Of a stretch of 33,630 bases of DNA, positions 1 through 33,630 are shown one piece after another; the stretch's first letter is position 1; each line of letters opens with the position of its first letter. Source of the DNA: Planctomycetaceae bacterium. GTDB lineage: Bacteria > Planctomycetota > Planctomycetia > Pirellulales > UBA1268. Under the pieces are notes generated by a model that had not been told where the DNA came from, did no database searches, and saw only the letters and a list, made by a program, of their open reading frames with translations. The DNA lies in contig JAIXPT010000104.1 in the NCBI GenBank assembly GCA_027486095.1, positions 1 to 33,630 on the forward strand, in the 5' to 3' direction. Both the position numbers and the translations under genes were made by a program.

Positions 1-1987
1 CATCGATATCCCGCTCGCAGATCTCGTGCCGATGGAAGGCCGCCCGGGCTGGTTCACGACGTTGGCCCAGCGGCAGACTGTGTCGCACCACCAGGTGGCG
101 CGGCATCTTGCGGTCGTCGATGCAGCACTCGACGAAGCGTTTCGCAGGGCGCTTTCCGCCCCCGACGCCTACGATCGGGATTTTGACGCTGGAGGCATCT
201 CGCGCACCGATCCCAAGGCCCGCACCAGAGAGCCCGAGATGCTCGATGGCCGGGCGGTCGTGTGGACCAGCGGCGTCATCTATTACGGCCGGATTCCTGC
301 CTCCGCATCACCCGCCGACGGCTGGTATCGCTTTCGGCTGAGTGTGTCGGCTCTCAACGCTCCCGAGACTGGTGGCGTGTGGAGCACGGTGCACACCGGG
401 TTATGCGTGTCGAGCGCGCCGTTGCTCACCTACGTGACGGCATTCGAAGCCCTGCCGCAGCCGCGCGAAATCACCTTCGAAGCGTGGCTGCCACGGCGAC
501 ACATGCTCGAAATCCGTCCCGGCGACGTGACGCTCAAACAGGGCCGCTTCGACGGCGGCCAGATCGGAGCGGGGGAGGGCGGGCCGCAGAATATTCCGGG
601 GATCGCCATCGACCGACTGACGATGAGCCGGATCCACCGCGGGCCCGACGACGACGGCATCCGCCGGCGGCTGTTTGGCGACGTCCCCGTGGAGAAGAAG
701 GAGAAAGGCGGCTTCCGCATGCGGCCCAAGGCGGCCGCGGCCGATCTGGAACGACTCGTGCGCGATTTCGGCCGGCAGGCCTTCCGGCGGCCCGTCGCAG
801 CCGCCGACCTCGACGGATTCGTGTCGCTTGCGAACAGTGTGCTCGACGCCGGGGGGACGTTCGATGCGGCGTTGCGGGCGGGATATCGGGCGATCCTGTG
901 CTCGCCGCGATTCATGTACCTCACCGAACAGCCGGGCAGGCTCGACGACCACGCGATCGCGGCCCGGCTGGCCTACTTCCTGACGGGCGCTCCGCCCGAC
1001 GCGCCGCTCACGGCACTCGCCGACGCGGGCACGCTCCATGAACCGGCGACGATCAAGAGCCAGGCCGACCGGCTGCTCGGCCTCGAAGCCGGCGCGACCG
1101 ACAGAGGCGCCGCCCGCACGTTTATCGAGGACTTCGCCGCCGAGTGGCTCGACCTCGATCAGATCGACTTCACCGAGCCCGACCGCAAACTGTTTCGCGA
1201 CTTCGACCCGATCGTGCAGCACTCGATGCTGGCCGAGACCCACGCATTTCTCGAAGAGATGTTGCGGGAAAACCGCTCCGCATCGTGGCTCGCCGCGGCC
1301 GACGTCACGTACTTGAACAGCCGCCTCGCCCGGTTCTACGGCATCCCTGGCGTCGCCGGCGACAAGCTTCGCCGCGTTGATCTGCCGCCAGGCTCACACC
1401 GGGGCGGTGTGCTCTCGCAGGGCGCCATCCTCAAAGTCACGGCCAATGGCAACAACACCTCGCCCGTGATCCGCGGATCGTGGGTATCGGAGCGGCTCTT
1501 CGGCCTGCCAGCCCATCCGCCGCCGTCGGGCGTGCCGGCCATCGAACCCGACATCCGCGGCGCGAAGACGATCCGCGAGCAGCTCGCCCAGCATCGTGCC
1601 GATGCGTCGTGCGCGTCGTGCCACAAGCTCTTCGATCCGGTCGGTTTCGCGCTCGAAAATTTCGACCCTGCCGGAAAGTGGCGCACCCAATATCTCGCGA
1701 TCGTCGATGGCAAGCAGAGAAAGGGGCAGAAGATCGACCCTGCCGACGTGCTGGCCAATGGCCGCCGGTTCACGAGCTTCGACGAATTTCGAGATCTGGC
1801 CGCGGGTGAGGCCGAACTGCTGACCCGTGCCGTGGCGGGCCACTTGCTTGTCTACGGCACGGGCGGCACGCTGTCATACGCCGATCGCAAGGCGGTCGAA
1901 GAGATCGCGAACGCGGCCCGCCCCAGCCGCGGACTGCGATCGGTCGTGCACGCCGTCGTGACCCATCCCACGTTTTTGAGCAAGTGA
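1..1987 (+). CDS. DUF1592/DUF1588/DUF1585 planctomycete cytochrome-like protein, 3' part
   Basis: The reading frame is open to the left edge, so the gene starts outside the window; a GTG at 26 is only an internal codon. The visible 650 or so residues carry, in order, a carbohydrate-binding-like N-terminal part, a DUF1595 stretch near residues 240-300 ([10 protein letters not shown]), DUF1592 near 310-450 ([20 protein letters not shown]), DUF1588 near 460-570 and DUF1585 at the end ([13 protein letters not shown]). A CASCH haem-binding motif lies in DUF1588 at bases 1610-1624. This domain order is the standard planctomycete architecture in which a cytochrome-like protein is paired with a DUF1552 protein; their biochemical role is not known. 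The stop overlaps a GTG of the next frame and the DUF1552 gene begins 35 bases on, so the two are probably cotranscribed. The 5' end, where a further cytochrome c domain is usual, cannot be seen. Confidence 0.9.
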
Positions 1988-2022
1988 AGGCCGGGTTTTC
2001 CCATCCGAAAGGCGGCTCCCCC

Positions 2023-3318
2023 ATGAACCGGCACGTCCACTTCGATTTTCACCGGGCTCTGCCGCGCCGCACCATGCTGAAAGGGTCGGGCGTGGCGCTT
2101 TCCGTGCCGTGGCTCTCCGCTATGCACGCCGCTTTCGGCGACACCGCTGCCGCGACACCGCCGCGACGCTTCGTGGCGATGACGCTGAGCCTCGGGCTCG
2201 TCGGTGATAACCTGAATCCGGCGACCACAGGCCGCGCGTACGCGCCGTCGCGTTACCTCGAGCCGCTGCGCGACCTGCAGGAGCGGTTCACCGTCGTGTC
2301 GGGGGCGTCGCATCCGCACGTGTCGGGCGGCCATCGGGCCGAGGCTAGCCTCCTGACGGCCGCACCGATGACAGCCTCGGCGCAGACCAAGAATACCGTC
2401 TCGATCGATCAATTGCTCGCCAAGCACCTCGGCGGCGCGACGCGGTTTCCCTCGCTCGTGCTCGGGCTCGCCGGGAGCAACAGCCCTTCCTATACGGAGC
2501 AGGGCTCGATGATCCCGGCCGAGGATTCACCCGCCCGGCTGTTCACGCGGCTGTTCGTGGCCGACTCGCCCGCGGAGCAGAAACGGCAGGCCGAGCGGGC
2601 TCGGCAAGGGCAGAGCATCATGGATCTGGTAGCCGACGACACGAAAGCCCTCGAGCGCGAGCTCGGCGCGGGCGACCGCAGCCGTCTCGATGCCTACCTC
2701 ACGAGCGTGCGCGACCTCGAAAAGCGGCTCGTGGCCAGCGAATCGTGGGTCAAGAAGCCGAAGCCCAAGGTCGATATCACAAAGCCGGTCGATATCGGCA
2801 ACCCCAACGACTTCGTCGGGCGGCAACGGCTGATGAGCGACATGGTGCGCCTGGCATTCACCACCGACTCATCCCGTTTCGTCACGCTTCATCTCGGCGG
2901 GGGCGGGGGCGTGGTGCCGATCGAGGGCGTGGACGAAGGCTACCACTCCCTCTCGCACCACGGCCGCGACGAGGAGAAGCTCGTGCAGCTGGCGCTCGTG
3001 GAACGGGAAATCGTGGCGGCCTGGGGAGACTTTCTCCGCGGGCTTCTGGCCGCCGAGGAAGGGGCGGGCTCCGTTCTCGACCGCACGTCGGTGCTCCTCA
3101 CGAGCAACCTCGGCAATGCCTCGAGCCACGACAACCGCAACATGCCGGTGCTGCTGGCCGGCGGCGGCTTCAAGCATGCCGGCCATCTGGCCTTCGACCA
3201 GCAGAAAAACCACCCGTTGCCGAATCTGTTCGTCTCGGTGCTTCGGCAAACGGGCCTCGAGGCCGAGGCCTTCGCCACCTCGACGGGCACGATGCCCGGC
3301 CTCGAGCCGACCACGTAG
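2023..3318 (+). CDS. DUF1552 family exported protein
   Basis: The protein has 431 residues from ATG 2023, preferred over GTG 1984 because a purine-rich AAAGGCGG precedes it and the signal peptide then sits at the N-terminus. Residues 15-20 read RRTMLK followed by a hydrophobic stretch, a twin-arginine (Tat) export signal. The body matches the DUF1552 pattern: a region on sparing and counting results ([12 protein letters not shown] near 85, [14 protein letters not shown] near 360, [13 protein letters not shown] near 380), which resembles the alkaline-phosphatase-like DUF1501/DUF1552 proteins. In planctomycetes this family is nearly always encoded next to a DUF1592-type protein, as here, and the function of the pair is unknown. 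The gene ends in TAG immediately before a perfect palindrome shared with the convergent gene. I am sure of the family and have no evidence for a substrate. Confidence 0.9.
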
Positions 3319-3336
3319 GACAGGCTTCAGCCTGTC
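3319..3336. terminator. Palindrome between convergent genes, probable bidirectional terminator
   Basis: The arms GACAGGC and GCCTGTC (extendable to 8 bp) enclose TTCA. The TAG stop of the DUF1552 gene abuts the left arm, and the TGA stop of the giant PEP-CTERM gene on the other strand lies inside the palindrome, so one 18-bp element closes both reading frames. There is no T-tract, so factor-independent termination is only inferred. A close relative with the same flank (ACGTAG before it) ends the second PEP-CTERM gene at 31799-31816. Confidence 0.6.
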
Positions 3337-6300
3337 GCGCGGCGGCGGCAAGCCCAGGCCGCCGCTGCGATTCCCACTCCCGCCAGCACGAACGCTTCGG
3401 GCTCCGGCACGACCACGAGCTGCATCACCTGCCCGCTGTTCGCCGCCACCGTCAAGATCGACACACTCTTCGAGGGGTCGTATTGCGCGAGCGTCTTGTA
3501 CGCCTGGCCATTGTAGGAGAACGTGCCGCTGGCATCCTGCACGAAATACTGGAACGTCGCGCTCGCGATGCTCGGGAAGAAGTCGCCAGCCGCCACCGTG
3601 AAGAATCCGCCCGTCAGCTCGCTGAGCGAAGCCGCGGATTGCGTGAGGTAGATGCTCACCGTATTCGCAACCGTCAGGCTGCCCGTGAACGGCGTGCTCT
3701 CCGTGAGCCAGAGCAGATCATTGTCGCTGGCGGTCGGGCTTGCGTAGTTAGGCGCCGCCTGGGTGAACTCGAACGCAAAGTCGAGGCCGCCCGACGGATC
3801 GACGCTCGGCGCCGTGAGAATGCCCGGCGAGTTGCCCGGCCCCACGAGGCCCCCACCGCTGAGCCCACCGACGCTGCCCGAGCCCGCGATCTCACCGCTC
3901 GGCCCCACCGTCACCACGCTCGCAAGCGACCCGTTCACCGCCAGAAGGCCGGCGTTCACGTTCGTCGGACCGGTGTAGGTGTGCGCCGCCGTCAGCGTCA
4001 GAGACCCGCTGCCCTCCTTCGTGAGGCCCACGGTGCCGAGGCCATTCTGGATCAGGCCGGCGAACGTCGAAGCGGAATCCGACGACACGGTGAAGGTCGC
4101 GGCGCCGGCCGTGCCCGATGTGATCACGCCGCCGGCCGAGCCGGTGAGCGTGCCCACCGTCGGCGAAAAGCCCCGCAGGTCGAGGCTCCCGGCGTGCACG
4201 GCGAGCGGGCCGCCGCCGCCCAGACCGTTCGCGTGCCCGAGCGCGATCGTACCCGCCATGATCGTCGTGCCGCCGGTGTAGCTGCTCGTCGCCGACCCGA
4301 GCGTCTGCGTGCGGCCCGCACTGTTCATCACGAGTCGCAGTCTGCCGCCACCCGTTCCGTCGGCGAGGGCCACGATCGATGAACGATCGACGGCCAGCGC
4401 TGCCAACGTGAGTGTCGAATCCGTCGCTGCGTCGTTAAAGATCCGATTTCCCGGCCCGGCCAGGGTGCCCGAAGAATTGCTGAAGCCTGCAAGCGATTGA
4501 TTGAACCCGTTCAGGTTCAGGCCCCCGCCGGTGCTGTTGCCACTGAACTGGACCACCGCATTTGGGGCGAGCGCGTTGTCGGCTCCGAGCCGCGCGAGAT
4601 TGCTCGCGGCGTTGAAATCCATGCGACTCCACACATTGCCGGTGGAGACGATCGTGGTCGTACCGCCTGCATTCAGGTCGAAGATACCCGCGGGCGCATC
4701 GATCGTGCCCGAAATCGTGATCTGCCCGAGCCTGAACGACAGCGACCCGGTGAACGAACTGGCGGCCGTGATGTTTCCGGCGACCATGAGAAGCGTCCCG
4801 CCGTTCTCGAACACGTTCACCCCGCTGCCCGTTCCCGTGACGGTGATCGGCCCCGCGATCGTGGAGACTCCCGCGGTGCGGATGTTGTTGCGGCTGCCAC
4901 CCGACTGCGCCATGACGAGCGGGTTGGAAAGCGTCATGCCGGCGGTCAGATTGAGGATCGGCGACGGCGAAATGGTCTGGGCCGTCTGCAGCGTGATCGT
5001 GCCGGTGCCGAGTGCCGCCGCGTTTCCGGCAGCGAGCGACCCCGTGCCCGTGATGAGCGTGCCACCGGCATATGAGTTGGAGCCCGACAGGGTGAGCTGG
5101 CCGCCGCCCGCCTGCCGGACACTTCCCGAGCCGCTGATCCCGCCTGAAGCCGTCACGTTGTCAGAGCGGTTGAAGGCAAGCACGCCGCTGTTCGTGATCG
5201 CCCCGGCCGGCAGCCAGCCCGTGGTGCTGCCGTTGCCCACCTGCAGCGTGCCCTGGCTGATCGTCGTCGCGCCCGAGAAGGCCTGTGAGGCGGTGACGAT
5301 GAACGTGCCGGTGCCTGTCTTCGTGAGGCCGCCGGCTCCCGAGAGGATGCCGCCGTAGGTGCTCGATTGATTGCCTCCGCCGACGGTGAAGCCGCTCGGG
5401 AGGGCCGTGAGGTCGAGGTTGCCCGAGCCGGTGAGCCCGCCGAACGATGCGGCCGACAGCGATCCAAACGAGAGCGAGCCGCTGCCGGTGGTGTCGAACG
5501 TGCTGTTCTGAAGGGCAAGCGCGTTGTCGAGCACGAGCATGCCGCCCGCGATGCTCGTCGTGCCCGTAAATATGTTCGCCCCACCGAGCGTGAGCGTGCC
5601 GCCGCCCTGCTTCACAAGATTGAGCATGCCGGCGGAGTTCGCGAGCACGCCGTCATACCGCGTCGAGTTCTCGCCGCCGAGGGCGAGTGCCACGGTCGTG
5701 TTGGAGCCGTTCGTGATCGTGCCGCCCGCGGAGCCGGCGAGATCGGTGATCGTGGTGCCATAGCCGTTGAGATCGAAGACGCCACCCGTGACCGCTACCG
5801 ACGGAAGAACAGGAATCGACGTGCCGCCGAGAATCAGCCGGCCGTTCGAGACGGCGACGTTCCCAATCGACCCGGTAATCGCGAGCAGCCTGAGCGCTCC
5901 ACTGCCGGCGACCTCGAGGTTGCCGATCGAGCGGGCCGACGTGAGCGTCGAAGGTGTGGCGACGGCCGCGGTGCCTGAATAGACGAAGGTGGATGTGGGA
6001 TCGATCGTCATCAGACCGGTGGCACCGGTTGAACCCAGATTGTTGGCGACGCTATTGCCCGACCGCGACTCGAGCACCACGTTGGGCCCGACCGCCGTGT
6101 AGGCGTTCAAGCTGCCCGATGCAAAAACGAAGTTGAACCCATTGGCGATGAACCGGCCGGTGCCGGAGGTGCTTGACAGCTGCCAGTAGGCCTGGACGGC
6201 CGTGCCGCCGACCGTCGTGGAGTTCGGCTGCCAGACGCTCGAATTGCCGCTCAAATCGAGCGTGTAGCCGCCGGCATCGATGCCGAGATCGGCCCGACCG

Positions 6301-9300
6301 CCGACTTCCGGAACGAGGCTGTAGGCGGTGATCTGTGGCAGGCCGTCACGCGCGGCCCCGCCGGCAACGAGCGTGAGATTCGACCCGAGTTGAATCGTGG
6401 AGCCGACGCCTGGCGTCGCACTGCCGTCGTTGATGTTGAGCGTGCCGATGTTGCCACCTGTTGCCGCCGACGTGATCGTCGAGGTGCCGGTGGCCCGCAT
6501 GAACACCCTGCCGAGTGGCACGCCCGTGCTCAGCGTGCTCGCACCGGCGTAAAACACCACGCCCAGATTCCGGTCGAACGACGCAGGGTTGAGCACGTTG
6601 GTGCCCGAGGCCTGGAAGCCCAACGCCATGTCCTGCGGCGTGTTTTGGGCGACGCTCATCGTGCCACCTGTCACGTTCACGAGGCCACCGAACGTGATCC
6701 GCCGATCCACGGCGAACGTGTTGTCGATGAACAGCCTGCCCGCGGGCATCGTGAATGACCCGACCTCGGAGGTGATGCCGCTCGCCGAGCTCGACGTCGT
6801 GCCCGACGGCAAGAGCATCCTGTCCAAGGTGAACGAACCACCGCTCACCGTCACGCCGGTGGAGCCAGTGAGCTTGGCGGTGCCCTTGGAACTCGTGCCG
6901 AAACCGAACACGCCCAGCCTGAGGTCGCCGCCCGCGTTCACCGTGATGCCCGCCGGCACCGACATCGTCAGATCACTGGCCGTCGAGGCCGAAGAAAATT
7001 GGGGCTGGATCAGGAGCGTCGAACTTCCCGAGCCGCCCCCCAGCGTGATCGGGCCGACCACGGAAAGCGTCGCGCTGGTGGTGCCGGTGCCGACGATGGC
7101 CGCCGACGTCGAGTCAGCGACCGTGAGGCCGGTGACGGTCTGCGACACGCCGTTCGCCGCGATCGTGCCGCCTGTAAAGGCGAGTGTCGTCGCCGTGGCG
7201 AGCCGGTTCACGCCGCCGGAGAGCGCGAGTGTGCCGCCCGCGATCGTCGTAGCCCCGGTGTAGGTGCTCACACCGGTGAGCGTGAGCGTGCCGCCGCCGC
7301 TCTTGGTGAGGCCGCCGCCGGCATTGGTGCCGGTGCCGGCGAGCAGAGCCTGGCCCACCGTGATATCGAAGCCATTGGTGTCGAATCGGGCGCCGCCGCT
7401 CAGGACGTTGGCCGCCGAAAGACCGGTCATGAATGCGGCGTTCGAAGCGAGCGGCTTGAGCGCGCCGCCGTTGAAGTTCACCGTGCTCGTGAGCGTGCTC
7501 GTGCTCGTGGTGATCGGCCGGATGGTGTGCAGCTCGCCACCGTTGAGATTGAGCGTGCCGGCGATTCCCGTATGGCCCGAAGTTCCCGATCCTGCCAGCA
7601 CGAACTGGCCCGACCCGGTGATGGCGAGCGTGCCCCCCGACACCGTGAGCGAGCCGTTCGCGTTGGCCTGCGTGTAGGACGCGTCGCCCCCGACGTACAC
7701 CTGGTTTTGCCCCGAGATCGTGACATTGCCGCCGGACACGTGCATCGAGCCCGTGCCCTTGTTGCCGATCATCACTCGCGCGCTGCTGTTGACGAGATTG
7801 ATGGAAGTCGTGCCGCCTGAGATGTCGAGCGCCGCGGTGTTCGCCCCGTCGGCGATGATCACGCCTCCAAACGCCGCCGGAGTCAGCGTCACCGCCCCCG
7901 AAGCGATCGTGGCCACCGATGTGCCCGACGAGAGATTTCCGATCTTCAGCGTCGCCGCCGAGAAGCTGCTGCCCGCTCCCGGATCGACCACCGTGGTCCC
8001 CCCGTTCAGCACCACCGTACCGGGCAGCGACGATCCCGACACCGTCAGGATTCCGGCACCCGATTTCGTGAAGCCGCTGACGTTCGAGGCGTCGATCGCC
8101 GATGCGAAGGTGACGTTTTGGCCGTTGGTGTCGATCTGCACTGCTGCGGAACTGCCGAGAATGCGGCTTGAATAGTCGACCGCGTTGCCGGCGGCGTATT
8201 GGAGGGTGCCGCCGCCAAACGTGATCGAACCGCTCGAGCCGAGAGCTCCGGCATTGCTCACCGACACGACGCCCGCGTTGAGCTGCGTGCCGCCCGTGTA
8301 GGTGCTCGAGCCCGAGAGCGTGAGCGTGCCCACGCCGATCTTCGCAAGGGCGATGGTGGCCGCGCCGTTGTTGAGGCCGCCGGCGTAGGTCGTGTTGCCG
8401 GCCGAGCTCGCCGTGACCATGAGTGCCCCGGCGACGCTCGACGTGATCGCGCCGGCGGCCGAGGTGCCGCTCAGCGAGGTGAGCGTGATGCTGTTGCCGC
8501 CGAGGTCGAGCGTGCCGGCATTCACCACGACCGTGGGCGTGGTGGTGGTGAGGGCGGAGATGTTGCCGAGGGCGAGCGTGCCGCCGTTGACCGTCGTCGT
8601 GCCGAGATAGGCGTTCGACGCCGAGAGCGTGAGCGTGCCGGCGCCCGTCTTCGTGAGGCCGCCCGTGTTCGTCGCAGCGAGCGACGAGGCGAACGTCATG
8701 CTTTGCCCGTTCGTGTCGATTCCGATGGCCGACGTGCTGCTGAGGATCCTGGACGAAACATCGACGATGTTTGCCGCGGTGAACTGAAGCGTGGCGTTGG
8801 CGGCGGCCCCGCCGCCGAAGCGGATCGTGCCGGAGGTGCCAAGAGCGTTGGTGCTGCCGAGCGAAAGCACGCCGCCATTCATGTAGACCTGGCCATTGAT
8901 CGTGTTGGATCCGGATAGCGTCCACGTGCCGGACCCGGCCTTGTAGAATCCGAGGACTGTGGTGCCAGAGGCCGTGATATTCCCGCTGTAGACACCATTG
9001 CCGGACCCCGTAAGCACGAACATGGCGGCCGATCCTGTCGTCGTCACGCTTCCCGACATCGTGAGCGTCTGCCCTGCCACTCCGCTGTCGATACCTCCGC
9101 CGACGCCGCCGTTGGTGAATGTACCTCCCGTGACGACGAACGGCCGGTTGCTGGAACCTCCAGTCGCGCTGACAACCCGCAGAAGCCCGAAATTACCGAA
9201 ACTCGTCAGGCCACTTGCAGACGTGTTACCCACGCCGATTGCCGTTCCAGATCCGATCGGCGAAGCGACTCCTCTGTCAGCAATCGATGCCACCTGAACG

Positions 9301-10265
9301 ATGCCAGAGGAAATGCCGACGGTTGTGAAAGTATTGCTGGCGCTGTTGATGATCCATGTGCCTGCATCGGTCTTCGAGAGGCTTGCGGTGTTGGCAAATG
9401 TGGAATTGATGATGCCCGTGCCGGTGCCGCGGAGGGTGCCAGGCGTGATCGTCGTATTGGTGCCGGTGCCGATCGTGAGGACGCCTTCGGCATATATCTG
9501 CCCATTACCTGAGATGCTTCCGTTCCATGCGGCTGTCGAACCAACGAGCACCCGGAGAGACACTCGCGAGGCTCCCGCAGTCATGGTGAGTGACTTTCCG
9601 GCGATCGTGATGCCGTTATCAAGCTGAAGAGTCTGGCCTCTATCGGTATTCACGCCGCTGCCGAGCAGGATCACACCCGCCGCTCCATCCAGAACGTTGT
9701 TATTGGCAATGACCACGGTTGGGTTGGTCACTGAGCTCGAACCGCTGCCGATCGTGACCGTGCCGAAGAGACTGTTGCTCCCGGAGAGGATCGTGGTACC
9801 GTAGCCACCGATGAAGAAGTTCGTCGTGCTCGTGATCGTGCTGGCGATCGTGAGCGTGCTCGCGGTGGTCGTGCCGACCGTGCCGCCGGAGAGAAGATTC
9901 ATGATTCTCGCCGACGTACCGCCACCAAGCGCGATCGTCCCGCCCGTCAGCGTCAAGGTGCCCGTGCTCGTGGGTGCGAAGGTGACGTTGTTGGTCGTCA
10001 CGAGTCCGCTGACGGTGGCGCTGTTCGATCCCGTCAGGTTGAACGTGGCAGCGTTCGTCGGGCCCGTGGCACCGTCCCAGGGAGTGCCCGTGGCGTCAGC
10101 CCAGTTGGCGGCGGAGAGATCCCAGACCGCGCCCGACACACCGTTCCACGTGTAGGACACGGCATCGGCCGGACGGGCCGACACAGCGCACAAAACCAAG
10201 ACCGCGGCCACCATGCGACACCGCGCGGCTGGCGAGCGATCCAAGAAGCCCCCGAACGAACCCAT
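3327..10265 (-). CDS. Giant secreted PEP-CTERM protein with autotransporter-associated beta-strand repeats
   Basis: About 2312 residues from ATG 10265, chosen over the upstream codon at 10352 because GGGGAG lies about 8 bases before it and the product then opens with a signal peptide (RCRMVAAVLVLCAV, cleavage near ARPADA). The body is almost entirely Gly/Thr/Ser-rich beta-helix sequence with about ten copies of the autotransporter-associated repeat (pattern GGLTKTGAGTLTLSGS.TYTG.T..NGGTL). The end carries the sorting tail: VPEPEAF, a hydrophobic segment (VLAGVGIAAAAWA) and CRRR. PEP-CTERM proteins are known to be cut and sorted by an exosortase at the inner membrane; none is encoded in this window. 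No C-terminal beta-barrel is visible, so despite the repeat name this is not a classical autotransporter. A passive surface or matrix role is inferred. No catalytic domain is recognisable. Confidence 0.9.
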   Translation of the reverse strand: MGSFGGFLDRSPAARCRMVAAVLVLCAVSARPADAVSYTWNGVSGAVWDLSAANWADATGTPWDGATGPTNAATFNLTGSNSATVSGLVTTNNVTFAPTSTGTLTLTGGTIALGGGTSARIMNLLSGGTVGTTTASTLTIASTITSTTNFFIGGYGTTILSGSNSLFGTVTIGSGSSSVTNPTVVIANNNVLDGAAGVILLGSGVNTDRGQTLQLDNGITIAGKSLTMTAGASRVSLRVLVGSTAAWNGSISGNGQIYAEGVLTIGTGTNTTITPGTLRGTGTGIINSTFANTASLSKTDAGTWIINSASNTFTTVGISSGIVQVASIADRGVASPIGSGTAIGVGNTSASGLTSFGNFGLLRVVSATGGSSNRPFVVTGGTFTNGGVGGGIDSGVAGQTLTMSGSVTTTGSAAMFVLTGSGNGVYSGNITASGTTVLGFYKAGSGTWTLSGSNTINGQVYMNGGVLSLGSTNALGTSGTIRFGGGAAANATLQFTAANIVDVSSRILSSTSAIGIDTNGQSMTFASSLAATNTGGLTKTGAGTLTLSASNAYLGTTTVNGGTLALGNISALTTTTPTVVVNAGTLDLGGNSITLTSLSGTSAAGAITSSVAGALMVTASSAGNTTYAGGLNNGAATIALAKIGVGTLTLSGSSTYTGGTQLNAGVVSVSNAGALGSSGSITFGGGTLQYAAGNAVDYSSRILGSSAAVQIDTNGQNVTFASAIDASNVSGFTKSGAGILTVSGSSLPGTVVLNGGTTVVDPGAGSSFSAATLKIGNLSSGTSVATIASGAVTLTPAAFGGVIIADGANTAALDISGGTTSINLVNSSARVMIGNKGTGSMHVSGGNVTISGQNQVYVGGDASYTQANANGSLTVSGGTLAITGSGQFVLAGSGTSGHTGIAGTLNLNGGELHTIRPITTSTSTLTSTVNFNGGALKPLASNAAFMTGLSAANVLSGGARFDTNGFDITVGQALLAGTGTNAGGGLTKSGGGTLTLTGVSTYTGATTIAGGTLALSGGVNRLATATTLAFTGGTIAANGVSQTVTGLTVADSTSAAIVGTGTTSATLSVVGPITLGGGSGSSTLLIQPQFSSASTASDLTMSVPAGITVNAGGDLRLGVFGFGTSSKGTAKLTGSTGVTVSGGSFTLDRMLLPSGTTSSSASGITSEVGSFTMPAGRLFIDNTFAVDRRITFGGLVNVTGGTMSVAQNTPQDMALGFQASGTNVLNPASFDRNLGVVFYAGASTLSTGVPLGRVFMRATGTSTITSAATGGNIGTLNINDGSATPGVGSTIQLGSNLTLVAGGAARDGLPQITAYSLVPEVGGRADLGIDAGGYTLDLSGNSSVWQPNSTTVGGTAVQAYWQLSSTSGTGRFIANGFNFVFASGSLNAYTAVGPNVVLESRSGNSVANNLGSTGATGLMTIDPTSTFVYSGTAAVATPSTLTSARSIGNLEVAGSGALRLLAITGSIGNVAVSNGRLILGGTSIPVLPSVAVTGGVFDLNGYGTTITDLAGSAGGTITNGSNTTVALALGGENSTRYDGVLANSAGMLNLVKQGGGTLTLGGANIFTGTTSIAGGMLVLDNALALQNSTFDTTGSGSLSFGSLSAASFGGLTGSGNLDLTALPSGFTVGGGNQSSTYGGILSGAGGLTKTGTGTFIVTASQAFSGATTISQGTLQVGNGSTTGWLPAGAITNSGVLAFNRSDNVTASGGISGSGSVRQAGGGQLTLSGSNSYAGGTLITGTGSLAAGNAAALGTGTITLQTAQTISPSPILNLTAGMTLSNPLVMAQSGGSRNNIRTAGVSTIAGPITVTGTGSGVNVFENGGTLLMVAGNITAASSFTGSLSFRLGQITISGTIDAPAGIFDLNAGGTTTIVSTGNVWSRMDFNAASNLARLGADNALAPNAVVQFSGNSTGGGLNLNGFNQSLAGFSNSSGTLAGPGNRIFNDAATDSTLTLAALAVDRSSIVALADGTGGGRLRLVMNSAGRTQTLGSATSSYTGGTTIMAGTIALGHANGLGGGGPLAVHAGSLDLRGFSPTVGTLTGSAGGVITSGTAGAATFTVSSDSASTFAGLIQNGLGTVGLTKEGSGSLTLTAAHTYTGPTNVNAGLLAVNGSLASVVTVGPSGEIAGSGSVGGLSGGGLVGPGNSPGILTAPSVDPSGGLDFAFEFTQAAPNYASPTASDNDLLWLTESTPFTGSLTVANTVSIYLTQSAASLSELTGGFFTVAAGDFFPSIASATFQYFVQDASGTFSYNGQAYKTLAQYDPSKSVSILTVAANSGQVMQLVVVPEPEAFVLAGVGIAAAAWACRRRATG
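3975..9385 (-). repeat. Array of degenerate autotransporter-associated beta-strand repeats inside the giant gene
   Basis: Diverged copies of one coding unit, readable on the minus strand as (T)LTLSGS preceded by GGLTK.G.G, occur near 3991-4032, 5087-5120, 5300-5340, 5587-5619, 7263-7315, 8040-8075, 8297-8349, 8630-8664, 8921-8948 and 9351-9381. Spacing is irregular. A longer second-order repeat of about 150 residues (IDTNGQ then TFAS, each followed by the LTLS unit) is seen around 8040-8200 and 8640-8800. These are protein-level repeats, not a tandem DNA array. Confidence 0.75.
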
Positions 10266-10323
10266 GAGATTGCTCCCCACACTGCCAGGCAATGCACTGG
10301 GACTTTCCCCGACCCCATTGGGT

Positions 10324-10352
10324 AGTCTAGTTTTTGCTTTCCCTCGATGCAA
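10324..10352 (-). promoter_or_regulatory. Possible promoter of the giant PEP-CTERM gene
   Basis: On the minus strand TTGCAT (10352-10347) is followed after 17 bases by TAGACT (10329-10324), about 59 bases before the ATG at 10265. The -10 matches 4 of 6 and the -35 only 3 of 6 sigma-70 consensus bases, so this is a weak prediction. The rest of the divergent gap 10266-10471 shows nothing else I can name. Confidence 0.3.
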
Positions 10353-10471
10353 CTTTGTTTCACAGGCTCATTTGCCTCACAAATCCTCAGCTCCGCCCCC
10401 CTGTCGCGGGATCACACTCGACGCCTGTCGCCTTCATGGCATGCGTAATCGGCCCAGGGAAATCGCCCTTG

Positions 10472-12040
10472 ATGGAAACTCCCCCGATTCTCGTCGCCGG
10501 CGCATGGCGGCCCGCCACCGCGCTCGATTCCTATCGCGCGTTCGATCCTGCCGCGGGCACGCCGCACGACACGGCCTGGCCCGTGAGCGGCTGGGCCGAC
10601 GTCGATGCGGCACTCGACGCCGCGGTGGCCGCCGCGCGGCAACTCGCCGCACTGCCCGATGAAGCCCGGGCCACGTTTCTCGAGCGCTACGCCCTGCGGC
10701 TCGAGGCCAAGGCCGCTGACCTCGTGGCGGCGGCCCGCGCCGAAACGGGCCTCGCGGTGAAGCCGCGGCTGGCCGAGATTGAACTGCCTCGCATGCTCGA
10801 CCAGATCCGCCAGGCGGCGGCCGCCACGCGCGAGGGCACGTGGCGCATGGCGATGATCGATACCAGGCGCAACATCCGCTCGGCAGCGTTTGGCCTCGGG
10901 ACGGTCGTCGTGTTTCCCCCGGGCAACTTTCCCTTCGCCTACGGCGCGGTCACGGGCGGCGACTTCGCGGCGGCGATCGCCGCGGGCAACCCCGTGATCG
11001 CGAAGGCGCATCCCGGCTGCCCGACGGTGTCGTTGATCGCGGCCCACGAGGTGGTCGAATCGCTCCACGAGGCAGGGCTGCCACCCACGACGGTGCAATT
11101 GCTCCACGGCCTCGCTCCGGCCGACGGCGAGCGTCTCGTCGCCGACGCCCGCGTGGGCGCGACAGGCTTCACCGGCGGCCACGAGGCCGGCAAGAAGCTC
11201 TTTGCCGCAGCCTCGGCCGCGGGCCGCGTGATCTGGGTCGAAATGGGTAGCCTCAACCCCGTCGTGCTCCTGCCCGGTGCCCTCGCCGAGCGCGGCGCGG
11301 CGATCGCCGACGAGCTCACGGCGAGCGTGACAGGCTCGGCGGGGCAGTTCTGCACGAAGCCGGGGCTCGTGTTCCTCGTCGATGACGACGCCGGCAAGGC
11401 ATTCGTCGCCGGGCTCGCGGCGAAGTTCCAGGGCATCGGCCAGCAGGTGCTCCTCGGCCCGACCGGGCTCGAAAGGCTTGCGGGTGGAATCGGGCGGCTG
11501 CGGGCCGCCGGGGCCCGGATGATCGCCGGCGGTGCAACGCCTGCGGAAGGCTGCCGCCATCCGGCGACGCTGCTCGAGGTTTCAGCGGCCGAGCTGCTCG
11601 CGAAGCCCGAGCAACTGCTCGTCGAGGCCTTCGGCAATGCCACGCTCATCGTATGGACGGCCTCGCTCGACCAACTCGTACGAACGCTCGCGCTCGTGCC
11701 GGGCGCCCTCGGCGCGAGCCTCTATCTGGCGAAGGACGGCCGCGACGACGCCACCGCCGCCGCGATCCAGCCGGTGCTCGAGGCCCGCACCGGAAGGCTC
11801 ATCGAGAATCGCATGCCGACGGGCCTGGCCGTCACGCCGCCGATGCAACACGGCGGCCCGTGGCCCTCCGCGGCCCCGCCTTTTTTTTCCGCCGTGGGGA
11901 TGCCGTGGTCGATCCTGCGGTTTGCCCGCCGGCTGTGCTTCGACGGCGTTTCCGCGACGCGACTGCCCGAGTGCCTGCGCGACGGGCCGCCCTCGGGGCG
12001 CCCCTGGCGCTACGTCGATCGTGCCTGGACCCGCGGCTGA
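10472..12040 (+). CDS. 2,5-dioxovalerate (alpha-ketoglutarate semialdehyde) dehydrogenase, NADP-type
   Basis: The 522-residue protein is an aldehyde dehydrogenase. Cys294 in GSAGQFCTKPG is the catalytic nucleophile, Glu257 in WVEMGS the general base, Asn152 in PPGNFPFAYG the oxyanion residue and Lys178 in NPVIAKAHPG a cofactor contact. The pattern FGLGTVVVFPPGNFPFAYGAVTGG and the C-terminal MQHGGPWPS with RFARRLCFDG are those of the dioxovalerate dehydrogenase subfamily, which oxidises 2-oxoglutarate semialdehyde to 2-oxoglutarate as the last step of non-phosphorylative pentose, uronate or hydroxyproline breakdown. No other gene of such a pathway is present, so the substrate is inferred from subfamily alone. 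ATG 10472 fits the family N-terminus (ILVAGAWRPA); the reading frame is open further up, to 10334. It stands alone, facing a convergent gene 10 bases after its stop. Confidence 0.85.
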   Translation: METPPILVAGAWRPATALDSYRAFDPAAGTPHDTAWPVSGWADVDAALDAAVAAARQLAALPDEARATFLERYALRLEAKAADLVAAARAETGLAVKPRLAEIELPRMLDQIRQAAAATREGTWRMAMIDTRRNIRSAAFGLGTVVVFPPGNFPFAYGAVTGGDFAAAIAAGNPVIAKAHPGCPTVSLIAAHEVVESLHEAGLPPTTVQLLHGLAPADGERLVADARVGATGFTGGHEAGKKLFAAASAAGRVIWVEMGSLNPVVLLPGALAERGAAIADELTASVTGSAGQFCTKPGLVFLVDDDAGKAFVAGLAAKFQGIGQQVLLGPTGLERLAGGIGRLRAAGARMIAGGATPAEGCRHPATLLEVSAAELLAKPEQLLVEAFGNATLIVWTASLDQLVRTLALVPGALGASLYLAKDGRDDATAAAIQPVLEARTGRLIENRMPTGLAVTPPMQHGGPWPSAAPPFFSAVGMPWSILRFARRLCFDGVSATRLPECLRDGPPSGRPWRYVDRAWTRG

Positions 12041-12050
12041 CCGAGCCGGC

Positions 12051-14042
12051 CTACCGCCCCACGGGCGTGGCCGGCCGCCTTGCGACTTCAGGCTCCGTCT
12101 GGCTGCGGGGCAGGGCGACACCGGCGAGATACCAGCCCTCCGGCACCGACTCCATGCCCAGGCCCACCGTCCCGAAATACTTGCGGATCAGCTCGAAGTC
12201 GGGCAGCGTGCTGCCGTCGATCTTCTGAGCCCGCACGCTCCCTTCCTTGCCGTCGCCGAGCAGGCCGTTGAGCAGTTGGCCCATCACGCTCTTCGACTTC
12301 GGCATCTCGCCTTTCCGCAACATCTCGAAGGCGGGCCGCACCGATTCGTCGGCCCGGCCGAACGACCGCAGCGCCGAGGCCTTGGGAAACAGCTTCTTCA
12401 TCTCGCCGGTCACGAGGGCATAGTCGGCGGCCGCGGCGAGCCCGCCTTCACCCGCCGACGTGGCGAGCACGCGCTCGAGAAAATCGCGATGCGAGGCGAT
12501 CAGCAGGTGGCCATGTGCCACCGTCACGGCGGAGTGGGGCAGGAATTTCTCTTCCTTCTCTCGGAGCCGCTTGCGGTGGTGGTGCGGGTCGCTCTCGTCG
12601 TCGGCGTGGGCGATGGCCCCGCCGGGAGTCTCGATCTCGAGCTTCGGGATCGAGGCCGAGCGGTCGATCATCTCCCAGATCACGTGGCCGTTCGATTCGA
12701 CCTTCTGCATGTCGGGATCGGTGGCCATGCTCTTGGCGACGGTGGCGGCGACCTTGTCGGCGTCTTTGGCCTCGATCGCGATCACGAGCCGCTCGCTGTC
12801 GATGTCGATCGGGGTGGCATAGTCGCCGAGCACGAGGATCCGCGAGCCCAGGCAGGCCACGAGATCCTTCTCGACGTCGATCTGCGGGCCGTCCGGATCC
12901 TCCTTGAGCGAGGCGATCACGTCGTCGAACACGCCCTTTTCGCCGACGATGTCATCGACGAGCGGCTCGGCCGACGCAAACGCGTTGGCCAGATCCCACT
13001 GGGCGGTCACCCAGCTCGACACATCACGCGGCACCCACTGCGGCGGATCGATCTTGTCGGCATTGGGAAACCGCAGCATGCGGGCCGCGAGATCGAACCG
13101 GTCGATGGCGAACGGCTCCCGGCCGGCCACCGGGGGAGCGTAGACGAGCGTGTGGTGCTGGGCCTCGCGCGTGCCGTTGTCGAAAAACACGAGACCGCCC
13201 GCGCCCTTCACGGCGTCGAAGCCCTGACGGCCGAGGATCGCCACGTAGTCCGGGCCCTTGCGCTTTTCGCGCGGCGGGTTGGCCGCCTGATACACCTTGG
13301 CATAGCCGAGCGGATCGACGAACCAACGGAGCGGAGCTGCGGACGAGGGCACTTCTTTGCCGCAGCGGCCGGCAATGGCCTGGTAGGCCGGCAGCGACGC
13401 CAGCGAGTCTTTGCGACCCTGCTTGAGCGTGGCCACGATCTGGCCCACGACGGCCGGCGAATCACCCACGACGAGCGCCCCGGCGGCCGAGGAGATGGCG
13501 ACCTGCCGCGGCTTCGATGACGAGCCGTTTTGTTCGGGGGGAAGCTGAAACACCGACATGCCCGGGGCCGTGCCGGCCGTCTTCGTGGCCTTCTGCTCGA
13601 TGAGCCGCTTCTCCACCTGGTCGAGCAAGGCCTTCGTCTCGGCCTCGTGGCCGGTGGTATCGACGAGCAGGATCGAGGCCAGCACGCCCGGCTGGGGCTC
13701 GATCGCGGCCATCGCGATTTCGCCACCTGGCACCTTCTCGAGATCCTCGAGCGTGAGGCCCAGCTTGCCGAGCCGCTGCTTGCCGGCGGTGCGCAGCTGC
13801 GCTCGAAAGCCGTCCATGAAGGGCTTCATCACCGGGTCTTTGAGCAGTTGGCCATACTGCGTGCGGTCGAAACTCTCCTGGAAAACCTGCGGGTTCGCCA
13901 CGCTGATCCAGCCGCGGGTCGTGGCAGGGAAGATCGTCTCGCTCGGCGCGAATGCACCGGCCGTCGCCGCCGAGGGCAGCAGCAGCGCACAGGCAAGCGC
14001 CGCCAGAGTGAATCCTTTCACGATCGACTTCTCCTTGGTCAT
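12051..14042 (-). CDS. Secreted protein of unknown function (planctomycete family)
   Basis: The protein has 663 residues from ATG 14042, which puts a clear signal peptide at the N-terminus (KGFTLAALACALLLPSAATA, cut near residue 28). The mature part begins with a pattern that I associate with exported planctomycete proteins of unknown function (FPATTRGWISVANPQVFQES, then GQLLKDPVMKPFM). It resembles DUF3352-type proteins in general layout, but I cannot confirm that. A charged, histidine-bearing stretch (DPHHHRKRLREKEEK) near residue 500 is probably an exposed loop. No catalytic motif, lipobox or membrane anchor is seen after the signal peptide. The gene lies downstream of the argG and membrane-protein genes on the same strand but is separated from them by two hairpins, so it probably has its own transcript. 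Confidence 0.7.
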   Translation of the reverse strand: MTKEKSIVKGFTLAALACALLLPSAATAGAFAPSETIFPATTRGWISVANPQVFQESFDRTQYGQLLKDPVMKPFMDGFRAQLRTAGKQRLGKLGLTLEDLEKVPGGEIAMAAIEPQPGVLASILLVDTTGHEAETKALLDQVEKRLIEQKATKTAGTAPGMSVFQLPPEQNGSSSKPRQVAISSAAGALVVGDSPAVVGQIVATLKQGRKDSLASLPAYQAIAGRCGKEVPSSAAPLRWFVDPLGYAKVYQAANPPREKRKGPDYVAILGRQGFDAVKGAGGLVFFDNGTREAQHHTLVYAPPVAGREPFAIDRFDLAARMLRFPNADKIDPPQWVPRDVSSWVTAQWDLANAFASAEPLVDDIVGEKGVFDDVIASLKEDPDGPQIDVEKDLVACLGSRILVLGDYATPIDIDSERLVIAIEAKDADKVAATVAKSMATDPDMQKVESNGHVIWEMIDRSASIPKLEIETPGGAIAHADDESDPHHHRKRLREKEEKFLPHSAVTVAHGHLLIASHRDFLERVLATSAGEGGLAAAADYALVTGEMKKLFPKASALRSFGRADESVRPAFEMLRKGEMPKSKSVMGQLLNGLLGDGKEGSVRAQKIDGSTLPDFELIRKYFGTVGLGMESVPEGWYLAGVALPRSQTEPEVARRPATPVGR

Positions 14043-14120
14043 GCGAAGGCCGGGCACATTCCTCTTGATATCGTGTCGAAGGCGCCGCCTTCTCGACTCA
14101 ACCCGACAGGTCGGCGGAAA

Positions 14121-14139
14121 TTCCCAGCCAAGCTGGGAA
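14121..14139 (-). terminator. Hairpin after the argG/membrane-protein operon
   Basis: TTCCCAGC and GCTGGGAA form a perfect 8-bp stem with a CAA loop. Read on the minus strand, it is followed by a short T-run (AATTTCC). It lies about 54 bases after the stop of the membrane-protein gene and before the next gene's start, the expected place for a terminator. Confidence 0.55.
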
Positions 14140-14182
14140 GCCTCGTCAAGTGTGGCAGGATTCGGCGGTTTGCTCAACGCCA

Positions 14183-14204
14183 GTCGGCGGCATCACCCGC
14201 CGAC
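14183..14204. terminator. GC-rich hairpin over the membrane-protein stop codon
   Basis: GTCGGCGG and CCGCCGAC form an 8-bp stem whose 6-base loop contains the stop codon (14193-14195) of the minus-strand membrane protein. With no T-tract it may be a pause or mRNA-stabilising hairpin rather than a terminator on its own. Confidence 0.4.
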
Positions 14205-15317
14205 AAATGGGGGAACGAGGGCGTCTGGGGGCAGCCGGAGCCCGAGCGCCACGCAGGCGGCCAGGCCGAGGCATGTGCCCGCGACCGCGACGGCCAGTTG
14301 CGTGTCGGGCGTCGCCCCCACGGCTCTCCCCAGGCTCACGATCACGAGCAGCACGCCGGCAGCCGCCGCGAGCGCGCCCACCACCGAGAGGGCCGCCCCA
14401 GACTTCGCAACATCGCCGCCGGCGAGCGCAGCCACCACGATCGGAGGCCAGCCGAGCAGGGCGGCGGTGGTCAGCACGGCCTGCAGGCTGTCACGGATGC
14501 GGCCCGGAGCCAGCCGCACCCCGCCGCCGCGCGGCGCCAGCCGCTCGAGCCGCCGCCACAGGGCGGCATGCGACACGCCATCGCCGAGGGTGGCTGCCGG
14601 CACGGCGAGCGCCACGAACCAGGCGAGCGACGCCGCGAGATCGAGCCGCGCGAGCTCCACCGCGAGAAACAGCCAGCCCACCATGCCTGCCATGGCCCCC
14701 ATCATGGCCGCGGCCGTGAGCAGGTGCCGGGCCGCAGCCCGCGTAGGCAGGGCCCCGCCGCCCGGCTGCCGGCCCAGCAGCGCCCACGCCGCAACCGCCC
14801 CACCCGCGAGCACGCCGCTGGCCACGCCGCCCCCGGGCATCTGCCCGGGCCACACGCTCTCGGCCCACCACCCGAGCGCTCCGGCGCCGGCCGCGACCAC
14901 GAGCGTGGCGCTCGCCGCGTCGGCGCCGAGCAGCCCGCGCCGGTTGAGCAGGGCGAAGAGCCCGCCGCCCGCCACGATCCCGAGGCCGCCGGCCACGGCC
15001 AACGCCACATCGGGCTGGCCACCTGCCGCCACGGGCCAGCCGAACAAACATCCCGACCACCAGCCAACGAGCGGCCACGCGGCCCGCTCGGCCACCCTGG
15101 CGGCATCGATCACGGCCGCATTCGCGCGCGGCGTGGCGTCGCCGATCGCCGCCACGGCGAGGCTCGCCCCCATGGCCACCGCGATCACGGCCGGCGGCGG
15201 GCATCCGTCGGGCGGAGCGGCGGAGAGCAGGGCCGCCACGATCGCCGCCACGCCCAGCGTGAGCCATGCCGCGGGCCGCCGCGCATCGATCGTCGCGAGC
15301 AGGATCAGTCGCCGCAT
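14193..15317 (-). CDS. Polytopic integral membrane protein of unknown function
   Basis: The 374-residue protein starts at ATG 15317, 13 bases after the argG stop, so the two genes are probably translated from one mRNA. The sequence consists of about ten Ala/Gly/Leu/Val-rich membrane segments (for example WLTLGVAAIVAALLSAA, AVIAVAMGASLAVAAI, VVGALAAAAGVLLVIVSL) joined by short loops with a few Arg residues. The N-terminus MRRLILLATIDARRP and the cytoplasmic-looking stretch near residue 260 (WRRLERLAPRGGGVRLAPGR) carry most of the charge. I do not recognise a transporter signature or any catalytic motif. Translational coupling to argininosuccinate synthase would be consistent with arginine or citrulline export, but that is only a guess from position. 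The reading frame runs further upstream, into argG, without a sensible start. Confidence 0.7.
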   Translation of the reverse strand: MRRLILLATIDARRPAAWLTLGVAAIVAALLSAAPPDGCPPPAVIAVAMGASLAVAAIGDATPRANAAVIDAARVAERAAWPLVGWWSGCLFGWPVAAGGQPDVALAVAGGLGIVAGGGLFALLNRRGLLGADAASATLVVAAGAGALGWWAESVWPGQMPGGGVASGVLAGGAVAAWALLGRQPGGGALPTRAAARHLLTAAAMMGAMAGMVGWLFLAVELARLDLAASLAWFVALAVPAATLGDGVSHAALWRRLERLAPRGGGVRLAPGRIRDSLQAVLTTAALLGWPPIVVAALAGGDVAKSGAALSVVGALAAAAGVLLVIVSLGRAVGATPDTQLAVAVAGTCLGLAACVALGLRLPPDALVPPFVGG

Positions 15318-15330
15318 GCGCTCGCCTCCG

Positions 15331-16548
15331 TCACATCCGCGGCCGCACCCGGCCCTGCACGCGGAGCGGCACGCCGAGAATCCGTAGGAAACCCTCGGCA
15401 TCGGTCTGGTCGTACGACCCGCCCCCCTCCATCGACGCGATCGCCGCATCGTAGAGGCTCTGCCGGCTCTCACGGCTCTTCACGAGCATGTTGCCCTTGT
15501 AGAGATCGAGCGTGACGTTGCCGGACACGGGCTTCTGCGCCTCGCGAATGAAGGCGAGCAGCGCGTCCATCTTCGCGCAATACCAGAAGCCGTAATACAC
15601 CATCTCGGCCACCTCGGGAGCGAGCCGGTCGCGCAGATGCACGAGGTCGCGATCGAGCGTCATCTGCTCGACGAGCCGGTGGGCCTCGTAGAGCAGCGTC
15701 ATGCCCGGCGCCTCGTAGACGCCGCGGCTCTTCATGCCCACGAGCCTGTTTTCCACGATATCGGTGCGGCCCACGCCATTGCGGCCGCCGATCTCGTTGA
15801 GCGCGAGCACGATCTCGTGAGGATCGAGGGCCTTGCCGTTCACGCCCACCGGCACGCCCGCCTCGAAGTCGATCGTCACCTGCTCGGGCTTGTCGGGGGC
15901 CGCCTGCGGCGACACCGTCATCCCGAAATCGACAAGGTTGAAGCCGTCGGTCGTGAGCTCCTCGAGCAGCCCGGCCTCGTAGCTCGTGTGCAGGCAGTTT
16001 TCATCGGAGCTGTAAGGCTTGCCCTTCGACGCCTTCACGGGAATGTTTTTCTGCTCGCAAAACTCGATCAGCTCCTTGCGGCCGGGAAAGCGGTCGCGAA
16101 ACGCCGCGATCCGCCATGGGGCGAGCACGGTGATCGCCGGATCGAGCGCCTCGGCGGCGAGCTGGAAGCGGCACTGGTCGTTGCCCTTGCCGGTGGCGCC
16201 GTGCGCGTAGACGGTGGCCCCCTCGCGATGCGCGATCTCCACGCACACCTTGCTGATCAGCGGCCGGGCGATCGACGTGCCGAGCAGATACGTGCCCTCG
16301 TAGCGGGCCTGCCACTGCAGCGTCGGAAAGGCGAAGTCGCGGCACAGCTCCTCGCGCACATCGACGATCTCGGCCTTCACCGCCCCGCACGTCCGCGCCT
16401 TCTCGAGCGTCGCCACGCGATCCTCGCACGGCTGCCCGAGGTCAACGTACACCGCGACCACGTCATACCCCTGCTCGATCAGCCAGCCAAGAATCACCGA
16501 CGTATCCAAGCCACCTGAATACGCAAGCACACACTTCTGCTTTGCCAT
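15331..16548 (-). CDS. argG: Argininosuccinate synthase
   Basis: The 405-residue protein joins citrulline and aspartate with ATP to give argininosuccinate, the seventh step of arginine synthesis, in the cytoplasm. The N-terminus VLAYSGGLDTSVIL carries the PP-loop (SGGLDTS at residues 10-16). Further family patterns are THGATGKGNDQ-like AHGATGKGNDQCRF for aspartate and citrulline binding and the SSDENCLHTSYEAG stretch characteristic of argG. Length and start (MAKQKCVLAYSGG) match the family. A membrane protein gene follows 13 bases after the stop. No other arginine gene is in the window. Confidence 0.97.
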   Translation of the reverse strand: MAKQKCVLAYSGGLDTSVILGWLIEQGYDVVAVYVDLGQPCEDRVATLEKARTCGAVKAEIVDVREELCRDFAFPTLQWQARYEGTYLLGTSIARPLISKVCVEIAHREGATVYAHGATGKGNDQCRFQLAAEALDPAITVLAPWRIAAFRDRFPGRKELIEFCEQKNIPVKASKGKPYSSDENCLHTSYEAGLLEELTTDGFNLVDFGMTVSPQAAPDKPEQVTIDFEAGVPVGVNGKALDPHEIVLALNEIGGRNGVGRTDIVENRLVGMKSRGVYEAPGMTLLYEAHRLVEQMTLDRDLVHLRDRLAPEVAEMVYYGFWYCAKMDALLAFIREAQKPVSGNVTLDLYKGNMLVKSRESRQSLYDAAIASMEGGGSYDQTDAEGFLRILGVPLRVQGRVRPRM

Positions 16549-16637
16549 CTATTTCTTTCCTTGTCCTCAAATGAACGTTGCAACTACCGCCTACCGCCAC
16601 GGGAGGCTCCGGAATCGGCGAACGCTCGAGGAGCCTT

Positions 16638-16652
16638 GGGCCGCTGCGGCCC
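16638..16652. terminator. Hairpin downstream of pyk
   Basis: GGGCCG and CGGCCC pair around CTG, about 84 bases beyond the pyruvate kinase stop (minus strand) and 90 before the argG start. No T-run follows on the minus strand, so it could instead be part of an argG leader structure. Confidence 0.35.
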
Positions 16653-16670
16653 ACGCGACGAGACTTTTGC

Positions 16671-16722
16671 CGTTCCGGAGCCGGACCATTTCGGAGGCGG
16701 TGGCGTTCCGGAGCCAGACCAT
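16671..16722. repeat. Two-copy 33-base-period repeat between pyk and argG
   Basis: CGTTCCGGAGCCGGACCAT at 16671-16689 recurs with one change at 16704-16722 (CGTTCCGGAGCCAGACCAT), a period of 33 bases. It lies in the argG leader and after the pyk stop. Each copy contains TCCGGA. Only two copies are present, so it may be a local duplication or a dispersed genomic element. Confidence 0.6.
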
Positions 16723-16735
16723 CCGAAGCGGCGCG

Positions 16736-18238
16736 TCACACCTCGTGAACCAACGCCATATTGTGCCCGCCCGTGCCGAAGCCGGAACCCGCCACCAGTA
16801 ATATCCGGTCGCCACGCTGGAGGCGGCCTTCGCGAAGCCCCCAGGCCGTCACATGCTCGAGCAGGGCGCTCGTGTCGGGCGTGGCGACGTTCGCCAGCGG
16901 CGTCACGCCCCAGTAGAGCGCCATCTGCCGCAGCGCCGCGGGGTCGTCAGAGAGGCCGACGGTGGGCACCGCCCCGCGCCGCTTCGAGCGGGCGATCGCC
17001 GTCACGCCGCTGCGGCTGGCGACGACGAAGAGCTTCGCATCGAGCTCGCCCGCGATCCGGCTGGCACCGTCCACCACCGCCTGCGTGATCGGATGCAGGC
17101 CTTCGACGAGAAACTCGGGCGCCGGCAGAAACTCCTGCACCGGCACGCCGGCCGCGCCGCGGGCCGCCTGAAAGCGGCCCTCGAGGTAGTGCCAGCGGTC
17201 GGCGAGATACTGTTTCTCGGTCTCGCGCGCGATCCGCCGCATCATCTTCACCGCCTCGACCGGATGCTCGCCGATCGCCGTTTCGCCGGAGAGCATGCAC
17301 GCGTCGGCACCGTCGAGGATCGCATTGGCCACGTCGGTGGCCTCGGCCCGGGTGGGCCGGCGGGCGTGCTGCATGCTGTCGAGCATCTGCGTGGCCACGA
17401 TCACGGGCTTCTGATACCGCTGACAGGTGCGGATGATCAGCTTCTGCACCATCGGCACACCGGCCACGTCGATCTCCACGCCGAGGTCGCCGCGGGCCAC
17501 CATCACGGCGTCGGCCGCTTCGACGATCGATTCGAGATTGTCGATCGCCTCGCGCTTCTCGATCTTGGCGACGACGCGGGCGGCGGAGCCACGCGTGCGC
17601 AAGAGCTCCCGGAGCAGCTTGACCTCCACGGCCGATCGCACGAACGACAGGCTCACGAAGTCGATGCCCGCGCCGGCGGCCCATTCGGCGTGCTGCCAGT
17701 CGGCGGCGCTCATCGCGGCCACCGAGAGCTTCACGCCCGGCAGATTCACCCCTTGGCGGCTGCGCACGAGGCCTCCCTGGATCACCCGGCAGCGCACTTC
17801 GTTCGCGTGCTTCTCCTCGACGACGACGCTGATCGTGCCGTCGGTGAGCATCACGGAATCGCCCACGGCGAGCTCGTCGATGAGCGGGGCGTAGGTGGTG
17901 GTGAATTCGTCGGGGGCCCGGCTCTCGGTGCCGCGCACAAACTTGATGTGGGCGCCTTCGACGCACTCCACCGCGCCGCCGGGCAGTTCACCGAGCCGGA
18001 TTTTCGGGCCGGCGAGGTCGGCGAGCACGCCGATCGGCCGCTGCGTGGCCTCCGACACGCGCCGGATGCGGTCGAGCGACTCCTGATGCTCGGGGATCGA
18101 GCCGTGGGCCATGTTGAGCCGAAACACGTCCACGCCCGCATCCACGAGCCCGCGAATGGCCTCCTCGGCCCGCGACGCCGGCCCGAGCGTGGCGACCACC
18201 TTCGTGCGGACGATCTCGGGCGGCCGGTGCGTGGTCAT
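16736..18238 (-). CDS. pyk: Pyruvate kinase
   Basis: The 500-residue enzyme transfers phosphate from phosphoenolpyruvate to ADP in glycolysis. Start ATG 18238 is set by CTCCGAGGAG about 7 bases upstream. The signature region is present: TKVVATLGPAS near the N-terminus, FRLNMAHG, DLAGPKIRLGEL, then the active-site block VVAKIEKREAIDNLESI, MVARGDLGVEI, and PVIVATQMLDSM with RPTRAEATDVANAILDG, and finally the GETAIGEHPVEAV block. The C-terminal domain (VDGASRIAGELDAKLFVVASRSG) is the usual regulatory domain. The frame is open upstream to 18736, but that part is antisense to the SDR gene and is a shadow. It is divergent from the SDR gene with 127 bases between the starts. Confidence 0.96.
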   Translation of the reverse strand: MTTHRPPEIVRTKVVATLGPASRAEEAIRGLVDAGVDVFRLNMAHGSIPEHQESLDRIRRVSEATQRPIGVLADLAGPKIRLGELPGGAVECVEGAHIKFVRGTESRAPDEFTTTYAPLIDELAVGDSVMLTDGTISVVVEEKHANEVRCRVIQGGLVRSRQGVNLPGVKLSVAAMSAADWQHAEWAAGAGIDFVSLSFVRSAVEVKLLRELLRTRGSAARVVAKIEKREAIDNLESIVEAADAVMVARGDLGVEIDVAGVPMVQKLIIRTCQRYQKPVIVATQMLDSMQHARRPTRAEATDVANAILDGADACMLSGETAIGEHPVEAVKMMRRIARETEKQYLADRWHYLEGRFQAARGAAGVPVQEFLPAPEFLVEGLHPITQAVVDGASRIAGELDAKLFVVASRSGVTAIARSKRRGAVPTVGLSDDPAALRQMALYWGVTPLANVATPDTSALLEHVTAWGLREGRLQRGDRILLVAGSGFGTGGHNMALVHEV

Positions 18239-18365
18239 GGCGGGCTCCTCGGAGGGGTGGGGCGGCGGGCGGGAGCGGAATCGTACCACGTGGCCCGGCC
18301 GGCCCGAGAGTGGCCGATGTACACTTCCCACTCCAAAAAAAAGTGCGCAGTGTGAGACTCGTGGA
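18239..18365. promoter_or_regulatory. Divergent intergenic region between pyk and the SDR gene
   Basis: This 127-base gap must hold both promoters. Visible features are an A8 tract at 18335-18342 on the plus strand and an inverted pair ACACT (18321-18325) and AGTGT (18349-18353) flanking it. I could not identify a convincing -35/-10 pair for either gene. Confidence 0.4.
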
Positions 18366-19211
18366 ATGGCATGGCAGGGCAGGCGGATGATCGTGGCGGG
18401 CGGCACGGCCGGCTTCGGCCTCGTGCTCGCGCGGCATCTGGCGGGCGCCGGAGCCCGCGTGCTCGTGGTCGGCCGCTCGTCGGCCGGCGTGCGGGCCGCG
18501 CTCGAAGCCTGTGAGCGGGCCGGCGTGCCGACTGATCGCATCCACGGGCTCGCGGCCGATCTGGCCACGGCAGGGGAGGGCGACCGCGTGGCGACTGAGG
18601 CCGTCCGCATCCTCGGCGGCATCGACGACGTCTTCTTCTGCGTCGGTCGCTCGGGCCGGGCCGCGATCCTCGCTGCCTCGCGGGCCACGCTGCAGGAATA
18701 CCTCGACGCCAATCTGCTCGCGGCCATTGAGCTCACGCAGGCCGTGGCCGACGACGTGGCGCAGGCACGCGGGCATCTCGTCTATATCGGCAGCCTGGCC
18801 GGCAAGATCGTGATGCCGTTCATGGGGCCCTATAGCGTGGCCAAGTCGGCGCTCGCGGCCTACGTGGATGCCGTGCGGCTCGAGCTCGCACCGCGCGGCG
18901 CGCATGTCTTGCTCGTGTCGCCCGGCCCGATCCGCCGCGCGGCCGACGACCCTGCCGCCGATCGGGCCGCGGCCCGCTATGCGGCCGAAGCCGCCGCCGC
19001 CGGCCTGCCGCCCGAGGCGGCCATGCCGGGCGGCACGACCACCTTGAAGCAGCTCGACCCAGACGTGCTCGCCAGCCAGATTCTTGCGGCCTGCACGCGC
19101 CGCACGAGCGAGCTTGTCGTGCCGGGGAGGGTGCGGCTGCTCGCGGGCCTGATCGAGTGGTTTCCCGACGCCGGCCGAAGGCTGCTCGCGCGGCTCACGA
19201 CCCGCCGCTAG
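18366..19211 (+). CDS. Short-chain dehydrogenase/reductase
   Basis: The 281-residue protein has the classical SDR layout: an N-terminal nucleotide-binding motif AGGTAGFG (residues 11-18) starting a Rossmann fold, the catalytic Ser143 in YIGSLAGK, and YSVAK with Tyr156 and Lys160. Arg37 in VVGRSS, just after the second strand, is compatible with NADP(H) preference. After the core, a C-terminal extension (LKQLDPDVLASQIL and further helices) resembles the DHRS7-like subgroup with a C-terminal tail, but the substrate is unknown. ATG 18366 begins MAWQGRRMIVAGG; upstream frame is shadow over pyk. The stop overlaps the stop of the convergent asparagine-synthetase-like gene by 17 bases. Confidence 0.9.
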   Translation: MAWQGRRMIVAGGTAGFGLVLARHLAGAGARVLVVGRSSAGVRAALEACERAGVPTDRIHGLAADLATAGEGDRVATEAVRILGGIDDVFFCVGRSGRAAILAASRATLQEYLDANLLAAIELTQAVADDVAQARGHLVYIGSLAGKIVMPFMGPYSVAKSALAAYVDAVRLELAPRGAHVLLVSPGPIRRAADDPAADRAAARYAAEAAAAGLPPEAAMPGGTTTLKQLDPDVLASQILAACTRRTSELVVPGRVRLLAGLIEWFPDAGRRLLARLTTRR

Positions 19212-21042
19212 CAGACTGTGGAACAAGTCGGCCCGGCAGGGCGGGGCGGTCGAGCCAGAGGGCGAGCCCGAGCAACAGCCTGATCGGCCCGCCTTCGTTG
19301 ATCGCGTTTCGAAACCTCGGCTGTGTGTCGGCGCCGGGCAGCAGCCGCTCGACCTCCCCAGCATCGAGAAGCTCGCCGAGCCGTGGGCGCAGGGGCTCGG
19401 CCTCGCGGCGGATGGCCAGCCACGCCGGACGCCGGACGTCGAAGATGCGCTGATAGCGGCGCGGATCACGGCCCCGCACGCGCTGCCAATACCAACGCCG
19501 CGCCGTCCGCTCGAGGGCCGCGCGGCCGCGCTCGAAGAGCGACGCATCGCCACTCTCCAGTGGCCGAAACTGGAAGGAATTTCGATCGAGCGGCAAGGCC
19601 GCAAGATCCGGCCGCCGCCCCCGCAGGATGGCCGCTTCCAGCCGGCGGTGTTCATAGACGCTCACGGGCAGCCCCATCACGGCGGCGAGCAGCCGCCTGT
19701 CGGCCGCGGGCACGAGCGGCCACGCATGAAACGTGGTCCGGTGCAACACTGTCGCGAGGTGGTTGCGCACCCGCTGATCCCAGCGCACGAGGGCCGACTG
19801 CAGGGCGGGCTCGGCAGGCCCCGCCAGGCAGGCCGTGCGCAGGCGCTCGAGCGCCGCGGCGACGAGGGCCTGCCCGTCGGCTCCCAAGAGCGCGGGCAGC
19901 CGCGCCCGCGGCACGCCCCAATTGTTCATAACGCCAAGCAGCGGATCGAATCGCCACTCGCCGGTTGCGGGATCGCGGCCGTTGTTGATGCCGACCGGCT
20001 CGAACACCCAGTCGAAGAGCATCCCCGACCAGTAATATGTGCCCGTCGCGTGGGCCGTCGCCAGGCCATCTGCGAATCCATCCAGGCTCGGTGCAGAGGC
20101 AAGGTGGCTGAACCGCACCGTCTCGCGCACGCGGCCGGGGGCGGCGGCCGGGCTCGATTCGGCCGCCAGCACCTCGACAGGCATGCCGAGCTTCTCAGCC
20201 ACGGCCGTGCCGGCCCGCACCTCGAAATCGCCCGGCTCACCGAGCACGATCGCCCGCGTGGGAATGCCCTCGTCGGCGAGCACTCCCGCCACGAGCCGCG
20301 AATCCATGCCGCCGGAGAGCAGCATCACGGTGTCGGCGCCGGCGGGGCGATGCCGGCGGATCGCCGTCACGAGCTCGTGGTCGAGCCGCCGCGCTGCGTC
20401 GCCAGATGATTCACCGACGGGCGCGGGCCGAGGCACGAATCGCCACGCTTCGACTTCGCGCGGGCCCGCGGCTCCGTCGCGGCGCGTCCATTCCAGGCGG
20501 CGCCCGGTGGGAAGCCTGCGCATGCCGGCGAGCAGCGGGCGGTCGTCGAGCGGGCCGTGCACGAGCAGGATGCCACAGAGCCCGAGGCGGTCGATCCGCG
20601 GCACGAATGCCGGATGCCCGCAGACGGCTTCGGGCGTCGAGCTCACAACGACGGCGCCATCCACCGCGGCATGGTAGAGCGGAAACAGGCCGAATGGATC
20701 GACGGCAACACCGAGCCCGCGCACCGGGTCGAAGGTGACGGCCGCATGGTAGCCATCGCAGACCGCGGCATTCCCCCGGGTGGCGCGGTCGTGAAGATCG
20801 CGCGCTGCGAGCCACATGCCGGCGTCGTCGATCGCATAGCCCACGAGGAGTGCGAACGCGTCGCCCTCGCGAACCATGCTCACCGGGGCCCGTGGCCCGC
20901 AGGCCCACAGGCAGGCCATGTCGCCAGCCTCGGCCACGGCGGTCGTCGTGCCGGGCAGATCGGCCAACAGCGCGCGCATCCTTGCCACCCAGGCCTCGCG
21001 GCGCGGCTGGTTGGCATCGATGACGAGCGCGAGATGGGCCAT
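19195..21042 (-). CDS. Asparagine-synthetase-like PP-loop enzyme without glutaminase cysteine
   Basis: The 615-residue protein has the two-domain layout of AsnB: an N-terminal Ntn-like domain (DPFGLFPLYHA at 115-125, equivalent to the AsnB DRFG.KPLY region) and a C-terminal synthetase domain with the PP-loop SGGMDS (243-248). The N-terminus is MAHLALV, so the Cys2 that glutamine-dependent asparagine synthetases need is missing. Relatives without Cys2, such as beta-lactam synthetase and lasso-peptide cyclases, still use ATP to activate a carboxylate and form an amide from another amine. The gene starts 24 bases after the stop of the PP-loop/pyruvyl transferase gene and is the third gene of that operon, so ATP-driven amide formation on a glycan or its precursor is inferred. 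No precursor peptide or lasso-type protease gene is near. The substrate is unknown. Confidence 0.85.
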   Translation of the reverse strand: MAHLALVIDANQPRREAWVARMRALLADLPGTTTAVAEAGDMACLWACGPRAPVSMVREGDAFALLVGYAIDDAGMWLAARDLHDRATRGNAAVCDGYHAAVTFDPVRGLGVAVDPFGLFPLYHAAVDGAVVVSSTPEAVCGHPAFVPRIDRLGLCGILLVHGPLDDRPLLAGMRRLPTGRRLEWTRRDGAAGPREVEAWRFVPRPAPVGESSGDAARRLDHELVTAIRRHRPAGADTVMLLSGGMDSRLVAGVLADEGIPTRAIVLGEPGDFEVRAGTAVAEKLGMPVEVLAAESSPAAAPGRVRETVRFSHLASAPSLDGFADGLATAHATGTYYWSGMLFDWVFEPVGINNGRDPATGEWRFDPLLGVMNNWGVPRARLPALLGADGQALVAAALERLRTACLAGPAEPALQSALVRWDQRVRNHLATVLHRTTFHAWPLVPAADRRLLAAVMGLPVSVYEHRRLEAAILRGRRPDLAALPLDRNSFQFRPLESGDASLFERGRAALERTARRWYWQRVRGRDPRRYQRIFDVRRPAWLAIRREAEPLRPRLGELLDAGEVERLLPGADTQPRFRNAINEGGPIRLLLGLALWLDRPALPGRLVPQSASGGS

Positions 21043-21066
21043 GGCGTGGTCTTGGTCGGGGTGGCC

Positions 21067-22929
21067 TCACGCGGCGCGGCGCGAGGCCGCGAGGGCTTGG
21101 CGGGCGTCTGCCGCAAAGCGGCAGCCCAGGCCGGCGAGCCAGGTCTCGTGCATCGCGCGGTTCTTGTGATAGGCGTTGGCCACGAGCGTGACATCGCGGC
21201 CCGCATGCAGCCCCGCGATCGCGAAGTGGAGCCGGTCGGTGACGATTCGCCGGTAGTCGGCGGCCAGGGCGAGGTAGGCAGCGGGCGTGGAGCAGAGCCG
21301 CACGGGGTCGCGGGCGAGCCACGGCTTGCGGCCCACACGCTCCCGATCGCGCCGCAGAAACACGCCGAGCTCGTGCGTGGGCCGCGGCGGCTCGGGCCAG
21401 CGGAGACCGAGCGCGAGGTCGGGGGCGAGCAAGCCCGCCGGATGCATCGTCAGGCTTGCGTGTTCGCGCACATACACCCGCGCGAAGCCGCGGTCTTCCG
21501 GCGTCGAAAACGACTGCGGCAGGATCACCACCGGCAGCCCCGTCGAGAGCGCCTCGCCACGGAGCGCGTGGTTGTTCATGTAGCGGGTGCCCATGTTGCC
21601 GCCGCCGCCGAACACGAGCACGTCGCGCCGCGCGTCGCCGCCGGGCTGCCAGAGCGACCAGCGAATGCCATAGTCGGCGAAGAGCTGTGTCATCGCGAGC
21701 TCGATGAGCTCGTCGCCCACGTTGCCAATCGGCCGCACATAGCCCACGTGTTGGCCGCGGAGCGGCTCACAGACGTGTGCGAACGCCTCGGCCCCGAGGA
21801 GTCGCCGCTGCGGCGTGGGAAGGCGCCGTGCGGGGCGGGCTGCCGCGCCCGTGGCGGCTGATGCGGCACCGCTGCGCTCGAGTAGCCGGCGCGTGGCCGC
21901 GGCCACCGGGCCCGAGCGCTGCTGGGCGAGCGCGTGTTCGTAGAAGGGCAAGAGGATCGGCTCCACGGCCGGGACGACGTCAATTGCCGCGGTGAGCCCA
22001 CGCCCGGCCGAAAACCCGGCGAATCGGCCGAGCACACCGCAGGCATCGAGCTCGATCATCGTGCGCACGCACTTTTCGCAGCGGCCGCAGTTGAGCTGCT
22101 GGCCCACGTTCTTCCAGCACACCCGCAGATGCTGCTGCACGAGCGGCTCGGCAGCGATCGCGCGCAGCTTTTCGAGCCGTGTCACGCGGCCGGCCACATG
22201 CTCGATCGCCAGGCGCCGCGAGCCGTGGAGCGGATCGGTGTCGGGCTGGGAACCCACGTCCGGGTGGGCCTGCCCGAGGCCATCCGACGAGGTGAGCAGG
22301 CGGCCGGCCTCGTCGCCCAGCAGATGGCCGACGGCCGCCAGCGCGCCCCCGAAAGACCGCAGCCACGGAGCCGCCTTGTGCAGTGGGTGCCGGCGGAGAT
22401 TCGTCGTGATGATGACCGGGCGGATGCCGATGCCGGCAGCCACCTCGCGCACGAGCCGCTCCACGGCCGCCGCCCGCCGCCGCTCGCGCGGCTTCACATC
22501 GTAGCCGACCACATACACGAGCTTCTCCACCGGCTGTCCGCCGCGGAGGAGCGTATAAAAAGCGTCCACGCCGCCGCTGAAGCAGAGCGCCGTCGCGGTC
22601 GTGTCGGCCGCGGCACGGATGATCGGCATGACGAGCGGCGGCGGTGCATCGGGATACCAGAGCCCGGTGAATGCCGCGGCCAAGGGCGCGAGGTTGCGCG
22701 CCCACACGTCGCACACGGGCGCCTCCAACCGCAGGGCACGGCCAGCGTGCATGGCCGGCACGAGCAGCGCGGAGCCAAACGCCTCGGCGGCCGGAGCGAG
22801 CACGCTGTCGCGCGAGGCGAAGAACACCGTACGGCCATCGACCTGTGCCGAGACATGGCGCCCGTCGCGCCGCGGCCGCCCGATTTCGACGGTGTGGAGC
22901 GGCACGCGGGCAGCGAGCAAGGGCCACAT
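21067..22929 (-). CDS. Fusion of QueC-like PP-loop ATPase and polysaccharide pyruvyl transferase
   Basis: A 620-residue protein whose ATG (22929) lies 4 bases after the stop of the glycosyltransferase gene, indicating translational coupling. Residues 100-300 form a PP-loop ATP-pyrophosphatase domain with SGGVDA at 118-123 and a four-cysteine zinc-type motif C271-x9-C281-x2-C284-x2-C287 like that of QueC (7-cyano-7-deazaguanine synthase). A Pro/Arg-rich linker follows (about 340-390). Residues 395-600 match the polysaccharide pyruvyl transferase family: GNVGDELI (402-409), FGGGGNMG (440-447), then the NNHALRGEAL and VTDRLHFAIAGLHAG stretches. These transferases put pyruvate ketals from phosphoenolpyruvate on sugars of exopolymers. 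The combination in one chain is unusual; I infer modification of a surface polymer. The frame is open upstream to 23487 only as antisense shadow. Confidence 0.85.
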   Translation of the reverse strand: MWPLLAARVPLHTVEIGRPRRDGRHVSAQVDGRTVFFASRDSVLAPAAEAFGSALLVPAMHAGRALRLEAPVCDVWARNLAPLAAAFTGLWYPDAPPPLVMPIIRAAADTTATALCFSGGVDAFYTLLRGGQPVEKLVYVVGYDVKPRERRRAAAVERLVREVAAGIGIRPVIITTNLRRHPLHKAAPWLRSFGGALAAVGHLLGDEAGRLLTSSDGLGQAHPDVGSQPDTDPLHGSRRLAIEHVAGRVTRLEKLRAIAAEPLVQQHLRVCWKNVGQQLNCGRCEKCVRTMIELDACGVLGRFAGFSAGRGLTAAIDVVPAVEPILLPFYEHALAQQRSGPVAAATRRLLERSGAASAATGAAARPARRLPTPQRRLLGAEAFAHVCEPLRGQHVGYVRPIGNVGDELIELAMTQLFADYGIRWSLWQPGGDARRDVLVFGGGGNMGTRYMNNHALRGEALSTGLPVVILPQSFSTPEDRGFARVYVREHASLTMHPAGLLAPDLALGLRWPEPPRPTHELGVFLRRDRERVGRKPWLARDPVRLCSTPAAYLALAADYRRIVTDRLHFAIAGLHAGRDVTLVANAYHKNRAMHETWLAGLGCRFAADARQALAASRRAA

Positions 22930-22933
22930 CGTG

Positions 22934-23815
22934 TCAGGCCACCCGCTGCCGGCGCCGTGCCGGTTCGGCCGCCCGCTGCGGCGGCAGCGGCACGAGAGCG
23001 TGGCCGGCATCCTCTTTGCAGAGGCCCTGCCGGCAGAACGTCGGGCGGTCACCGCGGAGAAAGTATTCACGATTGGCGGTCTGCTCGCCGTTGCGCGCGA
23101 AGCTCGGGGCGGGAGGATGCCAGAGATGGATCGGCGCCGTGCGGTGAAGCACCGAGTGCACCCGCACGCCGATCCGCTCCAGCCGCTCCTGCAGGTCACG
23201 GTCTTCGAGCCCCCAGCCCACGAACTGCTCGTCGAAGCCATTGATGCGTTCGAGGTCGCTCCGCCACACGCCGATGTTGTTGCCCGAGAGCCGGGGCCGC
23301 ATCGGCATCCGCAGCCACTCGTAGGCCTGCGCCCGCCGGGCCTTCCACCACATCCGGCGCCGCTCTCCCGCCGCGATTCGGCACATGCCGGAGCCGTCTG
23401 CCGCCGCCGCGAGGTCGATGCTCGCGGAGCCGGCGGCATCGAGCCTGAAACAGTCGCTGCCGACGACCCGCCCGGGCCGCCGCTCATCGAGATGGATCCG
23501 CAGGTGGTCGCGCGGCAGAAGACAGTCGCCGTCGGTGAACAGAAGATAGGCCGCGGTCGAGGCGGCGGCCCCCTCGTTGCGGCAGCGGGCGAGCTGGAAG
23601 CCGCGATGCTCGTGCGTGGTGAACGTAAGCGGGAAGCTCACCCGACGGGCCGTCGCGGCGACGAGCGGCAAGGTCTCGTCGCGCGAGCCGTCGTCGGTCA
23701 CGACCACCTCGAACCGGCCGTCCACCCCGCGTTGGGCGGCGAGCGACGCCAGGCAGCGCGCCAAGTGCTGCGGCCGCTCGAAGGTCGAAATGATGATCGC
23801 GATCTCTCTCACCAC
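22934..23815 (-). CDS. Family 2 glycosyltransferase with galactosyltransferase-type C-terminus
   Basis: About 293 residues from GTG 23815, which has GGGGGG just upstream; the frame extends to GTG 23896 with poorer start context (320 residues). The N-terminal half is a GT-A fold of family 2: IAIIISTFERPQHLARCL, VVVTDDGSRDET and the metal-binding LFTDGDCLLP (a DxD motif, DGD). The second half has the GT7C-like pattern SGNNIGVWRSDLERINGFDE with GWGLEDRDLQERL, as found in galactosyl- and chondroitin-type polymerising transferases. The enzyme therefore transfers a sugar from a nucleotide sugar to a growing glycan at the cytoplasmic side; donor and acceptor cannot be told. First gene of a three-gene operon with the PP-loop/pyruvyl transferase fusion (4-base gap) and the asparagine-synthetase-like gene. 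Confidence 0.88.
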   Translation of the reverse strand: MVREIAIIISTFERPQHLARCLASLAAQRGVDGRFEVVVTDDGSRDETLPLVAATARRVSFPLTFTTHEHRGFQLARCRNEGAAASTAAYLLFTDGDCLLPRDHLRIHLDERRPGRVVGSDCFRLDAAGSASIDLAAAADGSGMCRIAAGERRRMWWKARRAQAYEWLRMPMRPRLSGNNIGVWRSDLERINGFDEQFVGWGLEDRDLQERLERIGVRVHSVLHRTAPIHLWHPPAPSFARNGEQTANREYFLRGDRPTFCRQGLCKEDAGHALVPLPPQRAAEPARRRQRVA

Positions 23816-23998
23816 GTTTCCCCCCGGCCCGGCCACCGCTCCCACGTCCGGATTGGAATCGACTCGCACGGGGACTGATCTCAAGCCGAATCGCACATCG
23901 GAACCTGCGCAGTCTAGCGAGGCTGCGAACCCGCGCGAGCCTGGCTCGACCTGCCGTAGCGCACACGAGATCTATATCTTCCGTAAAGTGCTTCTTTC

Positions 23999-24060
23999 CC
24001 ATCCGAAAAACCCACCCTTTCTGGTGATGCCAAGGTTAGAAAACCTAACATCCCGGATGG
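23999..24060. repeat. Nested inverted repeats upstream of the glycosyltransferase operon
   Basis: The gap 23816-24145 is the longest gene-free stretch before the toxin gene. It is AT-richer than its surroundings. It contains an outer inverted repeat CCATCCG (23999-24005) and CGGATGG (24054-24060), and inside it GTTAG (24035-24039) and CTAAC (24045-24049) around AAAAC. On the minus strand TATAGA (23976-23971) could be a -10 for the operon, with no good -35. It could be an operator, a leader structure or a terminator for VapC; I see no ORF. Confidence 0.4.
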
Positions 24061-24145
24061 ATCAAGAAACGGGGAGGACGTCACCGCTACACGTGGGCGA
24101 AATGCGCTCTATCCCCTCGGTTCTCAGCGTGTCGGCATCACGGGA

Positions 24146-24571
24146 TCAACCGACCGCGAGCCAGTTGTCGGTTTTCAGCCCTGGGACGCGATCGAACTCC
24201 TTGGTGTTGTCCGTAACGAGCACGGCATCGAGCGACTGGGCGTGGGCGGCGATCATCATGTCGTACGGGCCGATCAGCCGCCCGCGTTTTTCGAGGTGAG
24301 CCCGGATCGGGCCGTACAGCCGCGCGGCGGCGGCATCAAAGGGGAGGACTCGAAACCCCGACACGAGGCGATCGAACACCCGTCTGTTGTGCTGCCGTCG
24401 TCCGCTCTTCGCGATTCCGTATTCGATTTCAGCGACCACGACCGCCGAGAGAAGGATCGCATCGGCGGGGATGCCCTCCAGCCGGTTCGCGAGCCCGGGC
24501 CGCTGCTTGCTGAGTGCGATCAGGATGTTCGTATCGAGGAGAAACTGCACGTCATCGATCCAGATCGACAT
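24146..24571 (-). CDS. VapC-like PIN-domain toxin
   Basis: A 141-residue PIN-domain ribonuclease from ATG 24571, overlapping the antitoxin stop by 20 bases; a GTG at 24550, one base after that stop, would give 134 residues and the usual start just before LLDTN. Conserved acidic residues are visible: Asp in LLDTNILIAL, Glu in AEIEYGI, Asp in GPYDMMIAAHA and Asp in LVTDNTKEF. VapC toxins cut tRNA or rRNA when free of antitoxin. The gene follows the Phd/YefM-type antitoxin on the same strand, so it is the toxin of a type II pair. Target RNA unknown. Confidence 0.93.
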   Translation of the reverse strand: MSIWIDDVQFLLDTNILIALSKQRPGLANRLEGIPADAILLSAVVVAEIEYGIAKSGRRQHNRRVFDRLVSGFRVLPFDAAAARLYGPIRAHLEKRGRLIGPYDMMIAAHAQSLDAVLVTDNTKEFDRVPGLKTDNWLAVG

Positions 24572-24788
24572 CATCGAGCGGCAGTTCGACGATCCGCGGC
24601 AGATCGAGACCACCCAGCGTCCAAGCCGCCCGGAACACATCGACCGCGGCACGCGTCGTGCGCGGTTCTGGCACAAGTCGAGCCACCGGCTTGCCACGCC
24701 GCGCGATCACGATCTCCTCCCCGGCCTCGACGCGTTCCACGAGCGCGGAAAGGTGGGCTTTGGCCTCTGCGATTGCAACCCGTTTCAT
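24552..24788 (-). CDS. Phd/YefM-family antitoxin
   Basis: A 78-residue antitoxin that binds and blocks the neighbouring PIN toxin and represses the operon. The N-terminal fold VAIAEAKAHLSALVERV and the conserved GEEIVIARRGKPVARLVP are those of the Phd/YefM family; the C-terminal part (after about residue 50) would wrap the toxin. Start ATG 24788 has GGAGGTGG just before it. A further ATG at 24833 would add MTNLVITSGLMSEVA but lies inside the palindrome described upstream and at the expected transcript start, so I reject it. The stop is followed directly by the toxin, which overlaps by 20 bases. Confidence 0.93.
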   Translation of the reverse strand: MKRVAIAEAKAHLSALVERVEAGEEIVIARRGKPVARLVPEPRTTRAAVDVFRAAWTLGGLDLPRIVELPLDDVDLDR

Positions 24789-24815
24789 GGCCACCTCCGA
24801 CATCAAGCCGCTCGT

Positions 24816-24834
24816 AATGACCAAATTGGTCATT
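24816..24834 (-). promoter_or_regulatory. Operator-like palindrome upstream of the antitoxin
   Basis: AATGACCA and TGGTCATT pair around AAT, an 8-bp inverted repeat, 28 bases before the antitoxin ATG and straddling the predicted transcript start. Phd/YefM antitoxins are known to repress their own operon by binding such palindromes, so autoregulation is inferred. Confidence 0.65.
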
Positions 24835-24837
24835 TGA

Positions 24838-24867
24838 AGTGTATGCCGCTGGAAGGCGGTGCGTCAA
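24838..24867 (-). promoter_or_regulatory. Sigma-70-like promoter of the Phd/VapC operon
   Basis: On the minus strand TTGACG (24867-24862, 5 of 6 consensus) is followed after 18 bases by TACACT (24843-24838, 4 of 6). Transcription would begin near 24831, inside the palindrome at 24816-24834, so a bound repressor would block RNA polymerase. Confidence 0.55.
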
Positions 24868-24981
24868 CAGCCACTTCAGCGGACACAACTACGACGCTCA
24901 CGACGGCGGGATCCAGCTTGTGGTGAGCGGCATCACCGCAGTGCGGGAGTGTACGCGCTCCGGCAACCGCGCTGTGGGGCC

Positions 24982-25007
24982 CGCGAGACGGGAAAGCCCG
25001 ACTCGCG
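24982..25007 (-). terminator. Strong hairpin after the response-regulator gene
   Basis: CGCGAG-A-CGGG pairs with CCCG-A-CTCGCG around AAAG, a 10-bp stem with one A:A mismatch, 27 bases after the stop of the response regulator. It has no T-tract. It most likely ends the signalling operon. Confidence 0.5.
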
Positions 25008-25033
25008 CGCCGCGCAACGCCCACGTGATCAGC

Positions 25034-25759
25034 CTATCCCGGCGGCCGATGCCAGTGCTTCTTCCCGCGCTGGGAATCCGGGAACGCCGTTCCCGCGCTC
25101 TCAGGCCCAGCCTGGTTGTAGAGCGTCGCCATTCGGACGAGCTCGGCCCCTACAACGCCGAGCTTGGCCACGATCGCCTTGCGGTGCGTGCTGACCGTGT
25201 GCTTGGTGATCCCGAGCGTGTCGGAGATCGCGCGGGTCGTCATGCCCTTCCCGATGAGCTCGAAAATTTCGAGCTCCCGGGGCCGGAGCACCGCGGCCGG
25301 ATTGCGGCCGACACGCTCCACCTGACCGCCCAGCCGTGTGCGCACCACCGCCTCGACTGCATCCCGGAGCACGTCGAGCGGAGCCGTCTTGTCGATCAGG
25401 GCCGCCAGATGCCTAGCGAGGTGCGCCGGACAGACAAATTCATCCGCAGCGCTCGAAAGAACGATGCACTGCAGGCGGGGATGCAGTCTCACCGCGGCCT
25501 CGAGGACGCCCAGCCCGTCGCCGTCGGGCAGCTTGAGGTCGAGAATCAACAGATCGAGATCGCAGTGTGCGGCAATCGCCCTGGCCTCGGCACGGCTCGC
25601 CGCCATGATCACCGAGCCGATGCCGGGAATCGAGCGGAGGACGCCGCCGAGCAGTTGGGCGATCAGGGTGTGGTCTTCCACCACGAGGCAGGCAAGCGCG
25701 CGGCTCCGCGGCAGTGTCGCGGCGACTTCGCAGCCGGGCTCGGGTGGGGGATTTGTCAT
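25034..25759 (-). CDS. NarL/FixJ-type response regulator
   Basis: A 241-residue transcription regulator. The N-terminal receiver domain keeps the acidic pair E28/D29 (VVEDH), phosphoacceptor D74 in LILDLKLPDG, S102/S103 in IVLSSAAD and K124 in LIDKTAP. The C-terminal LuxR-type helix-turn-helix covers about 155-215 (LRPRELEIFELIGKG, TTRAISDTLGITKHTVSTHRKAIVAKLG). The ATG overlaps the stop of the kinase by 4 bases (ATGA), so both are cotranscribed and probably partners. An unstructured tail (GPESAGTAFPDSQRGKK) follows the DNA-binding domain. The likely partner is the tandem kinase pair upstream; target promoters cannot be told. Confidence 0.95.
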   Translation of the reverse strand: MTNPPPEPGCEVAATLPRSRALACLVVEDHTLIAQLLGGVLRSIPGIGSVIMAASRAEARAIAAHCDLDLLILDLKLPDGDGLGVLEAAVRLHPRLQCIVLSSAADEFVCPAHLARHLAALIDKTAPLDVLRDAVEAVVRTRLGGQVERVGRNPAAVLRPRELEIFELIGKGMTTRAISDTLGITKHTVSTHRKAIVAKLGVVGAELVRMATLYNQAGPESAGTAFPDSQRGKKHWHRPPG

Positions 25760-27306
25760 GCTCGCGCCTCGGCAGGCGGGAACGCGAGCCGCACCTCGGC
25801 CCCGCCGAGCGACGAGCGTCCCACCGTCATCGTGCCGCCATGGTTTTCCATGCAGGTGCGCACCAGATACAGCCCGAGACCCGTACCATCGGGTTTCGTC
25901 GTGGCAAACGGGGCTGCCGCGACCTGCTCGGGCGACATGCCGGGCCCCGCGTCGCCCACGATGATCGCCGCACCGTCGCCGTCGGCGAGGATCGTCACCT
26001 CGATCAGGCGTCGGTCGCCAGGCACGCCCGCGAGCGCTTCGACCGCGTTGCGAATCAGGTTGATGATCGCCGTCTGTATCTGCACACCATCACCATCGAT
26101 CCGGACGCTCCGGTCGAGGCCGTTCTCTCGCAGCGAGATTCCATGCTGCAGGAGGAGCGGCCGGGAGAAAAGAACGGCGCTGGCCACCACTTCGCGGACA
26201 TCGACGGGGCCGTGATCGGACTGGACGTTTCGGAGGAGTGCCTTCATCCGCCCGAGCATATCGACCACGTGCCGCGACTCGGCGAGCATGTCTTCGAGGT
26301 AGTCTTCCATCTGCGCCTCTCGCAACGGGGCCTCGCGCAGCCGCTCGATTGCCGCCTGGGTTTCGAGCACGATCCGCCCCAGCGGCTGCTGGATGTCGCG
26401 GGCCGTGGCGGAGGCGGCAAGGCTCGTGCGGAGCTTGCCCTCGAGATCGCGCCGCTCCGCCTCTTCCCGAAGTCGTTCCATCTCGCGGGCTCTGGCCAGC
26501 GACGCTTCGGCCTGCTTCTGCCGGGTGATGTCGATCAGCACGCCCTCCCAGACGGTCGAGCCGTCGGGCAGGCCGCGGGGCGTCGATTCCGCCGTGATCC
26601 ACCGCACCATCCCACCGGCCACGACACGGCATTCGCCGAAAAACGGCAGCTTCTTTGCAAACACCTCGGCGTTTTTTCGCACCCAGTCGTCGTAATCGTC
26701 CGGATGCACGCAGGCGAACGCTCTGAACGGGTCGCGCCGCGCCTCCTCGGCGTCGAGGCCGCAGATTTCCAGAAACCGCTCACTGACGAACTCGAAGCGG
26801 CCGATGCCGCCGTCGGGTGGCTGAACCATCGTGTAGGTGCCGACGGGGATGTTTTCGGTGAGCTCGAATGCCGTGCGCTCCAGTGCCGCCTGCAGTTCGG
26901 CGAGCTTTGCCTCCGCCCGCCGCCGCTCCGAGACGTCGATCAGCATCACCATCAGCAGGTCACCGGTCACCACCGCGTTGAAGACGACGTCGCGCATGGC
27001 ACCGTCACGGCAGGTCGCGCGAAACTCCATCGCCCCCACCGGCCCCGTCACGTCCCGGGCTTCGGTCACGGCCGCATTCCAGGCCGCGAATGCCTCCCGG
27101 CGATACGCCTCGTCTGGATAGGCCAGCTTTGCCCAGTCGCCCATGGTGGGAATATCGGCGAGCGTGTAGCCGACCATCCGTACGAACGGATCGTTGACGA
27201 GCAGGATGCGTGCGCCGTCGCGTGTAGTCAGCACCGCAGGCACTGGCAGCCGCTCGACGAGCGTTCGGATTTCGCAGCCGACGACATGATGATTCGGAGG
27301 AGGCAT
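25756..27306 (-). CDS. PAS sensor kinase with ATPase domain but Arg in place of the phospho-accepting His
   Basis: The 516-residue protein has two PAS-type regions (about 15-125 and 150-262, the second with HPDDYDDWV and TRQKQAEASL), then a dimerisation helix pair and a GHKL ATPase domain. The ATPase domain looks complete: N-box NLIRNAVEAL (residues 416-425), DAGPGM (452-457), and GTGLGLYLV (474-482). The H-box reads SLAASATARDIQQPLGRI, where the family has AHEI..PL: residue 303 is Arg, encoded by CGC, instead of His. It therefore cannot accept phosphate there in the usual way. Upstream paralogue (27324-28436) has His at the same residue number and no ATPase domain, so transphosphorylation between the two is inferred. 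It starts 17 bases after that gene and overlaps the response regulator by 4 bases. No membrane segment is visible, so both kinases are probably cytoplasmic. Confidence 0.93.
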   Translation of the reverse strand: MPPPNHHVVGCEIRTLVERLPVPAVLTTRDGARILLVNDPFVRMVGYTLADIPTMGDWAKLAYPDEAYRREAFAAWNAAVTEARDVTGPVGAMEFRATCRDGAMRDVVFNAVVTGDLLMVMLIDVSERRRAEAKLAELQAALERTAFELTENIPVGTYTMVQPPDGGIGRFEFVSERFLEICGLDAEEARRDPFRAFACVHPDDYDDWVRKNAEVFAKKLPFFGECRVVAGGMVRWITAESTPRGLPDGSTVWEGVLIDITRQKQAEASLARAREMERLREEAERRDLEGKLRTSLAASATARDIQQPLGRIVLETQAAIERLREAPLREAQMEDYLEDMLAESRHVVDMLGRMKALLRNVQSDHGPVDVREVVASAVLFSRPLLLQHGISLRENGLDRSVRIDGDGVQIQTAIINLIRNAVEALAGVPGDRRLIEVTILADGDGAAIIVGDAGPGMSPEQVAAAPFATTKPDGTGLGLYLVRTCMENHGGTMTVGRSSLGGAEVRLAFPPAEARA

Positions 27307-27323
27307 GGCGAGGCCGCAGACTT

Positions 27324-28436
27324 TCAGGGGGCGTCGTGCGCAGGTGCGGCCTGCACCGCTCGCAGTTGCGATTTCATCCGGCCGATCATCTCGACCACAT
27401 GCCTCGCCTCCGCCAGCATGCCTTCGAGGTAGTCGGTCATGTCGTCGCCATCGAGCGGCGAGCTCCGCAGCCGCTCGATGGCAAGCTGGGTTTCGAGCAG
27501 GATGCGGCCGAGCGGCTGCTTGATTTCATGTGCGGTCGCCGCGGCCGTGAGGCTCATGCGAAGCTTGGTCTCGAGGTCGCGGCGATGAGCCTCCTCTCGC
27601 CTGCGTTCGATCTCATGCGCCTCCGCGAGCGCGGCCTCGGCCTGCTTCCGCCGGGTGATGTCGATCATCACGCCCTCCCAGATGTGTCCATCCCCGGGCC
27701 GCTGGCGCGGCTTGGATTCGATCGACACCCAGCGGGTCGCGCCCCGCACGACAATCCGCCCCTCCCAGTACAACCCGCGTCTCTTCGCGATTGCCTCGTC
27801 GCTCTGCCGGACAAACTCGGCTCGTTCATCGGGATGCACGGCCCGAAAGGCGATCGCCGAATCGGCGAGCACGTCGTCACGACGAAGATCAAGCATCTCC
27901 AGCCACCGCTCGCTGACGAACGTAAATCGCGGTCCGTCGTCGCCATGAGCGATGATGTAGGTGCCGACCGGGATCCTGGCGGTCAGCTCAAAAGCCGCGC
28001 GTTCCTGTCGTCGCTCCATCGCCTTCACGGCCGCCTCGGCCCGCCGCCGCACCGAGACATCGGTAAACACCACCATCAGGAACTCGCCGACGACAGCCGC
28101 CCCGAACACGACGTCGCGAGCAGTGCCGTCCTTGCAGACGACGCGAAACTCCATCGTCTCGACCCGCCCGGTCTCGGCGCGTGCTTTGGCGACGGCCGCA
28201 TCCCAGGCAGTGAAGGTCTCGCGGCGATATGCCTCCTCGGGATAGGCCTTCACCGCCCAGTCGCCCACCGTGGGAATATCGGCAAGCGTGTAGCCAAAGG
28301 TGCGCACGAACTGATCGTTGATGATCAGGATGCTGCCCACCTCGTCGAAAGCGTTGAGCGCGGCCGCCAGCGGAAGCCGTTGGATCAACTCCCGAAGGTC
28401 GCTGGCGACGTCGAACGTGTGCACGAGATCAGGCAC
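27324..28436 (-). CDS. PAS sensor protein with intact H-box but no ATPase domain
   Basis: The 370-residue protein is a close paralogue of the next gene: both share FVR.FGYTLADIPT.GDW, PVGTY and VWEGV.IDITR.KQAEA in the PAS regions and line up without gaps through the H-box. Here residue 303 is His (SLTAAATAHEIKQPLGRI, codon CAT) followed by the second dimerisation helix (MLAEARHVVEMIGRMKSQL). The chain then stops at residue 370, exactly at the linker that leads into the ATPase domain in the paralogue, so it has no ATP-binding part. The start is GTG 28436 with GAGGAG 11 bases upstream and no in-frame ATG near. A gap of only 17 bases to the next gene indicates one transcript. It may be a phospho-acceptor for the other protein, or a degenerate duplicate. 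Confidence 0.9.
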   Translation of the reverse strand: MPDLVHTFDVASDLRELIQRLPLAAALNAFDEVGSILIINDQFVRTFGYTLADIPTVGDWAVKAYPEEAYRRETFTAWDAAVAKARAETGRVETMEFRVVCKDGTARDVVFGAAVVGEFLMVVFTDVSVRRRAEAAVKAMERRQERAAFELTARIPVGTYIIAHGDDGPRFTFVSERWLEMLDLRRDDVLADSAIAFRAVHPDERAEFVRQSDEAIAKRRGLYWEGRIVVRGATRWVSIESKPRQRPGDGHIWEGVMIDITRRKQAEAALAEAHEIERRREEAHRRDLETKLRMSLTAAATAHEIKQPLGRILLETQLAIERLRSSPLDGDDMTDYLEGMLAEARHVVEMIGRMKSQLRAVQAAPAHDAP

Positions 28437-28645
28437 GAGATGGCAGTCTCCTCACCATTCATTCTCGCCACGGCTCGTGGGGTCTGGGAACCCGTGTGCG
28501 CGATGCCACCGTGGCTCGCGGCAGGCTCGCTCCCTACTTGTAGCGACCTCTGCGCCCGATTCGTCCCTGCTCAATCCCGTTTGGTCACTTTTACGGCCTC
28601 AATCGGCTCAAAGCCGGTTTCTCTGGCTAGAGTGTCCCCAGGAGA

Positions 28646-31600
28646 ATGGACAGGCTTTTTTCCGCAATGGAGGCAGTGGCGGTCATGAATCCGGATTCCG
28701 TTTTTCGGCGGCTGAGCAGGATGCTTACCCGCGGCATCGTGGTGGTGACAATCTGCATCAAGCTTTCTTGCCTCACAGCCCCAGCATCTGCGCAGATCAA
28801 CGGTGTCAACGACAACGTCGTCGCTGCGAATCTGAATAACTCCGGCTTCTACACGCTGCCCACGATCACCGGTCTCGGCGGCGATCTCACCGTCGAAGGC
28901 TGGGTGTACCTGAGCTCGTATGCCGGCTGGGGCCGCATCGCTGACCTCGGGGGCGGTGAGAACAGCAACAACATTCTGCTTACGACAGTCGGGACGACCG
29001 GGCGGCCTGCGTTCAGTGTGCGCTCCGGCAGCACGGAGATCGGTTTGATTCAGGGAGCCAACGCCCTTGGCACCAACGCCTGGGTGCACGTGGCCGGTGT
29101 CATTCAGACCGACCGCACGATGCGGCTCTACGTGAACGGCACCGAGGTGGCGACGGGCACGGCCACCGGCGATGTTCCCATCGTGAACCGCACGAGCAAC
29201 TACCTCGGCAAAAGCAATTGGTCGGCCGACTCGCTCTTGAACGGCGCCGTGGCCGACGTCCGCGTGTGGAACACTGCCCGCACGCAGGCCGAGATCCAAA
29301 ACAACATGGACGTGGGCTCGGTCACGGGCCCGACGACGGGGCTCGTGGCCGCCTATGCCTTCGGTGCGACGGGCGCAGCGCCCACGACCGACCTCAGCGG
29401 CAATGGCTACACGGCCACGCAGAACGGCAACATTCTCTATTCGAAGTTCGATACGGGCACGCTCACCGCGGGGGGATTCTCCGGTGCAAACACCTCGCTC
29501 AACGTCTCGCAGGGCACGCTCAATTTGACGGGCAACAATCCCGTCCGGGGCGTGACGGTGAATACCGCTGCGATCACGCAGGGAAGCGGATCCGTCACGA
29601 CGTCGCTGCTCGGCGAAGGCGCATTTCAGGTGGGCGTGTCCGCGGGGCAGTCCGGCACCTACACGCTCACGGGCGGCACGATCTCAGTGAACAATGACGG
29701 CCAGGTGCAAATCGGCGCCTCCGGCAACGGCACGATGAACCAGTCTGGCGGATCCCTGACCGGCACGGAGTGGATCGTCGTCGGCCGCTATGCGGGCAGC
29801 ACCGGTATCTACAACCTCTCGGGCGGCATGCTCAATCAGACCGATCCGAACACGAAGCTGATCATCGGCGAGGCGGCCGCGGGCACGCTCACCGTGAGCG
29901 GCAACGGCGTGGTCAACTCGGCAGGTGGCCTTTCGCTGAGCCACGCAGCGGGGGGTGTCGGCACGGTGAATCTCGCCGGCGGTACGATCTCGACGGTGAG
30001 CGTGGTCAAGGGCAGCGGCGGCACAGCCACGTTCAACTTCAACGGTGGCACGCTCAAGGCAACGGGCAACACCTCCGCTTTCATGACCGGACTGAATGCC
30101 GCGGTGCTGCAGGACGGAGGTGGCACGCTCGATGACAGCGGCTTCACGATCACTGTGGGCCAGGCCTTCACCGGCACGGGCGGCCTTACGAAGACGGGCG
30201 CCGGTCGGGTTACTCTCTCCGGCAACAACAGTCACGCCGGCACAACGACGGTCAACGACGGCACCCTTCAGTTAGGTGCTGGATCGAGCGACCTCCGAAA
30301 CAACGCCAGCGACTTCGTGATCAACAACGGTTCCACGCTCACCTTCGGCGGCACCCGGTTCGACCTCAGTGATCAATTCACCGGAGGCCAGCGAACCATT
30401 ACTTTCGGGGCGAGTGGTGGCAGCAAGCTCGATGCTCAAAATGTAAACGTCGTCCATTGGGACGGCACCACCTACCGCACAGCGGGGGGCAGCCAGAACG
30501 CGATCCTCGGCGCGGTGCTCAACCTCAACGCCGGGGCCGTCGCCACCCTCGACGTGACCCGTGGCACTGATGCCGAGAGCGATCTGCTAGTGAGCGCTGA
30601 CTTCGGCAACGCCGGCTCGATCGTCAAGACCGGCAACGGCATCGCGACCTTTGCGGGCAACAACAGCTACACCGGCACCACCACGATCAGCCAAGGCACG
30701 CTGCAGGTCGGTGCCGGCGGCACGACCGGCACGCTCGGCACGGGCAACGTCGTCACCAACGCCACGCTCGCGTTCAACCGCTCGAACGCGATCACGGTGG
30801 CGAATGCGATCTCGGGCTCGGGCACGCTCGTGCAGCGCGGCCTCGGCACGACCACGCTCACGGCCCAGACCACGCACACCGGCGGCACGATCGTGGAGAC
30901 GGGCACGCTTCTGCTCTCGGGGTCCAACCGGCTGGGCCCGGCGACGTCGGCGACGGTGAACTCGCGCGGCACGCTCCGCCTCGACGGCGACCAGACGCTC
31001 GCGAGCATCGGTGGCTCGGGCGCGATCACGTTTGGCTCGAGCGCCAACGGCTACACGCTCACGACCGGCTCCGTGAGCGGCACCTTCTCGGGCTCGATCT
31101 CGGGCAATGGCTACCTCACGAAGGTCGGCCCGGGCACGCTCACGCTCACCGGCTCGAACTCCTACACCGGCGCCACGGCGATCAATGCCGGCGAGCTCAA
31201 GCTCAATGGCTCGCTCGCGAGCGGCTCGCTCGCCCTCGCGGCCGGCGCCACGCTCTCCGGCACCGGCTCGTTCTCCGGCGACGCCACGATCGCCGGTGCC
31301 CACACTCCCGGCAACTCGCCCGGCATCCAATCGATCGGCGGCAACCTCACCTATTCCGCCGGGGCGAGCGTCACCTGGGAACTTGCCGACAACACCGCCG
31401 CCCTGGCGGACCGTGGCGTCGACTTCGACGGCATCAACGTCGGTGGCAACCTCGCCTTCGCCGGCACGTCGCTCCTGAACCTCGCCTTCAACGGCGCCGG
31501 CAGCGTCGTCAACTGGAACGACTCCTTCTGGACCACCGACAAGACCGGCGCGAACGGCTGGCTCGTCTACGACGTCACGGGCTCGACCACGGGCCTCTCG

Positions 31601-31798
31601 GGCCTCGCGGTCAGCGGCACCACCTGGCTCGACGCCGCCGGCAACTCGCTCACCGATATCCGCCCTGACGCCTCCTTCGCCCTCGAGCAGGTCGGCAGCG
31701 ACGTCTACCTCACGTTCGTCGCCGTCCCGGAGCCCTCCTCCATCGTGCTCGTCGGCATCGGCCTCGCCGGCCTCGCGCTCGCCCGCCGACGCACGTAG
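28646..31798 (+). CDS. PEP-CTERM protein with LamG-like domain and beta-strand repeats
   Basis: About 1050 residues from ATG 28646 (CCAGGAGA directly before it); ATG 28685, with GGAGG 11 bases before it, is a close alternative. A signal peptide follows (IVVVTICIKLSCLTAPASAQ). Residues about 60-255 are a LamG/concanavalin-like fold (GDLTVEGWVYLSS, WVHVAGVIQTDRTMRLYVNG, LLNGAVADVRVWNTART), which often binds carbohydrates or surfaces. The rest has autotransporter-associated repeats (GGLTKTGAGRVTLSGNNSHAG, LTKVGPGTLTLTGSNSY) and the GDATIAGAHTPGNSPGI block, and ends in VPEPSSIVLVGIGLAGLALARRRT, a PEP-CTERM sorting signal. Sections match the giant protein at 3327-10265 (NFNGG.LK with AFMTGL, SQGTLQVG, PGNSPGI). 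The last 220 bases recur at 32545-32764. Confidence 0.92.
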   Translation: MDRLFSAMEAVAVMNPDSVFRRLSRMLTRGIVVVTICIKLSCLTAPASAQINGVNDNVVAANLNNSGFYTLPTITGLGGDLTVEGWVYLSSYAGWGRIADLGGGENSNNILLTTVGTTGRPAFSVRSGSTEIGLIQGANALGTNAWVHVAGVIQTDRTMRLYVNGTEVATGTATGDVPIVNRTSNYLGKSNWSADSLLNGAVADVRVWNTARTQAEIQNNMDVGSVTGPTTGLVAAYAFGATGAAPTTDLSGNGYTATQNGNILYSKFDTGTLTAGGFSGANTSLNVSQGTLNLTGNNPVRGVTVNTAAITQGSGSVTTSLLGEGAFQVGVSAGQSGTYTLTGGTISVNNDGQVQIGASGNGTMNQSGGSLTGTEWIVVGRYAGSTGIYNLSGGMLNQTDPNTKLIIGEAAAGTLTVSGNGVVNSAGGLSLSHAAGGVGTVNLAGGTISTVSVVKGSGGTATFNFNGGTLKATGNTSAFMTGLNAAVLQDGGGTLDDSGFTITVGQAFTGTGGLTKTGAGRVTLSGNNSHAGTTTVNDGTLQLGAGSSDLRNNASDFVINNGSTLTFGGTRFDLSDQFTGGQRTITFGASGGSKLDAQNVNVVHWDGTTYRTAGGSQNAILGAVLNLNAGAVATLDVTRGTDAESDLLVSADFGNAGSIVKTGNGIATFAGNNSYTGTTTISQGTLQVGAGGTTGTLGTGNVVTNATLAFNRSNAITVANAISGSGTLVQRGLGTTTLTAQTTHTGGTIVETGTLLLSGSNRLGPATSATVNSRGTLRLDGDQTLASIGGSGAITFGSSANGYTLTTGSVSGTFSGSISGNGYLTKVGPGTLTLTGSNSYTGATAINAGELKLNGSLASGSLALAAGATLSGTGSFSGDATIAGAHTPGNSPGIQSIGGNLTYSAGASVTWELADNTAALADRGVDFDGINVGGNLAFAGTSLLNLAFNGAGSVVNWNDSFWTTDKTGANGWLVYDVTGSTTGLSGLAVSGTTWLDAAGNSLTDIRPDASFALEQVGSDVYLTFVAVPEPSSIVLVGIGLAGLALARRRT

Positions 31799-31816
31799 GA
31801 CGGGCTTGTGCCTGTC
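31597..31816 (+). repeat. Parent copy of a 220-bp PEP-CTERM gene-end repeat
   Basis: This segment, coding for the last residues of the PEP-CTERM protein plus the palindrome after it, aligns without gaps to 32545-32764 (offset 948). By hand I count about 17 mismatches in 220 positions; the first 159 positions have only four. Confidence 0.9.
31799..31816. repeat. Imperfect palindrome at the end of the second PEP-CTERM gene
   Basis: GACGGGC-TTGT-GCCTGTC follows the TAG stop in the same arrangement (ACGTAG then the palindrome) as the perfect copy at 3319-3336. A decayed copy lies at 32747-32764. The shared flank suggests a dispersed element that supplies the stop codon. Confidence 0.55.
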
Positions 31817-31824
31817 ACGAAAAC

Positions 31825-31852
31825 CCTCCGACGTGCAGCCTTCCGTCGGAGG
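31825..31852. terminator. Bidirectional terminator between the PEP-CTERM gene and hicBA
   Basis: CCTCCGACG (31825-31833) pairs perfectly with CGTCGGAGG (31844-31852) around a 10-base loop. On the plus strand it is followed by CTCGTTTCC; on the minus strand by GTTTTCG. It separates the convergent PEP-CTERM gene and the hicBA operon and is the best intrinsic terminator in the window. Confidence 0.75.
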
Positions 31853-31864
31853 CTCGTTTCCAGA

Positions 31865-32098
31865 TCACAGCAGATCGACGAATTCCTGCGTCGATAAGCC
31901 CATGTCGTCGATCAGCCCGTGCAGTGTTCCGCGTTTGAGGGTTCGACCTTTATGTACCGGCACGACGATCGTCGTCGTACCGAGTTCGGACGTGCGCAGA
32001 TAAACAGCGTGACTTCCTTTTTGCCGATCGAAAACGAACCCGATCTGTTCGGCGACTGCGATGAGCTGCCGGGCCGTCACGGCCGGCAGTCGCGTCAT
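31865..32098 (-). CDS. hicA: HicA-type mRNA interferase toxin
   Basis: The 77-residue protein fits the HicA (YcfA) family, small double-stranded-RNA-binding-fold toxins that cleave mRNA. The catalytic His lies in GSHAVYL (GSH at about residue 28-30), and the family end-block is VPVHKGRTLKRGTLHGLIDDMGLS. The ATG overlaps the stop of the HicB gene by 4 bases (ATGA). The order here is antitoxin first, toxin second. Confidence 0.95.
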   Translation of the reverse strand: MTRLPAVTARQLIAVAEQIGFVFDRQKGSHAVYLRTSELGTTTIVVPVHKGRTLKRGTLHGLIDDMGLSTQEFVDLL

Positions 32099-32319
32099 AC
32101 TGCAACCTCGACCGGCTTGATCAGCAGATCCTCGACCGGAATCGGCTCCCCACGGGCAGTGAGGCTCTCGAGGTACACCTCGATTGCCTCGCGGACATTG
32201 GAAACGGCCTCATCGACGGAATCGCCCTCGGAGTGACAGCCCTTCAGGGCGGGGCAAAATGCGTGGAAGCCGCCTTCCGTATCTCGTTCGAGGACGACCG
32301 TGAAATGATGTTTGTTCAT
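32095..32319 (-). CDS. hicB: HicB-type antitoxin
   Basis: The 74-residue protein has the partial RNase H-like fold of HicB: FTVVLERDTEGGFHAFCPALKGCHSEGDSVDEAVSNVREAIEVYL, without a C-terminal DNA-binding domain long enough to be obvious. ATG 32319 (MNKHHF) is preferred; GTG 32337 would add six residues. On the minus strand TATACT (32365-32360) is a good -10 box, with no clear -35. It is the antitoxin of the HicA gene that overlaps its stop. Confidence 0.92.
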   Translation of the reverse strand: MNKHHFTVVLERDTEGGFHAFCPALKGCHSEGDSVDEAVSNVREAIEVYLESLTARGEPIPVEDLLIKPVEVAV

Positions 32320-32368
32320 GACGATGATGCCCGGCACAGTGTGGAATCGATCTTCGCGCAGTATATCG

Positions 32369-32518
32369 TCAGGCCTGTCGCGACGTACGCTCGAGCAGCA
32401 TCTGAAGGTAGCCGCGTAGCTCCGCGCTGCCGCCGGCGAGCCGCGGCCCCTTCCAAGTGATCGCCACCTCGTCGCTCACGCTCCGCAGCCGCAGGGCCTC
32501 GTCGGTCGGGGGAAAAAC
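32369..32518 (-). pseudogene. Remnant of a CYTH-domain (class IV adenylate cyclase / thiamine triphosphatase-like) gene
   Basis: About 49 codons read VFPPTDEALRLRSVSDEVAITWKGPRL, which matches the conserved DEALRLR...TYKGP core of CYTH proteins, then GGSAELRGYLQMLLERTSRQA and a TGA. Full CYTH proteins have about 170-200 residues and begin with an ExExK motif; neither is present. The homology ends where the PEP-CTERM repeat copy begins (near 32540), so the gene was cut at that junction. No start codon or promoter is visible; it should not make a functional protein. Confidence 0.6.
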
Positions 32519-32527
32519 CCGGGCGCG

Positions 32528-32707
32528 ATGAGCACTCTCGCGGGCTCGGGCCTCGCGGTCAGCGGCACCACCTGGCTCGACGCCGCCGGCAACTCGCTCA
32601 CCACGATCCGCCCCGACGCCTCCTTCGCCCTCGAGCAGGTCGGCAGCGACGTCTACCTCACGTTCGTCGCCGTCCCGGAGCCCTCCTCCATCGTGCTCGT
32701 CGGATAA
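32528..32707 (+). pseudogene. Truncated copy of a PEP-CTERM protein end
   Basis: ATG 32528 opens 59 codons that repeat the parent protein's end: GLAVSGTTWLDAAGNSL, RPDASFALEQVGSD, VYLTFVAVPEPSSIVLVG, then TAA, where the parent continues into IGLAGLALARRRT. The VPEP motif is kept but the membrane helix and Arg tail are lost, so it cannot be sorted by an exosortase. It is likely a decaying duplicate. Whether the short ORF is translated is unknown; no strong ribosome site precedes it. Confidence 0.7.
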
Positions 32708-32764
32708 GCTCTCGCCGGCCTCGCGCTCGCCCGCAGACGCAGGCAGGACGGGCGTGTGCGGGGC
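32545..32764 (+). repeat. Second copy of the 220-bp PEP-CTERM gene-end repeat
   Basis: Direct repeat of 31597-31816. It ends with a decayed form of the palindrome (GACGGGCGTGTGCGGGGC). Together the two copies flank the terminator, hicBA and the CYTH remnant. Confidence 0.9.
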
Positions 32765-32850
32765 ACTGCACCGCCGCGGGTCTTTCTGCAACCCGCTACA
32801 ATGCCTGGAAGGAAAACCTTGCCGATTCCCTCGCGTGAGAAGACCGCACA

Positions 32851-33090
32851 ATGCCACCTATTCGTATCGTCGGAAAAGTAGACGCATCGCATCGACTGAC
32901 GGCGACGGTTCCCAGTGCCGTACCAGAGGGCCCGGTCGAGGTTGTCGTGATCGTTCCCGACCCATCCGTCGATGCCATCGATGATGTGTGGGAGTCCGAT
33001 GTGGCTGCCGAGTGGCACGACGATCTTGCCGATGAGCGACAGGACATCTACTCACTCTTGGATGGAATCCCTGTCGATGAAGCCCGGTGA
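32851..33090 (+). CDS. Putative antitoxin of a MazF/PemK-like toxin
   Basis: A 79-residue acidic protein (VEVVVIVPDPSVDAIDDVWESDVAAEWHDDL) with a small beta-rich N-terminus (RIVGKVDASHRLTATVPSAVP). I do not recognise a named family; the size, acidity and the 14-base overlap with the following MazF-like gene indicate the antitoxin. ATG 32851 has GTGAGAAG about 10 bases upstream. A TACAAT (32797-32802) is a possible -10 for the pair. Confidence 0.7.
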   Translation: MPPIRIVGKVDASHRLTATVPSAVPEGPVEVVVIVPDPSVDAIDDVWESDVAAEWHDDLADERQDIYSLLDGIPVDEAR

Positions 33091-33418
33091 GATCTTTCTC
33101 GGACGGTTTCCTTTCGGCGATGTCGCCGGAATAAAACTTCGCCCGGTACTGGCGCTTTCTGCTCCCATTGGCGCCGCACATGAGGTGCTCGTGGCCTACA
33201 TCTCGTCGATCATGCCCTCGGAGTTGCTTCCCACCGACATCATCCTCGATCCTGCCTCCGATCGTGATCGCGCCACGAATCTGAAGGTGAGTTCCGTGCT
33301 GCGCCTGCACAAACTGGCTACGCTGCATGGATCAAGCCTCATTCGACGACTCGGCGAACTCTCCCCTGATACGAACCGCGTGGTTTCCGCACGGCTGAGG
33401 GCATGGCTGTCGCTCTGA
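33077..33418 (+). CDS. MazF/PemK-like mRNA interferase toxin
   Basis: A 113-residue protein beginning MKPGEIFLGRFPFGDVAGIKLRPVLAL, the typical start of MazF/PemK proteins (G.I....F......K.RPVLVL). The later conserved segments are VLVAYISS, TDIILDP and TNLKVSSVLRLHKLATL, where the family has the S..R..dK pattern near the active site. These toxins cut single-stranded RNA. ATG 33077 lies inside the end of the upstream antitoxin-like gene (overlap 14 bases); ATG 33062, five codons earlier, is possible too. Confidence 0.88.
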   Translation: MKPGEIFLGRFPFGDVAGIKLRPVLALSAPIGAAHEVLVAYISSIMPSELLPTDIILDPASDRDRATNLKVSSVLRLHKLATLHGSSLIRRLGELSPDTNRVVSARLRAWLSL

Positions 33419-33451
33419 AGGCCGCTTGGCGATTGAAGCACAACCAGCCGA

Positions 33452-33630
33452 CACCTCGGTGAAGCCACGCAGGCCGTCGAACTGTGCGACGCAGCCGGGA
33501 AGGTGATCGGGTTTCCTGCCTGAATGCAGAGGGCGGGGCGTGCCTCCCGCCGGTCTCGAATCGCCGCTGAGCGTCGAGGAGATCGAGCGCCGGCGCACCA
33601 CGCGCACAGGCCGCACGCTCGACGAGATTC
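33452..33630 (+). pseudogene. Frameshifted antitoxin-like small gene, cut by the window end
   Basis: Frame one (33452-33520) reads HLGEATQAVELCDAAGKVIGF before a stop at 33521; a second frame from about 33516 continues LPECRGRGVPPAGLESPLS and VEEIERRRTTRTGRTLDEI to the window edge. Joined with one base fewer, this follows the pattern of small planctomycete proteins with a DAAGK.IG.FLP core and an EEIERRR-type tail that often accompany toxin genes. No start codon is seen before 33452. The family recognition comes from memory and is tentative. Confidence 0.4.

Follow-up and report, generated by a model that had tools for sequence, protein, structure and literature searches.

A cassette of three genes encoding four enzyme parts (GT2, PPQ, PSPT and AsnB-like) in a planctomycete genome recurs as a gene set across phyla, with its order shuffled and its parts fused in differing pairs, and suggests that surface sugars bearing pyruvate undergo an ATP-driven modification not yet described. 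That the four parts form a module is well supported. Our tentative reading of its function, based on folds, motifs and families, is that it may be a self-contained glycan-decoration module by which a sugar would be added, ketal-pyruvylated and amidated at a carboxylate, perhaps that of pyruvate.

The window, that is, the whole stretch of DNA that was analysed, comprises 33,630 nucleotides and contains no N. We label the PP-loop half of the fusion protein PPQ and the polysaccharide pyruvyl transferase half PSPT. The features are as follows.

22934..23815, minus strand: GT2-family glycosyltransferase (Pfam Glycos_transf_2 and Glyco_transf_7C)
22929-21067, minus strand: PPQ-PSPT fusion, a single ORF of 620 amino acids
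21895..22929, minus strand: PPQ, QatC/QueC-like PP-loop ATPase domain (fusion residues 1-345), with SGGVDA and a four-Cys Zn-type site
21067..21894, minus strand: PSPT, polysaccharide (ketal) pyruvyl transferase domain, with PF04230 at fusion residues ~403-585
19195..21042, minus strand: AsnB-like protein of 615 amino acids, with an Ntn-type N-terminal domain and a synthetase domain carrying SGGMDSR
18384..19211, plus strand: SDR oxidoreductase (adh_short, 4e-31), convergent, taken as flank

The three cassette ORFs are consecutive on the minus strand, with 4 bases between the GT2 gene and the fusion and 24 bases between the fusion and the AsnB-like gene; an earlier reading from the sequence only had given this order and both gaps right to the base. 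The GTG start of the GT2 gene at 23815 agrees with the N-termini of its orthologues. No SDR gene adjoined the cassette in relatives, and Rfam and tRNA scans of the window gave no match. The cassette sits alone, with no polysaccharide locus around it. It therefore resembles a decoration unit more than a whole exopolymer operon, which amends the earlier proposal of an operon that builds a surface glycan. For the same reason, it is only the GT2 and PF04230 families that point to a glycan as acceptor.

The glycosyltransferase matched Glycos_transf_2 (3.4e-17, 63.3 bits against a cut-off of 23.3) and Glyco_transf_7C (2.6e-12), the latter segment carrying a GWGLED motif. Its orthologues, 60-69% identical, lie directly upstream of the fusion. 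Within the fusion, an A/P-rich linker precedes the PSPT domain, where PS_pyruv_trans (PF04230) matched residues 403-585 (3.9e-10, 40.6 bits against a cut-off of 25.3). The PEP-site motifs VRE, DRLH and YHKN are kept in orthologues, and their equivalence to R148, H308 and K328 of CsaB (PMC10435577) is one of motif, not of structure. A match above the cut-off together with the active-site residues supports the previous assignment of this half as a pyruvyl transferase. PSPT has PF04230 and the PEP-site R, (R)LH and K in common with CsaB, Pvg1p and WbbZ, and its likeness to WbbZ was also seen in a phmmer match to 6x1l. Unlike these three, PSPT of the window is fused behind a PP-loop domain.

PPQ of the window carries SGGVDA at residues 118-123 and C271-x9-C281-x2-C284-x2-C287, both just as the earlier reading gave them. 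The four Zn-type cysteines were invariant in 74 of 74 relatives. The last position of the PP-loop is A in the window (SGGVDA, not SGGVDS) and S in 63 of the 74, while D was present in 73. The family has 494 relatives in many phyla and no family name, and the PPQ half had no Pfam or NCBIfam match of its own. PF06508 (QueC) did not match PPQ of the window and matched 11 of 74 relatives weakly (best 2.8e-06). Nine weak relatives on plasmids are all annotated as hypothetical proteins. PPQ resembles QueC in having a PP-loop and C-x8/9-C-x2-C-x2-C, its C(x)9CxxCxxC being one residue longer than the published QueC Zn site C(x)8CxxCxxC (PMC13329287). Unlike QueC, it has an N-terminal extension of ~105 residues and is without the substrate motifs YxQxHxxE and YPDC, by which carboxy-deazaguanine is recognised and which were absent from the PPQ family alignment; the corresponding region reads [W/V]GS[H/Q]Pxx-DP. 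Comparison of PPQ with QueC by hhalign was weak locally and stronger in forced global mode, and the equivalence of substrate-loop residues is approximate. The genome of the window encodes a separate true QueC.

The AF2 model of PPQ (pLDDT 93) was closest to QatC (Z 15.0), followed by QueC (Z 12.1) and Cap9 (Z 11.1), in VIA-align. Foldseek gave only E > 0.05; the kinship was visible only with VIA-align. The QatC match spans 292 residues (PPQ model residues 10-345), N-terminal extension included, and a profile alignment of PPQ with QatC extended from residue 60 to 299 (E 1.7e-4); the PPQ profile had no match among PDB sequences. The earlier description of this domain as QueC-like thus holds at the fold level, although QatC, with its common N-terminal extension, matches better. 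Like QatC of the qatABCD anti-phage system (PDB 9y01/9y02), PPQ has a QueC-type PP-loop core, a four-Cys Zn-type site, an N-terminal extension and a similar length, and the YPDC-type nucleobase motif is lost in both. PPQ differs from QatC in its cysteine spacing (QueC-like x9, against x19) and in its neighbours, which are GT2, PSPT and AsnB-like genes and not qatA, qatB or qatD, none of which was seen in the window. The QatC HMM of PADLOC or NCBIfam did not match PPQ of the window, and its best match among relatives was at E 0.0086. Membership in a PADLOC defence family was considered and rejected, as the window had no match and a single relative matched at E 0.019.

The AsnB-like protein contained a match to Asn_synthase (2.9e-05, Pfam) and had no NCBIfam equivalog for its subfamily. 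Its AF2 model (pLDDT 87) matched over its full length the folds of the hydroxyamidotransferase TsnB9 (Z 31.7), AsnB (Z 31.3) and beta-lactam synthetase (Z 29) in VIA-align. SGGxDSR was invariant in 12 of 12 aligned relatives, and the same 12 start with MA or MT, while the protein of L183 starts with MAH, so that the N-terminal nucleophile Cys2 is absent. In this it is like beta-lactam synthetase and unlike glutamine-dependent AsnB. Its C-terminal half is divergent. Because the glutaminase Cys is lost, the protein is not expected to use glutamine as AsnB does, a correction to the earlier AsnB-like label. This is a rare subfamily, present in 2 of 392 sampled planctomycete genomes and not found in 146 relatives of an Omnitrophota genome.

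The PPQ-PSPT fusion was present in 10 planctomycete MAGs from three genera of one family, with flanks that were not conserved. The order GT > PPQ-PSPT > AsnB-like was repeated in other MAGs of the family at 48-74% identity per part. An assembly artefact as the source of the fusion was ruled out by the 10 independent MAGs and by unfused neighbours elsewhere. In one orthologue (L072), a sulfotransferase gene (Sulfotransfer_3) lies at the expected place of the AsnB-like gene. With the AsnB-like protein as the sole query, a planctomycete from a different order was found in which the four parts are neighbouring but unfused genes. In Omnitrophota (L140), Gammaproteobacteria (L126) and Thiobacillus (L134), AsnB-like, PPQ and PSPT genes adjoin one another. 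Pairwise fusions were of three kinds: PPQ-PSPT, in the window type and separately in L062; GT-PPQ, in L078 with PSPT upstream; and GT-PSPT, in L119 with PPQ downstream.

Among 120 operonic neighbours of PPQ, PF04230 was the commonest family (18), then GT2 (12); other amide-forming enzymes were Asn_synthase (6) and Mur ligases (5). PSPT was adjacent to PPQ on the same strand in 19 of 28 PSPT-containing loci, against 5.2 expected (20,000 permutations, maximum 15; window orthologues left out). On the PPQ tree, the link with PSPT required 11 changes, at least 4 of them forced by well-supported branches, and is therefore not one inherited event. The sequence-only reading, which took the four parts as belonging together, is upheld by this recurrence across phyla and by the rank of PSPT as the most frequent operonic neighbour of PPQ. 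It had named random gene order in relatives as a refutation. As phrased, that criterion does not fit the case: the order is shuffled but the same genes stay together, and this makes a functional link more likely. About half of PPQ loci have no nearby PSPT; the neighbours there are methyltransferases, dicarboxylate symporters or beta-keto-acid cleavage enzymes. The family as such therefore cannot be specific for pyruvate ketals. A literature search found no paper joining a pyruvyl transferase and a PP-loop protein, and nothing on point on QueC-type or asparagine-synthase proteins in exopolysaccharide clusters; a survey of QueC (PMC13329287) has no mention of polysaccharide or pyruvyl.

From the established genes, fusion, set recurrence, predicted folds and motifs, we infer every chemical step of the following model. 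GT2, judging from its family, would add a sugar to an existing surface or lipid-linked glycan. PSPT would move pyruvate from PEP onto the sugar as a cyclic ketal, leaving the carboxylate free, as suggested by its family and active-site residues. The fold and motifs of PPQ suggest that it would bind ATP, adenylate a carboxylate and join an amine to give an amide; activation of a carboxylate for amine attack is the known or proposed role of QatC, QueC and Cap9. Because PPQ and PSPT are physically fused and repeatedly, independently paired, the carboxylate of the pyruvate ketal would be the most economical substrate, with a uronate or an amino-sugar substituent as possible others. The AsnB-like protein, whose model matches the amide-forming TsnB9, AsnB and beta-lactam synthetase, may be a second PP-loop ligase, without glutaminase activity, that either supplies the partner carrying the amine or forms a further amide bond using a nucleophile other than glutamine. 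Counting against this model are the PPQ loci without PSPT, the position of the cassette outside any polysaccharide locus, the sulfotransferase gene in L072 and the A in place of S in the PP-loop of the window.

PPQ and the AsnB-like protein might instead act on another carboxylate of the same glycan, converting a uronic acid to a uronamide or using an amino-acid substituent on an amino sugar, with pyruvylation as a separate decoration. The PPQ loci without PSPT and the Mur ligases and Asn_synthase proteins recurrent beside PPQ are consistent with this, and AsnB-type amidotransferases are treated together with uronic-acid sugars in a paper on the Wbp/Vim pathway (PMC7468200). However, the frequent adjacency and at least two fusions of PPQ and PSPT would be left unexplained, and the cassette encodes no sugar-nucleotide or uronate enzymes; we consider this explanation possible but somewhat doubtful. 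The best fold match, to QatC over nearly the whole domain, and the profile alignment with QatC would also suit a QatC/Cap9-type enzyme that couples carboxy-deazaguanine, or some other activated acid, to an amine of the glycan or of a protein. This is improbable, as PPQ lacks the Tyr/Asp motif with which QueC and Cap9 read deazaguanine and no QatB-like small partner was seen beside it. Moreover, neither QueC nor QueD, and no QueE above the cut-off, was found in three genomes in which PPQ and PSPT adjoin (two of Parafrankia, one of Demequina) or in one Nocardioides genome with PPQ. A nitrile-like product, offered earlier beside an amide, is unsupported because PPQ lacks the substrate motif of QueC and no deazaguanine pathway was detectable in several genomes that carry PPQ and PSPT; an amide is plausible.

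Sulfur transfer by PPQ, as by LarE, TtuA or ThiI, to give a thioamide or thioacid on the glycan could be suggested by the LarE and ThiI folds, which match the PP-loop core (Z about 9-10). These are outscored by QatC and QueC in VIA-align, the invariant cysteines in QueC-type spacing have the pattern of a structural Zn site and differ from the three-Cys [4Fe-4S] described for LarE (PMC13329287), and the sulfotransferase in one orthologue represents unrelated chemistry; such a role is very unlikely. Chance or horizontal transfer within a single lineage could also have brought together ordinary, unrelated sugar genes, since one planctomycete family accounts for all fused copies of the window type and few of the planctomycete genomes sampled have the AsnB-like subfamily. 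The unfused clusters in other orders and phyla, the three kinds of fusion and the permutation test make this scarcely credible.

In many surface polymers of bacteria, charge and recognition are set by pyruvate ketals. We know of no description of an amidated sugar-bound pyruvate ketal as a glycan modification, of no report of a pyruvate-ketal amide and of no amidating step for pyruvate ketals. The lipooligosaccharide of Pseudomonas stutzeri OX1, a strain that may or may not carry PPQ, has two pyruvate ketals, with no amide mentioned (PMC6801904). The PPQ family, occurring in many phyla, tied to pyruvyl transferases and nearest to QatC structurally, is a concrete target in the search for such a step. 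We suggest, with considerable doubt, that this unnamed, widespread family of QatC-like ligases might have surface glycans, and not deazaguanine or proteins, as its substrates, that here it might amidate, or link to an amine, the carboxylate of the pyruvate ketal, and that the QatC defence enzyme may have descended from it. The QatC paper (PMC13279940) names the substrate of QatC itself as an unresolved question; the loss of the same nucleobase motif from a sister family linked to glycans suggests where that substrate may be sought.

Three minus-strand genes make up the cassette, and their positions and Pfam domains bear out what had been read from the DNA:

23815-22934, minus strand, GT2 glycosyltransferase (GT) with a Glyco_transf_7C segment
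22929-21067, minus strand, fusion of a QatC/QueC-like PP-loop domain (PPQ) to a polysaccharide pyruvyl transferase (PSPT; PF04230 in the second half)
21042-19195, minus strand, AsnB-like protein (weak Asn_synthase match)

The gaps are 4 bases (GT2 to fusion) and 24 bases (fusion to AsnB-like gene), and the fusion carries SGGVDA and C271-x9-C281-x2-C284-x2-C287 exactly as noticed earlier. Just upstream of the cassette, 24146-24833 encodes a VapC-type PIN toxin (NCBIfam NF047863, above cut-off), preceded by a small ORF that may encode its antitoxin. A surface protein of 1050 aa is encoded at 28646-31798; it has a laminin-G-like domain, passenger-associated repeats and a PEP-CTERM motif.

The PPQ-PSPT fusion is real and inherited; a relatives search found it in nine additional genomes from this family, spanning three genera. 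On every orthologous contig of sufficient length, the GT lies upstream of the fusion. The AsnB-like gene lies downstream in all sufficiently long ones except L072, where a Sulfotransfer_3 protein (L072:3590-4567) replaces it. By inspection, each genome has its own flanking genes (a translation factor, a gluQRS-like gene, an acetate-kinase-like gene and others), which sets the cassette apart as a unit of its own, outside any polysaccharide locus.

Among 392 planctomycete genomes, the AsnB-like query alone found just one additional genome. There the GT, AsnB-like, PPQ and PSPT genes are separate and adjacent, with the GT and PSPT genes facing the other way, and are 54%, 33%, 37% and 52% identical to their window counterparts, respectively. 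The AsnB-like/PPQ/PSPT trio is adjacent in loci from Omnitrophota (L140), Gammaproteobacteria (L126) and Thiobacillus (L134). Pairwise fusions were of three kinds: PPQ-PSPT in the window and, at very different sequence, in L062; GT-PPQ in L078, where PSPT adjoins; and GT-PSPT in L119, where PPQ adjoins. The gene set is thus conserved across clusters, while its order, strand and fusions vary.

For the linkage test, genes were called with a custom script and searched with PPQ, PSPT and AsnB-like HMMs. Of the 65 loci that are not window orthologues, 19 had PSPT directly beside PPQ and on its strand; permuting PSPT positions (20,000 rounds) gave a mean of 5.2 and a maximum of 15. Among 120 operonic PPQ neighbours from about 50 loci, PF04230 was the most frequent family (18), followed by GT2 (12), methyltransferases, Asn_synthase (6), and SDF symporters and Mur ligases (5 each). 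On a quick PPQ tree, the PSPT link changed 11 times, at least four of them forced by well-supported branches. Functional linkage of the four parts is well supported. Mur-ligase-like proteins, another amide-forming partner, directly adjoin PPQ in Pirellulaceae, Verrucomicrobia and Pseudomonas (L096:8966-10327, L118:1223-5049, L129:13059-14381).

PPQ, the fusion's first 345 residues, matched no family in Pfam or NCBIfam and is a widespread family without a name. Scanning GTDB genomes yielded 494 relatives; the 80 best-scoring ones belong to Planctomycetota, Acidobacteriota, Gemmatimonadota, Verrucomicrobiota, Melainabacteria, Actinomycetota, Pseudomonadota and others. In a 74-member alignment the four cysteines and N280 were invariant, D122 and D144 were present in 73 members and D232 in 71. 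Weak QueC matches were found in 11 members (best 2.8e-06), with other weak matches to asparagine synthase, LarE and QatC. For the AF2 model (mean pLDDT 93), VIA-align ranked QatC first (9y01, Z 15.0, 4.8 A, 292 residues, model 10-345), followed by QueC (Z 12.1), Cap9 (Z 11.1) and LarE (Z 9.9); only QatC covers the N-terminal extension. Residues 60-299 also agreed, weakly, with planctomycete QatC proteins in a profile alignment (E 1.7e-4).

Tandem PPQ paralogues and PPQ-PPQ fusions are frequent (L109:8935-12764, L115:8938-12752, L116:7537-11496, L128), a pattern suggestive of dimers or of one active and one inactive partner. Six IMG/VR contigs filed as viral (L184-L189) encode relatives at 25-36% identity. 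The same-genus genome G001 has a second PPQ (L020:8963-10858) with an N-terminal region of ~300 residues that reads as sulfotransferase-like and has no Pfam match.

The window PSPT and its orthologues retain VRE, DRLH and YHKN, the counterparts, judged by motif, of R148, R306/H308 and K328 of CsaB; in certain other loci (Pseudomonas, L078, L109) the PSPT paired with PPQ is missing part of this set. In the AsnB-like protein, SGGxDSR is invariant, the cysteine after Met is absent from every relative aligned, and the whole length of the model is matched by TsnB9, AsnB and beta-lactam synthetase. Without this nucleophile, its own domain supplies no glutamine-derived ammonia, as in beta-lactam synthetase.

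We infer every chemical step from fold and family. GT2 would add a sugar, PSPT would form a pyruvate ketal with its carboxylate left free, and PPQ would adenylate a carboxylate, leading to an amide. We take the ketal carboxylate as the likeliest PPQ target, because it would account for the fusion and for the recurrent, independent association with PSPT, which otherwise lack an explanation; alternatively, the target may be a uronate or an amino-acid substituent. A deazaguanine substrate and a preQ0-like nitrile are unlikely, because PPQ lacks the Tyr/Asp pair with which QueC and Cap9 recognise deazaguanine (PMC13279940), and searches of four PPQ genomes for Que genes point the same way. Two Parafrankia genomes and one Demequina genome, with PPQ and PSPT adjacent, and a PPQ-bearing Nocardioides genome yielded neither QueC nor QueD, nor a QueE above cut-off; this absence is suggestive rather than strict, as controls, too, seldom bring the QueE model to its cut-off, and the two QueC-bearing Pseudomonas genomes were missed by the QueD model. 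The sequence-only reading is partly supported: the linkage of the four parts stands, through cross-phylum recurrence, and the nitrile-like product is unsupported, given the missing motif.

Where PSPT is lacking, PPQ must act on something else. One such subgroup pairs with sodium:dicarboxylate symporters (SDF) or beta-keto-acid cleavage enzymes (BKACE) (L079:8953-14017, L091:8947-11369, L084:4502-7750, L101:8971-12045), which makes small acids possible substrates for part of the family.

The LPS-core regions of Pseudomonas neustonica and P. kuykendallii contain PPQ and PSPT genes, placed between Kdo/WaaP kinases, heptosyltransferases and a carbamoyltransferase, a location that supports a glycan setting. 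The lipooligosaccharide (LOS) of P. stutzeri OX1 carries two pyruvate ketals and one carbamoyl group (PMC6801904). Two PPQ genes accompany GT and PSPT in these two species and a gammaproteobacterial MAG (L129:5873-16228, L146:3426-11755, L144), in the LPS-core region and flanked by WaaP-type kinases and a carbamoyltransferase; two of these clusters also encode a Mur-ligase-like protein. The cassette is a new module assembled from enzymes of known kinds, one of them belonging to an undescribed QatC-like family, and its chemistry is putative.

Follow-up and report, generated by a model that had tools for sequence, protein, structure and literature searches.

The question raised by this locus is whether two adjacent sensor kinase genes, each lacking a part that the other has kept, encode a pair of defective proteins or the two halves of a single enzyme. 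The window, by which we mean the whole 33,630-nucleotide stretch analysed here, comes from one metagenome-assembled genome that is 77%-complete and fragmented, and the genes concerned lie on its minus strand. In 5' to 3' order the open reading frames are HK1 (27324..28436), with a GTG start and a 370-residue product of PAS-PAS-DHp architecture; HK2 (25756..27306), with an ATG start and a 516-residue PAS-PAS-DHp-ATPase product; and a LuxR-type response regulator (25034..25759), whose 241 residues comprise a receiver and a LuxR/GerE DNA-binding domain recognised by Pfam and by sequence. Seventeen bases separate the HK1 stop from the ATG of HK2, the start of the regulator overlaps the end of HK2 by four bases, and the regulator residues E28/D29, D74, S102, and K124 are all present.

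HK1 retains the phospho-acceptor histidine and has no ATPase domain. Codon 303 is CAT (27530-27528), the Pfam matches are to PAS_3 and to HisKA (27.4 bits against a cutoff of 26.9), and Pfam finds no HATPase_c match in the 370 residues. In the AlphaFold2 model the DHp region, residues 261-363 (27348..27656, minus strand), is formed by helices at 261-325 and 330-363, the last of which is the second DHp helix and is followed by a tail of seven residues. The ATPase domain of the HK2 model begins at about residue 366, and comparison of the two models places the end of HK1 exactly on the DHp/ATPase boundary; both are single-chain models whose pTM values, 0.38 and 0.44, are too low for the relative placement of the domains to be trusted, and we use the element boundaries alone.

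In HK2, codon 303 is CGC (26400-26398), which encodes arginine, and Pfam reports no significant HisKA match in the 516 residues. HATPase_c is matched at residues 405-511 (E 1.8e-17), and the ATPase domain (residues 364-516; 25759..26217, minus strand) keeps all of its motifs (N box NLIRNAVEAL, G1 DAGPGM, and G2 GTGLGL) and matches HK853, ZraS, and YF1/FixL in sequence and fold. The DHp hairpin is recognised in both proteins, and the Bergerat ATPase fold in HK2, by Pfam and by AlphaFold/Foldseek. The original prediction had described tandem kinases 17 bases apart followed by a regulator with an intact receiver, an upstream protein with His303 in its H-box that ends at residue 370 before the ATPase domain, and a downstream protein with a complete ATPase domain and Arg303; codons, reading frames, Pfam matches, motifs, and models agree with it on these points.

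An orthodox HisKA kinase carries the histidine and the ATPase domain on one chain, and neither protein does so, HK1 having no HATPase and HK2 having Arg303. By domain content the histidine and the catalytic parts lie on separate, incomplete proteins, as in a split kinase. The closest named families to HK2 by sequence and fold are the relatives of FixL, YF1, and ZraS, although these are complete homodimeric kinases with the histidine and HK2 reaches no NCBIfam equivalog cutoff, scoring 76 bits against 850 for the FixL family (NF041777) and 58.5 bits against 300 for the XrtA/PEP-CTERM kinase PrsK (TIGR02916). The P1-P5 architecture of CheA is likewise absent from these PAS-PAS-DHp(-ATPase) proteins, and no CheA family is among the profile matches.

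Is the shortening of HK1 a biological feature? A 5.5 kb contig of the same assembly (C344, L021) carries a 381-aa homologue, HK1', which is 77% identical to HK1, retains the histidine as a CAC codon, and terminates at the homologous, alignable junction GTGCAGGCCGCACC. Directly 3' of HK1' is an HK2-like gene that is 71% identical to HK2 across PAS1, and the locus is flanked by a divergent beta-strand-repeat gene, as in the window. The HK2-like gene is cut short by the end of the contig, whose outermost 150 bases belong to an IS91-like transposase fragment that recurs in the genome; a search of the genome found the remainder of the HK2-like gene nowhere else. We note that an IS91-like transposase is encoded by a 561-aa frame on C58 (L108, 1359-3041), with fragments ending C344 (L021, 1-150) and C282 (L105, 5067-5214). 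The PEP-CTERM sequences of C344 are near those of contig C59 (86% over 83 aa), and the two contigs fit an origin in the same organism; C344 may instead be contamination by a sister strain. In either case the shared junction implies that the truncation is older than the divergence of the two copies, and its identity at C344 rules out a sequencing or assembly artefact.

The comparison of HK1 with HK1' by the Nei-Gojobori method gives a dN of 0.153, a dS of 0.737, and a ratio of 0.21, with identities of 91% in the first DHp helix, 82% in the second, and 78% in PAS2. A dN/dS of about 0.2, the conservation of the first DHp helix, and the junction at C344 together argue that the truncation is not recent decay, and random decay of HK1 is ruled out by the dN/dS and the conserved H-box. 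By these comparisons the truncation is old and maintained.

The nearest kinases outside the genome, in the planctomycete metagenome assemblies G079 and G082, are single, complete, and His-bearing, with H-boxes reading HEIKQPL or HEINQPL, and they adjoin regulators that are 64% and 59% identical to that of the window. Among approximately 26 family homologues the ATPase domain is missing from HK1 and HK1' alone, and HK2 alone has a readable H-box with a residue other than histidine, the H-box being unreadable in a few of these homologues that have runs of N or are partial genes. A tree of the DHp region sets HK1 and HK1' apart from all others with 99% support and places HK2 near G079 with modest support. 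Other pairs of this type were found neither in 72 family genomes and 397 order genomes nor in a scan of viral contigs, and two scans of genome contigs returned only the single-kinase loci of G082 and G079. A relative carrying the pair with one copy complete, which the original prediction had named as one case that would count against it, was looked for among the 397 order genomes and not found. It had also proposed comparing relatives for conservation of both defects; the truncation recurs at C344, and Arg303 was seen once, in one genome and at one locus, the HK2-like gene of C344 being broken off before position 303. The ancestral state, judged from these relatives, is likely a single complete kinase with its regulator, and the kinases of G079 and G082, which probably represent that state, allow direct comparison. 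We also note in G015 a 1756-aa open frame (contig C164, L023, 5782-11049) with the same PAS-DHp-ATPase module C-terminally; its nearest regulator homologue is on a separate contig, C155.

HK1 and HK2 are approximately 57% identical. Their alignment is not strictly gap-free as had been stated: residue 303 is in register in the two proteins, but small indels that offset one another occur in the N-terminus, PAS1, and PAS2. The first PAS domains are related to each other. The second PAS domain of HK2 (residues 145-262; 26521..26874, minus strand) shares 71% identity with a PAS domain from G025 (L026) but 48% with its counterpart in HK1, and a tree groups it with G025 at 99% support. By identity and phylogeny, then, the second PAS domains differ in origin, which implies that the inputs of the two proteins differ and upholds the proposal of two separate PAS inputs. 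Tandem duplication followed by reciprocal loss is a less happy account: the defects are indeed complementary, but copies of about 57% identity with second PAS domains of different origin are not the product of a plain recent tandem duplication, and the truncation is old. The history would be better described as an old upstream truncation (or a duplication that extended only through the DHp), loss of the histidine downstream, and replacement of one PAS domain.

As for the loss of the histidine from HK2, it could be supposed that H303R is a recent loss-of-function mutation or an assembly or consensus error in one population and the system is decaying, or that HK2 is really an intact, ordinary kinase to which HK1 is an accessory, competitive subunit. 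The substitution does come from one genome in a fragmented assembly, and HK2 corrected for such an error would be an ordinary kinase. However, the HK2 reading frame is open, without stops or frameshifts, and the divergence exceeds a single base, as the entire H-box has drifted (SATARDIQQPL, compared with AATAHEIKQPL in HK1) and the first DHp helix is 67% identical to that of G079 in HK2 compared with 79% in HK1. This drift, although few sites are involved, fits relief from phospho-acceptor duty. The dN/dS of the HK2 ATPase domain is 0.22 against G079 and 0.27 against G082, while the complete kinases of G079 and G082 give 0.35 with each other, so that by this measure the domain is constrained no more loosely than the two complete kinases are between themselves; this constraint may reflect the time before the histidine was lost. 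Taken with the truncation of HK1, which is old and independently maintained, the open frame and the drift of the H-box make damage or error an improbable explanation.

We therefore favour, at a probability of roughly 0.58, the reading that HK1 and HK2 together make up one split sensor kinase, an obligate heteromer to which each contributes half; given what each lacks, signalling probably requires the two to be paired. HK1 and HK2 would pair through their DHp helices, with HK2 able to bind ATP but having no acceptor of its own, and HK1 providing the acceptor but unable to bind ATP. The HK2 ATPase domain would phosphorylate His303 of HK1 in trans, across the dimer, and HK1 would hand the phosphate to Asp74 of the adjoining LuxR-type regulator, so that output would require both proteins and may depend on both PAS inputs. 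HK1 homodimers would not be chargeable and might serve as a phosphatase or sink. In this reading heterodimerisation, trans phosphorylation, joint sensing, and the target genes are inferred.

Experiments in which kinases with different defects were mixed suggested long ago that histidine kinases can act across a dimer. CheA complementation is cited in PMC5956149. The proposed mechanism requires trans geometry, and for FixL/YF1, which of the well-studied kinases are the nearest in type, autophosphorylation is reported to proceed in trans (PMC12329595). Transfer of the FixL-type mode to HK2 and HK1 is suggestive, by analogy. Autophosphorylation in cis occurs in some kinases, and if it applied here the mixed dimer would be inactive.

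A different division of labour would have HK1 as a phosphotransfer or phosphatase protein (DHp-only, comparable to an Hpt or Spo0B-type carrier) charged by another kinase, with HK2 as a pseudokinase modulator that, for example, sequesters HK1 or takes part in sensing. Such an arrangement would accommodate the maintenance of HK1' at C344, where the H-box of its neighbour lies beyond the contig break, and has precedents in that kinase homologues without the histidine are known to have regulatory roles (DivL-type; structure match 4q20) and that DHp-only proteins are neither rare nor unique, 3.66% of HisKA proteins in SMART having no HATPase (PMC3591291). We nonetheless think it unlikely, since a pure modulator would need none of the ATPase motifs, every one of which HK2 retains under purifying selection, and since the DHp most similar to that of HK2 within this genome is encoded in the same operon.

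What sets HK1 apart from other DHp-only proteins is that a paralogue with the complementary loss lies next to it. Split kinases are already known, and HK1/HK2 would be an unusual natural version of that design. In Rhodobacter sphaeroides neither CheA3 nor CheA4 autophosphorylates alone, and the histidine is on one protein, which feeds the regulator, with the catalytic domain on the other (PMC3591291); the likeness of HK1/HK2 to this pair is one of domain content. CheA3 has no dimerisation and kinase domains and CheA4 no P1 domain (PMC3591291), whereas HK1 and HK2 both retain the full hairpin, each has PAS sensors, and HK2 has lost the histidine and not a domain. FasB and FasC of group A Streptococcus are also products of adjacent kinase-like genes, with a proposed DHp heterodimer in which one kinase domain acts on the other protein's histidine, but FasC keeps a dispensable kinase domain and FasB its DHp histidines (PMC12675982), so that the complementary loss in HK1/HK2 is more complete; the kinase family and regulator type differ as well. 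PilL-N/PilL-C (Hik36/Hik43) of Synechocystis is likewise encoded by two genes and works with a response regulator, but it is a divided CheA homologue, whereas HK1 and HK2 are paralogous PAS kinases whose defects complement each other (PMC7656254). GacS and RetS of Pseudomonas aeruginosa are two different sensor kinases that pair, but each also homodimerises and RetS inhibits GacS, with no obligate complementation (cited in PMC12675982).

Literature searches on 'heterodimeric histidine kinase' and on planctomycete cases returned no matches. That the locus encodes an obligate heterodimeric PAS kinase with the hairpin in both chains, the ATPase domain lost from one, the histidine lost from the other, and one PAS domain exchanged, acting as a two-input AND-type sensor and possibly present at two loci in one planctomycete, is in our view evenly balanced. 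If so, duplication with complementary loss can make an obligate heterodimer with two inputs out of a homodimeric sensor, and kinase genes annotated as 'defective' may be functional partners.

Divergent from the operon is a gene at 28646..31798 (plus strand) for an autotransporter-type beta-strand-repeat protein with a PEP-CTERM sorting signal (NCBIfam TIGR02601 and TIGR02595). A divergent gene of this repeat-protein/PEP-CTERM type is also found beside the C344, G082, and G002 loci, and this shared placement makes PEP-CTERM surface-protein genes a plausible target of the regulator. Between the operon and the PEP-CTERM gene, in both the window and C344, is a direct repeat with a 21-bp period, CCCGATTCGTCCC. 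Direct repeats of the form CCCGATTCGTC[C/A]C, spaced at 21 bp in two to four copies, are present in the window (28552-28587, plus strand), in C344 (L021, 1849-1884), and in C159, C203, C207, and C374. They precede, by approximately 90-250 bp, genes that are mostly of the PEP-CTERM/repeat-protein type. The repeat 15-mer has eight exact copies in the genome, and the spaced pattern is found in 27/72 family genomes, with up to 44 per genome and no hits in reversed controls. As judged from this distribution, the 21-bp repeats are a shared, uncharacterised regulatory element. Binding of the repeat by the regulator is unsupported, as the motif-rich genomes G074, G076, G077, and G085 have no close homologue of the regulator. 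The window also contains, at 32531-32740 (plus strand), a second PEP-CTERM C-terminus; it is a fragment interrupted by an in-frame stop and shares 91% identity with the end of the intact 28646-31798 gene, and a sequence search with the PEP-CTERM C-terminal region gives 63 matches across the genome.
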